DNA from: Eubacterium sp.
Lineage (GTDB): Bacteria > Bacillota > Clostridia > Lachnospirales > Lachnospiraceae
Assembly (NCBI GenBank): GCA_017480495.1
Contig: JAFVAQ010000021.1
Location: 32,388 to 96,387 of the forward strand
Reading direction: 5' to 3'
DNA: 64,000 nucleotides
Shown here: positions 1 through 64,000 of the stretch, one piece after another
Numbering within the stretch: position 1 is the first letter of the stretch
How the letters are laid out: each line of letters begins with the position of its first letter
The notes under the pieces: model-generated
Seen by the model: only the letters and a program-made list of their open reading frames with translations
What the model was told of the DNA's origin: nothing
Database searches by the model: none
Made by a program: the position numbers and the translations under genes

Positions 1-508
1 TATATTCTGGAGTTTCTATCATTCCTTTAGTAACCCATTCGAGAATTATCCCGCAGGAACCATAGGCAAAGAATCTGGCTATAAAGTTTCTTTGCTGATC
101 ACTAACTGTATTCTGAGAATCGTCTGGAGCACTTTTATCTATAACAGAAATGGCTTGCTCAAATACATTCTGAGCCTGCACTAGTAGGTATTCCTGAATA
201 TAGTTTTCTGTATGATTAATTGTATTTATATAGAAACGCTTATCTTCGGTCATGGCTGTAAGAAGCTCTTCGAGTCTAGTATTCCAATTCTCAAAGCTTA
301 CATCTTTAATATACTTTTCTAGTAGATCATTTTCGTAGATCCACTTCAGTAGTACATATTTATCCTCAAAGTGATAATAGAAGGTCTGACGGTTGATATC
401 ACATTTTTCGGAAATGTCCTTTACAGATATCTTGTCGAAGGTTTTTGTTTTGGTTAATTCCTTCAGACTGTCAGCTATTAATCTTTTGGTGATAGTTGAA
501 TATGCCAT
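1..508 (-). CDS. TetR/AcrR family transcriptional regulator (3' end outside window)
   Basis: The first 169 codons of a TetR-type repressor are visible; the C-terminus runs off the left edge. The N-terminus (about residues 10-50) has the typical TetR helix-turn-helix, with a segment reading ISVKDISEKCDINRQTFYYH, where the TFYYHF recognition helix is diagnostic. The rest should be the ligand-binding helical domain. The ATG at 508 is preceded on the minus strand by a GGAAGG ribosome binding site. It is transcribed divergently from the MMPL exporter at 750, a layout in which the regulator usually represses the pump. The ligand cannot be deduced. Confidence 0.88.
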   Translation of the reverse strand, partial: MAYSTITKRLIADSLKELTKTKTFDKISVKDISEKCDINRQTFYYHFEDKYVLLKWIYENDLLEKYIKDVSFENWNTRLEELLTAMTEDKRFYINTINHTENYIQEYLLVQAQNVFEQAISVIDKSAPDDSQNTVSDQQRNFIARFFAYGSCGIILEWVTKGMIETPEY

Positions 509-557
509 TTGAACTTGTTCCTTCCTGGTTGATTTTTGTGATACAAATTACATATTT

Positions 558-573
558 ATTACTACATAGTAAT
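558..573. promoter_or_regulatory. Candidate TetR operator, 16-bp inverted repeat
   Basis: ATTACTA-CA-TAGTAAT is a perfect inverted repeat in the 241-nt divergent intergenic region (509-749) between the TetR gene and the exporter gene. Its size and place fit a TetR-family operator that would control both genes. A second, looser repeat (AAAGTTT at 633-639, AAACTTT at 649-655) lies closer to the exporter. No convincing -35/-10 pair was found here. The assignment is inferred from position and symmetry only. Confidence 0.35.
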
Positions 574-749
574 GATAACACAGATTTTGGAAAAGAAGAG
601 ATTAAATTTTTACACTTTTTTAAATGTGTCGCAAAGTTTGTCACAGATAAACTTTTGTCTAATTACATATTCATCCTTTGGGGGTATCCTTTCAAATGAA
701 ACAAGAGAGGATACTTTTTTAGTGTCTTATAAGAAGAGGAGGGATAACA

Positions 750-2831
750 ATGAAACTTGGCAAGCACGTCGTAAATATGCGAATACCTATATTGATACTT
801 GCCCTTGTTCTGCTGATTCCATCAGCAATTGGTTATCTAAAAACCAGAACTAATTATGATATTCTCACATATCTTCCTAAAGATATTGAGACGATGAAAG
901 GACAGAATATCCTGGCGGAGGATTTCGGCACGGGAGCCTTTTCTATGGTGGTCGTAGAAGGTCTTCCTGATAAGGATATAGTGGACTTGGCAGAAAAGAT
1001 TGAAGACGTCGATCATGTTGAGAGAGTGCTCTCATATCCATCGGCTACAGATGGTACAGTTCCTATCGAACTGCTTCCAGAGGATCTTAGAAGCACCATT
1101 CAGCAGGGAGATGCTCAGCTGATGATGGTATTCTATGATACTACACTATCTGCTGATGAAACATTAAATGCGGTAGAAGATATAAGAGCTATAGCTGGTA
1201 AGAGCGTATTCGTTGGAGGTATGTCAGCTGTAGTTATTGATACAAAGAATCTTAGTGATAAAGAGGTTCCAATATATGTTGCTATAGCAGTTGTGCTATG
1301 TCTCGTAGTACTGCAGCTTAGCATGGATTCATTTTTGATACCAATACTTTTCCTGATAAGTATCGGTTGTGCAGTTATGTACAATATGGGATCAAATGTT
1401 TTTAAGGGAGAGATATCCTACGTAACCAAGGCTCTAGCTGCTGTGCTTCAGCTTGCGGTAACTATGGATTATTCTATCTTCCTATGGCATAGCTATTGTG
1501 ATGAGAAAAAGGATAAGAACAACAAGGAAGCAATGGCAGTTGCTATTGATAAAACTCTTGTATCTGTAGTAGGTAGCTCTATAACAACAGTTGCTGGATT
1601 CGTAGCCCTTTGTTTTATGAGCTTTACGCTTGGACTTGATATGGGAATAGTTATGGCGAAGGGAGTTGTGCTTGGTGTTATTTGCTGCGTTACGGTACTA
1701 CCTTCAATGATTCTTATATTTGATAAGGCGATAGAAAAGACAAGACATAAAGCCTTGATTCCTGATTTTTCAAAGCTTAGTCCATGGATAGTAAAGCATT
1801 ATTATATATTCCTTATAGCCTTTTTAGTTCTTATTGTACCAGCCTTCTATGGACAAAAGAATAATAAGGTTTATTACAATCTAGATAGTTCACTTCCTAA
1901 AGATTTAGAGAGTATACAGGCAAATGAAAAGCTGGAAAAAGAATTCAACATGGCATCCACTCATATGATTCTGCTTGATTCAAATCTAGAGGATAGGGAA
2001 GTAAGAAAGCTTATAGAGGATGTGAATGATGTTGATGGAGTTAAAGCGACACTTGGAATTCAGGCAATAGAGGGAGCCGGACTTCCAAGGGAAATGATTC
2101 CAGAGCATATAGTGAGTTTACTCGATGACGGAGAGTATCAACTGCTATTTGTAATGTCAGAATATAAGGTTGCATCAGATGAGGTTAATCATCAGTGTGA
2201 CAAGATAAATAAGATAATAGATAAATATGACACCAAGGGAATGCTTATAGGTGAAGCTCCATGTACTGAGGATCTCATAAAAGTTACAGACCACGACTTT
2301 AATATCGTTAGCTCGGTATCAATAGTACTGGTCGGACTGATAATAATTTTTGTATTTAAATCAGTCTCACTTCCAATCCTTCTTGTTTCAGTGATCGAGT
2401 TTGCGATATTTATCAATATGGGAATTCCTCATTACACTGGAGCTACTTTACCTTTTGTAGCGTCTATTGTTATTGGAACGATACAGTTAGGTTCGACAGT
2501 TGATTATGCGATACTGATGACAAATAAATATAAGACACTCAGAGTCGCAGGAGTAGAAAAAGAAGAGGCAGTTACAAAGGCACTGGAAGGTTCTATCAAC
2601 TCTATATTTGTATCAGCATTATCCTTCTTCGCTGCTACATTTGGAGTTGGTCTATATTCCAAGATAGATATGATAAGCTCTCTCTGCATACTAATGGCAA
2701 GAGGAGCAATTATAAGTATGTTTGTAGTCGTTTTATTACTTCCAGCAGTACTTAAGCTTTTTGATAAAGTGATAGTTCATTCGACAGCTGGTTTTGGAAA
2801 ACATGGTAAAAAATTGACTTATGAATCGTAA
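750..2831 (+). CDS. MMPL/RND superfamily membrane transporter
   Basis: This 693-aa inner-membrane protein has two pseudo-symmetric halves. Each has one transmembrane helix, a large extracytoplasmic loop and then a block of about five helices, as in MmpL/RND exporters. Both blocks carry the Asp-Tyr pair of the proton-relay helix (TMDYSIFLW in the first, TVDYAILMT in the second), so it looks like an active proton-driven exporter of lipids, peptides or drugs. The ATG at 750 follows AAGAGGAGGG. It is 19 nt upstream of a large lipoprotein with which it probably forms one transcript, and divergent from a TetR regulator. The substrate is unknown. Confidence 0.85.
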   Translation: MKLGKHVVNMRIPILILALVLLIPSAIGYLKTRTNYDILTYLPKDIETMKGQNILAEDFGTGAFSMVVVEGLPDKDIVDLAEKIEDVDHVERVLSYPSATDGTVPIELLPEDLRSTIQQGDAQLMMVFYDTTLSADETLNAVEDIRAIAGKSVFVGGMSAVVIDTKNLSDKEVPIYVAIAVVLCLVVLQLSMDSFLIPILFLISIGCAVMYNMGSNVFKGEISYVTKALAAVLQLAVTMDYSIFLWHSYCDEKKDKNNKEAMAVAIDKTLVSVVGSSITTVAGFVALCFMSFTLGLDMGIVMAKGVVLGVICCVTVLPSMILIFDKAIEKTRHKALIPDFSKLSPWIVKHYYIFLIAFLVLIVPAFYGQKNNKVYYNLDSSLPKDLESIQANEKLEKEFNMASTHMILLDSNLEDREVRKLIEDVNDVDGVKATLGIQAIEGAGLPREMIPEHIVSLLDDGEYQLLFVMSEYKVASDEVNHQCDKINKIIDKYDTKGMLIGEAPCTEDLIKVTDHDFNIVSSVSIVLVGLIIIFVFKSVSLPILLVSVIEFAIFINMGIPHYTGATLPFVASIVIGTIQLGSTVDYAILMTNKYKTLRVAGVEKEEAVTKALEGSINSIFVSALSFFAATFGVGLYSKIDMISSLCILMARGAIISMFVVVLLLPAVLKLFDKVIVHSTAGFGKHGKKLTYES

Positions 2832-2850
2832 GGTAGGAGGATGATGAAGA

Positions 2851-5112
2851 ATGAAAAAGCTTGATTATAGTTCATATAGAAATAATGCAAAGAAGACTGT
2901 AGCAGTAGCTATGAGTATGATGATGGTTGGTAGTATGGCAGCTTGCGGTAGTTCAGATAGTGCGTCTGTAATAGATGCGACAGATGTCCAGGCAGCCGGC
3001 GAAGATGAAGAGATGACAGAAGTTATCGAGAAAAGCCTGGGACTTGGTACAGCGACAGATGCTGAGGTAGATAAGGAGGAAACAGTTTATCTTATCTCTA
3101 ATGCAAGTGGCGAGGTTCAGGATACGATAGTAGATGAATGGCTTAAAAATCCTGAGGGTAAGGATGAACTAGCGGATGTCAGCAGACTATCGGATATAGA
3201 AAATGTAAAGGGCGATGAAACATTTTCACAGGAGGGTACAAAGCTTACCTGGCAGGCAGGTGGATCTGATATTTATTATCAGGGACATACTTCAGAAGTG
3301 GCACCAGTTTCTGTTAAAGCAACATATTATCTGGATGGTAAGGAGATAGCTCCAGAAGATATAGCGGGTAAAAAAGGACATGTAAAGATTAGATATGAAT
3401 ATCAGAATACAGCAAAGAAGGGAGATATCTATACACCATTCATAATGGCGACAGGAATGACTCTTGGTATGGAGGACTTCGTAAATGTAACTGCAGAAAA
3501 TGCGAAGGTTATATCAGATGGCTCCAGATATATAGTTGTTGGTTATGGTATGCCAGGAATTACCGAGAGCCTAGGATTAGATGAAGAGGACATACAGCTT
3601 CCTGATTATTTCGAGGTTGAGGCGGATACAGTTGATTTTAAACTAGGGATGACAATAACAGTTGCTAGTGTTGAGACTCTAGGAGATGAAGATATAGATC
3701 TCACAGATGCTGAGAAGGAAATCAATGATCTGGCTGGAGAATACCAGGATGGAATGAATAGTCTGGTAGAAGGTATATCAGAATATACAAATGGAGTCGA
3801 TAAGGTAAATGACGGTGTTAATAAATTAAGTACTGGTAGTGAAGCACTCTATTCAGGTGCTGGTACTCTGAAAAATGGTATGGATAGCGCAACGTCTGGA
3901 GCAGAGGATATTAAGGACGGACTTGACTCGGCATATTCAGGCGCTAAGAGCATAAGTGATGGAGCGGCTGAACTAAATGAGGCAGTTCAGGGGATAGAGC
4001 TTCCGGATGTAACTAAGATGGCAGGTGGCGAGGTTGATGATGCAACTAAGGCAGCTATTAAGAGTGCAGCAGAATCAAAGCTTGGAACAGATACAGCGTT
4101 TTATGTTGGTAATGCAGTAACTGAGGTTGTAGGCGGTTCAGTTAATTCTGGAACAGTTAGTCAGGTGGTAGATTATAAAACAAGTGGTGCCTCTGCAGTT
4201 CAGACAGCAGCTCAGAATGCTGGAGCAGGTCAGGCTGGAAATGCAGCATCCCTTGCGGCAACGGCAGCAGGAAGCTCTAGCTATTCAGGCTCGGCAAATG
4301 CTGCAAATCTAGCAGCACTTAAGAATCAGATAGCAGCGGCTCTCAAGGCTCAGTATATGACAGATGGAACAATGGACGAAGCTACAGCAGAGGCCACTGC
4401 GGCAGCTACAGCAGATGCAATGGTAAATGGTATATATCAGGCAGGATATGGAGATGGTTATGGAAATGCATATTGTACAGGTTATGGAGCGGGATATGCT
4501 GCTGAATATCAGAACTATCTAACTGAATTCGATAAGTATATATCTCAGGTTACAGCAGGCTTCAGTGGTGATTCCTTTACTGGAACAGTAACAAACGTTG
4601 CAAATGCTTATGCATCTGCAGGTTCTGAAGTAACCCTTGGAAAGGTTGGAGACGCAATGGACGGATTTTCCACTAAGCTAGATACACTTAAAGCGGGAAC
4701 ATCCTCGCTTGCTTCAGGAACAAGTCAGTTGACTAATGGCTTATCACAACTGGATACAGGAGCTGGTACACTCGAGGATGGCATGACTCAGCTGAAGAGT
4801 GGAACTGATACACTTTATAGTGGAACTAAGACTTTGAATGATGGAGTTGGCACACTTAAAACAGGAACAAATACACTTTCTAATAATAGTGGAGCTCTGA
4901 AGGACGGAGCTACTCAGTTGAAGGATGCTACAGATCTTATAGTAGATAAGCTAAATGAAAAAGAAGATGGAATAAATCAGTTTGTAGATAATGTAAATAG
5001 TGTTAAAGCGGCAGCTAGAGATTATCAGTCCTTTGGTGGAACTAGCAAAGATGTGACCTCTAGAACTAAGTTCATCATCAAACTAGATGGAATTAACGAA
5101 AACTTAGAATAA
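2851..5112 (+). CDS. Large lipoprotein with YhgE-like Leu/Gly repeats, partner of MMPL exporter
   Basis: This 753-aa exported lipoprotein has a Lys-rich start, a hydrophobic stretch and a lipobox ending MAAC near residue 32. A mixed N-terminal domain (to about residue 290) is followed by long helical repeats of the type GSxxLxxGxxxLxxG (about 300-370 and 625-720), as in the extracellular region of YhgE/Pip proteins. A central low-complexity insert (about 420-560) is Ala-rich and then Gly/Tyr-rich. No C-terminal membrane helix is evident, unlike true YhgE. The gene follows the exporter directly with its own AGGAGG site. I infer a periplasm-like scaffold or adaptor for the MMPL pump; this is unproven. 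Confidence 0.7.
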   Translation: MKKLDYSSYRNNAKKTVAVAMSMMMVGSMAACGSSDSASVIDATDVQAAGEDEEMTEVIEKSLGLGTATDAEVDKEETVYLISNASGEVQDTIVDEWLKNPEGKDELADVSRLSDIENVKGDETFSQEGTKLTWQAGGSDIYYQGHTSEVAPVSVKATYYLDGKEIAPEDIAGKKGHVKIRYEYQNTAKKGDIYTPFIMATGMTLGMEDFVNVTAENAKVISDGSRYIVVGYGMPGITESLGLDEEDIQLPDYFEVEADTVDFKLGMTITVASVETLGDEDIDLTDAEKEINDLAGEYQDGMNSLVEGISEYTNGVDKVNDGVNKLSTGSEALYSGAGTLKNGMDSATSGAEDIKDGLDSAYSGAKSISDGAAELNEAVQGIELPDVTKMAGGEVDDATKAAIKSAAESKLGTDTAFYVGNAVTEVVGGSVNSGTVSQVVDYKTSGASAVQTAAQNAGAGQAGNAASLAATAAGSSSYSGSANAANLAALKNQIAAALKAQYMTDGTMDEATAEATAAATADAMVNGIYQAGYGDGYGNAYCTGYGAGYAAEYQNYLTEFDKYISQVTAGFSGDSFTGTVTNVANAYASAGSEVTLGKVGDAMDGFSTKLDTLKAGTSSLASGTSQLTNGLSQLDTGAGTLEDGMTQLKSGTDTLYSGTKTLNDGVGTLKTGTNTLSNNSGALKDGATQLKDATDLIVDKLNEKEDGINQFVDNVNSVKAAARDYQSFGGTSKDVTSRTKFIIKLDGINENLE

Positions 5113-5122
5113 AATGAGATCA

Positions 5123-5142
5123 GTTGTCACAGGAGCCGTCCC
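5123..5142 (-). repeat. REP-like motif, copy 1 (minus orientation)
   Basis: Read on the minus strand this is GGGACGGCTCCTGTGACAAC, matching the plus-strand copy at 24751-24770 in 16 of 20 positions. It lies just downstream of the lipoprotein gene. Similar GGGACGG-containing repeats are common between genes in Clostridia, often linked to REP-associated transposases; that link is inferred. Confidence 0.45.
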
Positions 5143-5255
5143 AGCTCACTTCTTAGGTGTGGTGTGATAAAGGGACACACCCCTGATTTATAATATGACC
5201 ATCAGAAACACTTGAAAAGATATTTTAAGGAAAAAGTGAAATGGAGGTCGATATT

Positions 5256-5450
5256 ATGTGGGAAAGACTTAAGTTCTGGTTTATGGGATACAAGGATTGT
5301 GAAGGCTGCTGTCTAGGCTGCTCCTTCTTTGAAGAATGTAAATCAGAGGTTGTATATGAACGCGATGTAAAGGAAGCCTATGAGAGGGATGTACTGATTG
5401 ATACAATTATCAAAGAAAGAATGCCAGACAGGTATAGAAAGAGTGCTTAA
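5256..5450 (+). CDS. Small Cys-rich protein, unknown function
   Basis: A 64-aa protein starting MWERLKFWF with cysteines at positions 15, 18, 19, 22 and 28 (CxxCCxxC-x5-C), followed by a charged helical tail. I chose the ATG at 5256 because the GGAGG at about 5243-5247 is correctly spaced for it; an in-frame ATG at 5241 lacks a good site. The cysteine spacing suggests metal or iron-sulfur binding. Its C-x2-C-x5-C-K pattern recurs in the C-terminal tail of the lactate dehydrogenase encoded 52 nt downstream, which hints at a shared function. No known family recognised. Confidence 0.65.
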   Translation: MWERLKFWFMGYKDCEGCCLGCSFFEECKSEVVYERDVKEAYERDVLIDTIIKERMPDRYRKSA

Positions 5451-5502
5451 AATTTGGTATTATCATAATTAGGTAATAAATATAAATAAAGGAGGCTTAA
5501 TT

Positions 5503-6543
5503 ATGGATAAGATCAAAATAGCATTCTTTGACTCGAAGGATTATGATAAACAATCCTTTGTTGATTCAAACCAAAATGAGGAATTTGAAATAACTTATTT
5601 TGAGACAAGGCTTTCTGAAGATACATACAAGCTTGCAGAAGGCAGCGATGTTGTCTGTGTTTTCGTAAATGATGATGTTAATTCTGTCGTGATTGATAAA
5701 CTCCACAAAATGGGAGTCAAGCTGATAGCTCTTCGTTGTGCTGGATATAATAATGTTGATATAGAGCATGCTTTTGGAAAGATACATGTTGTGAGAGTGC
5801 CTGCCTATTCTCCTTATGCGGTAGCGGAGCATGCGATAGCACTTCTGCTTACTTCAATAAGAAGAATTCACAAGGCTTATATCAGAACCAAGGATTTCAA
5901 TTTTAGTCTAAATGGACTGACAGGATTTGATCTTCATGGTAAGACAGTCGGTGTAGTAGGAACGGGTAAGATTGGAAGGATCTTCATAGATATATGTCGA
6001 GGCTTCGGAATGAATGTAATCGCTTATGATAAGTTCCCGGCCAAGGATTCAGGCATAGAATATGTTTCTCTTGATGAGCTGTGGAACAGAAGTGATATCA
6101 TTTCCCTTCATTGTCCGCTTACAGATGAGAGTCTTCATATGATCAATGCAGAGAGTATAGAACAGATGAAGAAGGGCGTTGTTATTATTAATACCTCGCG
6201 AGGCGCTCTGATTGATTCGGAAGCTCTTGTAGAAGGTATCAAGGCACGCCATGTTGGAGCAGCTTGTCTCGATGTTTACGAAGAGGAATCAAATGTATTC
6301 TTCCATGACTATTCAAATCATATTGTTAATGATGATACATTGGCGAGACTTATCTCGATGCCGAATGTTATAGTTACATCTCATCAGGCTTTTCTCACTA
6401 ATGAAGCGTTGATGAATATAGCAGATACTACATTGAATAATGTTAAAGAATTCTTTGATAAGGGTACTTGTACAAATGAAATCTGTTATAAATGTGCAAA
6501 TCTTGCTACTTGCAAACAAACGCATGAAAATAAATGTTTTTAA
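5503..6543 (+). CDS. ldhA: D-lactate dehydrogenase (2-hydroxyacid dehydrogenase family)
   Basis: This 346-aa cytosolic enzyme should reduce pyruvate to D-lactate with NADH. It resembles enterobacterial LdhA along its length: FVNDD and LRCAGYNNVD near the N-terminus, the nucleotide-binding GVVGTGKIG around residues 150-158, SRGALID with the substrate-binding Arg (about 233) and the catalytic His in SHQAFLT (about 294). The start follows AAAGGAGG. Unusual is an extra tail of about 20 residues with cysteines at about 323, 328, 331, 337 and 345, absent from typical D-LDH. A strong terminator follows. Confidence 0.9.
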   Translation: MDKIKIAFFDSKDYDKQSFVDSNQNEEFEITYFETRLSEDTYKLAEGSDVVCVFVNDDVNSVVIDKLHKMGVKLIALRCAGYNNVDIEHAFGKIHVVRVPAYSPYAVAEHAIALLLTSIRRIHKAYIRTKDFNFSLNGLTGFDLHGKTVGVVGTGKIGRIFIDICRGFGMNVIAYDKFPAKDSGIEYVSLDELWNRSDIISLHCPLTDESLHMINAESIEQMKKGVVIINTSRGALIDSEALVEGIKARHVGAACLDVYEEESNVFFHDYSNHIVNDDTLARLISMPNVIVTSHQAFLTNEALMNIADTTLNNVKEFFDKGTCTNEICYKCANLATCKQTHENKCF

Positions 6544-6550
6544 TTTTTTT

Positions 6551-6579
6551 AAGAGCAACACGAGATGTGTTGCTCTTTT
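6551..6579 (+). terminator. Rho-independent terminator after ldhA
   Basis: Perfect 11-bp stem (6551-6561 with 6567-6577, AAGAGCAACAC/GTGTTGCTCTT), loop GAGAT and a T-rich 3' side, 7 nt after the ldhA stop. Confidence 0.85.
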
Positions 6580-6584
6580 GTTAT

Positions 6585-6680
6585 ACTTCTGGATATATAA
6601 TTAAGAAGGGTAATATTCTTCCTTCGGATGTTAAGAAGGCTCAGGCTAATAAGGTTGTAAATAATGCGGTCAAGAAGTAG
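6585..6680 (+). pseudogene. Possible 3' remnant of a lost gene
   Basis: In the 176-nt gap between ldhA and the STAS gene one frame reads about 31 codons ending in TAG at 6678, with a protein-like C-terminus (GNILPSDVKKAQANKVVNNA, then VKK and stop). No start codon with a ribosome binding site precedes it, and it begins directly after the terminator. It looks like the tail of a decayed gene. The parent family is not recognised. Confidence 0.25.
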
Positions 6681-6719
6681 AGGAAGGCTTGTTTATTGAT
6701 ATAAGTAGGAGATCTGCGA

Positions 6720-7025
6720 ATGGGTGATACTAATAATCAGCTAGAAATAAAGTTTAAGGAGCTTGGTGGTGAACTAATCATTGAGCTTCCTAAGAGAGAG
6801 AGTATAAAATCTATCCTTGAGTTAGAAAGAGAGATATACTGCATAATAAATAGAGGTGAGAGCGTGAAGACTCATATTGATGTTTCAAACCTTGAGTATA
6901 TTTCTCTATCGGAACTCAGGGTTTTTGAGAAGCTCAAAATGGAGTTTGGAAATCTGAAGATTATTAATTTAAACCCAGAAATGAAAAAATTTGTGAAAAA
7001 AAATGGATATTCAGATCTATGCTAG
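6720..7025 (+). CDS. STAS-domain protein (anti-sigma factor antagonist-like)
   Basis: A 101-aa protein with the STAS layout: a beta-rich start (GGELIIELPKRES), a central IDVSNLEYISLSEL segment at the place of the DxSxxxxxDSSGL phosphorylation loop of SpoIIAA/RsbV, then alternating helix and strand. The ATG at 6720 follows TAGGAG. Such proteins bind anti-sigma kinases or act inside stressosome-like complexes, but no kinase or sigma gene is adjacent, so the partner is unknown. The phospho-acceptor serine is not certain because the canonical loop is altered. Confidence 0.5.
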   Translation: MGDTNNQLEIKFKELGGELIIELPKRESIKSILELEREIYCIINRGESVKTHIDVSNLEYISLSELRVFEKLKMEFGNLKIINLNPEMKKFVKKNGYSDLC

Positions 7026-7116
7026 TTTAGGCTGAAGGGGGATCGGTGTTTTATAGCTTGAATTTGTGAAAGATAAGGTTTATTCTGATGTATGCTATAC
7101 GTTAGGAGATAGAAGA

Positions 7117-8022
7117 ATGAACCGATATTTCAACAGCTTTTTAATACTACTTGCAGGAATTCTATGGGGTGCCATGGGGCTTTTTGTGAGACCGCTTAAT
7201 TCTATGGGACTCACCTCTTGGGATATAGTGTTTATTAGAGCTATTCTGACAATGATCTTTATGGCTGCATTCCTGCTGATTAAGGATAGGAATCTGTTTA
7301 AGATAAGATTTAAGGATATCTGGTGTTTCTTAGGAACTGGAATCCTAAGTATAGTATTTTTTAATATGTGTTATTTCAAGGAAATCACAATAGCGCCGCT
7401 GTCGGTAGCAGCAATTCTGCTATATACAGCACCAGCGTTTGTTATGGTGATTTCTTTGTTTTGTTTTAAAGAAAAGCTTACGAAGCAAAAGATAATTGCT
7501 CTTATCCTCTCGTTCGTAGGGCTTATTTTTGTTACGGGTGTTTTCAGTAGTGGAGATAAACTGAGTTTTAAGACTTTGATGATTGGTCTGGGAGCCGGAC
7601 TAGGCTACGCACTTTATTCTATCTTTAGTAGATATGCGCTAGAAAGAGGGTATGAATCTTCGACGATTAGTTTTTATACATTTCTGTTTGCATCGATATC
7701 AACGGTTTTCTTTGCTAGTCCTGTTCATGTAGCAAGTGTAGTTACTAGTTCACTGACGACCGTGTGCCTAGTGATAGTTTTCGCGCTAGTGTCTACAATC
7801 ATTCCGTATCTTACTTATACCATTGGCCTAAAAGGCGTAGAAAATGGACGTGCTTCAATTATTGCTTCTATAGAACCGGTTGTTGCAACTCTAATAGGAA
7901 TTTTGTGGTTCCATGAAAAGATGACTATATGGGTTTTGTTAGGAATAATTCTTGTGCTAACGGGTATTGTGATTAGTAATAAAGAAGAGAAAAGTAGTGA
8001 AAGTAGCGTAAATGAACTGTAG
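7117..8022 (+). CDS. EamA/DMT-family transporter
   Basis: A 301-aa membrane protein with about ten hydrophobic helices in two EamA repeats (first starting LILLAGILWGAMGLFV, second around GLGAGLGYALYSIFSRYAL), typical of drug/metabolite exporters and amino-acid or nucleotide-sugar carriers. I placed the start at the ATG at 7117, preceded by TAGGAG eight bases upstream; the frame is open to a GTG at 7066 but that start has no good site and adds a polar leader. The C-terminus is short, charged and probably cytosolic. The substrate cannot be told from sequence. Confidence 0.85.
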   Translation: MNRYFNSFLILLAGILWGAMGLFVRPLNSMGLTSWDIVFIRAILTMIFMAAFLLIKDRNLFKIRFKDIWCFLGTGILSIVFFNMCYFKEITIAPLSVAAILLYTAPAFVMVISLFCFKEKLTKQKIIALILSFVGLIFVTGVFSSGDKLSFKTLMIGLGAGLGYALYSIFSRYALERGYESSTISFYTFLFASISTVFFASPVHVASVVTSSLTTVCLVIVFALVSTIIPYLTYTIGLKGVENGRASIIASIEPVVATLIGILWFHEKMTIWVLLGIILVLTGIVISNKEEKSSESSVNEL

Positions 8023-8091
8023 CATTAAAGCTATTAGTGTGATAAAATAACAAGTTGTGTTAAGAAATAAAATGAAAGAGGTTTACATAAT

Positions 8092-9195
8092 ATGAAACTT
8101 GGTATAGTCGGTTTGCCAAATGTTGGAAAATCTACATTATTTAATTCGCTTACAAAGGCTGGTGCACTTGCTGCAAATTATCCTTTTGCAACAATAGATC
8201 CAAATGTTGGAATAGTTGCTGTTCCTGATGAACGTCTAGATGTTCTGACAAAAATGTATGATTCAGATAAGACAACACCAGCTACAATAGAGTTTGTTGA
8301 TATAGCTGGACTTGTTAAAGGTGCTTCAAAGGGTGAGGGCCTCGGAAATCAGTTCCTCGCGAACATAAGAGAGTGTGATGCGATAGTTCATGTTGTTCGT
8401 TGCTTTGATGATACTGATGTAGTTCACGTAGATGGTTCTGTTGATCCTATCAGAGATATCGAGACTATTAATATAGAGCTTATCTTTTCTGATCTCGAGG
8501 TTCTCGAGCGAAGAATATCTAAGACAGTTAAGCTATCTCGTAACGACAAGCAGGCTGCTAAGGAGCTGGAGTTCCAGAATAGAATTAAAGCTCACCTAGA
8601 AGCAAATAAGCCAGTTAGAACCTTTGAAATAAATGAAGCTGACGATGATGAAAAAGCTTGGCTTCATGAGTACTGCCTTCTTACAGAGAAGAAGGTTATA
8701 TATGCTGCAAATGTAGGCGAAGATGATATGTCAGATGATGGTGCATCAAATGATTATGTAAAGAAGGTTAGAGACTATGCCGCGGAAACTGATGCGCAGG
8801 TATTTACTGTATGTGCTCAGATGGAAGCTGAGATATCTGAGTTGGATGACGAAGAAAGAGCAATGTTCCTTGAGGACCTTGGTCTTAAGGAGTCAGGACT
8901 GGATAAGCTGATAAAGGCTAGCTATACACTCCTTGGACTTATAAGTTATCTGACTGCTGGAAAGCAGGAGTCCAGAGCTTGGACTATCAAGGAAGGTACA
9001 AAGGCGCCTCAGGCGGCTGGAAAGATTCACTCCGATTTTGAGAGAGGATTCATTAAGGCTGAGGTTATAGCATATGATGATTTGATCCGCGAGGGTAGCA
9101 TGACAGCTGCTAAGGAAAAGGGACTTGTTCGTCAAGAGGGTAAGGAATATGTCATGAAGGATGGAGATGTAGTTCTATTCAAGTTTAATGTATAG
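8092..9195 (+). CDS. ychF: Redox-regulated ribosome-associated ATPase YchF/OLA1
   Basis: A 367-aa Obg-family protein of the usual YchF length. The P-loop GLPNVGKST is at residues 6-14, the switch region DIAGLVKGASKGEGLGNQFL follows near 68-90, and the G4 position reads NVGE rather than NKxD, the change that gives YchF its preference for ATP. A coiled-coil insert (about 130-200) and a C-terminal TGS domain (about 280-365) complete the family layout. It binds ribosomes and affects translation and stress responses. It is monocistronic or read with lgt, 37 nt downstream. Confidence 0.95.
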   Translation: MKLGIVGLPNVGKSTLFNSLTKAGALAANYPFATIDPNVGIVAVPDERLDVLTKMYDSDKTTPATIEFVDIAGLVKGASKGEGLGNQFLANIRECDAIVHVVRCFDDTDVVHVDGSVDPIRDIETINIELIFSDLEVLERRISKTVKLSRNDKQAAKELEFQNRIKAHLEANKPVRTFEINEADDDEKAWLHEYCLLTEKKVIYAANVGEDDMSDDGASNDYVKKVRDYAAETDAQVFTVCAQMEAEISELDDEERAMFLEDLGLKESGLDKLIKASYTLLGLISYLTAGKQESRAWTIKEGTKAPQAAGKIHSDFERGFIKAEVIAYDDLIREGSMTAAKEKGLVRQEGKEYVMKDGDVVLFKFNV

Positions 9196-9232
9196 AAGTA
9201 ACTTCATTACTAAGTGATAAGAGGATAGATAA

Positions 9233-10192
9233 ATGGATGGAATATACTTTCCAGGAATGCATATTTTCTTTAAGAAAGTAATATCGGAAATAAGCATTTT
9301 CAAACTTGAAATAACGATGTATGCGGTAATCATAACCCTAGGTTTTATACTTGCTCTTTTGGTTGCGTCAAAGGAAGGTAAAAGAACTGGACAAAATGAA
9401 GAGGATTACCTGGATTTCTTCCTGGTTATGATCATACCTACATTGATTGGTCTCAGACTATATTATGTACTCTTTAATCTAGATCGCTTCATAGTAGAAG
9501 GAAAGAGCGCGGGCCAGATATTCCTTGATATGATCAACATTCGAAATGGCGGACTTGCTGTTTATGGTGGACTCATAGCGGGAACACTTACTGGCTTTAT
9601 ATTTGCAAAGGTTAAGAAAATTAACTTCCCGCTCTTTGGCGACTGTATAGCGTTAGGAGTTCTTGTTGGCCAGATACTTGGCAGATGGGGCAACTTCTTT
9701 AATAGAGAAGCCTTTGGTGACTATACGTCTAGTATCTTCAGAATGGCTATCCCTGTTGATTATTATTCTAAGGGTTTCATGAATCACATGATTGAAGAGG
9801 GGATAATAACTCAGAAGATGCTGGATAATCAGGAGATAGTAAATGGCGTCTCCTGCATAACGGTACATCCAACATTTCTATATGAAGGAGTCTGGAATGC
9901 GTTACTTCTTCTGGGCCTCTTCCTATATAGAAAGCATAAGAAGTTTGACGGAGAGTTGGCTATGCTCTATGTAGCTGGTTACGGAGTTGGTAGATTCTGG
10001 GTTGAGGCTCTTAGAACAGATTCTCTGATGATTGGTCCGCTTAAGGTGAGTCAGGTTGTCGCAGTTATATGCGTGATACTCGCAGTTGGAGTTATAATAT
10101 ATAATCGTCGCAAGAAAGATACTGTTAAAACTTCTGAGGAAAAAACAGAAGAAGTTCTAGAAAAGAAGACAGAAGTGGCTGAAGAAAAGTGA
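9233..10192 (+). CDS. lgt: Prolipoprotein diacylglyceryl transferase
   Basis: A 319-aa integral membrane enzyme that transfers diacylglycerol from phosphatidylglycerol to the lipobox cysteine of prolipoproteins, the first step in maturing the lipoproteins encoded elsewhere in this window. About seven helices are visible, with the Lgt signature GRWGNFFNREAFG (around residues 150-162), the HPTFLYE motif before a later helix and a late GRFWVEALR motif. The C-terminal 30 residues are Lys/Glu-rich and cytosolic. It starts at the ATG at 9233 after AGAGGATAG. A terminator-like hairpin lies about 110 nt downstream. Confidence 0.95.
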   Translation: MDGIYFPGMHIFFKKVISEISIFKLEITMYAVIITLGFILALLVASKEGKRTGQNEEDYLDFFLVMIIPTLIGLRLYYVLFNLDRFIVEGKSAGQIFLDMINIRNGGLAVYGGLIAGTLTGFIFAKVKKINFPLFGDCIALGVLVGQILGRWGNFFNREAFGDYTSSIFRMAIPVDYYSKGFMNHMIEEGIITQKMLDNQEIVNGVSCITVHPTFLYEGVWNALLLLGLFLYRKHKKFDGELAMLYVAGYGVGRFWVEALRTDSLMIGPLKVSQVVAVICVILAVGVIIYNRRKKDTVKTSEEKTEEVLEKKTEVAEEK

Positions 10193-10299
10193 TAAAATCT
10201 AAAAAATTTAAAAAAGTGTCAAAAAGTGGTGAATTATATTAAAATACTATATATAGTGTTATAAGAAAAATTGATAAGCATATTTAGTGTTATGAGTTA

Positions 10300-10338
10300 A
10301 AGCTCTTGCAACTTTTTAGTTGCGGGAGCTTATTTTTT
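10300..10338 (+). terminator. Terminator between lgt and mraZ
   Basis: A 13-bp stem (10300-10312 with 10319-10331, two G-U pairs), a TTTTTA loop and the tail TATTTTTT. It lies in the 326-nt gene-free stretch 10193-10518, which otherwise holds AT-rich sequence, the mraZ promoter and the mraZ leader repeats. Confidence 0.75.
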
Positions 10339-10372
10339 GGCTAAAATACTAGGTTTTCCAAAAAATTTTTCC

Positions 10373-10401
10373 TTGCATTTTATTTAGTGGTGGGGTAAGA
10401 T
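10373..10401 (+). promoter_or_regulatory. Promoter of the mraZ division cluster
   Basis: -35 TTGCAT (10373-10378), 17-nt spacer, -10 TAAGAT (10396-10401), downstream of the lgt terminator. Predicted start near 10408, giving a leader of about 110 nt. The spacer and leader hold GTGGGG-type repeats that could be MraZ boxes. Confidence 0.55.
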
Positions 10402-10423
10402 ATTGGTGAATGTGGGGGAAAGT

Positions 10424-10467
10424 GTTGAGTTTTTCCATATTCCACCCATAAAGTGGGGAAACTCAAC
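10424..10467. promoter_or_regulatory. mraZ leader inverted repeat with GTGGGG boxes
   Basis: GTTGAGTTTTTCC (10424-10436) pairs with GGGGAAACTCAAC (10455-10467) as a 13-bp stem with two G-U pairs. GTGGGG elements occur at about 10390, 10412 and 10453; MraZ is known to bind repeated TGGG/GTGG-type boxes ahead of its own gene. Whether the site acts as DNA operator or RNA hairpin is open. Confidence 0.5.
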
Positions 10468-10518
10468 CATGTCCCACACAATCGAATTAATCAAGACGAT
10501 GAAAGGAGGAAAACTAAA

Positions 10519-10968
10519 GTGGCACTTAGTATGTTTGGTGAGTTTTATCATAACGTTGATGCTAAGGGTAGACTTAGTGTTCCTGCAAAATTCAGAGATC
10601 GTCTTGGTTCTACTGTGGTTGTTGCTACAGGTCCTGATAACTGTCTCAGAATTTATTCAGTAGAAGATTGGGATAAGTTCATGGAAGGACTTAATGAGCA
10701 GGTGGATACAAGTAGTGCTGACGGAAGAAATCTTTTCAGATTCTTCGCTGCAAATGCATCCACATGTGATCTTGATTCACAGGGAAGAGTTATTATCTCT
10801 CCTAAGTTAAGAGGATATGCTGGTATCACAAAGGAAGTTGTGGTAATCGGTAGTGGCGATAAAGCAGAGGTTTGGGATAAGAAGAGATACGAAGCTACAT
10901 TTGCAAGCGTTACTGAGAATGATGAGGCTATTAACGATCTTATTGCTCAGTATGGACTTCAGATTTAA
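10519..10968 (+). CDS. mraZ: Transcriptional regulator MraZ
   Basis: A 149-aa protein made of two tandem AbrB-like SpoVT folds, with the conserved FHNVDAKGRLSVPAKFRDRL-like start (here FYHNVDAKGRLSVPAKFR) and a second half with DLDSQGRVIISPKLRGYA. MraZ represses its own division/wall operon. I chose the GTG at 10519, nine bases after AAAGGAGG; an internal ATG (10531) would remove only four residues. It is the first gene of the cluster, 24 nt before rsmH. Confidence 0.93.
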   Translation: MALSMFGEFYHNVDAKGRLSVPAKFRDRLGSTVVVATGPDNCLRIYSVEDWDKFMEGLNEQVDTSSADGRNLFRFFAANASTCDLDSQGRVIISPKLRGYAGITKEVVVIGSGDKAEVWDKKRYEATFASVTENDEAINDLIAQYGLQI

Positions 10969-10992
10969 GGACTCTATGTAGGAGAGAAGATT

Positions 10993-11925
10993 TTGGAGTT
11001 TAAACATATACCAATCATGCTAAATGAAGTTCTTGAGGGTCTAAATATAAAACCTGATGGAATATACGTAGACGGAACGCTTGGCGGAGCAGGACATTCT
11101 TCTGAAATAATTAAGCGACTTTCTGATAAAGGCAGGCTGATAGGAATAGATCAGGATATGGATGCCATCAAGGCTTCCTCCGAAAGACTTCAGAGTTACG
11201 AAAATGCCATTATCATTCATAGTAATTATGTGAATATGCGAAATGTCCTCCTGGAAAGAGATATAAAAAAAGTGGATGGCATTTTACTGGATTTGGGGGT
11301 TTCCTCCTACCAGTTCGATAATACTGAAAGAGGTTTCTCGTACCGAGAGGATGCTCCTCTGGATATGAGAATGGATAGAGATCAGAGCTATACTGCACAG
11401 GATATCGTAAACGATTATTCGGAAAGTGAGCTTAGAAGAATAATATCTGATTACGGTGAAGAGAAGTTCGCCGGAAGAATTGCTTCTAATATTGTTAGGA
11501 GTAGAGAAGTAAAAAGAATAGAAACAACCTTCGAGCTAAATGATATCATCAAGGATTCGATTCCAGCGGCGGCAAGACGCCACGGTGGTAATCCCTCAAA
11601 GAAAACTTATCAAGCACTTAGGATAGAGCTGAATAAGGAGTTGATGGTCCTTGAGGATAGTCTTGAGGAAATGATCGAGATGTTAAATCCAGGTGGAAGG
11701 CTTTGTATTATAACATTCCATTCCCTTGAAGACAGAATAGTAAAGAGTGCATTTAGAACTGCGGAGAATCCGTGTATATGCCCACCAGAGTTTCCAGTTT
11801 GTACATGTGGAAGAGTTTCAAAGGGCAGAGTTGTAAATAGAAAACCTATAACCGCGAGCGAAGACGAACTAACAGAAAATCCTAGAAGTAGTAGTGCAAA
11901 GTTGAGGATATTCGAGAAGAAGTAG
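10993..11925 (+). CDS. rsmH: 16S rRNA (cytosine-1402 N4) methyltransferase
   Basis: A 310-aa SAM-dependent methyltransferase that modifies C1402 in the ribosomal P site. The SAM-binding motif [12 protein letters not shown] (about residues 25-36), [12 protein letters not shown], the helical insert domain with [20 protein letters not shown], and the C-terminal [15 protein letters not shown] are all typical. The start is a TTG at 10993, set by GTAGGAGAG eight bases upstream; no ATG near it fits. It follows mraZ as in most Firmicutes. Confidence 0.95.
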
Positions 11926-11950
11926 ATCGTATGAGAGAACAGGGGTAGAT

Positions 11951-12436
11951 ATGGCAAGAACAGTTAGAAATTATTATATCGAAGAAGGCGGAACAGTCAG
12001 AAAGATTCAGGTGGTTCCTGAACCAAGAAGAAGAGAGGCTGACAGACCAAGAAGAAGAAAAGCTAACCGTACCTATAGCAAGGCGGCAAAGAAAGCAGAG
12101 CAGTCTAAGGGGTTTGACCTTAGATACACTCTGGTACTTGCAACAATGCTGGTGATGGTTATTATTTCCTGTGTTATAATGCTAGCTGTTCAAGGTAGTG
12201 TTGAGAGTAAGGAACGTAAGATTGAATCTATTCAACAAGAGATACAGGATATACAAGCAGATAATGCTGCTTACGAAAACAAGCTCGAAAGCATGTATTC
12301 ACTTGATGACATTTACACAATAGCTACTAACGAGCTTGGAATGGTCTATTCACAAAATGGCTCCATCATATATTATGAGGATGCTCAGGATGACTACGTT
12401 AAACAGTACGGAGATGTGCCAAAGACCACAAACTAG
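11951..12436 (+). CDS. ftsL: Cell division protein FtsL-like
   Basis: A 161-aa bitopic membrane protein: a basic cytosolic arm with RRR-type clusters (to about residue 55), one transmembrane helix (about 58-80, TLVLATMLVMVIISCVIMLA), an extracytoplasmic leucine-zipper-like coiled coil (about 85-115) and a short acidic tail. With its position between rsmH and a class B PBP this identifies FtsL, which acts with FtsQ/DivIB and FtsB/DivIC to activate the septal synthase. FtsL is poorly conserved in sequence, so the call rests on architecture and context. Its stop codon sits inside the loop of a terminator-like hairpin. Confidence 0.85.
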   Translation: MARTVRNYYIEEGGTVRKIQVVPEPRRREADRPRRRKANRTYSKAAKKAEQSKGFDLRYTLVLATMLVMVIISCVIMLAVQGSVESKERKIESIQQEIQDIQADNAAYENKLESMYSLDDIYTIATNELGMVYSQNGSIIYYEDAQDDYVKQYGDVPKTTN

Positions 12437-12451
12437 TGGCCTTTGGCTTTT
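12418..12451 (+). terminator. Terminator-like hairpin overlapping the ftsL stop
   Basis: GCCAAAGACCAC (12418-12429) pairs with GTGGCCTTTGGC (12436-12447) with one mismatch; loop AAACTA; then TTTT. The ftsL stop (12434-12436) lies at the loop/stem edge. It could attenuate transcription into the PBP gene. Confidence 0.55.
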
Positions 12452-12474
12452 GTGCGCCTAAAGGCGCACGTTTT
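12452..12474 (+). terminator. Second tandem hairpin before the PBP gene
   Basis: GTGCGCC (12452-12458) and GGCGCAC (12463-12469) form a perfect GC-rich 7-bp stem with a TAAA loop, then GTTTT. It directly follows the first hairpin, 26 nt before the PBP start. Confidence 0.5.
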
Positions 12475-12499
12475 AAGTTTAAGGGGAAACTTGAGAAAA

Positions 12500-14521
12500 A
12501 TGGCACAAACTAGGAAGAAGAAAAAAAGAAAGGTTTTTATAAAGAGGATGCGTACGCATCTTCTCTTTTTGCTTATAGGATTTACGCTCTTTTTTGTATT
12601 TATTATAGGCACAATTATATATTACAACGTTCGAAAGGGTGACGATTATAACGAGAAAATCCTTAGTCAGAAGGGCTATGAAAGTATATCGGTTCCATAT
12701 AAACGAGGCGATATATATGACTGTAATGGCTCTGTCCTTGCGACAAGTACTATGGTATACAATCTGATAATTGAGCCTAAAAATATAATAGAGTTTAAGA
12801 CAAAGAAAGAAGCTACTTGTAAAGCTCTGTCTGAGTACTTTGGTATCGGCGCAGAAGAAATGGCAGGATATCTTGCAAAAGAGGATTCTCAGTACGAGGT
12901 TATTCGTAAGAAACTGACCTATGATGAGGTTAAGGATTATCAGGCGGATAAGAGAGCGGGAAAACTTCCAAATGTAGTAGGTATCAGGCTAGAGGAAGAA
13001 TATAAGAGATATTATCCTAATGATGAACTGGCATGTCACATGCTTGGATTTGTTGTTAGTGGAAATGAAGGAATCGGTGGAATAGAAGGTAGTTATAATT
13101 CTTTTTTGAATGGACAGAACGGAAGAACCTATTCATATATGGGCGAAGACTTCAACATGCAGAGAGAGGTTGAACAGCCACAGAATGGTGATAGCCTCGT
13201 TACAACAATTGATAGCGAAGCTCAGAGAATAGTTCAGAAGAAATGTCAGGAATTTGAAGCAGAGATGGGTGCGAAGAATATATCAGTTCTTGTTATGAAT
13301 CCAAAGAACTGTGAGATTCTCGCTATGTATAATTCACATCAGTATAATCCTAATAATGCTTACGATATGGATGCTGCCAAGTATCAGTTTGAGGATGATG
13401 GAGCATTATCAGAGGGAGAGTACGAAGCTGTAGTCAAGGGGCTTACGGATGATGAGAAGGTTGAGAAGCTCAACAATGTTTGGCGTAACTTTGTTATAAG
13501 TGATTCCTTCGAGCCAGGTTCTACATTTAAGCCATTTACTATTTCTGGAGCCCTTGAAGATGGAGTGATAAATGGTGATGAACAGTTCTACTGCGATGGT
13601 ATACAGCATGTAGCTGACTGGGATATCAAATGTCATAACGTCAATGGACATGGAATGCTGACAGTGCCTCAGGCTCTGGAGTATTCCTGCAATGACTGTC
13701 TGATGCAGATTGCTGCTCTCGAGGGTTCAACAACTTTTGATAAGTATCAGGTTCTGTTCGGATTTGGACAGAAGACAAATATAGATATAGCTGGTGAAGC
13801 AAGTGACGCGGATCTATATACAATGGTTTATCATCAGGATACACTTAACCCGGTTGAGCTTGCTACATCCTCCTTTGGACAGGGTGTTACAGTTACAATG
13901 ATGCAGCTGGGAACAGCATTTTGTTCAGTAATTAATGGTGGATATTATTATCAGCCTCATGTAGTAAAAAAAGTGCTTGATTCAGATGGTAATCTGGTAA
14001 AGAACTATGATAAAATACTTGTTCGTAGAACAATCTCAGAGGATACATCAGATCAGATGAAGTCTATTCTTCAGGAGGTTGTTGAGAACGGTACTGGTAA
14101 GAAGGCTATCGTTGAAGGATATGAGATAGGTGGTAAGACAGGAACAGCGGAAAAGCTTCCTAGAGGAAATGGTAAATACATCCTTTCCTTCATAGGTTTT
14201 TCACCAGTTAAGGATCCTCAGGTTATGATTTATTGTGTAGTAGATGAGCCAGGTGCAGAAGATCAGTCTTCATCAGCAGCAGGAACGCTTCTATTTAACA
14301 AGATAGCAGAGGAACTGTTGCCATATATGAATATCTACCGTACAGGAACAGCTACACCTAGTGATGCAACAGGAACAGATGAAATAGCAACTCCTGTTTT
14401 CGAGGGTGCGGCACCACCAATAAGTGCGGCAGGTTCAACACCAGAACAGAATGCCACAACAGAGGCTAGTACAGAAGAACTTACAGATGAACAGGGAAAT
14501 CCATTAGAAGAAACTGAGTAG
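12500..14521 (+). CDS. Class B penicillin-binding protein (FtsI/PBP2B/SpoVD-like transpeptidase)
   Basis: A 673-aa septal peptidoglycan transpeptidase. A Lys/Arg-rich cytosolic start and one membrane anchor (about residues 23-43) precede a pedestal domain (with YKRGDIYD) and the transpeptidase domain with all three active-site motifs: STFK (nucleophile Ser about 341), SCN (about 396) and KTGTAEK (Lys about 546). There is no PASTA domain; instead a low-complexity Thr/Ala/Glu-rich tail of about 60 residues ends the protein. I chose the ATG at 12500; a TTG at 12491 sits closer to the AAGGGG site and is an alternative. Division PBP versus SpoVD cannot be told apart. Confidence 0.9.
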   Translation: MAQTRKKKKRKVFIKRMRTHLLFLLIGFTLFFVFIIGTIIYYNVRKGDDYNEKILSQKGYESISVPYKRGDIYDCNGSVLATSTMVYNLIIEPKNIIEFKTKKEATCKALSEYFGIGAEEMAGYLAKEDSQYEVIRKKLTYDEVKDYQADKRAGKLPNVVGIRLEEEYKRYYPNDELACHMLGFVVSGNEGIGGIEGSYNSFLNGQNGRTYSYMGEDFNMQREVEQPQNGDSLVTTIDSEAQRIVQKKCQEFEAEMGAKNISVLVMNPKNCEILAMYNSHQYNPNNAYDMDAAKYQFEDDGALSEGEYEAVVKGLTDDEKVEKLNNVWRNFVISDSFEPGSTFKPFTISGALEDGVINGDEQFYCDGIQHVADWDIKCHNVNGHGMLTVPQALEYSCNDCLMQIAALEGSTTFDKYQVLFGFGQKTNIDIAGEASDADLYTMVYHQDTLNPVELATSSFGQGVTVTMMQLGTAFCSVINGGYYYQPHVVKKVLDSDGNLVKNYDKILVRRTISEDTSDQMKSILQEVVENGTGKKAIVEGYEIGGKTGTAEKLPRGNGKYILSFIGFSPVKDPQVMIYCVVDEPGAEDQSSSAAGTLLFNKIAEELLPYMNIYRTGTATPSDATGTDEIATPVFEGAAPPISAAGSTPEQNATTEASTEELTDEQGNPLEETE

Positions 14522-14533
14522 GAGGAAATACCC

Positions 14534-15898
14534 GTGAAAGATAAGAAGGTAATAGTTGCAGGTGCAGGAAAAAGTGGACTTGCATCAGCAGGACTATTAA
14601 TAAGAAATGGCGCAAATGTAATACTTTATGATGGTAATACAGAACTGGACAAGGAGGCTCTTAGAGCGACCTTCAGTGATTCAGATAATTTCGAGGTTGA
14701 ACTTGGAGAGTTAACAGATAAAATAATGGAAGGTACGGACCTTTTCGTTATAAGTCCTGGTATTGCAGTAGATGCTCCTTTCGTGAATAAGGTTCGTGAA
14801 AAGGGTATTCCTATCTGGGGAGAGATAGAGCTTGCGTACTATTTCAATAAAGGAACTATAGCAGCTATTACTGGAACAAATGGTAAAACAACAACAACGA
14901 CACTCGTGGGTGAGATATTTAAGAACTATACAGAGGACTATCTGGTGGTTGGAAATATCGGACTTCCATTTACAAGATTTGCGGATTCTACAAATACAAA
15001 TACAATAATTGCGGCGGAGATAAGCTCCTTCCAGCTGGAAACAATACATACTTTTAAACCACATGTTTCAGCAATACTAAATCTTACTCCGGATCATTTA
15101 AATAGACATTACACATTAGATAATTATTATAATGCAAAGCTTAGAATAACAGAGAATCAGACAGATTCAGATTACGTTATTCTTAACTACGATGATCCAG
15201 AGCTTCGTGAGAGAGCAGCTTCTATAAATGACAAGGTTAGAAAGGTTTATTTCAGTCATGAGATAGAACCTGAAGAAGGTGCATTTACAAGAGATGGTCA
15301 TATATACATCAAAGAAGCAGGGGACGAGGAAGAGATACTTGATATAGACAAGATACAGATTCTCGGAACTCACAACCTGGAAAATGTACTCGCGGCAGTT
15401 ACTATTGCTTATTATATGAAGATGCCAGTAGAGGTTATAAGAGATACAGTATATAACTTCAAGGGCGTTGAACATAGAATAGAGTATGTTAGAGAAGTAA
15501 ATGGAGTTAAGTATTATAACGACTCCAAGGGAACTAATCCTGATGCTGCTATCAAGGCTGTTCAGGCTATGAAGACACCAACTATCCTGATAGGTGGTGG
15601 CTATGACAAGGATTCTGACTATGATGAGTGGGTAGAGACCTTCGCAGGAAAGGTGCATTTGCTTGTACTTATTGGTGCTACGGCAGACAAGATCGAAGCT
15701 TGCTGCAAGAAGCATGGATTTAATCAGATAATTAGAGCTGTGGATCTTAGAAATGCTGTTGAGATTTGCTACGAGAGAGCAAAGCCAGGATTCTCAGTTC
15801 TGCTTTCACCAGCATGTGCTAGCTGGGATATGTTTAAAAGCTATGAAGAAAGAGGTACCTTGTTTAAGGTATACGTTAATGGCCTAGAGGAAAACTAA
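14534..15898 (+). CDS. murD: UDP-N-acetylmuramoylalanine--D-glutamate ligase
   Basis: A 454-aa cytosolic Mur ligase that adds D-glutamate to UDP-MurNAc-L-Ala. It has an N-terminal Rossmann-like domain (KVIVAGAGKSGLASA), the ATP-binding loop GTNGKTTTTTL (about residues 114-124), the central ligase segment with LNLTPDHLNRH and the C-terminal domain with the NDSKGTNPDA motif. The start is a GTG at 14534, nine bases after GGAGG. It ends overlapping ftsW by one base, so the two are translationally coupled. Length is normal. Confidence 0.95.
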   Translation: MKDKKVIVAGAGKSGLASAGLLIRNGANVILYDGNTELDKEALRATFSDSDNFEVELGELTDKIMEGTDLFVISPGIAVDAPFVNKVREKGIPIWGEIELAYYFNKGTIAAITGTNGKTTTTTLVGEIFKNYTEDYLVVGNIGLPFTRFADSTNTNTIIAAEISSFQLETIHTFKPHVSAILNLTPDHLNRHYTLDNYYNAKLRITENQTDSDYVILNYDDPELRERAASINDKVRKVYFSHEIEPEEGAFTRDGHIYIKEAGDEEEILDIDKIQILGTHNLENVLAAVTIAYYMKMPVEVIRDTVYNFKGVEHRIEYVREVNGVKYYNDSKGTNPDAAIKAVQAMKTPTILIGGGYDKDSDYDEWVETFAGKVHLLVLIGATADKIEACCKKHGFNQIIRAVDLRNAVEICYERAKPGFSVLLSPACASWDMFKSYEERGTLFKVYVNGLEEN

Positions 15899-17049
15899 TG
15901 CAAAGAGGACTAATTAATACAATTAAATCCTTTATAGTGCGTGGTACATACTTTGATTACCCATCACTTTTCTATATTATTTTCCTTACATTTTTTGGAT
16001 TCGTGATGGTATATAGTTCTAGTTCTTTTGTATCCTTTAGAACATATGGTAATACTACACACTTCCTTACATATCAGTTCATGTTTGCGACAATGGGCTT
16101 TATTGGTATGTTTTTTATGTCTAAGGTCAAATATCAGAAGCTGAAAAGACTGACATACTTTTATATAGCTGTCGAGGTTGTTTTGCTGCTGGTCGTTTTA
16201 CTAGCTGGTACATCAGTAAATGGTTCTTCTAGATGGCTGAAGATTGGTATTTTTTCCTTCCAGCCTTCAGAGATAGCAAAGCTTGTTATGATTCTTTATA
16301 TGGCATATATCTGTACAGATAAGACAGAGCTTCTATATACCTTAAAGGGTACTATTAAGGTTTTTATACCTGCAGGTATTCTTATCGTACCTATCGCTAT
16401 AGAAAATCTGAGTACGGCTCTAATATGTGCTGCTATAGCAGGTGGAGTATGGTTTGTTGCAACGCCTAGACTTAAGTATATATTCCCTATGATTGGTGCG
16501 GCGGCAGCCTTTCTGGTTGTCATGATAGCAGGGCGAGGCTACAGAGGAGACAGAATAACAGCTTGGCTTAGTCCTGAGACTTCAGCAAAGGGTTATCAGA
16601 CTATGCAAGGTCTATATGCTATAGGATCTGGTGGACTCTTCGGACGTGGTCTGGGACAGAGTATTCAGAAGATGGGTAGTATTCCTGAGGCACAGAATGA
16701 TATGATCTTCTCAGTTATATGTGAAGAACTGGGTATAGTAGGTGCAGTAGGAGTGATTCTTGTTTTTATATTTATGCTTTGGAGATTTAAGTTTATAGCA
16801 GAGGGTGCTCCTGATAGATATGGTTCCCTAATTGTTGTTGGAATTATTATTCACGTAGCGGTTCAGGTTATAATTAATATGAGCGTTGTTACCAACATCA
16901 TACCAAATACTGGTGTAACGCTTCCTTTTATAAGCTACGGTGGTACGTCCATATTCTTTTTGCTTATTGAAATGGGCCTTCTTCTGGCTGTTTCAAGGCA
17001 GATAGAACCTTCGGGAATGAAGAAGGGGGTTGATAGACGTGAGGCATAA
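15898..17049 (+). CDS. ftsW: SEDS-family peptidoglycan polymerase FtsW
   Basis: A 383-aa polytopic membrane protein (about ten helices), the glycosyltransferase that works with the class B PBP encoded upstream to make septal peptidoglycan from lipid II. SEDS hallmarks are present: NGSSRWLKIG, FQPSEIAKL, the large loop with RITAWLSPE and GLFGRGLGQSIQK, PEAQNDMIFSVICEELG, and the C-terminal LPFISYGGTSIF. The ATG at 15898 overlaps the murD stop. Called FtsW rather than RodA from the cluster position. Confidence 0.93.
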   Translation: MQRGLINTIKSFIVRGTYFDYPSLFYIIFLTFFGFVMVYSSSSFVSFRTYGNTTHFLTYQFMFATMGFIGMFFMSKVKYQKLKRLTYFYIAVEVVLLLVVLLAGTSVNGSSRWLKIGIFSFQPSEIAKLVMILYMAYICTDKTELLYTLKGTIKVFIPAGILIVPIAIENLSTALICAAIAGGVWFVATPRLKYIFPMIGAAAAFLVVMIAGRGYRGDRITAWLSPETSAKGYQTMQGLYAIGSGGLFGRGLGQSIQKMGSIPEAQNDMIFSVICEELGIVGAVGVILVFIFMLWRFKFIAEGAPDRYGSLIVVGIIIHVAVQVIINMSVVTNIIPNTGVTLPFISYGGTSIFFLLIEMGLLLAVSRQIEPSGMKKGVDRREA

Positions 17050-17752
17050 GATTCATATAGTCCCTATAATCATTCTTGTTATTATTCTCGGGGCGCTTCT
17101 TTTTGCCAGCACATATACTTTGAAGGATATAGAAATAGTTGGATGCAATCTGGCTTCGGAGGATCAGGTAAGAGAAGCTATTAAAGATGAAACGATAATG
17201 AGTAACACACTTCTTCTGTATCTGAAGAACAAATTCGGTAAGATAGAAGATATACCCTTTGTTTCTAAGATGGATATAGAATTTGTAAGTAAGCACAAGG
17301 TTAGAGTTGAGGTTTATGAGAAGTCGGTTGCTGGTTGCCTAGAATATATGGAAAGCTATGTGTTTTTCGATAAGGACGGAATAGTAATGGAAACCGCTAA
17401 AGATAGGAAAGAAGGCGTTCCGTATATAAAGGGCCTCACAATTAAGAGCTGGCAACTCGGGGAGAAGCTTCCGATAGAGAATAAGAAGAAATTCGATATG
17501 ATACTGAATATTACACAGCTGCTGGAAAAATACGAGCTGGATATTCAAGGAATCGAGTTTACTGCTGATAGTGAAATAATCCTTCGTAAGGATAATATAG
17601 AGATAGAACTTGGTGATGGTTCCAACCTTGCGGTTCAGCTGATGAACCTGGGTAGTATACTAGATGCTGAAGGCCTGGAAGGCAAGACGGGAGTTCTATA
17701 TATGAAGGATTATAGCCTTGAAAATCCCATCGCTAGTTTCAAGGTAAAATAG
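17039..17752 (+). CDS. ftsQ: Cell division protein FtsQ/DivIB
   Basis: A 237-aa bitopic membrane protein: short cytosolic start, one transmembrane helix (about residues 8-27) followed at once by a POTRA domain (TLKDIEIVGCNLASEDQVRE) and an FtsQ-type beta domain. It links FtsL and FtsB-type proteins to the divisome. I chose the GTG at 17039 because the AAGGGGG at 17023-17029 is spaced for it; the frame opens at a TTG at 17030, which touches that site. It overlaps ftsW by 11 nt. Confidence 0.88.
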   Translation: MRHKIHIVPIIILVIILGALLFASTYTLKDIEIVGCNLASEDQVREAIKDETIMSNTLLLYLKNKFGKIEDIPFVSKMDIEFVSKHKVRVEVYEKSVAGCLEYMESYVFFDKDGIVMETAKDRKEGVPYIKGLTIKSWQLGEKLPIENKKKFDMILNITQLLEKYELDIQGIEFTADSEIILRKDNIEIELGDGSNLAVQLMNLGSILDAEGLEGKTGVLYMKDYSLENPIASFKVK

Positions 17753-17776
17753 TAACATAGATTTACATAATTCTGC

Positions 17777-17805
17777 TTGCCATTTCTTGAATTATTAAGT
17801 ATAAT
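17777..17805 (+). promoter_or_regulatory. ftsZ promoter
   Basis: -35 TTGCCA (17777-17782), exactly 17-nt spacer, consensus -10 TATAAT (17800-17805). The predicted start near 17812 gives a leader of about 50 nt. This allows ftsZ expression apart from the mraZ transcript. Confidence 0.8.
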
Positions 17806-17862
17806 ACAAGATAAGTGTGACTAGACTTTGTAAAAGTATTTTTATTTAAGGAGGAGAAGACC

Positions 17863-19062
17863 TTGCTTGAGATAAAGTCAAATGACGAGAAAAACCCTGC
17901 AAGAATACTTGTTATAGGTGTTGGTGGTGCAGGAAATAACGCTGTAAACAGAATGATTGATGAGAATGTTGAGGGTGTTGAGCTTATAGCTATAAACACT
18001 GATAAACAGGCTCTTTCACTCAGTAGAGCTACAACAAAGATTCAGATAGGTGAGAAGCTCACTAAGGGTCTTGGTGCAGGTGCCAAGCCTGAGATCGGTG
18101 CTAGCGCTGTTGAGGAAAACAGAGAAGAGATTAATGATATTATTAAAGATGCTGACATGGTATTCGTAACATGCGGTATGGGTGGTGGAACTGGTACAGG
18201 TGCTGCTCCTATAGTTGCAGAGATTGCTAGAAATCTTGGAATACTTACAGTCGGCGTTGTAACAAAGCCATTTTCATTTGAAGGAAAGCCTCGTATGGCA
18301 AATGCTACAAATGGTATAGCAAAGCTTCGCGAGAACGTTGATACACTTATCGTTATTCCTAACGACAAGCTCCTTCAGATATGTGATAAGAGAACAAGCA
18401 TTCCAGATGCTCTTAAGAAAGCCGATGAGGTTCTTCAGCAGGGTGTTCAGGGTGTTACAGATCTTATTAACAAGCCAGGACTTATCAACCTTGACTTTGC
18501 TGATATTCAGACAGTTATGCGTGATAAGGGTATCGCTCATATCGGTATTGGACATGGTAGTGGAGATAACAAGGCAGTTGATGCTATCAAGGCTGCTATG
18601 GATTCACCACTTCTTGAGACAACAGTTGATGGTGCTACAGATATCATCGTTAACTTCTCAGGAAATGTTGGTATCGTTGAAGCATACGATGCTATTACAT
18701 ATCTCTCAGAGGTTGCTGGTGAAGAGGCAAATATCATCTTCGGTACAGTTGATAATGATGTAACTGGTGAGGATGTTAGCATTACAATTATCGCAACAGG
18801 TCTTGAAGATGTTGAGAAGAGTGGTGCAGTTGTTATGCCAACAGCAAAGGCTGCTCCTAAGGCTCCAACATTTGGTGATACACTTAAGGCTCCTACACTT
18901 GGAGCAGGTAAGAAGGCTACTCCAGTTCCACTTAATCTTGGTGCTGCTAAGCCAGAAGCTACAGAGAGCGTTGAGAGTCCACTTGATAAGACTCCAGAAC
19001 CTTTCAGTGGTAGTGCCGCTAATCAGAATCTGAAGATTCCTGATTTCCTTAAGAGAGGATAA
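17863..19062 (+). CDS. ftsZ: Cell division GTPase FtsZ
   Basis: A 399-aa tubulin homologue that polymerises into the Z ring. It shows the GTP-binding segments [14 protein letters not shown]-like (here [14 protein letters not shown]), the tubulin signature [10 protein letters not shown] (about residues 107-116), the T7 loop with [11 protein letters not shown], a Pro/Ala-rich linker and the conserved C-terminal peptide LKIPDFLKR that binds FtsA or SepF. The start is a TTG at 17863, set by AAGGAGGAG seven bases upstream; no ATG fits. It has its own promoter and a strong terminator. Confidence 0.97.
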
Positions 19063-19081
19063 GAATAAGCTGAGTTTTAAG

Positions 19082-19112
19082 GCCGACAACAATATTGTTG
19101 TCGGCTTTATTT
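19082..19112 (+). terminator. ftsZ terminator
   Basis: A perfect 12-bp palindromic stem GCCGACAACAAT/ATTGTTGTCGGC (19082-19105) followed by TTTATTTT, 19 nt after the ftsZ stop. Confidence 0.9.
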
Positions 19113-19123
19113 TATGGTACAAT
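19095..19123 (+). promoter_or_regulatory. Possible promoter overlapping the ftsZ terminator
   Basis: TTGTTG (19095-19100), 17-nt spacer, TACAAT (19118-19123). The -35 lies in the 3' arm of the ftsZ terminator. It would start a transcript for the glycosyltransferase gene near 19130. Confidence 0.45.
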
Positions 19124-19167
19124 AGTTAGCGGTTTTGTTTGATAATCGAGAGATGAGGATACGCGAT

Positions 19168-19920
19168 ATGATTAGTGTGATTATGCCCAGTCATAATAGC
19201 GATATAACTTTAGATAGAGCAGTCAGATCTGTCCTGAATCAGACCTATAAGGATCTAGAACTCATTATAGTTGATAATGGTAGCGTGAAGCTTCCAAATC
19301 TCAGTGATGATATTCTTATGGACCCAAGAGTTAAGATGCTTGTGTATGCAGAGGTTCTTGGGGCAGCAAAGGCCAGAAATGTTGGAGTCAGAGAAGCTAG
19401 TGGCGAATATGTAGCCTTTCTGGATTCTGATGATTATTGGACGCCGGATAAGCTTGATAAACAGATAAAGGTTATGGAGAAGTTTGTAATTCAAGGGGAA
19501 ACGCCTAGACTTGTATTTACTGGTCGCAGCATAGTTGATGCAGCTGGACAGGAAACCGGTAGATATATAGGCTGTAATAAGATTGTCCGTAGAGAACTGC
19601 TACTCCGTTCTAATCAGATTAATTGCTCCTCTGTGCTAATCAGAAGAGAGACGGCGCTCAGGTTTCCGTTTCCAGATGGGAATTTCCATGAGGATTATGT
19701 AGTTTGGCTAGAAGTACTGGAGGAGGGCGGTTACGCCGCAGGTATCAATAGACCTCTTCTTAAATATCGCAAAACCTCCTCGAGTAAATCAGGTAATAAG
19801 ATAAGGTCTGCAATTATGACCTATAATGTTTATAGATATGTTGGAATGAGCACATTTGAATGCTTGAAGCATATGATAACGTATACCGTAGAAGGTATAA
19901 GAAAACATTATTTTAGTTAA
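19168..19920 (+). CDS. Family 2 glycosyltransferase
   Basis: A 250-aa GT-A fold glycosyltransferase, cytosolic or membrane-peripheral. The N-terminus reads ISVIMPSHNSDITLDRAVRS, with QTYKDLELIIVDNGS, then GAAKARNVGVREASGEYVAF and the metal-binding LDSDDYW at about residues 86-92. A later HEDYVVWLEVLEEGGY holds the likely catalytic ED pair. I chose the ATG at 19168, preceded by GAGG at 19155-19158; the frame is open to a TTG at 19135. Acceptor and sugar are unknown; with no polysaccharide locus nearby it may act on a surface glycan or glycolipid. Confidence 0.88.
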   Translation: MISVIMPSHNSDITLDRAVRSVLNQTYKDLELIIVDNGSVKLPNLSDDILMDPRVKMLVYAEVLGAAKARNVGVREASGEYVAFLDSDDYWTPDKLDKQIKVMEKFVIQGETPRLVFTGRSIVDAAGQETGRYIGCNKIVRRELLLRSNQINCSSVLIRRETALRFPFPDGNFHEDYVVWLEVLEEGGYAAGINRPLLKYRKTSSSKSGNKIRSAIMTYNVYRYVGMSTFECLKHMITYTVEGIRKHYFS

Positions 19921-19932
19921 AGGATGAATATA

Positions 19933-20763
19933 ATGGAACAAAAAGGTAGAGCAGAATTACTTCTTGAAGGACTTAAGACTAGAATAAAAGATGCACCTTC
20001 ACAGACGATGCATCAGGAAAATGCAGTCCTAGATAGAGAAGAGCTTCTGAGACTTGTAGATAATATCGCTGAAGTTGTTAAGAACGAGCTGAACACTTAT
20101 CGCGAGGTAAATGATAAGCGCGCGAGAATAATCAAGGAAGCAAAGGAAGAAGCGGAAGAGATACTGTATCAGGCAGAAAGAACAGCTAGCCGTATTAGAG
20201 TTACTAAGAGAAAGGATACTGAACCGCCTTCTTTTAGAGCGTCAGATTTAGATAAGGATGAGAAGGATTCTCTTAGAATGGCTTCTGATATATATGCAGC
20301 TTCCCTTATATATACAGATGAAATGCTCACAGAGGTAGATCATCTGGTTGAGGATTCCTACGAGAAGATCGAACAGGAATATGCGAGAATGAGAAGTACT
20401 CTTAGACAGAAGATAGAGGATATAACTGAGAATAAGGCTGAGCTTATGAGTAACCTGAATGGTCTTAAGGCTAATGACAGATATGCACAGATTCTCGAGC
20501 TAAGTGAGCTGCTTTCTGTGGAGCTTTATAATGAGCGTCAGAAGGCCATGGCTAGAGAAAGAGAAGAAAGAGCACAGATGAGATTTATCCTTAATGAGGA
20601 TGAAGAGACTGAGGTTAAACAGGATAATGCCAGACCACCTATCAGTCCTGATAGAACTGCTGTTAAGATTGAACAGGAGAGTAAGGGCGGTCTTGAGATA
20701 GAGATAATGGATAGAAGTGATGAGGTGACTAATCGAGATGAAGGAACTGGAGACGTACATTAG
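19933..20763 (+). CDS. Coiled-coil protein, DivIVA-like in appearance, unknown function
   Basis: A 276-aa soluble, highly charged, mostly helical protein. A short N-terminal region is followed by long heptad-rich helices (about 35-85 and 110-215, rich in Glu/Lys/Arg and Ala) and a disordered acidic tail. The EAKEEAEEILYQAERTASRI segment resembles DivIVA/GpsB or ATPase-stalk coiled coils, but the diagnostic DivIVA N-terminal motif is not clear. The ATG at 19933 fits the AAAGGA site better than the ATG at 19924. It overlaps the thioesterase gene by 26 nt and lies near ftsZ, so a role in envelope or division scaffolding is possible but inferred. Confidence 0.6.
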   Translation: MEQKGRAELLLEGLKTRIKDAPSQTMHQENAVLDREELLRLVDNIAEVVKNELNTYREVNDKRARIIKEAKEEAEEILYQAERTASRIRVTKRKDTEPPSFRASDLDKDEKDSLRMASDIYAASLIYTDEMLTEVDHLVEDSYEKIEQEYARMRSTLRQKIEDITENKAELMSNLNGLKANDRYAQILELSELLSVELYNERQKAMAREREERAQMRFILNEDEETEVKQDNARPPISPDRTAVKIEQESKGGLEIEIMDRSDEVTNRDEGTGDVH

Positions 20764-21160
20764 AGTAGTAAATTATTATGAGACGGATCAGATGCAGGTG
20801 GTGCACCATTCGAATTATGCGAGATATCTAGAGGAAGCAAGACTTCACCTGATGGATCAAATAGGTCTGTCGTATGATAAGCTTGAGAAAATGGGCATAA
20901 TAATACCGGTGCTGGAGCTCCATGATTATTATATCAAGTCTATTACATATGGTGATGTAATAGAGATAAAACCAATGGTTATCAAGCTGACACCGGTAAG
21001 ATTCACTCTTAAGTATGAGATATACAGGTCGGGAACGGATGAACTCCTGCACACAGCCCAGACCTCACATGCTTTTGTAGATACAGATTTTAAACCAATG
21101 AATCTTAAGAAAAGGTATCCTGAGGTATATGCTGCAATGCAGGAAATAGTTGTTCAGTGA
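20738..21160 (+). CDS. Hotdog-fold acyl-CoA thioesterase (YbgC/FadM-like)
   Basis: A 140-aa single hotdog domain of the 4-hydroxybenzoyl-CoA thioesterase type, which hydrolyses acyl-CoA or acyl-ACP thioesters. The key signature is YYETDQMQVVHHSNYARYLE, with the catalytic Asp at residue 17, followed by the hotdog helix and the beta strands (KSITYGDVIEIKPMV, FTLKYEIYR). It starts inside the 3' end of the coiled-coil gene (26-nt overlap), so the two are coupled. The exact substrate is unknown. Confidence 0.85.
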   Translation: MKELETYIRVVNYYETDQMQVVHHSNYARYLEEARLHLMDQIGLSYDKLEKMGIIIPVLELHDYYIKSITYGDVIEIKPMVIKLTPVRFTLKYEIYRSGTDELLHTAQTSHAFVDTDFKPMNLKKRYPEVYAAMQEIVVQ

Positions 21161-21166
21161 TTTTAG

Positions 21167-21204
21167 AGATGTTGCTAATCGGTTTTAGCAACATCTTTTC
21201 TTTT
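21167..21204 (+). terminator. Terminator between convergent genes
   Basis: Perfect 12-bp stem AGATGTTGCTAA (21167-21178)/TTAGCAACATCT (21185-21196), loop TCGGTT, then a T-rich tail. It ends the thioesterase transcript; the stop of the converging GGDEF gene lies inside its 5' arm. Confidence 0.85.
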
Positions 21205-23493
21205 GTTTTTCTTATCTTTGTATAGCTCGGCATCTGCTTCAGTCATTTCCGCCTCTATATCAAGAGAATCGCTGACTGTAAGCTCTTTGAAACCGTGGCT
21301 GAATTCTACGTAGTAAGGCTTATGGTCTTGTTCATTAACCCTATCCTGATAATAGGACATGCTGTCCTTTATATTCTTGATAGTAGTGCCGTCCATATCG
21401 GCTACGAAAACAGCAAATTCATCGCCGCCGATTCGTGCAATTATAGTTCCCTTTGGAAAGCTCTTTCTAAGTGTGTTGGCAATGCTGGTGAGAGCGAAAT
21501 CACCATCCTTATGTCCATATCTATCATTAACCTGCTTCAGGTTATCCATATCGATATAACCAACCAGCCCTGGCTTACCATTGTTGCTGGTATTACTGGT
21601 TAGTTGATCTACAGCTTCGAAGAAACCGCGGCGGTTATATAGACCGGTTAGCTCGTCAGTTACGGAAATGGCATTTAGCTGATCATTCTTGTCGCGAATC
21701 TCATTCATAGTAACCTCTAGACGATTCTGGATAGCTATTTCCTGTCTCATCAGGTTGATGAACTTCAGTGCTGTTCCAAGTTGCAGAGAGGTTGAATATA
21801 CATTACTGAAGCTGTTCAAATCTGTTTCACATAGGAGAAGACCATGTTGGGCTTCATTTGTAAGAAGCGGAGTCAGAACCATGGTGTGTCTTCTCTCGTT
21901 TGGTGTATATTTATTGTCAAAAATCATGTAGGTAGGGAAGATTCTTTTTTCGTTAGTCAGAACCATAACCTTCTCATCCTTGCAGAAAGCCTGCAGGTTA
22001 ATGTATTTTGGAACATTCCACATTCCGTCATTTAATAGGACAGGCAAATCATCATATAGGTATAAGTATGCGCTTGCGAAGCCGTTCCATCTATGAAGAT
22101 TTTGGACAATAAGCCTGTAGCATTTTTCATCATCCATAGCAGTGAGAAGAGTATCTCTTGTGAGTCTCATAGACTGCCATACAGATTCCTTGTTTCTCTT
22201 GACCTCATCCATATATTCGTTTGCTACGTAATATGATACGTGTGTCATTATTACATTAAAGGCGGACACAAGCTTAACGTGTTTGTCCTCGCCAAAATCA
22301 AGTCCTAGAAGAAAATCGGATAGCTGGCTCATCATATAAGTAAATTTATTATGTGAGTAATAATGTATTATGATGTTGCTGCTTAGAACCTTATCGGTTT
22401 CAGCCTGAAGCTGTTCCTCGGTATATTCGGAACCGTCATAAATGATATTTCCGAAAATTTCAAAAAATGGATTGAGCACATCAAAAAGCTGTTTAGAATA
22501 AAATGTATTATAGTAATGGTTCATGAATAAATCTTCGAACTTCTTGATAAGAGTTTTGCTATTCATTTTTCCGGAAGATATATCAATGCTGTTGAGTACC
22601 TCTTTATTCTTGGCAGGATTACATCCACAGGAAAGCCTCTTTACAAGCTTTGAATGTAGGAGAGATAGAGAGGTTTCACCTGTCTTGATAAGTTCCAGTG
22701 CCTGATATACTGCGTTGTAACCTAGATCCATTACGTTATTATCTACAGTTGTAAGAGGAGGTGAAAGGGATAGTGAGGTAGGGGTGTTGTCATAGCCTGT
22801 AACTATTATATCCTTACCTATTTTCAGCCCCTTCTTCTTAATAGCCTTATATCCACCAATGGCCATAGTATCATTAGCGAAAACAATGGCTTCAAGACCT
22901 GGATTATCATCCAGAAGCTTGGTAACGAGATCCTCTGTGAATTCAGAGAAATTACCATAGGCTACCTTTTTCTCATCATATGGAATATTATTTTCTGCAA
23001 GTACCTTCTTGTATATGTTAAATCTTTCGAGAGCATCAGCATTCTCAAGACGACCGCTGACAAAGGCTATTTCTCTTTTTCCGTGATCCTTTATTATATG
23101 CTCTATACATGCACGCATTCCTGTTGCACCCTCTGTATATAGGTAAGGATATCCAGGAATTTCAGCTTCAATTGTTAGAATAGGAAGATCAAAATAATCC
23201 AGAAAAGCCTTCTTATCTTCAACGGATAGAAAGCTGCCTATTGAACCAATAGAAATGATAAGTGCATCTAGAGATTTCTTGTTTGCATAGTAAAAAATCG
23301 AATTGTATTGATAGTCGTATTTGGCGTTAATGGGATCGTTATAAGAAGCATTTAGATACATGCCAGGAAGAATAGTAAGATTCACATCTGCTTCTTCGGC
23401 GGCATATTCTACACCCTTGCAGATCTCAAATGCATAGTCATTGTCCAAATGACAAGTAAGAAAGCCTATGTTTGACCTGTGTTTATCTAGCAT
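21175..23493 (-). CDS. Diguanylate cyclase with LacI-type ligand-binding sensor domain
   Basis: A 772-aa cytosolic protein. Residues 1 to about 290 form a periplasmic-binding-protein-like domain of the LacI/GalR type (NIGFLTCHLDNDYAFEICKG, IVTGYDNTPTSLS) but with no helix-turn-helix before it. A helical and GAF-like middle (about 300-600) follows, then a coiled linker and a GGDEF domain (about 605-765) with the intact active-site RIGGDEFAVF. It should make cyclic di-GMP in response to a small ligand, perhaps a sugar. The usual RxxD inhibitory site just before GGDEF is not seen. Start at 23493 after a GGGGGAAA site. Transcribed toward the thioesterase, divergent from purM. Confidence 0.88.
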   Translation of the reverse strand: MLDKHRSNIGFLTCHLDNDYAFEICKGVEYAAEEADVNLTILPGMYLNASYNDPINAKYDYQYNSIFYYANKKSLDALIISIGSIGSFLSVEDKKAFLDYFDLPILTIEAEIPGYPYLYTEGATGMRACIEHIIKDHGKREIAFVSGRLENADALERFNIYKKVLAENNIPYDEKKVAYGNFSEFTEDLVTKLLDDNPGLEAIVFANDTMAIGGYKAIKKKGLKIGKDIIVTGYDNTPTSLSLSPPLTTVDNNVMDLGYNAVYQALELIKTGETSLSLLHSKLVKRLSCGCNPAKNKEVLNSIDISSGKMNSKTLIKKFEDLFMNHYYNTFYSKQLFDVLNPFFEIFGNIIYDGSEYTEEQLQAETDKVLSSNIIIHYYSHNKFTYMMSQLSDFLLGLDFGEDKHVKLVSAFNVIMTHVSYYVANEYMDEVKRNKESVWQSMRLTRDTLLTAMDDEKCYRLIVQNLHRWNGFASAYLYLYDDLPVLLNDGMWNVPKYINLQAFCKDEKVMVLTNEKRIFPTYMIFDNKYTPNERRHTMVLTPLLTNEAQHGLLLCETDLNSFSNVYSTSLQLGTALKFINLMRQEIAIQNRLEVTMNEIRDKNDQLNAISVTDELTGLYNRRGFFEAVDQLTSNTSNNGKPGLVGYIDMDNLKQVNDRYGHKDGDFALTSIANTLRKSFPKGTIIARIGGDEFAVFVADMDGTTIKNIKDSMSYYQDRVNEQDHKPYYVEFSHGFKELTVSDSLDIEAEMTEADAELYKDKKNKRKDVAKTD

Positions 23494-23617
23494 AGTCTGT
23501 TTCCCCCTCTGATAGTAAGAGATAGTAACAAAATAACTGATTTTAGATTCCCCATAACTGTTTTATATTTTAACATAATGAGCATCAAAATTAAACTATT
23601 TTTAGGTCCTGGCGGTG

Positions 23618-23646
23618 TTTACAAAAGAGGGTTGATAATTTATAAT
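23618..23646 (+). promoter_or_regulatory. purM promoter
   Basis: -35 TTTACA (23618-23623), 17-nt spacer, -10 TATAAT (23641-23646). The start near 23653 leaves a leader of about 65 nt with no recognised riboswitch. The other half of the 224-nt divergent gap is AT-rich and should hold the GGDEF gene promoter. Confidence 0.75.
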
Positions 23647-23717
23647 AGGGGCGGTTGTGTGAGGGCATTTGTCCTATTAATTAGAAACCATTAATTTAGT
23701 ATCCGGGAGGAAAAATC

Positions 23718-24743
23718 ATGGATTACAAAAAATCAGGAGTAGATATCGAAGCAGGCTACAGATCAGTTGAACTGATGAAGGAACATGTTAAGAAAACAAT
23801 GAGACCAGAAGTTTTAGGAGGTCTCGGAGGTTTTGCTGGAGCATTTGATCTCAGCAAGATTAAGGACATGGAGGAGCCAGTTCTTCTTTCCGGAACAGAT
23901 GGTTGCGGAACTAAGGTTAAGCTTGCTTTTATTATGGATAAACATGACACTATTGGAATAGATGCTGTAGCTATGTGCGTAAATGATATAGCTTGTTCAG
24001 GTGGAGAGCCACTTTTCTTCCTTGACTATATAGCTTGCGGAAAGAACTATCCAGAGAAGATAGCTTCTATAGTAAAGGGAGTAGCTGAAGGATGTCTTCA
24101 GTCAGAGGCAGCCCTTGTTGGAGGGGAGACAGCAGAGCATCCAGGACTAATGCCAGAGGATGATTATGATCTTGCTGGTTTCGCAGTTGGTGTAGTTGAT
24201 AAGAAGGACCTTATCACAGGCGAAAACATCAAGGCAGGAGATACACTTATCGGTATAGCTTCTTCTGGAGTTCATAGTAATGGCTTCTCACTCGTTAGAA
24301 GTGTATTTGAAATGACTAAGGAATCCCTTGATACATATTATGATGAACTTGGTAAGACACTTGGTGAGGCACTTATCGAGCCTACAAGAATATATGTTAA
24401 GGGACTTAAGGCAGTTAAAAAGGCTGGAGTAACTATTAAGGGCTGCAGCCACATAACAGGTGGAGGATTCTATGAGAATATTCCTCGTATGCTTCCTGAT
24501 GGAGTCGGAGTAAAGGTTAATAAATCCTCTTACGAAGTACCAGCTATCTTCAAGCTTCTCGCAGAGAAGGGGGATATTGATGAACATATGATGTATAACA
24601 CCTTTAATATGGGAGTTGGAATGGTGCTGGCGGTAGACCCAGCTGATGCTGACAAGACTATCGAAGCCCTCGCAAGCACAGGCGACAAAGCCTTCGTACT
24701 TGGCGAAGTAGTAAGCGGCAACAAAGAAGTTGAGATAAACTGA
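23718..24743 (+). CDS. purM: Phosphoribosylformylglycinamidine cyclo-ligase (AIR synthetase)
   Basis: A 341-aa cytosolic enzyme for step 5 of purine synthesis: FGAM plus ATP gives AIR. The ATP-binding fold of the PurM/PurL family is clear: [11 protein letters not shown] at the start, the [13 protein letters not shown] motif (about residues 60-72), [29 protein letters not shown] and [16 protein letters not shown]. The length is normal. The ATG follows GGGAGGAAA. It heads a purM-purN-purD group, and clpC overlaps the last gene. Confidence 0.97.
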
Positions 24744-24750
24744 GCCAGTG

Positions 24751-24770
24751 GGGACGGTTCTTCTGACAAC
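24751..24770 (+). repeat. REP-like motif, copy 2
   Basis: GGGACGGTTCTTCTGACAAC between purM and purN; its counterpart lies on the minus strand at 5123-5142. The first half also recurs in the hairpin at 29890-29912. Confidence 0.5.
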
Positions 24771-24811
24771 TTTTGTGAACTATTTGTGAAAATGTAGAAT
24801 GGAGATATTAT

Positions 24812-25432
24812 ATGAGAGTTCTGGTTCTTGTATCAGGCGGAGGTACTAACCTTCAGGCAATTATTGATGGAGTTGCAAATGGCTCCATAACAAATACAGA
24901 AATAGTTGGAGTCCTGAGTAATAATTACGGAGTATATTCTCTGGAAAGAGCTGAGAAAGCAGGAATAAAAAATGAAGTTATAGCACCTAAGGATTTCCCT
25001 GATAGGTCCTCCTTCAATAAAGCATTTCTTGCTAAACTGGACGAGTACAAGCCAGACCTTATCGTACTAGCAGGCTTCCTTGTGGTTATACCAGAGATAG
25101 TTATAGAGAAGTATGAAGGTAAGATAATAAATATCCACCCTTCACTAATCCCTTCCTTCTGTGGAAAAGGATACTACGGACTCAAGGTTCACAAGGCTGC
25201 TCTGGATAGAGGAGTTAAAGTTTCCGGCGCTACAGTACATTTCGTAGATGCAGGAACTGACACTGGTCCAATCATCCTACAGAAGGCCGTGTATGTAGAA
25301 AAGGGCGACACCCCAGAAACACTACAACGCCGTATCATGGAAGAAGCTGAGTGGAAGATACTCCCTCAAGCCATCAATATGATAGCGAACGGCGAAGTAG
25401 CCTACACCCAGCCATCTGATATGAGAAACTAA
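24812..25432 (+). CDS. purN: Phosphoribosylglycinamide formyltransferase (GAR transformylase)
   Basis: A 206-aa folate-dependent enzyme transferring a formyl group from 10-formyl-THF to GAR. It has the Rossmann start VLVSGGGTNLQAI, the LIVLAGFLVVIP segment and the catalytic block NIHPSLIPSFCGKGYYG (Asn about 106, His about 108) with the later VHFVDAGTDTGPI carrying the catalytic Asp. The ATG at 24812 follows TGGAGA. It lies 68 nt after purM and is separated from purD by a long hairpin element. Confidence 0.96.
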   Translation: MRVLVLVSGGGTNLQAIIDGVANGSITNTEIVGVLSNNYGVYSLERAEKAGIKNEVIAPKDFPDRSSFNKAFLAKLDEYKPDLIVLAGFLVVIPEIVIEKYEGKIINIHPSLIPSFCGKGYYGLKVHKAALDRGVKVSGATVHFVDAGTDTGPIILQKAVYVEKGDTPETLQRRIMEEAEWKILPQAINMIANGEVAYTQPSDMRN

Positions 25433-25443
25433 TTATCCCGCGA

Positions 25444-25606
25444 GCAGGTGGTGAAAGAGCTGTTATGAAACTTTCGAGACCCTAGAGCAACCTCGGTACT
25501 TAGCGATTCACGCGCGAAGTGAAGTGAGAGCTTAGTATCCGTTAGGTTGCGGCCGGAGCGAAAGCGCGTCTCGAGAAGTTTTATAACAGCTCTGAACCCT
25601 ACCTGC
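25444..25606. repeat. Long hairpin repeat, family A, copy 1
   Basis: This fills most of the 208-nt purN-purD gap. Arms 25457-25480 and 25568-25592 pair over about 24 bp (GAGCTGTTAT...ATAACAGCTC ends), extended outward by GCAGGT/ACCTGC. The core 25492-25535 on the minus strand matches the plus-strand core of copy 2 at 50811-50857 (both contain CTAAGCTCTCACTTC and GTGAATCGCTAAG), while the outer arms of the two copies are unrelated in sequence. There is no coding potential. Confidence 0.75.
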
Positions 25607-25640
25607 CGTGGAAAAGACTGAATTCAGAAAGGAAATAGAA

Positions 25641-26912
25641 ATGAAAATCATGATCGTAGGCGGCGGAGGCCGTGAGCACGCAATTGCCTGGGCCGTAGCC
25701 AAGAGCCCTAAATGTGAGAAACTATACGCAGCACCAGGAAATGCCGGAATAGCAGAACTGGCTGAATGCGTAAATATATCAGTAATGGATGCACCAGCTC
25801 TCGTAGCATTTGCAAAGGAAAAGGACGTAGACTTCGTTATAGTAGCACCAGATGATCCACTAGCAGCAGGAGTTGCTGATGCCTTCCTCGATGCAGGAAT
25901 CAAGACTTTTGGACCACGCAAGAATGCAGCTATCATCGAAGCTTCAAAGGCTTTCTCCAAAGACCTTATGAAGAAGTACAGCATTCCTTCAGCAGCATAT
26001 GAGACCTTCGAGGATGCAGACGAAGCTATCAAGTACCTCGAGTCACAGGAGGCCCCATATGTACTTAAGGCAGATGGTCTAGCTCTTGGAAAGGGCGTAC
26101 TGATATGCCAGACTCTTGAAGAGGCAAAGGCTGGAATCCAGGAGATAATGGTAGATAAGAAGTTTGGTGAAGCAGGAAACAAGGTTGTCATTGAAGAGTT
26201 CATGACAGGCCGTGAGGTTTCAGTTCTTTGCTTCTCAGATGGTAAAACTATTCTTCCTATGACCTCTGCACAGGATCATAAGCGTGCAGGCGATGGCGAT
26301 ACAGGCCTTAATACAGGCGGCATGGGTACATTTTCACCTAGCCCATTCTATACTGATGAAGTAGCTAAGTTCTGTGAGGAAAATGTATATCAGAGAACAA
26401 TTGATGCGATGGCTTCAGAGGGCAGAGAATTCAAGGGAGTTCTTTTCTGCGGACTTATGCTTACAGAGAAGGGACCTCGAGTTTTGGAGTTCAATGCTCG
26501 TTTTGGTGATCCAGAGGCTCAGGTTGTTATCCCTAGACTTAAGAATGATATAGTTGAAGTTATGGAAGCGTGCGTGGATGGAACTCTTGATCAGATAGAT
26601 CTTCAGTTTGAGGATAATGCAGCAGTTTGCGTTATGCTTGCATCTGATGGATATCCTGTTTCTTATGAGAAGGGATACGAGATCAGAGGACTTGAGAACT
26701 TCAAGGATAAGGATGGTTACTATGTATTCCATTCTGGAACAAAATTTGATGGTGACAAGGTTGTTACAAACGGTGGTAGAGTACTTGGTGTAACAGCTAT
26801 TGGAAATGATCTTGTAGAAGCAAGGGCAAATGCCTATAAGGCGACTGAATTAATAGACTTTGATAATAAATACATGAGACATGATATAGGTAAAGCGATA
26901 GATGAGAGATAA
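25641..26912 (+). CDS. purD: Phosphoribosylamine--glycine ligase (GAR synthetase)
   Basis: A 423-aa ATP-grasp enzyme joining phosphoribosylamine and glycine. It opens with MIVGGGGREHAIAWAVAKSP, then the ATP-grasp domain with LKADGLALGKGVLI and EEFMTGREVSVLCF, AQDHKRAGDGDTGLNTGGMG and the metal-binding LEFNARFGDPEAQVV. I took the ATG at 25641 after GAAAGGAAA; the frame stays open 33 nt upstream into the hairpin element. Its last 11 nt overlap the clpC start. Confidence 0.97.
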   Translation: MKIMIVGGGGREHAIAWAVAKSPKCEKLYAAPGNAGIAELAECVNISVMDAPALVAFAKEKDVDFVIVAPDDPLAAGVADAFLDAGIKTFGPRKNAAIIEASKAFSKDLMKKYSIPSAAYETFEDADEAIKYLESQEAPYVLKADGLALGKGVLICQTLEEAKAGIQEIMVDKKFGEAGNKVVIEEFMTGREVSVLCFSDGKTILPMTSAQDHKRAGDGDTGLNTGGMGTFSPSPFYTDEVAKFCEENVYQRTIDAMASEGREFKGVLFCGLMLTEKGPRVLEFNARFGDPEAQVVIPRLKNDIVEVMEACVDGTLDQIDLQFEDNAAVCVMLASDGYPVSYEKGYEIRGLENFKDKDGYYVFHSGTKFDGDKVVTNGGRVLGVTAIGNDLVEARANAYKATELIDFDNKYMRHDIGKAIDER

Positions 26913-29370
26913 ACTGCCTTTTTCCGAAACTGCTGAGCTTGTGCTTGAGGGCGCAAAGGAGCTGGCAGATAGACTGAATAATGATTACGTAGATGTCAGA
27001 CATATAATTATTTCCCTTTATACAACACATAAGGGTCTGGCATATAGAGTCATGCTCAAAAATGGAATAAGGGGCGAAGAAATTCATTATATAGTAGATG
27101 GACTGGCTAGTGAATCCAATGCCATAGGGCATCTGGGCACTACCGGTCAGTTTACCGATAGAACTAAGAGCATTTTGGAAGGAGCCTCTGAGGATGCAAA
27201 GCGCCTCGGAGCTAAGGAAATCGGAACTGAGCATATAGTTATGAGTATAGTTCGAGACCGAAATCCAGACCTGAATGCTCTTTTTAAGAGCAAAAAATTA
27301 AATCCATATTCTGTATGTCAGGAAATGCTTCTTGCATCAGGACTCTCTGTTGAGGATAGCAAGGCATATATTAAAGAGCATATTCATGAAGCAGGTCCAA
27401 CGAAGAAGACTACTAAGAAGAAATCAGTTCTTGAGAAATATTCTAGAGATATGACCCAGGAGGCAAAACTCGGAAAGCTTGATCCTGTTATTGGAAGATA
27501 TGATGAGATAGTCAGGGTTATGCAGATACTTGGAAGACGTAGCAAGAATAATGCTTGCCTTGTGGGAGAGCCAGGTGTTGGTAAGACTGCGATAGTTGAA
27601 GGTATAGCTCAGCTGATAGCCAGAGGAGATGTTCCTGAGAGCCTTGAAGGAAAGAGAATAATGAGCCTGGATCTAGCTGGTATGCTAGCAGGTACCAGAT
27701 ACCGTGGTGATTTTGAAGAGAGAGTCAAGAATGCAATAGACGAAGTTAAGGCGGATCCTAGTATTATTCTTTTTATAGATGAGCTACATTCTCTTGTTGG
27801 AGCTGGTGGTGCAGAAGGTACACATGATGCGGCAAATATTTTTAAACCTGCGCTTTCTAGAGGTGATATACATGTACTTGGTGCGACTACACTCGAGGAA
27901 TATAGAAAGTATATCGAGAAGGATGCAGCTCTCGAAAGAAGGTTCCAGCCTGTAAAGGTTGAGGAGCCTACTGCGGCTGAAACAATAGAGATACTTGAGG
28001 GGCTAAAGCATAGATATGAAGAGTTCCACAGCGTTCATATATCTGATGAAACTATACAGTATGCAGTGACTCTGTCTGTCAGATATATAAATGACAGATT
28101 CCTTCCAGATAAAGCTATTGATATACTGGATGAGGCCTGTGCAAGAGTAAGACTTGGTAAGGTGCCTAAGGATTTTATATATTCCGGTAAGGAATCTGTA
28201 CTTGATGAATTAACTGAAGATATAGAGGATGCTCTTAGAGCAGGCGATATAAATGCCGCTTCAAAGCTTAGAAAGAAAAGAGATAGGTATCTCCAGAAGC
28301 AGGAGGATAAAAAGCTTGAAGAGGATACACTAATAGAAGTTACAGAGGATGACGTTGCTCAGGTTGTTTCAACCTGGACTAAGATTCCTGTTACAAAGCT
28401 AAGTGAAACAGAGCAGACCAGACTTCTTGGACTTGAAGATAAACTGCATGAGAGAATAGTTGGTCAGGAAGAAGCTGTAAGTGCAGTGGCTAGTGCTATT
28501 AGAAGAAGCAGAGCCGGACTTAGATCACCAGATAGACCGATTGGGGCATTTCTCTTCCTGGGACCTACTGGTGTGGGTAAGACTGAGCTGTCTAAGGCTC
28601 TTGCTGAGGTTCTCTTTGGAGATGAGAAGAGTCTTATCAGAGTAGATATGTCAGAATATATGGAGAAGCATAATGTATCAAGAATGATAGGTTCTCCTCC
28701 AGGATATGTAGGCTATGATGAGGGTGGTCAGGTATCTGAACAGATAAGGCGTAATCCATATAGCGTTGTTCTGTTTGATGAAGTTGAGAAGGCTCATCCG
28801 GATGTGTTTAATGTACTTCTTCAGGTGCTGGATGATGGATGCATAACTGACGCGCAGGGCCGCAAGGTGGACTTCAAGAATACGATTATCATAATGACCT
28901 CTAACCTTGGAGCTAATAAGATAATAGATCCTAAGTCTATAGGATTCGTTACAGATAATGATGAGAATCGAGCTCACGAGGATATGAAGAATATGATAAT
29001 GGATGAGGTGAAGACTCTATTTAAGCCTGAGTTTATTAATCGTCTCGATGACATTATCGTATTTAAGGCACTCGGAGACGAGGAGGTTCTAAGCATAACA
29101 GGACTTATGCTGAAGGAACTGAAGGACCGCGTCAAGGAAAATGCCGATATCAAGATTACCTACGGCGCTAAGCTCAAGAAATTCATTTTTGAAAAGGGCT
29201 ATGATAAGAAGTTTGGAGCGCGTCCGCTCAGAAGAGCCGTGCAGCAATATATAGAAGATGAAATGGCTGAGAAGCTACTAAGTGGAGAAATTAAGAAGGG
29301 CTCTACAGTAAGTATAACGGTCGAAAATGATACTGTAAAATTCAATGTAAAAGGACAAAAAAGTATATAA
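26902..29370 (+). CDS. clpC: Hsp100 AAA+ unfoldase ClpC
   Basis: An 822-aa ATPase that feeds proteins to ClpP. It has two Clp-N repeats (about 1-150), a first AAA+ module (Walker A GEPGVGKT about 222-229, Walker B LFIDELH), a short UVR-like middle segment (about 430-470) typical of ClpC rather than ClpB, a second AAA+ module ([10 protein letters not shown]) and the SIGF tripeptide loop used for ClpP docking. No ctsR-mcsA-mcsB genes are adjacent, which is unusual for clpC. The start lies inside purD (ATGAGAGATAA overlap). Confidence 0.92.
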   Translation: MRDKLPFSETAELVLEGAKELADRLNNDYVDVRHIIISLYTTHKGLAYRVMLKNGIRGEEIHYIVDGLASESNAIGHLGTTGQFTDRTKSILEGASEDAKRLGAKEIGTEHIVMSIVRDRNPDLNALFKSKKLNPYSVCQEMLLASGLSVEDSKAYIKEHIHEAGPTKKTTKKKSVLEKYSRDMTQEAKLGKLDPVIGRYDEIVRVMQILGRRSKNNACLVGEPGVGKTAIVEGIAQLIARGDVPESLEGKRIMSLDLAGMLAGTRYRGDFEERVKNAIDEVKADPSIILFIDELHSLVGAGGAEGTHDAANIFKPALSRGDIHVLGATTLEEYRKYIEKDAALERRFQPVKVEEPTAAETIEILEGLKHRYEEFHSVHISDETIQYAVTLSVRYINDRFLPDKAIDILDEACARVRLGKVPKDFIYSGKESVLDELTEDIEDALRAGDINAASKLRKKRDRYLQKQEDKKLEEDTLIEVTEDDVAQVVSTWTKIPVTKLSETEQTRLLGLEDKLHERIVGQEEAVSAVASAIRRSRAGLRSPDRPIGAFLFLGPTGVGKTELSKALAEVLFGDEKSLIRVDMSEYMEKHNVSRMIGSPPGYVGYDEGGQVSEQIRRNPYSVVLFDEVEKAHPDVFNVLLQVLDDGCITDAQGRKVDFKNTIIIMTSNLGANKIIDPKSIGFVTDNDENRAHEDMKNMIMDEVKTLFKPEFINRLDDIIVFKALGDEEVLSITGLMLKELKDRVKENADIKITYGAKLKKFIFEKGYDKKFGARPLRRAVQQYIEDEMAEKLLSGEIKKGSTVSITVENDTVKFNVKGQKSI

Positions 29371-29450
29371 ATATTAGTGGTAATTAGAACTGATTTTTGT
29401 TATCATAAAAGAGGTTACATTACTAGCGATATTTCAGGAGGTATTAATAA

Positions 29451-29864
29451 ATGGCAGTAATAGATGAACTTATCCGTGAAGAGGAAAATGGCTCTATAAG
29501 CTTCGGAAATTATGAACTTCCAACCAAGACAAAGAAGGATGGATTTGAATATAATGGCGACAGCTACAAGATCAAAACTTTTAACGAGATTACAAAGCTT
29601 GAAAGAAATGGGATGTTCGTATATGAGTCAGTTCCAGGAACTGTAGTTCATGAATTTAGAGCAAATGATTCAAAGGTTATGTTCAGTGTTGAGGGTGAAA
29701 GCGATGCACAGGTAACACTTGAACTTGAGCCTGAAACAGAATATAAGGTTCATGTTGATGACGTATATGTTGGAAAGATGAAGACTAACCTAGGTGGAAA
29801 GCTCAGCATCAGTGTAGAGCTTGAGGAAAATGATCAGGTTGGTGTAGTTATAGAGAAGAACTAA
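29451..29864 (+). CDS. Conserved small beta-rich protein, unknown function
   Basis: A 137-aa soluble protein with no signal peptide. The N-terminal part (ISFGNYELPTKTKKDGFEYN, then a Lys-rich segment with ERNGMFVYESVPGTVVH) is followed by a beta-strand-rich C-terminal half (DAQVTLELEPETEYKVHVDD). I recall close homologues across Lachnospiraceae, some carrying a database label of endosialidase, but nothing in the sequence shows a catalytic site and I do not support that label. It sits between clpC and radA with AGGAGG upstream and a terminator-like hairpin behind. Confidence 0.7.
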   Translation: MAVIDELIREEENGSISFGNYELPTKTKKDGFEYNGDSYKIKTFNEITKLERNGMFVYESVPGTVVHEFRANDSKVMFSVEGESDAQVTLELEPETEYKVHVDDVYVGKMKTNLGGKLSISVELEENDQVGVVIEKN

Positions 29865-29889
29865 ATAATAATAGTGTTATGGGATAAGT

Positions 29890-29912
29890 GGGACGGTTCT
29901 TTGAACCGTCCC
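29890..29912 (+). terminator. GGGACGGTTC hairpin, terminator-like
   Basis: A perfect 10-bp stem GGGACGGTTC (29890-29899)/GAACCGTCCC (29903-29912) with a TTT loop and a following TTT. Its 5' arm is the start of the REP-like motif seen at 24751 and 5142, so a repeat may have been adopted as a terminator. Confidence 0.7.
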
Positions 29913-29938
29913 TTTAATCTTTACTGACAGGAGGGGAA

Positions 29939-31309
29939 ATGGCAAAGGATAAACAGATATTTTATTGCAAGGAATGTGGAAACGAATTCAGCAAATGGCT
30001 GGGTCAATGTCCATCTTGTAAGGCTTGGAATTCATTTGTAGAAGAGAAGGTTACGAAGACAAGGACTAATAAACTTGTTTCTACTTCAGATAGACCTAAA
30101 GCGACAAGTATAAAGAATGTTTCATCTTCAGAAGAGTCAAGAATCTCAACAGATATATCAGAACTGGATAGAGTACTAGGTGGCGGAATAGTTAAGGGGT
30201 CCCTGGTGCTGGTTGGTGGTGATCCGGGAATCGGTAAATCGACTTTGCTTCTCGAAATGTGCCGCAACCTAGTTAAAGGCGAAACAAAGGTTCTATATGT
30301 ATCTGGTGAGGAATCTATGTCTCAAATCAAGTCCAGAGCAGTTCGCCTAGGTATTGATGCAGGTAGTGTGATGGAAGAGAGGCTTATGCTTCTCAGTGAT
30401 AACGATATGGATAATATCGAGAACCAGATAGATAGTCTGGAGGCAGAAGTTGTTGTTATAGATTCTATACAGACTATAGAAGCACCTAATGTTGAGGCGG
30501 CTCCAGGTACTATTTCTCAAGTAAGAGAGGTTACAGCAAGACTACTTCAAATTGCTAAACAGAAGGATGCAGCAGTCTTTATAGTTGGACATGTTACTAA
30601 GGAAGGTACGGTCGCTGGACCAAGAACCCTTGAACATATGGTGGACTGCGTACTTTATTTTGAGGGGGATGATAGCGGCGGCTTCAGACTCCTCAGAGCT
30701 AACAAGAATAGATTCGGTTCGACTAATGAAATCGGCGTCTTCAATATGACGGACAGTGGACTTGAGGAGGTTGTTAATCCTTCTGAATTCTTCCTGAATG
30801 GAAGACCGGAGAGTTCCTCTGGTTCGGCAGTTGTATGTATAGTTGAAGGGACAAGGGCTATGCTGGTAGAGCTTCAGGCTCTATGTACAGATTCAAGCTT
30901 CAGTATGCCTAGAAGAACAAGTGTTGGACTGGACTACAACCGAGTGAATCTCCTCACTGCTGTTCTTGAAAAAAGAGGCGGTATCAGTATGACAGGTTGT
31001 GACTGCTACGTAAATGTAGCAGGAGGTCTTAAGATAAATGATCCTTCAACGGATTTAGGAGTAGTGTGTGCTATCTATTCCTCCTTCAGAGATAAGGCGA
31101 TAGATAGTAAGACTGTGATTATAGGAGAGATAGGACTGGCGGGCGAAATACGAGGTGTAAGAAATATATCTCAGAGAATTAAGGAAGCTGCGAAACTGGG
31201 ATATACCAAAGCAATCGTACCAAAGTCAAATGCTAAGCCTGAGATAGAGAAGTTGGGTGTAGAGATTCAGTATGTGTCGAATATAAGCGAAGCGTTGCAT
31301 ACAATATAG
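29939..31309 (+). CDS. radA: DNA repair protein RadA
   Basis: A 456-aa RecA-like branch-migration protein. It has the N-terminal zinc finger YCKECGNEFSKWLGQCPSC (about residues 9-27), Walker A GGDPGIGKST (about 92-101), the RadA-specific KNRFG motif, and a C-terminal Lon-protease-like domain (GGLKINDPSTDLG and GEIGLAGEIRGVRNI) without protease activity. The start follows AGGAGGGG. It acts in recombination and replication-fork repair. Length is normal. Confidence 0.96.
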   Translation: MAKDKQIFYCKECGNEFSKWLGQCPSCKAWNSFVEEKVTKTRTNKLVSTSDRPKATSIKNVSSSEESRISTDISELDRVLGGGIVKGSLVLVGGDPGIGKSTLLLEMCRNLVKGETKVLYVSGEESMSQIKSRAVRLGIDAGSVMEERLMLLSDNDMDNIENQIDSLEAEVVVIDSIQTIEAPNVEAAPGTISQVREVTARLLQIAKQKDAAVFIVGHVTKEGTVAGPRTLEHMVDCVLYFEGDDSGGFRLLRANKNRFGSTNEIGVFNMTDSGLEEVVNPSEFFLNGRPESSSGSAVVCIVEGTRAMLVELQALCTDSSFSMPRRTSVGLDYNRVNLLTAVLEKRGGISMTGCDCYVNVAGGLKINDPSTDLGVVCAIYSSFRDKAIDSKTVIIGEIGLAGEIRGVRNISQRIKEAAKLGYTKAIVPKSNAKPEIEKLGVEIQYVSNISEALHTI

Positions 31310-31373
31310 TCCTTAAGGACTTCTTAATGTGGGGGCATTTATAATGGCGAAAAAAGATTATAGGAGCTAGAAA

Positions 31374-32078
31374 ATGGAACGGTTAAAGATCATAAATAGA
31401 AATCAATTAAAGTATATACTGATTATCGCCATGATAATTGATCATATAGCGTGGAAGTTTGTTCCTACGGGAACTCTTCTGGGGCAGATTATGCACGTGA
31501 TAGGAAGACTTACAGGACCTTCTATGGCGATACTTCTTGCAGAAGGATATAAATATACAAGAGAAAAGAAAAGGTATGCCAAGCGTCTATTCATTTTTTC
31601 GATTATTTCGTGGCCTGCATATACCCTGTATGAACAGGCCTTTTGGCCGCTGCCTATGTTTAGTGTAATGACAACACTGTTTCTGGCATTTATTGCTATA
31701 TGGATGTGGGACGAGGCTAATCTTCCGGTAGGAGTAAAGATAGTTATTCTTTTATTTATATGTATCATTGCACTTTTTGGAGATTGGGTTTTTATTGATG
31801 TACTATGGGCATTCTTTTTCCACTACTATGAGGGGGATAAGAAGAAGCAGTGGTTGTCCTTCTGTATAATTGCGATTTTTGAATGTGTTCCATTCTTATT
31901 TATGGGCAAACAGAATTTGTTCCAGTTGGGAGTTTTTCTTATTCCGGTTCTATTCCTGTTCTACAACGGAGAGAGCGGAAGTAAGAAACCATTTCATAAA
32001 TGGTTCTTCTATGTATTCTATCCGGCACATCTGTTTATACTATTCGTTATAGCTTTGCTTATGGGATGCTACAAATAG
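31374..32078 (+). CDS. TraX-family membrane protein
   Basis: A 234-aa polytopic membrane protein with seven or so helices. The start (NRNQLKYILIIAMIIDHIAW, then GRLTGPSMAILLAEGYKYT) is typical of the TraX family, named after the F-plasmid pilin acetylase but widespread on Firmicute chromosomes, where the role is probably acylation of a surface molecule. The ATG at 31374 follows AGGAG within a short open frame (31344-31370, eight codons) that overlaps the ribosome binding site. No conjugation genes are nearby. Confidence 0.82.
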   Translation: MERLKIINRNQLKYILIIAMIIDHIAWKFVPTGTLLGQIMHVIGRLTGPSMAILLAEGYKYTREKKRYAKRLFIFSIISWPAYTLYEQAFWPLPMFSVMTTLFLAFIAIWMWDEANLPVGVKIVILLFICIIALFGDWVFIDVLWAFFFHYYEGDKKKQWLSFCIIAIFECVPFLFMGKQNLFQLGVFLIPVLFLFYNGESGSKKPFHKWFFYVFYPAHLFILFVIALLMGCYK

Positions 32079-32152
32079 ATTTAATTAGTTAGTAGCGCTA
32101 TTTCATATTTTTTGGTAATATAGTGGATAGCGAATTTTGGAGGAAATGAAAA

Positions 32153-32758
32153 ATGGGAATGAATGTTGCATGTTTAGATCTTGAAGGAGTTCTTGTTCCA
32201 GAAATATGGATAGCATTTTCAGAGGAAAGTGGTATACCAGAGCTTAGAAGAACTACAAGAGATGAACCAGATTATGACAAGCTTATGAAATGGAGACTCG
32301 GAATACTTGAAGAATATGGACTTGGTCTTAAGGAGATACAGGAAACTATTTCTAAGATTGATCCACTTCCAGGTGCTAAGGAATTCCTTGATCAGTTAAG
32401 AGATGTAACTCAGACTATTATTATAAGTGATACCTTTGAGCAGTTTGCTAAGCCACTCATGGAGAAGCTTGGAATGCCAACTATTTTCTGCAATACCCTT
32501 GAGGTTGCTCCTGATGGAAAAATAACAGGATATAAAATGCGTTGCGAGAAGTCAAAGCTTACAACAGTAAAGGCACTTCAGTCCTGCGGTTTTGATACAA
32601 TCGCTACTGGTGACAGCTTCAATGACCTTGCAATGATTCAGGCAAGTAAGGCAGGATTCCTGTTCAGATCAACAGAACAGATCAAGGCAGATTATCCTGA
32701 TCTTCCAGCGTATGAAGAATATTCGGACCTGCTAGCGGCATTTAAGGCGGCCCTATAA
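32153..32758 (+). CDS. thrH: Phosphoserine phosphatase / homoserine phosphotransferase ThrH
   Basis: A 201-aa HAD-superfamily enzyme matching the ThrH group: the first motif reads CLDLEGVLVPEIW (nucleophile Asp near residue 8), the second IIISDTFEQF, and the third ATGDSFNDLAMIQ with the metal-binding Asp. ThrH dephosphorylates phosphoserine and can move the phosphate to homoserine, linking serine and threonine synthesis. The start follows GGAGGAAA. A MATE pump gene follows 14 nt behind, probably in one transcript. Confidence 0.88.
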   Translation: MGMNVACLDLEGVLVPEIWIAFSEESGIPELRRTTRDEPDYDKLMKWRLGILEEYGLGLKEIQETISKIDPLPGAKEFLDQLRDVTQTIIISDTFEQFAKPLMEKLGMPTIFCNTLEVAPDGKITGYKMRCEKSKLTTVKALQSCGFDTIATGDSFNDLAMIQASKAGFLFRSTEQIKADYPDLPAYEEYSDLLAAFKAAL

Positions 32759-32772
32759 TTAGGTGATAATAA

Positions 32773-34113
32773 ATGGAAAAAGAATATAGTCAGTCCCGTA
32801 GGCAGATGCTTACGGAGACTCCTATACCTAAGCTGATAGTGAAGCTTGCTATTCCTACCATTATCAGCATGATGGTTACGGCTTTATATAATTCAGCGGA
32901 TACATACTTTGTGGGCAAGATATCTACCGAGGCGACAGCAGCGGTAGGTCTTGTTTTTTCAGTTATGGCAATAATACAGGCACTGGGTTTTTTCTGCGGT
33001 CATGGATCGGGAAACTACCTGTCGAGAATGCTGGGGGCTGGTAAGAAGGAAGAGGCAAATGTAATGGCCTCGACAGGCTTTACTCTGGCACTTATTCTCG
33101 GAACTATTCTGGCGGTGGTTGGAAATCTGTTTATTCATAAAATATCCGGATGGGTTGGTGCGACTCCTACTACCATAGAAGATACCGAAAAATATATGAG
33201 AATCATTCTTATAGGTGCACCTTTTATGATGGGGCAGTTTGTCATAAATAATCAGCTGCGTTTTCAGGGAAGTGCCTTCTATGCGATGATTGGTCTCATG
33301 TGTGGTGCGGTCATAAATATATTCCTGGATCCACTACTGATACTATACTGTAAGATGGGAGTTCAGGGGGCTGCCATAGCGACAGTTGCGGGACAGATAA
33401 CCAGCTTCTTTGTACTCCTGCTGGGTAGTATGAGAGGCGAGAATATCAAGCTGAACGTAAGGAATATAAAGTTCTCGACAAGATTCTTTGTGGAGATAGT
33501 AAATGGCGGAGCTCCATCTCTTCTGAGACAGGGAATGGCTGCAGTTTCAACCCTTATGTTGAATTCCGCTGCAGGTAGATTCGGAGGAGACGCTGCAATA
33601 GCAGGTATGTCCATCGTCACAAGAGTTATGCTCATGATGATTTCAGCTCTTATTGGTTTTGGACAAGGATATCAGCCGGTATGCTCCTTTAATTACGGAG
33701 CAGGCCTTCGTGATAGAGTGAAGCAGGGATATTATTTCTGTCTCCGATGGGGATTCATATTCCTTCTTGCAGTAGGAGCACTGTGTTTTACATTTGCTCC
33801 CGAGATAGTAGGATGGTTCAGAGATGATCCCGAGGTAATAAAGGTTGGAGCCTTTGCGCTTAGATGTCAGTCCTCAGTCATTTCACTGTCAGCACCAATA
33901 GTGATGACCAATATGATGCTACAGTCCATTGGTGCGGGACTCAGAGCAAGTATACTTGCATCGGCAAGAAATGGACTATTCTTTATACCACTGATAATAG
34001 TTCTCCCGATATTCTTCGGATTGACGGGAGTTCAGATAACACAGACTGTGTCTGATGTGATGACGATGATATTAACAGTTCCGATGGCCTATTCTGAGCT
34101 AAGGAAAATGTGA
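32773..34113 (+). CDS. MATE-family multidrug/metabolite exporter
   Basis: A 446-aa membrane protein with twelve predicted helices in two six-helix bundles. It has the typical MATE start (TPIPKLIVKLAIPTIISMMV, YNSADTYFVGKI), the GSGNYLSRMLG segment, and the second-half equivalent FGQGYQPVCSFNYGAG. It should export cationic drugs or metabolites driven by sodium or protons. Start at the ATG at 32773 after TAGGTGATA. It precedes a CPBP protease by 18 nt. Confidence 0.93.
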   Translation: MEKEYSQSRRQMLTETPIPKLIVKLAIPTIISMMVTALYNSADTYFVGKISTEATAAVGLVFSVMAIIQALGFFCGHGSGNYLSRMLGAGKKEEANVMASTGFTLALILGTILAVVGNLFIHKISGWVGATPTTIEDTEKYMRIILIGAPFMMGQFVINNQLRFQGSAFYAMIGLMCGAVINIFLDPLLILYCKMGVQGAAIATVAGQITSFFVLLLGSMRGENIKLNVRNIKFSTRFFVEIVNGGAPSLLRQGMAAVSTLMLNSAAGRFGGDAAIAGMSIVTRVMLMMISALIGFGQGYQPVCSFNYGAGLRDRVKQGYYFCLRWGFIFLLAVGALCFTFAPEIVGWFRDDPEVIKVGAFALRCQSSVISLSAPIVMTNMMLQSIGAGLRASILASARNGLFFIPLIIVLPIFFGLTGVQITQTVSDVMTMILTVPMAYSELRKM

Positions 34114-34131
34114 TGGATAAGGAGATATACG

Positions 34132-35136
34132 TTGGATAGAAAGAAGATTAAAAGTGATTATGCATGGCTAGGTTTTTCGTTTTTTCTATTTGTGATAGCT
34201 TTAGAGGTTTCGAGCTATTTTATTTTGTTCTTAATTAGAAAGAATAATATCGATTTTCAAAATAACAGCTGGTTAACCTTCATTTTGGGTCTTGCGCCAA
34301 TATGGGCAGTTGGTTTCCCTGTTTGCCTTGCTGTTATCAGTAGACTTAAGTCTAAGAAGCCAGAAGAGAATAAAATAGAAGTTAAAAGTATGTTTAAGTT
34401 TTATTTTGTTGTTGCCTTTGTGATGATGGCTACAAATATTCTAGGAATTATCATCACAGCGATTATAGAAAAAGCTGCAGGGATAACAATCGAGAATTCA
34501 ACTATTGATCTTATCAGTAAACAGAAGATATTACCAAGTATCATCTTTGCGGTTATTCTCGGACCTATTCTTGAGGAACTTGCATTTAGAAAGGTTATCA
34601 TAGATAAACTGGGACAGTACAGTAAGAAGTATACGATACTCCTATCCGGAATTATGTTTGGACTGTTTCATACAAATCTTCATCAGTTCTTCTATGCTAC
34701 AGCAATAGGAATTGTATTTGCATATGTTTATACTATTTCAGGAAAGATAAGATATTCAATCATACTTCATAGTACAGTTAATTTTATATCGGGAATCCTT
34801 CCGATGGCAATAATCAAGCATCTTGATTTAGAGGCAATTCAGAAGGTAGCTGAAGCAGAACCGACAGACCAGGCGGCTCAGCAGGCAGCTCTTGCATTGT
34901 ATTCAGATCCGGCATTTCTAGGATTTTTGGGCTATTTAGCTAAGATGGGTCTGATACTGCTGATTGGATTTATACTATTCTTTGACTTTATTAAGAATCT
35001 AAAGGTTGATGATACGGAGTCACCTCTTAAAGGTAAGGGGGCTGGCCGGGCAGCCTTCTTCAATTGGGGAATAATACTTTTCATAATAATATCTGTTGCA
35101 GTGACAGTTGTTGAGATAATAGGGATGAATCGATAA
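34132..35136 (+). CDS. CPBP-family intramembrane metalloprotease (Abi/CAAX-like)
   Basis: A 334-aa membrane protein with about eight helices. It has the CPBP/Rce1 motifs: EELAFRKVI (EExxxR, about residues 146-154), then GLFHTNLHQFFYA with the metal-binding His, and HSTVNF with the late His/Asn. Such proteases process bacteriocin-like peptides or act in membrane stress. The start is a TTG at 34132 set by AAGGAG. The stop abuts the ABC-F start with no gap, so the two are coupled. Confidence 0.88.
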   Translation: MDRKKIKSDYAWLGFSFFLFVIALEVSSYFILFLIRKNNIDFQNNSWLTFILGLAPIWAVGFPVCLAVISRLKSKKPEENKIEVKSMFKFYFVVAFVMMATNILGIIITAIIEKAAGITIENSTIDLISKQKILPSIIFAVILGPILEELAFRKVIIDKLGQYSKKYTILLSGIMFGLFHTNLHQFFYATAIGIVFAYVYTISGKIRYSIILHSTVNFISGILPMAIIKHLDLEAIQKVAEAEPTDQAAQQAALALYSDPAFLGFLGYLAKMGLILLIGFILFFDFIKNLKVDDTESPLKGKGAGRAAFFNWGIILFIIISVAVTVVEIIGMNR

Positions 35137-37071
35137 ATGATACTTGCATGTCAAAACATTACTAAGAGCTACGCGGAAAATGTAGTTCTGAAGAATGTTA
35201 ATTTTCATATAGAAAAGAATGATAAGTGTGGAATCGTCGGCATTAATGGTGCCGGCAAGACCACACTTCTTCGCGTTATTTTAGGCGAGGAAGAAGCAGA
35301 TAGTGGAAATGTTGTCGTGTCCCGTGATGTCAGAATGGGATACCTTTCTCAAACTCAGGATACAGAGCTGGATAATACCATTTACGGAGCTATGCAGGAA
35401 GCAAAGAAATATATACTGGAAATGGAAGAACGCCTGCGTCAGCTGGAGAAGGAAATGGAAGGTAAGACGGAGCAAGAGCTTGCGCCTATCCTTGAAGCCT
35501 ATAACAGACTATCTACAGCATATGATAGAGAAAATGGTTACGCTTACGAAAGCGAGATAACAGGAGTTATCGCAGGTCTAGGCTTTACTGAAGCGGACTA
35601 TGACAGACCTATTGAGAGTCTCTCCGGTGGTCAGAAGATGAGAGTGGCTCTGGGACGACTGCTACTAAGTCATCCGGATATAATTATCCTCGATGAGCCT
35701 ACAAATCATCTGGATATGAAGTCCATCAGCTGGCTGGAGAGTTTCCTTGCGTCTTATCCAGGAGCCGTAATTGTTGTAAGCCATGATAGATATTTTATAG
35801 ATAAGGTTACTAATAAGATAATAGAGATAGATCAGGGAGTATCTGAAATCTATAACGGTAGCTATTCCTACTATAGTCAGGAGAAGGCGAAACGTAGACA
35901 GGCTAAGCTTAATGCTTATTATAAGCAGCAGGCAGAGATACAGCACGAGCAGGCTGTTATAACTAAGCTTAAGCAGTTCAATAGAGAGAAATCCATTAAG
36001 CGTGCAGAGAGTAGAGAGAAGAAACTCGATAAGATAGAGGTTCTGGATAAGCCAACAGAGGAAAGAACCGATATGAGACTCAGACTCGAACCAAATACTG
36101 AGTCAGGTGAAGATGTGCTTCTTGTCGAAGAACTCTCAAAATCTTATGGAGATAATCTCTTGTTCGAACATCTTGGGATGGATATAAAAAGAGGAGAGAA
36201 AGTGGCTCTTATCGGAGGAAATGGAACTGGTAAGACTACTATCCTGAAGCTTATAGCCAGACTTCTTCCAAAGGATGCAGGTAATGTAACTCTTGGTTCA
36301 AGAGTTAGAATAGGATACTTCGATCAGGAGCATCATGATTTAAATCCTAATAAAACTATTTTTGATGAAATGTCGGATTCATTTCCGGATTTAAATAATA
36401 CGAAGATAAGAAATGTACTAGCGGCATTTCTCTTCACAGGCGAAGATGTATTCAAGATGGTAGGGGACCTCTCCGGAGGAGAGAGAGGTAGACTATCTCT
36501 CGCGAAGCTTATGCTATCTCCTGCGAATTTTCTGGTTCTCGACGAGCCGACCAATCATCTGGATATTCCATCTAAGGAAATCCTAGAGGATGCGCTGAGT
36601 GCTTATACTGGAACTGTCCTCTATGTAAGTCATGATAGATACTTTATTAACAAGACAGCAACAAGAATCCTTGAACTTAGATCCAAAGTGCTGACAAATT
36701 ACAAAGGCAATTACGATTACTATGAGGAGAAGAAGGACGAAGCTTTTGGAGTGCAGCATCCTGATCTTACTTCTTCTAATGCTAGTGGAGTTGATGCGAA
36801 GTCAGAAACTAATACTAAGTCTGAAGGACGTATGGAGTATGAGGCTAAGAAGCAGTCCTACGCTGAGCAGCGTAAGAAGGAAAATGCCATCCGAAGAGTT
36901 GAAAATGCGATAGAGAAAAATGAGCAGGAAATGTCTGAGATAGAAGAAAAGCTAAATGATCCTGCAAATGGAACTAATATGGAGCTTCTTATGGAACTTA
37001 GCTCAAAGAAAGAGGAGATAGAAGCTGCTCTTGAAAAACTCTACTCAGAGTGGGAAGAGCTCCAATCTTAA
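35137..37071 (+). CDS. ABC-F family ATPase (translation factor-like)
   Basis: A 644-aa soluble protein with two ABC ATPase domains and no membrane helices. Walker A motifs GINGAGKTT (about 35-43) and GGNGTGKTT (about 364-372), signature motifs LSGGQKM and LSGGERG, and two LDEPTNHLD Walker B motifs are present. A charged interdomain linker (about 240-320) is the ABC-F P-site tRNA interaction motif. A C-terminal coiled coil (about 570-640) resembles YdiF/Uup. It acts on stalled ribosomes; an antibiotic-protection role is possible but not shown. It begins directly at the stop of the CPBP gene. Confidence 0.92.
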   Translation: MILACQNITKSYAENVVLKNVNFHIEKNDKCGIVGINGAGKTTLLRVILGEEEADSGNVVVSRDVRMGYLSQTQDTELDNTIYGAMQEAKKYILEMEERLRQLEKEMEGKTEQELAPILEAYNRLSTAYDRENGYAYESEITGVIAGLGFTEADYDRPIESLSGGQKMRVALGRLLLSHPDIIILDEPTNHLDMKSISWLESFLASYPGAVIVVSHDRYFIDKVTNKIIEIDQGVSEIYNGSYSYYSQEKAKRRQAKLNAYYKQQAEIQHEQAVITKLKQFNREKSIKRAESREKKLDKIEVLDKPTEERTDMRLRLEPNTESGEDVLLVEELSKSYGDNLLFEHLGMDIKRGEKVALIGGNGTGKTTILKLIARLLPKDAGNVTLGSRVRIGYFDQEHHDLNPNKTIFDEMSDSFPDLNNTKIRNVLAAFLFTGEDVFKMVGDLSGGERGRLSLAKLMLSPANFLVLDEPTNHLDIPSKEILEDALSAYTGTVLYVSHDRYFINKTATRILELRSKVLTNYKGNYDYYEEKKDEAFGVQHPDLTSSNASGVDAKSETNTKSEGRMEYEAKKQSYAEQRKKENAIRRVENAIEKNEQEMSEIEEKLNDPANGTNMELLMELSSKKEEIEAALEKLYSEWEELQS

Positions 37072-37138
37072 TATCCTATAAGTTCTGAAACGTAGGTTTG
37101 ATTTTTGATAAAAATAATCACATTTTCCATCTTATTTT

Positions 37139-37147
37139 TGCTATAAT
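37139..37147 (+). promoter_or_regulatory. Extended -10 promoter before the GH1 gene
   Basis: TGCTATAAT at 37139-37147 is a TGn-extended consensus -10, about 45 nt before the beta-glucosidase start. No good -35 hexamer lies at the right distance. Confidence 0.5.
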
Positions 37148-37195
37148 AAAAGTTGGGGTTTTTGAACCACCTGGTATTGGGAGGAGATATAATAA

Positions 37196-38536
<1,341 letters not shown>

Positions 38537-38569
38537 GTGAAGAATCTTTAAAAAAGGAGAAATAGATAT

Positions 38570-39019
38570 ATGAAATGTCCATTTTGTGGAGATGAGGAAA
38601 CCCGAGTAATTGATTCACGTCCGGCTGATGATAACACAGCTATAAGAAGACGTCGTCAGTGTGATGTCTGCGGTAAGAGGTTTACTACATTTGAGAAGGT
38701 AGAAGCTACACCACTTATGGTTATCAAGAAGGATAAGAGCAGGGAACCTTATGATAGAGAGAAGATAGTTCAGGGACTTATTCGTAGTTGCCACAAAAGA
38801 CCTGTTCCTATGGAGAAGATCGAAGAGTGCGTAAATGAGATAGAGTCTGCTATCTACAATCTTGAATCCAGAGAGGTTGATAGTAATGTTATCGGCGAGA
38901 TAGTAATGGATAAAATAAAGAACCTCGATGGCGTTGCATATGTTAGATTTGCATCAGTTTATAGAGAGTTCAAGGATGTAAATACATTCATGGACGAGTT
39001 AAAGAAGATATTAAAATAG
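38570..39019 (+). CDS. nrdR: Transcriptional repressor NrdR
   Basis: A 149-aa regulator of ribonucleotide reductase genes. It has the N-terminal zinc ribbon ([18 protein letters not shown], then [13 protein letters not shown]) and the ATP-cone domain (about residues 50-140, [19 protein letters not shown]) that senses ATP and dATP. The start follows AAAGGAGAAA. It lies 3 nt before yigZ. No nrd genes are in the window. Confidence 0.96.
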
Positions 39020-39022
39020 CTT

Positions 39023-39637
39023 ATGGCAGGATGTAAGATTCTTAAAACTGGAGAGTCAGAGGTTATCATCAAGAAGTCCAGATTTCTTGGAACTGCGGCA
39101 GAGGCACTGACAGAAGAAGACGCTCAGAAGCTTGTGGCTGATATACGTAAGACTCATTATAGCGCCAGACATGTATGCTATGCATATAGTATCGGTGACG
39201 AGAATCCGAGACTGAAGTTTTCGGATGATGGTGAACCGGGTGGTACAGCAGGAAGACCAATTCTAGATGTTATTCAGAATAGCGGAATAAGCAACATCGT
39301 GATAGTTGTTGTCAGATATTTTGGAGGAGTGCTTCTCGGAACCGGCGGACTTGTAAGAGCGTATACACAGGCGGCACAGGAAGCAGTTCAGGCGGCTGAC
39401 ACCAAGGAGATACGACTCTCAAATATATATGAACTGAGTCTAGACTACAGCGAACTTGATAAGATTAAGTATATACTGGATAATACTGAAAATGTAAGCT
39501 ATGAGATATCCTATTCAGACAAGGTACAGTTACATGTAATAGTACCGGAAGAGTCATCAGATGCACTGATGGATAGCATAGTTGAAAAGACTGCAGGTCG
39601 TTCTACGGCAAAGTTCATTGAAAAGAAAATGATATAG
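39023..39637 (+). CDS. yigZ: YigZ/IMPACT family protein
   Basis: A 204-aa cytosolic protein with the UPF0029 (IMPACT) domain in the N-terminal 130 residues. Diagnostic are KKSRFLGTAA, RHVCYAYSIG, KFSDDGEPGGTAGRPIL and VVRYFGGVLLGTGGLVRAY. The C-terminal 70 residues form the ferredoxin-like domain of the family. The eukaryotic relative regulates the kinase GCN2; the bacterial role is unclear but tied to translation. The gene follows nrdR with 3 nt between them. Confidence 0.92.
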   Translation: MAGCKILKTGESEVIIKKSRFLGTAAEALTEEDAQKLVADIRKTHYSARHVCYAYSIGDENPRLKFSDDGEPGGTAGRPILDVIQNSGISNIVIVVVRYFGGVLLGTGGLVRAYTQAAQEAVQAADTKEIRLSNIYELSLDYSELDKIKYILDNTENVSYEISYSDKVQLHVIVPEESSDALMDSIVEKTAGRSTAKFIEKKMI

Positions 39638-39641
39638 TTAA

Positions 39642-39680
39642 TAAAACGAAGAGGACTATTCCCAAGGATGGTCCTCTTCG
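39642..39680 (-). terminator. Bidirectional hairpin between convergent genes
   Basis: CGAAGAGGAC (39647-39656) pairs with GTCCTCTTCG (39671-39680). The T-run (TTTTATT) lies on the minus strand, so it mainly ends the minus-strand gene whose stop is at 39656-39658. Confidence 0.7.
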
Positions 39681-39937
39681 ATTACATTGAAATCAAGATA
39701 ATCAAAATCAATTGGCTCCATGAAATTGACGTCACTGAATCTGGTGTGAGCATGTTTTATAAATTCACTGTTGTTACTATCTAGCCAGATTGGAACAGCT
39801 AGATCGAATTCGTTACACATCTGTTCGAGAGCGCTGTATACCTTCTTGGTGCGGGACATTTCCCTTCCAGGAAGCTCTACTACAGTATCTTTAACCAGAT
39901 GGTTTTCTTTGATGATTCGTCCCCAGACGCGAAACAT
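39656..39937 (-). CDS. Small conserved protein, unknown function
   Basis: A 93-aa acidic soluble protein beginning MFRVWGRIIKENHLVKDTVV and ending in an acidic FDYLDFNVIEED segment. No known motif or membrane helix is seen. The ATG at 39937 has GGAGGT five bases upstream on the minus strand, and a terminator-like hairpin follows, so it looks like a real transcription unit. It resembles conserved hypothetical proteins of Lachnospiraceae by memory only. Confidence 0.7.
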   Translation of the reverse strand: MFRVWGRIIKENHLVKDTVVELPGREMSRTKKVYSALEQMCNEFDLAVPIWLDSNNSEFIKHAHTRFSDVNFMEPIDFDYLDFNVIEEDHPWE

Positions 39938-40077
39938 ATGTGACCTCCATGTATGCCAAAAGTATGATTTTTTTTAAAAAGTTCGCAACAAGTATATCAC
40001 AAAAGTGACATATTAAAAAACTATAATGTGAATCAGTTGAAAATAAGGGTTATATGACAGAAAGGAAGTGCATTTAA

Positions 40078-41487
40078 ATGAATAGCGAATTTAACCCATA
40101 TGATCAAAATGGAGATATGCCTGAAAGGAATATGTATAATCCCGATTCAATCTATAGACAGAGTCCCCAAGACGTAATGGAAATGAAACAACCAGTAAAG
40201 AAAGAGAAAAAGGATTCCTTTGGAAAGAAGCTTGGAAGAACAGCCCTTATAGCTGCAGTTTTCGGACTAGTGGCGGGCGGTGCTTTTCAGGTTGTGAATA
40301 TAAGTGCTGATAAGCTTCGAGGTGGAGATGAGCCTACCATAGAGGGTGAGGCTGATACAGACGAAGCAGAAAAAACAGAAAAAGCTGAGGGTAAAGATAA
40401 GTCTTCAGAGGAGAAGGCTTCAGACGAGGAAGCTACAGACGAGAAGAATTCCGAGAAAAAAAAGGGAACTTCAAGCGATGATATAGCGGTTCAGTCAGTT
40501 GTGAACTCACCAACAACTAGTTCAATGGATATGGATGTTGCTGATATAGCTGCAACAGCTCAGCCTTCTATAGTATCTATCACAACTAGCGGTACAACAA
40601 CCTATCAATACTTCTTCCAGACCTATGAACAGCAGACAAGTGGCGCTGGTTCTGGAATAATTATTGGAAAGGACGATGAAAATCTGTACGTGGCAACGAA
40701 TTACCATGTTGTAGGCGGTGCAGATGAGATAAATGTAGGCTTCTGCGATGGAGAAATAGTTGGTTCAGAGGTCAAAGGTTATGATGAGGATGCTGATATA
40801 GCAGTAGTTAAGGTTCCAATATCAAATATGAAGGATACCACCAAGGAAGCTATTACTGTAGCCAGCATAGGAGACTCCTCACAGCTTCAGGTTGGAGAAC
40901 CTGCGATAGCAATAGGAAATGCTCTCGGCTATGGTCAGTCTGTTACCGTTGGTTATATAAGCGCACTTAATAGATCGATATCCGGTAGCGAGGGCAATTA
41001 CATTCAGACCGATGCAGCCATAAACCCTGGTAACAGTGGTGGTGCTCTTATCAATTCTCGCGGTCAGGTTATTGGAATCAATTCCGTTAAGTATGTAGAT
41101 AGCACAGTTGAAGGAATGGGCTTCTCTATTCCTATCAATGAAGCGATGGAAATAATCAGTGGAATAATATCCGGAAATCAGAAGTCGGATGCCAACATTG
41201 GTATAGAGACAGTTGATATTGGAAGAGAATATTCTCAAATATATGATTTTCCGATGGGAATCTATGTTAAGAATGTAGAACAAGATTCAGATGCATATAA
41301 GGCAGACCTTCATACAGGGGATATAATTGTTGAATTTGGAGGTGAGGAAGTTTATACTAAGAAAGACCTTGATTCGCTAATAAAGAAGTGCGAGGAAGGT
41401 GATACTGTAGAAATGGAAGTCTACAGAGCAGATCCAATGGGAAACTATGAAAAGATCAAAGTTAATCTCACCCTTTCTGCCGAGTAG
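40078..41487 (+). CDS. htrA: HtrA/DegP-type membrane-anchored serine protease with PDZ domain
   Basis: A 469-aa quality-control protease of the cell surface. A cytosolic start (about 1-55) and one membrane anchor (about 56-75) are followed by an unusually acidic Glu/Lys/Asp/Ser linker (about 85-135), the trypsin-like domain with His 210 (NYHVVGG), Asp 240 (DADIAVVKV) and Ser 320 (NPGNSGGAL), and one PDZ domain (about 385-465). The start follows GAAAGGAAG. It lies 11 nt before tgt. It should degrade or refold misfolded exported proteins. Confidence 0.94.
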   Translation: MNSEFNPYDQNGDMPERNMYNPDSIYRQSPQDVMEMKQPVKKEKKDSFGKKLGRTALIAAVFGLVAGGAFQVVNISADKLRGGDEPTIEGEADTDEAEKTEKAEGKDKSSEEKASDEEATDEKNSEKKKGTSSDDIAVQSVVNSPTTSSMDMDVADIAATAQPSIVSITTSGTTTYQYFFQTYEQQTSGAGSGIIIGKDDENLYVATNYHVVGGADEINVGFCDGEIVGSEVKGYDEDADIAVVKVPISNMKDTTKEAITVASIGDSSQLQVGEPAIAIGNALGYGQSVTVGYISALNRSISGSEGNYIQTDAAINPGNSGGALINSRGQVIGINSVKYVDSTVEGMGFSIPINEAMEIISGIISGNQKSDANIGIETVDIGREYSQIYDFPMGIYVKNVEQDSDAYKADLHTGDIIVEFGGEEVYTKKDLDSLIKKCEEGDTVEMEVYRADPMGNYEKIKVNLTLSAE

Positions 41488-41498
41488 CAGGTAAAGAT

Positions 41499-42632
41499 AT
41501 GTACAAACTAATTACCAGAGATGGAAATGCAAAAAGAGCTGATTTTGATACTCCTCATGGAGTTATTAAGACACCAGTTTTTATGAATGTAGCAACAGCT
41601 GCAGCTATAAAAGGAGCTCTCTCCGCAGCCGATCTGGAAAATATAAAAACCGAGGTTATGCTGTGCAACACATACCATATGCACGTTAGACCAGGTGAAG
41701 AGATAGTGTATAAGATGGGCGGGCTCCATAAGTTTATAACTTGGAGCCGGCCTATTCTTACTGATTCGGGAGGATTTCAGGTTTTCTCCCTCGCAAAGCT
41801 CAGGAATATCAAAGAAGAGGGAGTTACTTTTAGCTCTCATATAGACGGTAGGAAAATATTCATGGGTCCAGAAGAGAGTATGAATATCCAGTCCGCCCTT
41901 GCTTCAACTATAGCGATGGCCTTCGATGAATGTCCTCCTGCTAAGGCAGATAGAAAATATATCGAGAACTCCGTTGCTAGAACTGAGAGATGGCTTCTTA
42001 GATGCAAGAATCGAATGGATGAACTAAATTCTATGGATAGCACCATCAATAAAGAACAGATGCTTTTCGGTATCAATCAAGGTGGTGTAATCGACGACAT
42101 AAGAATCGATAATGCGAAAAGAATATCTGAGCTCGACCTACCCGGCTATTCTATCGGCGGACTAGCAGTAGGAGAGTCTCACGAGGAAATGTACCACATC
42201 CTAGATGTGACAGTTCCATATCTTCCACTTGAGAAGCCTACATACTTGATGGGAGTAGGAACTCCAGAAAATATTCTTGAAGCAGTTGATAGAGGAGTAG
42301 ACTTCTTCGACTGTGTATATCCATCAAGAAATGGTCGCCATGGACAGGTATATACAAACCACGGAAAACTGAATCTTAAGAATCAAAGATTCGAACTGGA
42401 TGAATCTCCAATAGACGATACTTGTGATTGCCCAGTATGTAAGAGATACACACGAAGTTATATCAGACATCTACTTAAACGCGACGAGATGCTTGGTCTA
42501 CGCTTCTGTGTTATGCATAATCTATACTTTTACAATAACATGATGGAAGAAATCCGTGAGGCAATCGAGACTCATACTTGGAAAGAATACAAAGCTAAAA
42601 AACTAAGTATGATCAACGAGAATAATAATTAA
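41499..42632 (+). CDS. tgt: tRNA-guanine transglycosylase
   Basis: A 377-aa TIM-barrel enzyme that exchanges guanine 34 for preQ1 in tRNAs with GUN anticodons, en route to queuosine. It has TPHGVIKTPVFMNVATAAA, the catalytic LTDSGGFQVFSL (about residues 86-97), GVGTPENILEAVDRGVDFFD with the nucleophile Asp, and the zinc site CDCPVCKRYTRSYIRHL. Length is normal. The adjacent yajC suggests a tgt-yajC group as in many bacteria, here split by a 411-nt gap with a long hairpin repeat. Confidence 0.96.
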   Translation: MYKLITRDGNAKRADFDTPHGVIKTPVFMNVATAAAIKGALSAADLENIKTEVMLCNTYHMHVRPGEEIVYKMGGLHKFITWSRPILTDSGGFQVFSLAKLRNIKEEGVTFSSHIDGRKIFMGPEESMNIQSALASTIAMAFDECPPAKADRKYIENSVARTERWLLRCKNRMDELNSMDSTINKEQMLFGINQGGVIDDIRIDNAKRISELDLPGYSIGGLAVGESHEEMYHILDVTVPYLPLEKPTYLMGVGTPENILEAVDRGVDFFDCVYPSRNGRHGQVYTNHGKLNLKNQRFELDESPIDDTCDCPVCKRYTRSYIRHLLKRDEMLGLRFCVMHNLYFYNNMMEEIREAIETHTWKEYKAKKLSMINENNN

Positions 42633-42693
42633 CAAAAATTATTATTAACGGAAGTATTCAATAACTAGAATGGTAATTATTGAAAATGTTAAT

Positions 42694-42928
42694 TACGATG
42701 AATCCCTCATATAACATATTAAATGATAGCGTGATTTTCCTATAATTTAAGGAGTGAGCTTCACTTTTTATAAGCCGCGAGCGATGTTGTCTGAGTAAAA
42801 ATGCCCTCCTTATTTTAATAAGAGGCATTTTTACGAGTTAAAGCGAGCGGCATTATAAACTGAAGCGAGCGACTATAAATTATGAAAATCTTAGCGTTTT
42901 TAATATGTTATATGAGGAATTCATCGTA
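42694..42928. repeat. Long hairpin repeat, family B, copy 1
   Basis: Lies in the 411-nt gene-free gap 42633-43043. Outer arms 42694-42723 and 42899-42928 pair at 29 of 30 positions (CATATAACATATT/AATATGTTATATG). Inside, TTTAAGGAGTGAG, CGAGCGATGTTGT, CGAGTTAAAGCGAG and ATTATAAACTGAA match copy 2 at 52897-53077. Inner stems GCTTC/GAAGC and GCCGC/GCGGC match GTTTC/GAAAC and CCCAC/GTGGG in copy 2, that is, by compensatory changes. No open reading frame of note. Confidence 0.8.
42795..42834. repeat. Hairpin insert at the tip of family B copy 1
   Basis: GTAAAAATGCC (42795-42805) pairs with GGCATTTTTAC (42824-42834). Copy 2 has only CGAAG at this point, so about 39 nt of self-complementary sequence replaces the apical loop. 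The T-run makes it terminator-like. Confidence 0.6.
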
Positions 42929-42950
42929 TTATAACTATATGTAGAAAACC

Positions 42951-42979
42951 TTGCATATCTACTAGTTTTAATATATTAT
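42951..42979 (+). promoter_or_regulatory. Candidate yajC promoter
   Basis: TTGCAT (42951-42956), 17-nt spacer, TATTAT (42974-42979), directly after the family B element. A second TATAAT at 43013-43018 lacks a -35. Confidence 0.45.
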
Positions 42980-43043
42980 ATCTAAGGTAATATCATCCTC
43001 TTTTTCAGGGGATATAATATTTATAAAGAAAGAGAGAAAAATT

Positions 43044-43409
43044 ATGATAATGTCAATGATTCTTCAGGGTGGCACAAAGGGCGGAATTGGATTTATGGTT
43101 GGATATATCGTATTCCTTGTTGCCATCGTTTATTTTTTGTTCATTAGACCATCAAAGAAGCAGCAGGCACAGCAGAAGGACTTAATGGATAGTCTGAAGC
43201 CTGGTGATACTGTAATGACAACAAGTGGTTTCTATGGAACTATTATTGGTATGGATGATGATACAGTTATAGTAGAGTTCGGTAATAACAAGAACTGTCG
43301 TATTCCTATGCACAAGAAGGCTATTGCAGAGGTTGAGAGTGCAGATGCTGTTTATGAAGAGGAAGAAGATGAGAAAACTACTAAAGCAGGAAAGAAGAAA
43401 AATGACTAA
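43044..43409 (+). CDS. yajC: Preprotein translocase accessory subunit YajC
   Basis: A 121-aa bitopic membrane protein: one transmembrane helix (about residues 14-34, GFMVGYIVFLVAIVYFLFIR) followed by the typical RPSKKQQAQQKDLMDSLKPGDTV-like segment (split RPSKKQQAQQK / LKPGDTVMTTSGFYGTI) and an acidic, Lys-ended tail. It associates with the SecDF complex. Start codons at 43044 and 43050 are both possible. Its stop overlaps the ATG of the following lipoprotein gene by 8 nt. Confidence 0.92.
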   Translation: MIMSMILQGGTKGGIGFMVGYIVFLVAIVYFLFIRPSKKQQAQQKDLMDSLKPGDTVMTTSGFYGTIIGMDDDTVIVEFGNNKNCRIPMHKKAIAEVESADAVYEEEEDEKTTKAGKKKND

Positions 43410-44166
43410 GAAGTTAGCGGGCATTTTGGTTGCGTTAACTATCCTTGCATCATTTTCTGGATGCGGTAAAGAAGAGGAAGATCCATATTCATCACCATCT
43501 TTTACGGATGGAAAGGTTAGTACGGCTTCAGAGGGTGAAGCTACAAGTACTGATGCTAGTCTGACAGATGCTTTGATGATAGCTAGTTACTCTGATGCTA
43601 CACGTTCAGATGCATCTATGACGGATGCTATACCTGCTAGTCTGACAGATGCTCTTCCAATGGGTGTGTATAACAAGAATACATATTTCAATGGTTTAGC
43701 TGAGTTCAAGATTAAGGTTGATGGAGATAGATGGAAGTTCCTTGATGCGGTAGAAGTGGCTTCTGCTACTGGTGCTACTGAGGACTATGTTAATAACCTG
43801 TGGTATGGATATAAATCGCCATATGAAGAGGATACAACCTATGCGGCTATAGTATCTAATTCACTGAGCGGTTCTACTATTATAGTATCGTATGTAAATC
43901 CAAGCAGTTATATGATGCCGGATTATTCTGCAAAGGAATATCTGTCTATGGCTGCAAAGAAGTACGATAATGTTAGCGTCAGAACAGTTAAATTCCTAGG
44001 TCAGCAATACGAGTGTCTCGATATTCCTAAGGATCAGAATGAGATAGGAAGAAGAACTCAGTTTGCTATAAAGCAAGATGGAATGATAGTACTTATAACC
44101 TTTACAATGATTGATGATACAACATTGGAAGAGGCTGTAAGCCTGATGACACCTTTATATTATTAA
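43402..44166 (+). CDS. Lipoprotein with Ser/Thr-Asp-Ala repeats
   Basis: A 254-aa exported lipoprotein: signal peptide ending in the lipobox FSGC (Cys 21), an acidic patch, then a low-complexity linker (about 40-86) with six [ST]-D-A triplets, and a C-terminal mixed domain (about 90-254) without recognised family. I placed the start at the ATG at 43402, whose ATGACTAA overlaps the yajC stop, because the signal peptide begins there; the longer frame would put a charged segment first. Function unknown; the linker likely spans the cell wall. Confidence 0.8.
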   Translation: MTKKLAGILVALTILASFSGCGKEEEDPYSSPSFTDGKVSTASEGEATSTDASLTDALMIASYSDATRSDASMTDAIPASLTDALPMGVYNKNTYFNGLAEFKIKVDGDRWKFLDAVEVASATGATEDYVNNLWYGYKSPYEEDTTYAAIVSNSLSGSTIIVSYVNPSSYMMPDYSAKEYLSMAAKKYDNVSVRTVKFLGQQYECLDIPKDQNEIGRRTQFAIKQDGMIVLITFTMIDDTTLEEAVSLMTPLYY

Positions 44167-44172
44167 TAACAG

Positions 44173-44202
44173 ACCGGAGTATATATGATATGCTCCGGTT
44201 TT
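44173..44202 (+). terminator. Terminator after the lipoprotein gene
   Basis: ACCGGAGTATAT (44173-44184) pairs with ATATGCTCCGGT (44188-44199) over 12 bp with one G-U, then TTTT. It lies 16 nt before the next start, so readthrough or attenuation is possible. Confidence 0.7.
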
Positions 44203-44217
44203 CTGAAAAGGATATAT

Positions 44218-44925
44218 ATGCTTAATAAGTCTAAAGTGATGAGAAATATGCTGATAGGAATGGTTGGGGCAGCAATATGTATGCTGGCCTGCTGGCTCGC
44301 TATGGCATATGGAAAGGGAAATATCAGAAACGGTTACATACAGAGTAACTGGCCTAAGATGCCTTATCTAAGATTCGAGGCATCTCTTATTCTGTCTGGA
44401 ATAGGAATTTCTCTATACTACGTTGGACTTAAGGAAATGATCAAGGTTGTAAAGACTATGAGATCAAGACGTAGACCTGTGTCTATATCTATGGCACGTC
44501 TTTTTGAGATAGGTGCTATTACAAGTGTCATTTCCTATATGTTTATACAGGCGGGATATATCATGATGGCACTTGTTTATAAGATGCTATTTAATACAAG
44601 TCTGATGGGCACAGATATAATCTCAACAGTTGAGGGAATGTTTTATTATATAGCTATTCCACTCCTTTCATTTCTGGTTCTTTCTGTAGCCGGTGTTTCA
44701 ATCCCATGTATTTATTTTATGTATTGTGATAGATTTAAGGTTCTTAAAGTTTGTATGCTCTTTAATCCTCTGATTTTATGGGGACTAGGAGAGTTGCTTA
44801 AGCTGACTAAGAATTATCATTTGATAGATTTTGCATCTGCAGCTATTCCATTTGGCTATTTACTTATGATGGCAGCAGGACTATCACATGTAGCAAAAAT
44901 GCCAGCGAAGAAGAGAGGGGAATAA
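44218..44925 (+). CDS. Multi-pass membrane protein, unknown function
   Basis: A 235-aa protein with six to seven hydrophobic helices (for example MLIGMVGAAICMLACWLAMA near residues 10-29 and two later pairs). A basic RSRRRPVS loop sits between helices two and three. A conserved-looking NGYIQSNWPKMPYLRFEASL segment follows the first helix. I chose the ATG at 44218 after AAAGGA; the frame starts at 44185 inside the terminator. It is 5 nt before exoA. I do not recognise the family. Confidence 0.72.
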   Translation: MLNKSKVMRNMLIGMVGAAICMLACWLAMAYGKGNIRNGYIQSNWPKMPYLRFEASLILSGIGISLYYVGLKEMIKVVKTMRSRRRPVSISMARLFEIGAITSVISYMFIQAGYIMMALVYKMLFNTSLMGTDIISTVEGMFYYIAIPLLSFLVLSVAGVSIPCIYFMYCDRFKVLKVCMLFNPLILWGLGELLKLTKNYHLIDFASAAIPFGYLLMMAAGLSHVAKMPAKKRGE

Positions 44926-44930
44926 GTATA

Positions 44931-45686
44931 GTGAGATTTGTTTCTTGGAATGTAAATGGTATAAGAGCATGTGTTAAAAAAGGATTCGAGGAATCCTTTT
45001 CTAATTTAGATGCAGATATTTTCTGTATACAGGAAAGTAAAATGCAGAAGGATCAGCTAAAGCTTGATACTCCTGGATATCATCAATATTGGAACTATGC
45101 GATTAGAAAGGGGTATTCAGGAACTGCTATTTTTACCAAGCAGGAGCCTGTTAGTGTTAAGAATGGTCTAGGTATAGAGGAGCATGATCAGGAGGGAAGA
45201 CTGATAACTCTTGATATGGGCGATTACTACTTCATAACAGTTTATGTTCCAAATTCTCAGAATGAACTGAAGCGTCTAGATTATAGAATGAAATGGGAGG
45301 ATGATTTCCGAGAGTATGTATCAGGTCTTAGTAAGGAAAAACCGGTTATCATATGCGGCGATATGAATGTAGCTCATAAAGAGATAGACCTGAAGAATCC
45401 AGCCTCTAATCATCATAATCCGGGATTCTCTGATGAGGAAAGAGGTAAGTTTCAGGAGCTTCTGGATGCAGGCTTCGTAGATACATTTAGATATAAATAT
45501 CCTGACCAGAAGGATATCTATTCCTGGTGGTCTTATCGATTTAATTCCAGAGAGAATAATGCAGGATGGCGTATAGATTATTTCCTTGTATCCGACTATG
45601 TACAGGATAAGATAGTGGACGCGAAGATTCATAATGAAGTCTATGGTTCAGACCACTGTCCAGTTGAGCTGGAGATAGATATCTAA
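44931..45686 (+). CDS. exoA: Exodeoxyribonuclease III / AP endonuclease
   Basis: A 251-aa base-excision repair enzyme that cuts at abasic sites. It has the EEP-family motifs VSWNVNGIRACV, FCIQESKMQ (metal-binding Glu), the PNSQNELKRLDYRMKWE segment, CGDMNVAHKEIDL, NAGWRIDYFLVS and the final GSDHCPVELEI with catalytic Asp-His. The start is a GTG at 44931. Length is normal for ExoA of Firmicutes. Confidence 0.96.
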   Translation: MRFVSWNVNGIRACVKKGFEESFSNLDADIFCIQESKMQKDQLKLDTPGYHQYWNYAIRKGYSGTAIFTKQEPVSVKNGLGIEEHDQEGRLITLDMGDYYFITVYVPNSQNELKRLDYRMKWEDDFREYVSGLSKEKPVIICGDMNVAHKEIDLKNPASNHHNPGFSDEERGKFQELLDAGFVDTFRYKYPDQKDIYSWWSYRFNSRENNAGWRIDYFLVSDYVQDKIVDAKIHNEVYGSDHCPVELEIDI

Positions 45687-45707
45687 AAAAAGAACTGCAT
45701 ATTATTA

Positions 45708-45737
45708 TTGATTTATCATAAAAGAATGTATTATAAT
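45708..45737 (+). promoter_or_regulatory. Promoter before the acyl-CoA synthetase gene
   Basis: TTGATT (45708-45713), 18-nt spacer, TATAAT (45732-45737). The predicted start falls at the 5' edge of the strong hairpin 45740-45774, so the transcript would begin with that structure. Confidence 0.55.
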
Positions 45738-45739
45738 GT

Positions 45740-45778
45740 CTCCGACATGTAGTTTTCAAAACTACGTGTTGGAGTTTT
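45740..45778 (+). terminator. Strong hairpin with T-run between exoA and the synthetase gene
   Basis: CTCCGACATGTAGTTTT (45740-45756) pairs with AAAACTACGTGTTGGAG (45758-45774) with one G-U and one T-G mismatch pair, then TTTT. It ends the exoA transcript; as it follows the promoter above, it could also attenuate the next gene. Confidence 0.75.
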
Positions 45779-45805
45779 AGTTAGAGCATATTTTGAGGAA
45801 AAATA

Positions 45806-47488
45806 ATGAGCAAAGATTATAAATTGACACCTGAAGAAGGAATAGCTGGTAAGTATGTCTCTTCATATGTTGATGAAAGCGGGATGCTGAAGGCAATAGA
45901 TATTCACGACGATGATCATTTTAATTTTGGATATGACGTGGTGGATGTTCTGGCGAAGAAGTGTCCTGACAAAACAGCTATGCTTCATATCTCCAAGGAG
46001 GGTAAGGAAAGAAGAATAACCTTCAGAGACATGAGTGTATATTCAAATAAGACAGCAAACTATCTTCGTTATTTGGGAATCAGGAAGGGCGATAGAGTTC
46101 TTCTTATCTTAAAGAGACATTATCAGTTCTGGTTCACACTTGTAGCTCTCCATAAGATAGGAGCTATAGCTGTGCCATGTTCCTTCTTGCTTACAAAGAA
46201 GGATCTAGAATACAGATTCAGAGCGGGTGGAATAAATGCTGTTGTCTGTACATCAGACGGTGATGTAGCGGATGAGGTAATGAAGGCTACTAAGAATTAT
46301 ATGGGGCTCAAGGCTAGAATAATTGTTGGTGGATCCAGAGAGGGCTGGTCAAACTATAATAGAGATATCAGATTCTTCTCATCACATCTCAGCAGACCGC
46401 AGAATGCAGCCTGCGGAGACGATGCTGCAATTATGTTCTTTACATCAGGAACAACCTCTTATCCTAAGATGGCTACACATAGTCATAAATATCCACTCGG
46501 ACATTATGTGACAGCGAAGTATTGGCATCAGGTAGATAGCAACGGAATGCATTTCACTATTAGCGATACAGGATGGGGCAAGGCTCTCTGGGGCAAGATA
46601 TATGGACAGTGGTTATGTGAGGCACCTATATTCACCTACGATTATGATGAATTCTTTGCGAAGGAAATACTCTCCATGATGGAGAAGTATCATATGACCT
46701 CCTTCTGTGCACCACCTACTGTATTCAGAATGCTAGTGCATGTAGATATGAGAAAGTTCGACTTATCTTCGCTGAAGAATGTTACTACTGCAGGAGAGGC
46801 ACTGAACCCAGAGGTTTATGAGAAGTTCTATAAGGCTACAGGCCTTAAGATCATGGAAGGCTTTGGTCAGACAGAAACAACTCTTACAGTTGCCAACCTA
46901 AAAGGTATGAAACCTAAGCCAGGATCAATGGGACTCCCTAGCCCAATGTATAATGTTAAGATTATGGGTGAAGGTGGTCGCGAGGTAGGAGTTGGAGAAA
47001 CTGGAGAAATCTGTCTCGATGTTCGTGGTAAAGAGCAGAGAGGACTGTTCCTGGGATATTACCTAGATAAAGAGAAGACAGATGCAGTTCTGCACGATGG
47101 TTTCTATCATACAGGTGATACAGCTTATAAGGATGAGGATGGATACTTATGGTATGTAGGTAGAGTTGATGATATTATCAAGTCTGCCGGATACAGAGTA
47201 GGACCATTTGAGATAGAAAATGAAATAATGAAGCTTCCATATGTTCTGGAATGCGCAGTAACTAGCGTGCCGGATAGAGTAAGAGGACAGGCCATTAAGG
47301 CTTCCATCGTACTGACAAAGGGATATACCCCTACAGATAAGCTTCGTAAGGATACAATGAAATATCTGAAGAATAATCTTGCGTCATATAAGAGACCTAA
47401 GTTTGTGGACTTTGTAGAAGCTCTTCCTAAGACTTCTAGTGGAAAGGTCAGACGTTCAGAGATAAAAGAGAAGGACTGGAGTGAATAA
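45806..47488 (+). CDS. AMP-forming acyl-CoA synthetase (medium-chain/acetyl-CoA ligase type)
   Basis: A 560-aa adenylate-forming enzyme that activates a carboxylic acid via acyl-AMP to acyl-CoA. It has the P-loop MFFTSGTTSYPKMATHSH (about residues 210-227), the GFGQTETTL motif, the YHTGDTAYKDEDGYLWYVGR hinge region and the C-terminal catalytic Lys in PKTSSGKVRR (about 548). The acid could be acetate, butyrate or a fatty acid; its place ahead of the fatty-acid operon suggests feeding exogenous acids, which is inference. The stop lies in the loop of a terminator. Confidence 0.9.
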   Translation: MSKDYKLTPEEGIAGKYVSSYVDESGMLKAIDIHDDDHFNFGYDVVDVLAKKCPDKTAMLHISKEGKERRITFRDMSVYSNKTANYLRYLGIRKGDRVLLILKRHYQFWFTLVALHKIGAIAVPCSFLLTKKDLEYRFRAGGINAVVCTSDGDVADEVMKATKNYMGLKARIIVGGSREGWSNYNRDIRFFSSHLSRPQNAACGDDAAIMFFTSGTTSYPKMATHSHKYPLGHYVTAKYWHQVDSNGMHFTISDTGWGKALWGKIYGQWLCEAPIFTYDYDEFFAKEILSMMEKYHMTSFCAPPTVFRMLVHVDMRKFDLSSLKNVTTAGEALNPEVYEKFYKATGLKIMEGFGQTETTLTVANLKGMKPKPGSMGLPSPMYNVKIMGEGGREVGVGETGEICLDVRGKEQRGLFLGYYLDKEKTDAVLHDGFYHTGDTAYKDEDGYLWYVGRVDDIIKSAGYRVGPFEIENEIMKLPYVLECAVTSVPDRVRGQAIKASIVLTKGYTPTDKLRKDTMKYLKNNLASYKRPKFVDFVEALPKTSSGKVRRSEIKEKDWSE

Positions 47489-47501
47489 ACTCCAGTCTTT
47501 T
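47474..47501 (+). terminator. Terminator overlapping the synthetase stop
   Basis: GACTGGAGT (47474-47482)/ACTCCAGTC (47489-47497), perfect 9-bp stem, loop GAATAA containing the stop TAA, then TTTT. Confidence 0.85.
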
Positions 47502-47544
47502 CTTGTATTTGGGGTATAGGCTTAGAACCAAAATAAAGGATAAG

Positions 47545-47555
47545 TTGAGTCTCAA
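47545..47555. promoter_or_regulatory. FabT-like operator ahead of the fab promoter
   Basis: TTGAGTCTCAA is an inverted repeat that matches the TTGAnnnTCAA core known for FabT-type MarR repressors. It is 8 nt before the -35 of the fab promoter; the operon ends with a MarR-type gene. The assignment is inferred. Confidence 0.4.
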
Positions 47556-47563
47556 AATAAAGG

Positions 47564-47591
47564 TTGACATTGAAGGAATATAGACTATAAT
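47564..47591 (+). promoter_or_regulatory. Fatty-acid operon promoter
   Basis: Consensus -35 TTGACA (47564-47569), 16-nt spacer, consensus -10 TATAAT (47586-47591). The start near 47598 leads into the GTTCAAAA/TTTTGAAC inverted repeat (47599-47628). Confidence 0.85.
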
Positions 47592-47598
47592 AAAAAAG

Positions 47599-47628
47599 GT
47601 TCAAAAATTTTAAATAAAAATTTTGAAC
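47599..47628. promoter_or_regulatory. AT-rich inverted repeat at the fab transcript start
   Basis: GTTCAAAA (47599-47606) and TTTTGAAC (47621-47628) flank an AT-rich centre. It starts right at the predicted +1 of the fab transcript and may be an operator or a 5' stabilising hairpin. Confidence 0.45.
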
Positions 47629-47673
47629 AAATACCCGAAAGAGGGAATAATATATCTAAAGGAGAATATGAAA

Positions 47674-47898
47674 ATGTTTGATGAGATCAAGGCAGTTATA
47701 GCAGAGACACTTAGTGTTGACGAGGATAAGATTACTCTTGAGGCATCTCTTACAGATGATCTTGGAGCTGATTCTCTTGACGCAGTAGAGCTTGGTATGG
47801 CTATCGAGGATACAATCGGTGTAGCAATCGCTGATGAGGATCTTCCAAATATCAAGACAGTTCAGGATCTTGTAGATTACGTAGAAGCACACAAGTAA
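47674..47898 (+). CDS. acpP: Acyl carrier protein
   Basis: A 74-aa acidic carrier that holds growing acyl chains on 4'-phosphopantetheine. The modified Ser is residue 34 in [10 protein letters not shown]; the four-helix ACP pattern is complete. I chose the ATG at 47674, nine bases after GGAG; an ATG two codons upstream (47668) is too close to that site. It is the first gene of the fatty-acid operon, 28 nt before accD. Confidence 0.95.
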
Positions 47899-47926
47899 AT
47901 AAAATACTCGTTCGGAGGCACTTTAA

Positions 47927-48826
47927 ATGAAACTTTTTGGTAAGCGTAATCACGGTGTTGATTACGAAGAAGTTGCCAAGGCTGAGGTCGAATTAATCGA
48001 CTCAGTAAACGAGGAATTAGATGATGATACTAACTCGGAGCAGGTATATACCTGCTCCGATTGCGGTGTCGAGGTTCCTCTTGGTGAAGTGAAAAAAAAT
48101 CTGTACGTGTGTCCAAAGTGTGGTAAGCATACCAAGATTTCAGCTAGACGACGTATGGCAGGCCTGGCAGACCCAGGAACATTTAGAAGAATCAAGACGG
48201 ATATTCAGTTTATGAATCCACTTGATTATCCAGATTATGAAGAGAAAATAACAGGTCTCAAGAACAAGACAGGACTTGATGAAGGAGTTCTTTCTGGGGT
48301 TTGTGAGATCGAGGGATATAAAACAGTAGTTGCAGTTATGGCTAGTGAATTCCTTATGGGAAGCATGGGTATGGCTGTAGGCGAAATAATAACAAAGACT
48401 TTTGAAGTGGCTGAGAAGATGGAACTACCTGTAATCATTTTTACTGCCAGTGGTGGTGCAAGAATGCAGGAGGGTATCCTCTCACTTATGCAGATGGCTA
48501 AGACATCAGCTGCAGTTCAGAAGTTCAGCGCAAGTGGCGGTTTATATGTTTCAGTACTAACGCATCCTACAACAGGTGGTGTAAGTGCCAGCTTTGCTAC
48601 GCTTGCAGATATAACTATAGCTGAGCCAGGAGCACTGATAGGCTTCGCGGGTCCTCGAGTTATAGAGCAGACCATTGGTCAGAAATTGCCAGCTGGTTTC
48701 CAGAGAGCTGAGTATCTGGAGGAGCATGGATTTGTAGATGGAATCGTTTCAAGACTTGAAATGAGAGATAAACTAGCACAGATCCTGAAACTTCATGAGA
48801 AAAGGAGGAAGGCATGGCTTCGATAA
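47927..48826 (+). CDS. accD: Acetyl-CoA carboxylase carboxyltransferase beta subunit
   Basis: A 299-aa subunit that with AccA moves CO2 from biotin carboxyl carrier protein to acetyl-CoA, giving malonyl-CoA. The four-Cys zinc ribbon (CSDCG and CPKCG, about residues 43-66) marks AccD. The crotonase-like core has FTASGGARMQEGILSLMQMA and the LTHPTTGGVSASFA and AEPGALIGFAGPRVIEQT motifs. Its first 40 residues are an extra acidic lead-in. It overlaps accA by 13 nt. Confidence 0.96.
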   Translation: MKLFGKRNHGVDYEEVAKAEVELIDSVNEELDDDTNSEQVYTCSDCGVEVPLGEVKKNLYVCPKCGKHTKISARRRMAGLADPGTFRRIKTDIQFMNPLDYPDYEEKITGLKNKTGLDEGVLSGVCEIEGYKTVVAVMASEFLMGSMGMAVGEIITKTFEVAEKMELPVIIFTASGGARMQEGILSLMQMAKTSAAVQKFSASGGLYVSVLTHPTTGGVSASFATLADITIAEPGALIGFAGPRVIEQTIGQKLPAGFQRAEYLEEHGFVDGIVSRLEMRDKLAQILKLHEKRRKAWLR

Positions 48827-49755
48827 GAGATATTGATAATAAGCTGATGGCTTTGGAAGAGCAGATAGCTGCTCTTAAGGTCAACATGGAGCATATGGAG
48901 CTTCTGAGAGACCTTCATGCAGAGTATGATACAACCGCACAGCAGGCTGCAAATCTTACTCCTCATGACAGAGTATTTCTGGCTAGACATACTAAGAGAC
49001 CTAAGGTTGATGATTATATAGATGCTCTGTTTGATGATCTGTTTATTCAGAGAGGAGATGTTCTGAATAAAGAAGATAAGAGTATATATGGTGGTATCGC
49101 TACATTTCATGGCCTTCCTGTTACGGTGCTCGGTCATCGTAAAGGTCGCGATCTAAATGAAAATATGGAGTTTAACTTCGGAATGCCTGAGCCTGAAGGA
49201 TATCGTAAGGCGCTTAGAATGATGAAGCAGGCGGAGAAGTTTGGACGTCCTATAATCACATTTATCGACACTCCAGGTGCTTATCCTGGTCTCGATGCTG
49301 AGGCTCATGGACAGAGCCAGGCTATTTCCAGAAACCTTGCAGAAATGAGTTCCCTTAAGGTTCCTGTAATCGCTATTGTTACAGGAGAAGGAAGTAGCGG
49401 TGGAGCACTTGCTATAGGTGTGGCTAACACAGTATACATGCTTGAAAATGCAGTATATTCTGTACTGTCACCAGAGGGCTTTGCTTCTATTCTGTGGAAG
49501 GATTCCTCAAGAGCCGATGAAGCCTGCAAGCTGATGAAGCTGACAGCTCAGGATCTGTATGAGTTTGGCGTTATTGATGGAATCATTAAGGAACCTCTTT
49601 GTGGTGCACATCATAACCCAAGTGTTGTATATCGTGACATAGATGAGATGCTGGTTCGTGAACTTCGTAAGTTTAAGGGTAAATCTGGATCAGATATCGC
49701 AAAGGACCGTTACGAGAAATTTAGAAATATCGATAGCGTTGTTTTGAATAAGTAA
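48814..49755 (+). CDS. accA: Acetyl-CoA carboxylase carboxyltransferase alpha subunit
   Basis: A 313-aa partner of AccD. It has an N-terminal helical hairpin (about 1-50), then the crotonase-like fold with PRPIITFIDTPGAYPG-like (here FGRPIITFIDTPGAYPGLDA), GEGSSGGALAIGVAN and LSPEGFASILWKD. The ATG at 48814 lies in accD after AAGGAGGAAG, so the two subunits are coupled for equal output. Biotin carboxyl carrier and carboxylase genes (accB, accC) are not in the window. Confidence 0.96.
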   Translation: MASIRDIDNKLMALEEQIAALKVNMEHMELLRDLHAEYDTTAQQAANLTPHDRVFLARHTKRPKVDDYIDALFDDLFIQRGDVLNKEDKSIYGGIATFHGLPVTVLGHRKGRDLNENMEFNFGMPEPEGYRKALRMMKQAEKFGRPIITFIDTPGAYPGLDAEAHGQSQAISRNLAEMSSLKVPVIAIVTGEGSSGGALAIGVANTVYMLENAVYSVLSPEGFASILWKDSSRADEACKLMKLTAQDLYEFGVIDGIIKEPLCGAHHNPSVVYRDIDEMLVRELRKFKGKSGSDIAKDRYEKFRNIDSVVLNK

Positions 49756-49809
49756 GGTTGAGCCGATAGTTGCGAAAACCTATGGCATAGTTAACGAGGT
49801 ATAGAATAA

Positions 49810-50724
49810 ATGATTAATGAATTATTAGGAACAAAATATCCTATTATCCAGGGTGGTATGGCAAATATCGCTCTTGGTAAATTCGCAGCTGCTGTATCTA
49901 ATGCAGGTGGACTTGGACTTATCGGTTCTGGTGGATATGACGCTGCAAGAATAGAGCAGGAAATATATGATGCACGTAAGGCTACAGATAAGCCTTTTGG
50001 TGTAAATCTGATGCTACTTAATCCTGACGTAGATAATATCGCAGACCTTCTTGTTAAAGAGAAGATTAAGATAATTACTACAGGTGCTGGTACACCAGGA
50101 AAGTATATGGAGAAATGGAAAGAGATGGGAGCTATCGTTATCCCAGTTATCGCAAGTAGTGCTCTTGCTCGTAGAGTTGAGAAGCAGGGCGCTGATGCGG
50201 TTATAGCTGAGGGTGGTGAAAGTGGTGGTCACGTAGGTGATATGACAACTATGGCTCTTGTCCCACAGATAGTTGACTGTGTAGATATTCCTGTTATTGC
50301 AGCAGGTGGTATTGCAGACGGAAGACAGTTTGCTGCTGCTATGTGTCTTGGAGCTGCAGGTGTTCAGATAGGTACATGCTTACTTGTATCTGAAGAGTGC
50401 CCAGTTCATGACAACTATAAGCAGGAACTTATCAAAGCTAAGGATAATAGTACTACAGTAACAGGACGTTCATTAAATGCCCCTGTACGTATCATTAAGA
50501 ATCAGATGGCACGTGAATATCTGAAGCTTGAAGCTGAGGCTGCTTCACGTGAAGAGCTGGAGCAGATAACCCTTGGTGGACTTCGTAGAGCTGTTTCTGA
50601 TGGTGATATGAAGACGGGTTCTGTAATGGCTGGTCAGGTTTGTGGACAGCTTAAAGAAGTTCGCCCTGTCGCTGACATAATCGCAGATATTTATAATGAT
50701 GGTATGAAGATACTTGGAAGATAG
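49810..50724 (+). CDS. fabK: Enoyl-ACP reductase II
   Basis: A 304-aa FMN-dependent TIM-barrel enzyme that reduces trans-2-enoyl-ACP, the last step of each elongation cycle. It belongs to the nitronate monooxygenase-like family, with YPIIQGGMANIA at the start, GGLGLIGSGG, AEGGESGGHVG (flavin/substrate site, about residues 136-146) and IPVIAAGGIADGRQFAAAM. No fabI is present here. It starts at the ATG at 49810, and a long hairpin repeat separates it from fabD. Confidence 0.94.
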   Translation: MINELLGTKYPIIQGGMANIALGKFAAAVSNAGGLGLIGSGGYDAARIEQEIYDARKATDKPFGVNLMLLNPDVDNIADLLVKEKIKIITTGAGTPGKYMEKWKEMGAIVIPVIASSALARRVEKQGADAVIAEGGESGGHVGDMTTMALVPQIVDCVDIPVIAAGGIADGRQFAAAMCLGAAGVQIGTCLLVSEECPVHDNYKQELIKAKDNSTTVTGRSLNAPVRIIKNQMAREYLKLEAEAASREELEQITLGGLRRAVSDGDMKTGSVMAGQVCGQLKEVRPVADIIADIYNDGMKILGR

Positions 50725-50736
50725 TCAATAACGGAC

Positions 50737-50898
50737 GATGCTCGATTGTGAATATTCCTTGCTCGACTCAGCTTGCGCACAGGCGCGGTGCCCTAGCGGC
50801 CGCTTCGCTTGCTAAGCTCTCACTTCGCCTGGAGGCTCGTGAATCGCTAAGCACCGAGACCACTTATGGTCTCGCAAGGAATATTATAATCTCGCATC
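50737..50898. repeat. Long hairpin repeat, family A, copy 2
   Basis: Fills most of the 230-nt fabK-fabD gap. Arms 50737-50762 and 50874-50898 pair (GAATATTCCTTGC/GCAAGGAATATT). The core 50811-50857 shares CTAAGCTCTCACTTC and GTGAATCGCTAAG with the reverse complement of copy 1 (25492-25535). An apparent 60-codon frame inside is a product of the repeat. Confidence 0.75.
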
Positions 50899-50954
50899 TG
50901 TTAAATAGTAAGGACTTAATATATAGATAAGTACTGAAAAAAGGAATAAATAAT

Positions 50955-51905
50955 ATGAAATTAGGATTTATATATGCAGGACAGGGTTCTCAGAAGGTTG
51001 GTATGGGAATGGACCTCTATGAGAAGTATCCTGAGTTTAAGGAGACGTTTGATAATGTAAAGGGTGTTGATTTTGATCTTAAGAAGGTTTGCTTCGAGGG
51101 ACCAGCAGAGACACTTAATGAAACAAAATATACACAGCCTTGTATGGTTGCATTTGCAGTTGGTATGACAAAGGTTCTGAAGAGCTTAGGTGTTGAACCA
51201 GTATGTGCTGCTGGACTTTCACTGGGAGAGTATAGCGCACTCTATGCTTCAGGAGTTTTCACAGAGGAGCAGGTTATTCCTCTTGTGCAGTTCAGAGGAA
51301 ATGCAATGCAGACAGCTGTTCAGGGAAGAGATTGCAAGATGATAGCAGTTCTTGGACTGGATAAGGAAACAGTTTTCGCTGGATGTGAAAAGGTGAAGGT
51401 GGAGCTTGAGGCAGCTGGAAAGTCAGACCTTATAGCAGAGCCTGCAAACTTCAACTGTCCTGGACAGATTACAGTATCTGGTGATGCTGAAGCTGTTGAT
51501 ATGGCAGCTGAAGTACTTAAGGAGATGGGTGCTAAGAGATGCCTTCCAGTCAAGGTAAGCGGACCTTTCCATACATCACTTATGAAGCCGGCAGGAGATG
51601 CACTTGCAGAGAGATTCCAGAGCGAGAGTTTTGGAGATATGCAGATTCCAGTTGTATTTAACTGTATCGGTCGTGAAAAGGAAGAGGCGGAGACTATTCC
51701 TGCACTTCTTGAAAAGCAGGTACAGAAGTCTGTATACTTCGATGACTCTATCAAGGCTATGGCGGATATGGGAGTTGAGGCATTTGTTGAAATCGGACCT
51801 GGAAAAACACTTTCAAAGTTCGTGCAGAAGACAACTCCTGATGTTCCAGTTTATGGAGTAGAGACAGTAGAAGATATAGAGAAGCTACTGGAAGTGATCA
51901 AATAA
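50955..51905 (+). CDS. fabD: Malonyl-CoA:ACP transacylase
   Basis: A 316-aa enzyme that loads malonate on ACP. It shows YAGQGSQKVGMGMDLYE at the start, the nucleophilic Ser in GLSLGEYSAL (about residues 88-97), the conserved Arg in QFRGNAMQ, and the catalytic His in GPFHTSLM (about 201-208). Start at the ATG at 50955. Length is normal. It is downstream of the family A hairpin and upstream of fabG. Confidence 0.96.
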   Translation: MKLGFIYAGQGSQKVGMGMDLYEKYPEFKETFDNVKGVDFDLKKVCFEGPAETLNETKYTQPCMVAFAVGMTKVLKSLGVEPVCAAGLSLGEYSALYASGVFTEEQVIPLVQFRGNAMQTAVQGRDCKMIAVLGLDKETVFAGCEKVKVELEAAGKSDLIAEPANFNCPGQITVSGDAEAVDMAAEVLKEMGAKRCLPVKVSGPFHTSLMKPAGDALAERFQSESFGDMQIPVVFNCIGREKEEAETIPALLEKQVQKSVYFDDSIKAMADMGVEAFVEIGPGKTLSKFVQKTTPDVPVYGVETVEDIEKLLEVIK

Positions 51906-51973
51906 TTAGAATAAGTATCATAAATAATCAAATATCATAAATGGTATTTATTGAAATAAGTAACAGAATTAGT

Positions 51974-52000
51974 GTCATCCTGAACGAAGTGAAGGATATT
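51974..52000 (+). repeat. CATCCTGA-type dispersed repeat unit
   Basis: TCATCCTGAACGAAGTGAAG followed by GATATT, between fabD and fabG, matches the widely scattered CATCCTGAGCGAAGCGAAGGAT repeat type found between genes in many bacteria. It can form a short ATCCT/AGGAT hairpin 10 nt before the fabG ribosome binding site. Confidence 0.45.
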
Positions 52001-52013
52001 AAAGGAGAAAAAG

Positions 52014-52763
52014 ATGAGCAAGAGATTAGAAGGCAAGACAGCTATTGTAACTGGTGGAGCACGTGGTATCGGAAGAGCTATCAGTGTAAAGCTTGCATCT
52101 GAAGGCGCAAACGTAGTTATCTGTGATCTTGTAATTAACGAAGTTGCAGAAGAGACTGTAAAGCTTATAGAGGAGCAGGGAGTAAAGGCTGCAGCAATAG
52201 CAGCAAATGTAACTCTTCCAGAAGATTGTGAGAACCTCTTCAAGCAGGCTATAGAGCAGTTTGGAGCAGTTGATATACTTGTAAATAATGCTGGTGTAAC
52301 AAGAGATAACCTCATCATGAGAATGAAGGAAGAAGAGTTTGACCTTGTTATCTCAACAAATCTTAAGGGAACCTACAACATGATGAAGGCTGCAACAAGA
52401 CCTATGATGAAGGCTCGTTACGGACGTATAGTTAACATCAGTAGTGTTGTTGGTATATATGGAAATGCAGGTCAGGTTAACTACTCAGCAAGTAAGGCAG
52501 GTGTTATCGGTATGACAAAGTCCCTTGCAAAGGAGCTTGGAAGCCGTGGCATCACAGTAAATGCTGTAGCACCTGGATTCATCGATACAGATATGACAAA
52601 GGTTCTTTCAGAAGAACTTAGAGCAGAAATGGTTAAGAATATCGCACTTGGTAGACCAGGACAGCCAGAGGACGTTGCAAAGGTTGTTGCCTTCCTCGCA
52701 TCTGACGAAGCTGCATACGTAACCGGCCAGGTAATCGAATGCGCTGGTGGGATGAGCTGTTAA
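52014..52763 (+). CDS. fabG: 3-oxoacyl-ACP reductase
   Basis: A 249-aa short-chain dehydrogenase that reduces beta-ketoacyl-ACP with NADPH. It has the cofactor motif TGGARGIGRAI (about residues 13-23), NNAGVTRDN with the catalytic Asn region, the Ser-Tyr-Lys set (SSVVGIYGN and YSASKAG, Tyr about 154) and PGFIDTDMT. The start follows AAAGGAGAAA. A gene-free 339-nt gap with hairpins and the family B repeat follows. Confidence 0.96.
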   Translation: MSKRLEGKTAIVTGGARGIGRAISVKLASEGANVVICDLVINEVAEETVKLIEEQGVKAAAIAANVTLPEDCENLFKQAIEQFGAVDILVNNAGVTRDNLIMRMKEEEFDLVISTNLKGTYNMMKAATRPMMKARYGRIVNISSVVGIYGNAGQVNYSASKAGVIGMTKSLAKELGSRGITVNAVAPGFIDTDMTKVLSEELRAEMVKNIALGRPGQPEDVAKVVAFLASDEAAYVTGQVIECAGGMSC

Positions 52764-52766
52764 AAA

Positions 52767-52785
52767 AACAGTCCAGTGGACTGTT
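52767..52785 (+). terminator. Hairpin just after fabG
   Basis: AACAGTCC (52767-52774)/GGACTGTT (52778-52785) with a 3-nt AGT loop, preceded by a run of A. The T-run is poor, so termination would be partial at most. The rest of 52786-52896 holds further GC-rich inverted segments but no gene. Confidence 0.4.
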
Positions 52786-52896
52786 GTTCAGCGAATCCAC
52801 GAGAGCTGTGCTCGAGGGCGGAAATGAGCTGTTTAGTTCATTAGAGCCATTGACGAGGCGAATGATCAGCCGACAATAAATAGGTAGCTAAAATAA

Positions 52897-53077
52897 ATCA
52901 TGATATATATTATAAACAGTCACGTGATTTTTCTAAGATTTAAGGAGTGAGTTTCATGATTTATAACCCACGAGCGATGTTGTTTGAGCGAAGCGAGTTA
53001 AAGCGAGTGGGATTATAAACTGAAACGAACGACTATAAATCTTAAAAATCTTAGTGGTTTATAATATATATCATGAT
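52897..53077. repeat. Long hairpin repeat, family B, copy 2
   Basis: Between fabG and fabF. Outer arms 52897-52917 and 53057-53077 pair perfectly over 21 bp (ATCATGATATATATTATAAA plus C). Inside lie CTAAGATTTAAGGAGTGAG, CGAGCGATGTTGT, GAGCGAAGCGAG and ATTATAAACTGAAAC, shared with copy 1 at 42694-42928. It ends 25 nt before the fabF start. Confidence 0.8.
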
Positions 53078-53102
53078 TAGTTGAATATATTTAGGAGGAA
53101 AA

Positions 53103-54338
53103 ATGAGACGAGTAGTTATTACAGGAATAGGAACTATTAATCCCGTAGGACATAATCTTGAGGAATCTTGGGAGAATGTCAAGAAAGGCGTATGCGGTAT
53201 AGACTTCACAAAGCAGATCGATACTACTGATTTCAAGGTAAAGGTATCTGGAGAAGTTAAGGACTACGATCCTGCAAACTTCCTTGATAAGAAGGAAGCG
53301 CGAAAGATGGACCGCTATACACAGTTCGGTATGATTGCAGCAAGAGAAGCTATCAAGGATAGTGGCCTTGATATCGAGAAGGAAGATCCATTTAGATGTG
53401 GAACAATAGTTTCTTCAGGTATTGGTGGACTTATAACCATTACTGAACAGACAATGCGTGGAGCTGATAAAGGATACGAGAGAATATCTCCATTTTTCAT
53501 TCCTATGTCTATATCAAATATGTGCGCCGGCGAGATAGCTATCGATACAGGCTTCAAAGGTGTTTGTGAATGTATAGTTACAGCATGTGCTAGTGGAAAT
53601 AACTCAATCGGTGAAGCCTTCCATAAGATTAAGGATGGTTATCAGGATGTTATGTTAACTGGTGGCGCCGAAGGTTGTATCTGTAATATGGGCGTTGGCG
53701 GATTTACTGTAATGCAGGCTCTTAGTACTTCACAGGATCCAAACCGTGCATCTATTCCATTTGATGCAGAAAGAGGCGGATTTGTAATGGGCGAAGGTGC
53801 TGGTATCCTTATACTTGAGGAACTTGAGCATGCAAAGGCTCGTGGCGCTAAGATATATGGCGAGATAGTAGGATATGGCGCAAGCTGTGACGCATATCAT
53901 ATAACTGCACCAGATCCAACAGGAGCAGGTGCTGCAGGTTGTATGGAAATGGCAATCGCAGATGCAGGTATCGCCAAGGAAGAAGTTGGTTATATTAATG
54001 CTCATGGTACATCAACACATCTTAATGATGCTGGCGAGACAAAGGCTATTAAGACTGTATTTGGAGACCATGCATATAAGCTTATGGTTAGCTCAACTAA
54101 GTCGATGACAGGTCACCTTATGGGAGCTGCAGCAGCTATTGAAGCTATATTTACAACAATGGCACTTAAGGACGGATTTGTACCTGCTACAATTAATTAC
54201 AAGACTCCAGATCCTGAATGTGATCTTGATATCGTACCTAACGAAGGACGCGAGGCTGACATCAAATATGCACTTTCAAATTCACTTGGATTTGGTGGTC
54301 ACAATGCAGCTGTTCTCTTCAAAAAATACGAAGACTAA
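53103..54338 (+). CDS. fabF: 3-oxoacyl-ACP synthase II
   Basis: A 411-aa condensing enzyme that elongates acyl-ACP with malonyl-ACP. It has the start RRVVITGIGTINPVG, the nucleophile Cys in VTACASGNNSIG (about residue 162), and the two catalytic His in NAHGTSTHLND and STKSMTGHLMGA. Start after TAGGAGGAAAA. It must work with an initiating synthase (fabH) that is not in this window. Confidence 0.96.
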   Translation: MRRVVITGIGTINPVGHNLEESWENVKKGVCGIDFTKQIDTTDFKVKVSGEVKDYDPANFLDKKEARKMDRYTQFGMIAAREAIKDSGLDIEKEDPFRCGTIVSSGIGGLITITEQTMRGADKGYERISPFFIPMSISNMCAGEIAIDTGFKGVCECIVTACASGNNSIGEAFHKIKDGYQDVMLTGGAEGCICNMGVGGFTVMQALSTSQDPNRASIPFDAERGGFVMGEGAGILILEELEHAKARGAKIYGEIVGYGASCDAYHITAPDPTGAGAAGCMEMAIADAGIAKEEVGYINAHGTSTHLNDAGETKAIKTVFGDHAYKLMVSSTKSMTGHLMGAAAAIEAIFTTMALKDGFVPATINYKTPDPECDLDIVPNEGREADIKYALSNSLGFGGHNAAVLFKKYED

Positions 54339-54356
54339 TTATTAAGTAAAGAAAGG

Positions 54357-54392
54357 GCTTCCCCTTGATGGGAAGCTGTCTGCGAAGCAGAC
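54357..54392 (+). other. Two tandem hairpins in the fabF-fabZ gap
   Basis: GCTTCCC/GGGAAGC (54357-54376) and GTCTGC/GCAGAC (54378-54392) are perfect short stems separated by one base, ending just before the fabZ ribosome binding site (GAGG at about 54397). Without T-runs they are unlikely terminators; they may affect fabZ translation or mRNA processing. Confidence 0.55.
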
Positions 54393-54406
54393 TGATGAGG
54401 TGTAAT

Positions 54407-54841
54407 ATGGAACTTAATTCAAATCAGATAAGAGAGATAATACCACATCGTTATCCAATGCAGCTGGTGGATAAGATAACAGACTTTGAACCAGGTAAGT
54501 GGGCAGAGGGTATCAAATGTGTATCAGTAAATGAATCCTTCTTTCAGGGGCATTTCCCAGAAGAACATGTAATGCCAGGAGTGCTTATCGTTGAAGCACT
54601 CGCTCAGTGTGGAGCTGTTGCAATCCTTTCATCAGATGAGTTTAAGGGTAAGATTGCCTTCTTTGGTGGAATCAAGAATGCAAGATTCCGTAAGCAGGTT
54701 AAACCTGGAGATGTTCTGGAGCTTAGATGCGAGATTACTGAGAGAAGAGGACCTCTTGGTTTTGGAAAGGGTGTTGCTAAGGTTGACGGCAAGGTTGCAT
54801 GTCAGGCAGAGATATCCTTTGCAATCGGTGATGCTAAATAA
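54407..54841 (+). CDS. fabZ: 3-hydroxyacyl-ACP dehydratase
   Basis: A 144-aa hotdog-fold dehydratase. It has [14 protein letters not shown], the catalytic His in [20 protein letters not shown] (about residue 49, with the Glu about 63) and the later [19 protein letters not shown] chose the ATG at 54407 after GAGGTG; the frame is open 42 nt upstream through the hairpins, but that part is not protein-like. The MarR-type gene follows 26 nt later. Confidence 0.94.
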
Positions 54842-54867
54842 GTTGTTTTATTATAAAGGAGTTACAT

Positions 54868-55359
54868 ATGAATATGAGTCCTGAAGATAGAGCAGGTCTT
54901 GACCAGACACAGCAGCTGGAGCGAAACCCTCTGTCGGCATTATATTCAAAGTTTAGAATACATTATTATAGAGATGTATTTAGGAGAATTAATTCTAGAG
55001 AGCTGTCCCTTACAGCTACGGAGGTTTACTGTGTAGAGATTATTCATAATCTTGAAAAGCCTACGATCCAGGAGTTCGCGAACTTCATTGGAATATCTTC
55101 TCCAAATGCCACATATAAGGTTAATTCCCTTATCAAGAAAGGCTATGTTAAGAAGCTTCAGTCCGATACAGATAAGAGAGAGTTCTACCTGGATGTAACA
55201 GAAAAGTTTTACCGCTACTATAATATCAATGAGAAGTATCTTGATATAGTTGAGGAAAGACTGAAGAATGAGCTTTCACCAGAAGAGTTTAAAATGTTCA
55301 ATGATACGCTCAAGAAGATCTATTACGAAATGATGCCAGAGGTTAACCTGGATAAATAA
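54868..55359 (+). CDS. MarR-family regulator, FabT-like
   Basis: A 163-aa winged-helix regulator: N-terminal helical dimerisation arm, then the wHTH (about residues 50-110, with LTATEVYCVEIIHNL, ISSPNATYKVNSLIKKGY, DKREFYLDVTEKF) and a C-terminal helix. Being the last gene of the fatty-acid operon, it probably senses acyl-ACP and represses the operon, like FabT in streptococci, where the regulator is likewise in the fab cluster. A candidate TTGAnnnTCAA site lies at 47545. A strong terminator follows. Confidence 0.82.
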   Translation: MNMSPEDRAGLDQTQQLERNPLSALYSKFRIHYYRDVFRRINSRELSLTATEVYCVEIIHNLEKPTIQEFANFIGISSPNATYKVNSLIKKGYVKKLQSDTDKREFYLDVTEKFYRYYNINEKYLDIVEERLKNELSPEEFKMFNDTLKKIYYEMMPEVNLDK

Positions 55360-55382
55360 TTGATCTATAAAAATAAACAAAT

Positions 55383-55431
55383 AAGAGGATTCACAGGGTT
55401 TTATTATTAAACCTAGTGAGTCCTCTTTTTT
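55383..55431 (+). terminator. Terminator of the fatty-acid operon
   Basis: AAGAGGA (55383-55389) and TCCTCTT (55421-55427) close a long stem that continues through TCAC/GTGA and GGGTTT/AAACC, followed by TTTT. It opens the 386-nt gene-free stretch 55360-55745, which also holds a promoter, a symmetric hairpin and a 24-bp palindrome. Confidence 0.85.
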
Positions 55432-55479
55432 ATATAAGAATATGCTATTATTAAAAAAGAAAGTTTAATCTATATTTTC

Positions 55480-55509
55480 TTGCGTATAATGTGTTAAGTA
55501 GGGTATAAT
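55480..55509 (+). promoter_or_regulatory. Candidate promoter with double TATAAT
   Basis: TTGCGT (55480-55485), 18-nt spacer, TATAAT (55504-55509); another TATAAT (55485-55490) overlaps the -35. Transcription would run through the hairpin at 55534-55565 toward the AraC gene about 230 nt away. Confidence 0.45.
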
Positions 55510-55533
55510 TTAAGATATTATTGATAAAAAGAT

Positions 55534-55565
55534 AAAAGGACAGATTCATCTGAATCCATCCTTTT
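55534..55565. other. Symmetric hairpin in the AraC leader
   Basis: AAAAGGA/TCCTTTT (55534-55540 with 55559-55565) and GATTC/GAATC (55543-55547 with 55552-55556) make two stacked stems separated by a CA/CA internal loop. It may be a leader structure or weak terminator. Confidence 0.5.
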
Positions 55566-55597
55566 ACCATTAGTGAAGGTTAAAAGTATTTATATGA

Positions 55598-55621
55598 TTT
55601 AAGAAGATAAATCTTCTTAAA
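55598..55621. promoter_or_regulatory. 24-bp palindrome before the AraC-type gene
   Basis: TTTAAGAAGAT-AA-ATCTTCTTAAA is a perfect palindrome 125 nt upstream of the AraC-type gene. It may be an operator or a hairpin. Confidence 0.4.
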
Positions 55622-55745
55622 CAGGGGGCGTTTTTGTATACGTTCAGTATATGTGATTTCGTGTATAAATGCAACACAAAAAAAGTGCAAATAATATCAA
55701 AAAACTGTTTACTGAATTTTGATTTTTGTGAAAGAGGTATAAAAT

Positions 55746-56501
55746 ATGTCAGACGTTTTAGCGGAAGTTACTAAACTGATGTTTTCAGAGCGTGCAAATG
55801 AAGTTAAACATCCAACCTTTGAAGGAGAAATGTCTTTATATTTGCTAATTTCTGAGGGAAAACTTGAACAGGTTAAGGAGCATATGAAAAATGCTCCTAA
55901 ATCAGATGCAAAGGAAAGAGGTGTCCTTTCGGATAATCCACTTAGAAATGCCAAGTATCATATGGTTGCTATGACAGCACTTGTTTCAAGAATATGCATA
56001 CTTAAGGGGATGCCACAGGATATAGCTTATAAGATTAGTGATGTATATATCAAGAAAGCAGATGAATCTACAGATATAGATGAAGTGCATGATATCCAGT
56101 GGGAGATGGTTAAGGCCTATACAGAGTATATGAATTCTTTGACTTATTCAAGTGCGACATCTAAGCAGATCAGAGATTCTGTAGATTATATTCGTCAGAA
56201 TATTCATGATAACATTACTGTCGCTGAGCTGGCTGAGAAGGTTGATCTTAACGAGACGTATCTGTCCAAGCTCTTTAAGAAAGAGATGGGATGCACAGTT
56301 AGTGAGTATATTCGAAATGAAAAGATAGAGGAGGCTTGTTATCTGCTAAGATACACAGATAAAACAAGTATCGAGATTGCATCTGATCTGTCATTTTCTT
56401 CTCATAGTTATTTTATTAGTGTTTTCAAGAAGGTTAAGGGAGTAACACCTAAGGAATACAGAAACTATAATTCTGGACAAGTCTTTGATGATATGGAGTA
56501 A
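55746..56501 (+). CDS. AraC-family transcriptional regulator
   Basis: A 251-aa regulator. The last 100 residues hold the two helix-turn-helix motifs of AraC (IHDNITVAELAEKVDLNETY, then SKLFKKEMGCTVSEYI and IEIASDLSFSSHSYFISVFK, ending VTPKEYRN). The N-terminal 140 residues are helical rather than a cupin sugar sensor, and I do not recognise the domain. The ATG at 55746 follows AGAGG. It lies 4 nt before an alarmone synthetase gene and probably shares its transcript. Confidence 0.87.
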   Translation: MSDVLAEVTKLMFSERANEVKHPTFEGEMSLYLLISEGKLEQVKEHMKNAPKSDAKERGVLSDNPLRNAKYHMVAMTALVSRICILKGMPQDIAYKISDVYIKKADESTDIDEVHDIQWEMVKAYTEYMNSLTYSSATSKQIRDSVDYIRQNIHDNITVAELAEKVDLNETYLSKLFKKEMGCTVSEYIRNEKIEEACYLLRYTDKTSIEIASDLSFSSHSYFISVFKKVKGVTPKEYRNYNSGQVFDDME

Positions 56502-56505
56502 ATAA

Positions 56506-57174
56506 ATGGAATATCCTGAAGAAACTCAGCTAAGAAAAAAGGCTGAGGAAATAGCTAAAAATTTTTCGCGCACCAAGGAATTTGCTGATGCCATGACACT
56601 CTATAGATGTGCAATTATGGAGGTTCAAACTAAATTAAATGTATTAAATGAAGAGTTCTCTCTCCAGTACGATCGTAATCCCTTTGAGTCTATTGAGTCT
56701 CGTTTGAAGAGCCCAACCAGTATAGTTGAGAAAATGCTCAGCAAAGGACTCGAAATAAATGTTGAAAATATGGAAGGAGAGATATTTGATATAGCAGGTA
56801 TCAGAGTAGTGTGCTCCTTCCGAGAGGATATATATAAGCTATCTGATCTATTAGTTCAGCAGGATGATATACTTCTGCTGGCTAGAAAGGACTATATCGA
56901 AAATCCTAAAGCTAACGGTTATAGGAGCTTTCACATAATAGTTGATATACCTATATTCTTATCAGATGGTAAGAAGCATATGAAGGTTGAGGTACAGTTT
57001 AGAACAATAGCTATGGACTTCTGGGCGTCCGTCGACCATAAGCTAAAATATAAGAAGGAGCTGGCTCATCCTGAAGAGGTGGTTGCCAGACTTAAAAAAT
57101 GTGCTGATACTCTGTCAGAGCTGGACGAGGAAATGGAAGCGATCAGACAGAGTCTGGATAAGAGGACTAATTAA
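56506..57174 (+). CDS. Small alarmone synthetase (RelQ/YjbM type)
   Basis: A 222-aa single-domain (p)ppGpp synthetase without hydrolase or regulatory domains. The RelA/SpoT synthetase motifs are present: SRLKSPTSIVEKML, FDIAGIRVVCSF (about residues 88-99), ENPKANGYRSFHIIVDI, and VEVQFRTIAMDFWASVDHKL, with the catalytic Glu in the last. Length fits RelQ/YjbM. It makes alarmones when induced by stress. Its last base overlaps the Nudix gene start. Confidence 0.92.
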   Translation: MEYPEETQLRKKAEEIAKNFSRTKEFADAMTLYRCAIMEVQTKLNVLNEEFSLQYDRNPFESIESRLKSPTSIVEKMLSKGLEINVENMEGEIFDIAGIRVVCSFREDIYKLSDLLVQQDDILLLARKDYIENPKANGYRSFHIIVDIPIFLSDGKKHMKVEVQFRTIAMDFWASVDHKLKYKKELAHPEEVVARLKKCADTLSELDEEMEAIRQSLDKRTN

Positions 57175-57734
57175 TGAAATATATTGGAATAACTAAGGGT
57201 GATGAAGGTAAATTCATCACCCGTTATGATATACATTATCAAACTGAAGATGGACAGGATAAGAATTATGAGATCATAAGTAGGAATAATAATATTGCTA
57301 CCTTCGAAGAGCTTCACGGTGATAAACCGGATGCTGTAGTTCTTATTATGACAAATGCAGAGGGGACTAAGATCCTGCTGAATAAAGAATTCAGAATGGC
57401 CGCAGGCATGTGGGTGATGAACTTTCCTGCCGGATTAATAGATCCAGGAGAAGACGCAAAGACTGCGGCGGCGAGAGAGCTAAGAGAAGAGACCGGACTG
57501 GAGCTTATAAATGTTGACGATATTATTGGACTTAGTTACAGTGCAGTTGGTTTTTCCAATGAGATGAATGTATGCGTTGTTGGAAAATGTGAAGGTGAGA
57601 TAAAACAAAGCGATTCTTCGTTTGAAGAGATTGAGGCTGCATGGTATACTAAAGAAGATGTTCGCGAGCTCTTAAAAACCGAACGTTTTGCAGCCAGAAC
57701 ACAGGCTTATTGCTATATGTGGTCACATAATTAA
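57174..57734 (+). CDS. Nudix hydrolase (ADP-ribose pyrophosphatase-like)
   Basis: A 186-aa hydrolase with a complete Nudix box, GLIDPGEDAKTAAARELREE followed by TGLEL (about residues 91-115), that coordinates magnesium through the REEtG glutamates. Flanking motifs (NKEFRMAAGMWVMNFPAG) resemble ADP-ribose pyrophosphatases. The ATG at 57174 overlaps the synthetase stop, so they are coupled. Nudix enzymes can also hydrolyse alarmones, but that is conjecture here. Confidence 0.88.
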   Translation: MKYIGITKGDEGKFITRYDIHYQTEDGQDKNYEIISRNNNIATFEELHGDKPDAVVLIMTNAEGTKILLNKEFRMAAGMWVMNFPAGLIDPGEDAKTAAARELREETGLELINVDDIIGLSYSAVGFSNEMNVCVVGKCEGEIKQSDSSFEEIEAAWYTKEDVRELLKTERFAARTQAYCYMWSHN

Positions 57735-57782
57735 TAGCATTCAGAGCATTTAAATATCTTAAAAAATAATGAGGGAAACGAA

Positions 57783-58376
57783 ATGGGGATATTATCAAGA
57801 TTTAAGGATATAATGGCTTCGAATATAAATGCCATTTTTAAGAATGATAAAGCGACTGAGAAAAATGTTCGTAAATATCTGGATGGACTAAGAATAGATC
57901 TTGGACAGGTTAAGTCTGAAACTGAAGCTCTCAAGATAGAAGAACAGAGAGCTAGACGTGCGTTGGATGAGAATCTAGCGGAACAGGATAAGTACCGCAG
58001 ATATATAGAGAAGTCAGAGGGGACTCCGGATGAGAGAATCTATCAGACTAAGCTAGATAGAGCTATAGAAGAAGGAGAGAGGCTGACAGCAAATTATGAT
58101 AAGGCGAAGAAGGATCTGGCAGATCTTTCTACACTTAATGAAAAGCTTAGCTCGGACATTTCAAGTCTGGAAACGAAGCTAAGTGAATCCTTTAATGCGG
58201 CGAATACAGCTAAGGAGCAGGAAGCTTTATACGAGAAGATGAATGATGCTGCTGATTATCTAAAAGATAAAGCAGAAGCAATGAATGAGCTAAATAGTGT
58301 GTCAGGTTCACTAGGAATGAGTGAAATAGATGAGCTGACAAAGAAGTATGATGATACATCCTCAGACGAGGAGTAA
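57783..58376 (+). CDS. PspA/IM30-like coiled-coil protein
   Basis: A 197-aa helical protein. The start MGILSRFKDIMASNINAIF is the amphipathic membrane-binding helix of PspA/Vipp1 proteins, followed by long heptad helices (about 25-165). It lacks part of the usual C-terminal helix, being shorter than PspA (about 220). PspA binds and stabilises stressed membranes. The neighbouring SPFH gene supports a membrane-stress unit as in the Bacillus ydjF-ydjI group. Confidence 0.8.
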   Translation: MGILSRFKDIMASNINAIFKNDKATEKNVRKYLDGLRIDLGQVKSETEALKIEEQRARRALDENLAEQDKYRRYIEKSEGTPDERIYQTKLDRAIEEGERLTANYDKAKKDLADLSTLNEKLSSDISSLETKLSESFNAANTAKEQEALYEKMNDAADYLKDKAEAMNELNSVSGSLGMSEIDELTKKYDDTSSDEE

Positions 58377-58422
58377 CATATAATTTTGAAGTTATTATTT
58401 CAAATATATTTAGGAGGTAGAC

Positions 58423-59427
58423 ATGGGTATTTTATCTAATCAATTTGCTAATGTAGTTGAGTGGGAAGAATATGATGATAGTCTCATATTCTGGAAATGG
58501 GCAAACAGAGAAATCAAAAAAGGATCTCGACTTATAATCCGTCCAGGTCAGGATGCCATATTCCTTAATCAGGGAAAGGTTGAAGGAGTTTTCAAGGATG
58601 ATGGTGATTATGATATAGAATCACAGATCATTCCATTTCTTTCAACACTTAAGGGCTTCAAGTTTGGATTCAATTCTGGAATGCGTGCAGAGGTTCTTTT
58701 TGTAAATACAAAGGAATTTACAATTAAGTGGGGTACTAAAGGACCAATAATGCTTCCATATCAAGGACTTCCAGGAGGCCTTCCAATTAGAGCAAATGGT
58801 ACAGCTAATGTTAAGGTTTCAGACTACGCTACACTTATTGATAAGGTTGCAGGAATCAAGCAGTCTTATTCAATCGAGGATGTTAAGATAAGGATAATTA
58901 CTGTTCTTGATCAGCTTCTTATGAAGTGGATATCCAAAGAAGGAAAGGATATGTTCAACCTTCAGGCAAGTGCATATGATATATCCAAGGGTATTCAAGA
59001 AGATCTTGATATGGAGATCAGCAAGGATGGTATCTCTGTAACAGGCTTTAGCATTAACAGCTTCAATTATCCAGAAGAAATACAGCAGAAGATTAATCAG
59101 GTTGCTGCAAATTCAATGGTTGGCGATCTCAATTCCTATACACAGATCAGCATGGTAGATGCTGCTGCAAGTGGAAATGGTGGCAATTCAACTATGGGTA
59201 ATATGGCAGAAATGATGATGGGTGCAACAATGGCTGGTCAGATGATGAATCAGATGAACCAGAATGGTACCTTCCAGGGTCAGCAGGCAGCTCCTCAGCA
59301 AGCAGCACCACAGCAGGCGGCTCCAGAGCAGGCAGCTACAGGAAATCCTCCAAAGTTCTGTCCAGAGTGTGGTACACCAACTAATGGCGCAAAGTTCTGT
59401 CCAGAGTGTGGAACTAAGTTAATATAA
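58423..59427 (+). CDS. SPFH-domain protein with C-terminal zinc ribbons (YdjI-like)
   Basis: A 334-aa cytosolic or membrane-bound protein. An SPFH/band-7-like domain (about residues 1-230, NQFANVVEWEEYDDSLIFWK at the start) is followed by a Met/Asn-rich stretch, a Gln/Ala repeat (QQAAPQQAAP) and two near-identical half zinc ribbons (KFCPECGTPTNGAKFCPECG, about 311-330). The two CPECG-coding segments are also near-identical in DNA, a local duplication. In Bacillus the YdjI protein recruits PspA-type proteins to the membrane, matching the gene upstream. Confidence 0.85.
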   Translation: MGILSNQFANVVEWEEYDDSLIFWKWANREIKKGSRLIIRPGQDAIFLNQGKVEGVFKDDGDYDIESQIIPFLSTLKGFKFGFNSGMRAEVLFVNTKEFTIKWGTKGPIMLPYQGLPGGLPIRANGTANVKVSDYATLIDKVAGIKQSYSIEDVKIRIITVLDQLLMKWISKEGKDMFNLQASAYDISKGIQEDLDMEISKDGISVTGFSINSFNYPEEIQQKINQVAANSMVGDLNSYTQISMVDAAASGNGGNSTMGNMAEMMMGATMAGQMMNQMNQNGTFQGQQAAPQQAAPQQAAPEQAATGNPPKFCPECGTPTNGAKFCPECGTKLI

Positions 59428-59452
59428 AAAATATAGTTTATATATCAAATTA

Positions 59453-59474
59453 TTTGTTGGACATTTGTTGGACA
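59453..59474. repeat. Tandem 11-bp repeat
   Basis: TTTGTTGGACA occurs twice in direct tandem, 57 nt before the next lipoprotein start, and could be a regulator-binding or slippage site. Confidence 0.5.
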
Positions 59475-59531
59475 AGTGGTGTTATTCTTACGCCGGTAGT
59501 AAAAATAATAAAACGAATGGAGAACAAATCA

Positions 59532-60401
59532 ATGAAGAAAAAATTGGCAGTATTACTTAGTATGGCAGTAATGACAGCAGGATTTGCGGCTTGTGGTGAT
59601 AAGGCCGAAACTACTGAGGCAACAACTGAAGCAACAACAGAAGCAGTTGTTGAGGAAGCAACAGTTGATCAGCCTTCAGAGATGGAGTATATCAGTGGAG
59701 ATGGTTGGACAGTAACTTATGATCCGACTGTTATCGAAGCAAGCGAAACAGATGCTGGTGCTAACTTCGTTTATATAGGCGAGTCAGCAGGTACAAATAT
59801 GGTATCTATATCATATATAAAGGACAAGCTTCCAGCAGAAGCGCTGTATGATATTACTTCAACATGGGGAGCTGAGGAAGAAGATATAGAGTATCATGAA
59901 GGCATTTTCCCTGGAACAGAAGATAAATGGGGATTCTGGCGTTCATATAATACTAAAGAAGGAAATACAGGTCTTTCAGTGTCAGCTATAGCTGCAGAGT
60001 ATAATGATGGTGTACTTGTATTTGATATCGTAAATCATTTTGCTGATAATGATGAAGTTGATATGCCTGTTTCAGGTACTATAGAAGATATTATCAATTC
60101 TATCAAGTATGATGATTTCAAGGATCAGACAGCCTTCTACTATGTTCCTGGTGTATATAAGTCAGTGGACGAGGATGGACTTGAGACTTCTGTAGAATTA
60201 AAAGAAGATCATACAGGTACACTTCATTTTCAGGATGATATAGATATAATTTGGTCTTCATATGAAATATATGATGAGGCTGATTCCTTCAGATATGAGT
60301 ATAGTATCGAGCAGAACACATTATATCTGGATTATGATGGCAACACACTTGAGTTTACAAGAGAAGGTGCTACACCAACAGATCCAAGTAAGGATAAGTA
60401 A
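59532..60401 (+). CDS. Lipoprotein, unknown function
   Basis: A 289-aa exported lipoprotein: MKKKLAVLLSMAVMTAGFAA followed by the lipobox Cys 21, then a Thr-Glu-Ala repeat linker (TTEATTEATTEAVVEE, about 27-42) and a mixed beta-rich domain of two parts. The repeat type (short Thr/Glu or Ser/Thr-Asp-Ala linkers) recurs in other surface proteins here. The ATG at 59532 is preceded by GGAG nine bases upstream; a longer frame begins at 59454. No family recognised. Confidence 0.82.
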   Translation: MKKKLAVLLSMAVMTAGFAACGDKAETTEATTEATTEAVVEEATVDQPSEMEYISGDGWTVTYDPTVIEASETDAGANFVYIGESAGTNMVSISYIKDKLPAEALYDITSTWGAEEEDIEYHEGIFPGTEDKWGFWRSYNTKEGNTGLSVSAIAAEYNDGVLVFDIVNHFADNDEVDMPVSGTIEDIINSIKYDDFKDQTAFYYVPGVYKSVDEDGLETSVELKEDHTGTLHFQDDIDIIWSSYEIYDEADSFRYEYSIEQNTLYLDYDGNTLEFTREGATPTDPSKDK

Positions 60402-60446
60402 TTGATTCTGGTATAGATAAGTAATTATGTAATAGCGAAAAGTAAT

Positions 60447-60486
60447 AAAAGGATGATTCGAGAAAACTTGAATCATCCTTTTTGTT
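60447..60486. terminator. Bidirectional terminator
   Basis: AAAAGGATGATTC (60447-60459)/GAATCATCCTTTT (60470-60482), perfect 13-bp stem with T-runs on both strands, between the convergent lipoprotein and membrane-protein genes. Confidence 0.9.
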
Positions 60487-60520
60487 TCTTACTATATTTA
60501 ATAATTATTTGGTTTAGCTT

Positions 60521-61045
60521 TTAATCGGTTTTTTCAGCTGGGCTTGGTGGTCCGTTAAGTCCGATGGCCTTGGCAACGATAGGCGCCAGGATAACAGCAA
60601 ATATATAACTGACAATTATCGAAAGTGGAAGGGTTGGTAACCAGCTCCCAAACCACATAATAGGTAGAGGTGGTTTCTCCCCTGCAGGGATATGAGCATA
60701 GGACTGGGCAACGCTTATAAAACTAACGATGGCACTTACTAATATAGCATTTATGACAGCAAATGGAATACTGTTGATAAGATTAAACTTAAGTGAGCCA
60801 GGTCTTGCATTTGCCCTGATTGTCATAGCTCGTCCCATTTTGCCGATGGGAATAACTATTGCGACAATTATTCCAACGATTACAGATTCTATGACGCTGG
60901 AGATTAGCATGATGGCAACTGGTGGCATAGAGGCAAGTGCCTCAGGACTGGCTATCTTTCTGGCGACAATAGGGAAAATGAGTCCCATAATAGCGGAAAC
61001 AATAATGGCCATAATGAGTCCCATGGCCTTTTCTTTTTTTTGCAT
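60521..61045 (-). CDS. Small multi-pass membrane protein, unknown function
   Basis: A 174-aa protein with about four strongly hydrophobic helices (MGLIMAIIVSAIMGLIF near the start; ISSVIESVIVGIIVAIVIPI; INSIPFAVINAILVSAIVSF; LSIIVSYIFAVILAPIVAK). I chose the ATG at 61045, which has GGAGGT on the minus strand eight bases upstream; the frame is open to 61108. It is convergent with the lipoprotein gene and divergent from clpB. No family recognised. Confidence 0.72.
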   Translation of the reverse strand: MQKKEKAMGLIMAIIVSAIMGLIFPIVARKIASPEALASMPPVAIMLISSVIESVIVGIIVAIVIPIGKMGRAMTIRANARPGSLKFNLINSIPFAVINAILVSAIVSFISVAQSYAHIPAGEKPPLPIMWFGSWLPTLPLSIIVSYIFAVILAPIVAKAIGLNGPPSPAEKTD

Positions 61046-61155
61046 AGTGTAACCTCCAATTCGTATAAATAACATAATGATTGCTTCATTTCTTCGAAAC
61101 TTTCTCAATCAATGCGTAAACAACTGTGTACAATTATAACATCTGTAAATATGTG

Positions 61156-61184
61156 TTGACAATGGTGGCGGAGGGTGTTATAAC
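61156..61184 (+). promoter_or_regulatory. clpB promoter
   Basis: Consensus -35 TTGACA (61156-61161), 17-nt spacer, -10 TATAAC (61179-61184). Predicted start near 61191, just before the CIRCE element. Confidence 0.85.
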
Positions 61185-61199
61185 ATATTCAGATGATGA

Positions 61200-61226
61200 T
61201 TAGCACTCACTGAACGAGAGTGCTAA
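61200..61226. promoter_or_regulatory. CIRCE operator (HrcA site)
   Basis: TTAGCACTC, a 9-nt spacer, GAGTGCTAA: a perfect match to the CIRCE consensus that HrcA binds. It lies about 10 nt after the clpB start site, so clpB should be a class I heat-shock gene. hrcA itself is not in the window. Confidence 0.97.
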
Positions 61227-61262
61227 CAGGACGAAATTCGAAGTAGAAAGGAGTTGATTAGA

Positions 61263-63848
61263 ATGAATGCAGATAAGCTTACAAGGAAGTCTATTGAAGC
61301 AGTGGAGGAATGCCAGAGACTTGCTATGGAGTATAACAATCAGGAAGTATCATCGGCACATCTTTTATATAGCGTACTAACTATCGATGATAGCTTGATT
61401 AAGAAACTACTTGATAATATGGGAATTGCAACAGCTGCATTTATAGACGAGTGTGAGAAACTGGTACAGTCAAAGCCTCATGTATCAGGTTCTTCAGAGG
61501 ACATATATATGGGCCAGGAAATGAGTAGAGTTCTGCTCGCGGCCGAAACCGAAGCTAAGAAAATGGGCGACGATTTTATATCGGTAGAACATCTGTTTAT
61601 AGCTCTTATGGATAAGGGTGGCGCAGATGTTAAAGACCTGATTAAGAAGTTTTCTATAACTAAGAATGCATTTATGAAGGCTCTTGCTGATGTACGAGGT
61701 AACAAGAAGGTGGAGTCTGATAATCCAGAGGATACTTATGACGCCCTTGAGAAGTTTGGATATAATCTGGTTCAGCGTGCCAGAGAGCAGAAGCTGGATC
61801 CTGTAATCGGAAGAGATAACGAGATAAGAAATATCGTACGTATCCTTTCTCGTAAGACAAAGAATAATCCGGTTCTTATAGGTGATCCTGGTGTTGGTAA
61901 AACGGCTGCTATAGAGGGACTGGCTCAAAGAATCGTAAAGGGCGATGTTCCTGATTCACTTAAGGATAAAGAAATATTTGCACTGGATATGGGTTCGCTT
62001 ATTGCAGGTGCTAAGTATAGAGGTGAGTTCGAGGAGAGACTTAAGTCGGTACTGGATGAGGTTAAGAAGTCAGAGGGACGAATCATTCTCTTTATAGATG
62101 AGCTTCATACTATTGTTGGTGCCGGTAAGACCGATGGTTCGCTGGATGCAGGAAATATGCTTAAACCTATGCTTGCTCGTGGTGAGCTGCATTGTATCGG
62201 TGCCACTACAGTGGATGAGTACCGCAAATATATCGAGACGGATAAGGCGCTTGAGAGAAGATTCCAGCCAGTAATGGTTAAGGAGCCTACTGTTGAGGAT
62301 ACCATATCTATACTTCGTGGAATCAAGAATCGTTACGAAGTGTTCCATGGTGTTAAGATAAATGATGGTGCACTTGTAGCTGCAGCAACACTTTCAAATA
62401 GATATATAACAGATAGATTCCTTCCTGATAAGGCAATAGATCTAGTCGACGAAGCCTGTGCGATGATCAAGACAGAACTGAATTCTATGCCTGCAGAGGT
62501 AGACGAGATACAGAGAAAGATAATGCAGCTGGAGATAGAGGAGACGGCTCTTAAGAATGAGGATGACCATTTATCTCAGGAAAGACTAGAGAGTCTTAAA
62601 ACCGAACTGGCTGAGCTCAAGGAAAAGGCTAGCTCTATGAAAGCTACATGGGAAAATGAGAAGGCTGAAGTAGAAAGAGTTAGAACTCTTAGAGAAGAAA
62701 TTGAAAATGCTAAGGATAACCTTGAGATAGCTCAGAGAAAGGGCGACTATAATAAGGCTGCAGAGCTTCAATATGGTAAGATTCCAGATCTTAAGAAGGA
62801 ACTAGAAGAACTCGAGAATAGCTCCTCCATCAAGGAGAGACAGCTGCTTCATGAAACTGTTACAGATGAAGAGATAGCTAAGATTATTTCTAAGTGGACA
62901 GGAATTCCTGTATCTAAGCTGTCCGAGTCAGAACGTAATAAAACCTTACATCTTGCTGATGAACTACATAAGAGAGTAGTTGGACAGGATGAGGCCGTTT
63001 CGATGGTTAGTGAAGCTATAATACGTTCGAAAGCTGGCATCAAGGATCCAACGAAGCCTATTGGTTCATTTCTCTTCCTTGGTCCTACAGGTGTTGGTAA
63101 AACAGAGCTTGCTAAAACTCTGGCAGAAGCGCTCTTTGATAACGAATCAAATATTATCAGAATAGATATGAGTGAATATATGGAGAAACACAGCGTGTCC
63201 CGACTCATTGGAGCCCCTCCTGGATATGTCGGATATGATGAGGGCGGACAGCTAACAGATGCCGTAAGGCGTAGTCCATATTCAGTCGTTCTGTTTGATG
63301 AGGTGGAGAAGGCCCATCCTGATGTATTCAATATAATGCTTCAGATACTTGATGATGGTCGTATCACCGATTCAAAGGGTAATGTGGTTGATTTTAAGAA
63401 TACCATTCTAATTATGACTTCAAACATCGGTTCTGAGTTCCTGCTGGAAGGAATAGACGATGATGGAAACATTAAGTCAGAGGCAGAAGAACAGGTAAAT
63501 GAAAGCCTGAAGCTACATTTCAGACCGGAATTCCTGAACCGTTTGGATGAAGTTATCATGTTCAAACCACTTACTAAGGACAACATATCTGGAATAGTTG
63601 ATCTTCTGATGAAGGATCTAAACAGACGTGTTGCTGATAGAGAAATAAGCATTGAGCTCACCGATAAGGCGAGAGATTACGTCATTGAATGTGGTTACGA
63701 TCCTGTATATGGCGCAAGACCACTTAAGAGATTCCTTCAGAAGAATGTTGAGACGCTGGTTGCCAGGGCGATACTTAGTAACAGCCTCAAGGTGGGCGAT
63801 ACAGTTACTATTGATGAAGCGGATGGCGCTCTTGTCATTAATAATTAA
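61263..63848 (+). CDS. clpB: Hsp100 disaggregase ClpB
   Basis: An 861-aa AAA+ chaperone that rescues aggregated proteins with DnaK. Order: N-domain (about 1-145), first AAA+ module (Walker [11 protein letters not shown] about 210-219, Walker B LFIDELH), long coiled-coil middle domain (about 410-535, the ClpB hallmark), second AAA+ module ([28 protein letters not shown]) and the small C-terminal domain. No IGF-type ClpP loop is seen, unlike clpC at 26902. The ATG at 61263 is set by GAAAGGAG; it is controlled by CIRCE. Confidence 0.97.
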
Positions 63849-63874
63849 AATGAGTAAATGCTTGAGTGAAAAGT

Positions 63875-63970
63875 TAAATTCCACTTGTAAAAGTAAATTC
63901 CATACTGAAGACTAAATTCCACATTTAAAGGGTTTGACATATGGTTAAATTCCGTTTAATGTGGAATTTA
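63875..63970. repeat. Array of TAAATTCCA repeats at the window edge
   Basis: TAAATTCCA(C) occurs in direct orientation at 63875, 63894 and 63913 (exactly 19-bp period) and, as TAAATTCCG, at 63946, then inverted as GTGGAATTTA at 63961-63970. A TTGACA (63934-63939) lies between them. The pattern fits a promoter with an operator array or the multi-repeat end of an insertion sequence; the gene behind lies outside the window. Confidence 0.6.
63934..63960 (+). promoter_or_regulatory. Possible promoter inside the repeat array
   Basis: TTGACA (63934-63939) and TTTAAT (63955-63960), spacer 15 nt, flanked by the TAAATTCC repeats. The -10 is weak; the target would lie beyond 64000. Confidence 0.35.
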
Positions 63971-64000
63971 ATCATTCAGAAGCTATTATTTCATAAAAAA

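Follow-up and report, generated by a model that had tools for sequence, protein, structure and literature searches.

Two hairpin elements at tgt-yajC and fabG-fabF

We analyzed a 64,000-nucleotide stretch of a contig from a Eubacterium sp. genome, referred to here as the window. Two related elements lie in it, one in the intergenic region between tgt and yajC and the other in that between fabG and fabF (gene names were assigned by reading the translations of open reading frames). Each element consists of a core enclosed by outer arms that are complementary to one another (Table 1). A preliminary description of this DNA, made from the letters alone, had placed two long hairpins at these positions – each with self-complementary arms, each between co-directional genes, and both with common sequence blocks and inner stems that differ by compensated changes. 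We found all of these features in the sequence, the compensated stems being GCTTC/GAAGC against GTTTC/GAAAC and GCCGC/GCGGC against CCCAC/GTGGG. In what follows, G000 is the source genome, other G-numbers are genomes of the same genus, L-numbers are fetched loci, and C-numbers are contigs.

Table 1. Window positions of the two elements and their parts.
Feature	Window position	Strand	Remarks
Copy 1, whole element	42694-42928	+	tgt-yajC intergenic
Copy 1, left outer arm (locus-specific)	42694-42723	+	30 nt, 97% complementary to 42899-42928
Copy 1, right outer arm	42899-42928	+	Partner of left arm 42694-42723
Copy 1, conserved core (model R1 positions 1-182)	42722-42903	+	R1 match G000:C12:75109-75290, 205.5 bits; copy used in building R1
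Copy 1, conserved 5' internal-loop block CGAGCGATGTTGTCTGAG	42778-42795	+	Many invariant columns in alignment A1
Copy 1, conserved 3' internal-loop block CGAGTTAAAGCGAGCG	42834-42849	+	Many invariant columns in alignment A1
Copy 1, terminal hairpin (variable; no counterpart in copy 2)	42796-42833	+	From sequence, fold, and core alignment
Copy 2, whole element	52896-53078	+	fabG-fabF intergenic
Copy 2, left outer arm (locus-specific)	52896-52917	+	22 nt, 100% complementary to 53057-53078
Copy 2, right outer arm	53057-53078	+	Partner of left arm 52896-52917
Copy 2, conserved core (short form)	52915-53063	+	R1 match G000:C12:85302-85450, 141.6 bits; copy used in building R1

Both copies fold far more stably than shuffled versions of themselves (z -13.2 for copy 1 and -11.1 for copy 2; for either copy, 0 of 200 shuffles matched the native fold). 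When copy 1 was folded as DNA, its two strands were near equal, at -54.5 and -55.5 kcal/mol. The two copies are the only covariance-model matches listed in the window (model R1, described below). Other repeats occur alongside them: a second palindromic repeat, AACAGTCCAGTGGACTGTT ... CCACGAGAGCTGTGCTCGAGGGCGG, lies at 52757-52880 between fabG and copy 2, with tandem or related versions just past the fabG stop codon in relatives (L132 in G013 and L137 in G019), and further long inverted repeats are found at 60419-60510 and 63867-63978.

A dispersed family with a covarying core

A BLAST search with copy 1 identified 5 distinct loci in the source genome; of 61 genomes of the genus, 10 had a match. 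A covariance model built from 23 cores (R1) returned 54 matches in 13 of the 61 genomes, including 7 in the source genome. The preliminary description had proposed such a search of this genome and its relatives and had named a lack of further copies as counter-evidence; both methods recovered further copies. By the same model, the element is present in 6 of the 31 genus genomes with completeness of at least 90% and contamination of at most 5%. Two matches cut by contig ends (G026:C1:6992 and G026:C13:4023) were removed, leaving 52 copies for analysis.

When 299 genomes drawn from across the bacterial family were searched under stricter filters, with eight candidates scored per genome listed, no covariance-model match lay outside the genus, and the source genome was the only one matched. 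An exact-pattern search of a species-level genome collection, which finds exact matches to one pattern and in which records very near the source genome may be absent, returned 16 stretches, and the records that contain them all bear the name Lachnospiraceae bacterium or Eubacterium sp. In these searches, the family turned up in one genus of mostly rumen bacteria and in no other. Searching the window against Rfam release 15 yielded 0 matches at the gathering threshold. At E ≤ 1, a search of six loci likewise gave nothing at threshold over the element, with a single weak match to Plastid-psbA-2 (28.9 of the 55.8 bits needed), in agreement with the preliminary description, whose author knew of no described family that fits. 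A piece of a group II intron scored above the Rfam threshold elsewhere in L014, outside the element.

The copies are dispersed and non-coding, apart from 4 of the 52 that overlap a mechanically called open reading frame of at least 80 amino acids. At both tgt-yajC and fabG-fabF the element is missing in some relatives, and the same operons are thus found with and without it.

Within the 23-row core alignment, 95.4% of cells pair, a figure favored by the structure having been derived from the same 23 sequences. Both sides have changed at 21 of the 41 core pairs. Consistent with the covariation claimed from two copies alone, and for which a lack of significant signal had been set down as disproof, the alignment contains 93 double-change cells against 25.0 ± 4.2 in shuffled alignments; 0 of 500 shuffles reached 93, and sliding the alignment left 6-15. 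The number of further pair types was not above that in shuffles (34 versus 34.6). Wobble counts in the core (52 to 7 and 44 to 18 with nothing excluded) are dominated by a few constant-G·U or out-of-register columns and carry no evidential weight.

The core ranges from 93 to 208 bp across copies and falls into two subtypes. Unpaired columns are not better conserved overall than paired ones (mean entropy 0.70 and 0.56, respectively). The most conserved unpaired part is a central loop block, CGAGCGAT..TTGTYYGA / CGAGTTAAAGC, with a mean entropy of 0.38. This largely invariant block is probably the cis-acting part of the element.

We compared the identity of the core with that of its flanks in 18 ortholog comparisons. 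The core was above both flanks in 8 (for example, 100% versus 94-96% at locus B in G000-G039, and 99.5% versus 92-93% at locus E in G000-G055), below both in 4 (81% versus 90-99% at locus F in G000-G039), and between them or in pieces in 6. Judged from these alignments, the mismatch suggests host-level selection, or allele exchange or conversion, rather than simple decay. Loci B, E, F, and H present either cores of 99-100% with flanks of 92-96% or a core of 81% with one flank of 99%.

Outer arms, orientation, and inversion

Just outside the core, the flanks of the 52 full copies are complementary to each other within each copy but for the most part unrelated from one locus to the next; orthologs and the copies in G029 and G018 are exceptions. 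In 51 of the 52 copies, the strict local arm-pairing score exceeded the 95th percentile of a null of 587 cross-copy pairs, among which some orthologous pairs are still included.

To follow change in the arms, we took one ortholog pair per locus, picked as being among the most diverged, and counted 20 paired double changes and 23 single changes, with 194 unchanged and 156 gap or other columns. By our arithmetic, independent change at the same rate would give ~1.4 paired doubles, though the alignment of arms favors pairs and the excess is an upper view. Against a reading in which one arm is copied from the other, 11 of 30 arm comparisons contain no paired double change. Ten of these, in the main between close orthologs, together have 20 single changes and no double; the remaining one, G039-G037 at locus X, is a diverged pair with 0 doubles and 6 singles. 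This pattern of singles before doubles would fit a mismatch arising first and being corrected later.

Orthologous groups were assembled by us from arms and flanks and then checked by flank alignment. Nine loci have at least two intact orthologs, and at five of them – A (tgt-yajC), C, D, E, and X – the flanks of at least one pair align on swapped sides, such that the element is inverted between species. Flank identity in the inverted comparisons is 82-98%, except for 73% on one side of G055-G037. Flipped copies at C and D largely kept their arms; those at A, E, and X had more altered ones.

These observations bear on whether the family is a structured RNA – such as an intercistronic hairpin that a double-strand RNase would process, or a terminator active in both directions, in which the palindrome would work either way and selection for RNA pairing would keep the arms complementary. 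The strong covariation of the core and the 8 of 18 comparisons in which it exceeds both flanks are in keeping with such an RNA, as is gene context. Among the 48 copies with both neighbors called (4 of the 52 lack such calls, which come from mechanical open reading frames), 36 lie between co-directional genes, 9 between convergent genes, and 3 between divergent genes. At L063, between convergent genes, runs of A and T close the arms in the manner of a terminator. Yet the co-directional copies show no preferred orientation, as the core follows the gene direction in 20 and opposes it in 16, and the element was not found in 48 of the 61 genus genomes, including in operons where some relatives carry it. 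The absence of any Rfam family at threshold adds to the points against a structured RNA.

Wobble pairs in the arms speak in both directions. A first count of arm mismatches, with ragged outer parts included, gave 52 G·U, 54 A·C, and 145 others; a strict count gave 25, 16, and 35. On the transcribed strand of the 36 co-directional copies, G·U exceeded A·C by 40 to 27 (p = 0.14; 13 to 9 in the strict count), or by 30 to 18 after thinning, which left fewer copies at each locus (p = 0.11); this is the tilt that a structured RNA would favor. As a control, 95 distinct tRNAs called by ARAGORN (which itself favors pairing) in the fetched loci were counted over their anticodon and T stems, giving 43 to 7. 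The arms differ from this control in both the full and the thinned counts (Fisher p = 0.002 and 0.010, respectively), and their pairing thus shows no clear wobble preference of the kind found in tRNA stems. It is possible that a small G·U tilt remains on the transcribed strand, and the 40 to 27 ratio points weakly to a modest RNA role.

Arm wobbles, orientation, and inversions disfavor a simple strand-specific RNA, and we consider a structured RNA of the broader kind unlikely as an account of the family. The preliminary description had left the choice between a conserved folded RNA and a cruciform. Its conserved, covarying fold stands, whereas the RNA side of that choice now looks the weaker: as far as comparative sequence can tell, folded DNA appears to fit better with the arm wobbles, the near-even orientation, the five inverted loci, and the equal DNA folding of the two strands of copy 1.

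Probable mobility and a proposed mechanism

G029 contains eight near-identical copies with common arms. The arm motif occurs at 17 sites in this genome, and since 16 of these are the arms of the eight copies, with the other being a one-mismatch site elsewhere, no free palindrome was found in G029. At the L057 locus, G018 lacks the element and has 37 nt in place of the 278 present in G029; no arm palindrome was seen by eye at this empty site, the best one obtained, whose flanks are 81-82% identical, a low value that weakens it as evidence of insertion. Together, the shared arms and the palindrome-free empty site suggest that an inserting element brings its arms along.

Other candidate sites were less informative. 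L036 has a counterpart without the element in G039:C4 (72-75% identical, arms absent by eye) and a one-sided counterpart in G000:C31 (65% identical), and L051 offered no usable empty site. By eye, no clear target-site duplication was seen in the G029 copies, and no transposase could be linked to the element; both points count against the mobile-element reading. As regards a longer autonomous partner with the same ends, all matches of two element-carrying queries in G029 were to the eight complete copies, with none to element ends standing apart.

We also observed remnants from which part or all of the core is gone. Four of these retain arms that seem paired by eye (G000:C10, G000:C19, G055:C3:48207, and G013:C38); two others have no paired arms by eye (G055:C3:19882 and G013:C43), which counts against upkeep of the arms. 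An arm-only locus in G000 looks like a deletion remnant in that it keeps the edge bases of the core (GAATCG / GTAGCGTGATTC).

Arms that vary by locus could also be target sequence, if the element inserts into pre-existing palindromes such as terminator loops, and terminator-like hairpins are indeed present at L063 in some relatives. We regard this as improbable and reject it as the main account on the strength of the G029 arm-motif sites and the G018 empty site. The core edge bases at the arm-only G000 locus, and the element-free tgt-yajC and fabG-fabF sites of distant relatives, which have no arms by eye, likewise argue against it. Still less probable is a DNA switch flipped site-specifically by a recombinase: five of nine loci are inverted between species, but no recombination motif common to the arms across loci was evident by eye, and the core is so nearly symmetric that a flip would alter little.

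We favor, with moderate confidence, a non-autonomous DNA hairpin resembling a miniature inverted-repeat transposable element (MITE), with a conserved centre and with arms that diverge between loci yet stay complementary, probably through template switching. Such an element would be a small, non-coding, mobile DNA of about 150-300 bp that forms one long hairpin or cruciform. Its outer arms would be terminal inverted repeats, brought in at insertion and common to young copies, which would afterwards drift from those at other loci while remaining mutually complementary. The simplest account of this upkeep is that DNA polymerase, switching template between the inverted-repeat arms, would copy one arm from the other; the same switching would flip the segment between them, and hairpin-driven deletion would leave arm-only remnants. 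Arms that pair yet differ by locus, a near lack of wobble bias, inversions, and deletions within elements would all be expected from template switching.

Such switching would, however, be expected to erase the unpaired loops of the core as well, yet the central ones persist, and it leaves unexplained the cores that exceed both flanks. Some selection acting on the core, whether to the benefit of movement or of the host, would thus be needed in addition, with allele exchange as an alternative source of the latter pattern. We infer from these sequence patterns that template switching is the cause, that the core may serve as the signal for a putative trans-acting enzyme, and that upkeep of the element is probably selfish rather than host-serving. 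More tentatively, and with more doubt than confidence, we propose that a selfish element may work here as folded DNA – its core hairpin recognized by a putative enzyme through its structure, its arms rewritten and flipped by replication – and would thereby, through concerted evolution, display RNA-like covariation that owes nothing to selection on RNA.

Bacterial MITEs and hairpin repeats such as ERIC, NEMIS, Correia, RUP, BOX, and bcr1 are short, non-coding, dispersed, and intergenic and have terminal inverted repeats; bcr1 also has a folded structure with compensatory changes. The present family resembles them in its terminal inverted repeats (51 of 52 copies) and in its dispersed non-coding copies that are absent from the same locus in some relatives. 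It differs in that the terminal repeats are mostly locus-specific, with complementary pairs, and that the conserved part is the centre. REPINs are small hairpins that move and carry compensatory changes on both sides, their conserved ends (REP doublets) enclosing a variable spacer (PMC3116915). The plan is reversed here, with a conserved centre and variable ends in place of REP ends.

Template switching between inverted repeats has been described as homogenizing arms and inverting spacers (PMC8604942) and has been put forward as a means by which hairpins arise and are kept (PMC8794818). Arm homogenization and spacer inversion would be the points of likeness between this quasipalindrome correction and the present family. 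There, however, correction is described as a mutation process on single repeats, and the yeast-inversion spacers are short (2-5 bp changed), whereas the present copies are dispersed and have spacers as long as their cores. A description of the family was not found in the open-access literature searched, where absence proves little. We regard it as a new family of intergenic mobile hairpins, a broad class already known, whose layout of conserved centre and rewritten ends is unusual.

Compensatory changes are conventionally taken to prove that an RNA is functional. If the proposed mechanism is true, the family would be a natural case of abundant double changes with pairing maintained at the DNA level, as indicated by wobble balance, orientation, and inversions, and would counsel caution in RNA discovery based on covariation. 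Its 52 copies and nine comparable loci would also amount to a natural experiment, many times repeated, on bacterial template switching, and the conserved core hints at a putative enzyme or binding partner.

The arrangement of individual copies offers some further observations. Several metagenome contigs end inside or beside an element (C1, C13, C105, and C112 of G026; C111 and C109 of G009), which are probably assembly breaks caused by the repeat. At L113 in the source genome, two elements lie in opposite orientation 74 bp apart (G000:C16:86500 on the minus strand and 86723 on the plus strand), and one of this pair has seemingly shrunk to a short remnant at L226 (G039:C5). In G029, G018, and G026 (L050-L058, L044, and L047-L049), many copies by eye directly follow another repeat family, CTTGCTCGCGA / CAAACTCACTCGCGAATTTACTATTG, and several of them precede promoter-like TATAC boxes, also by eye.
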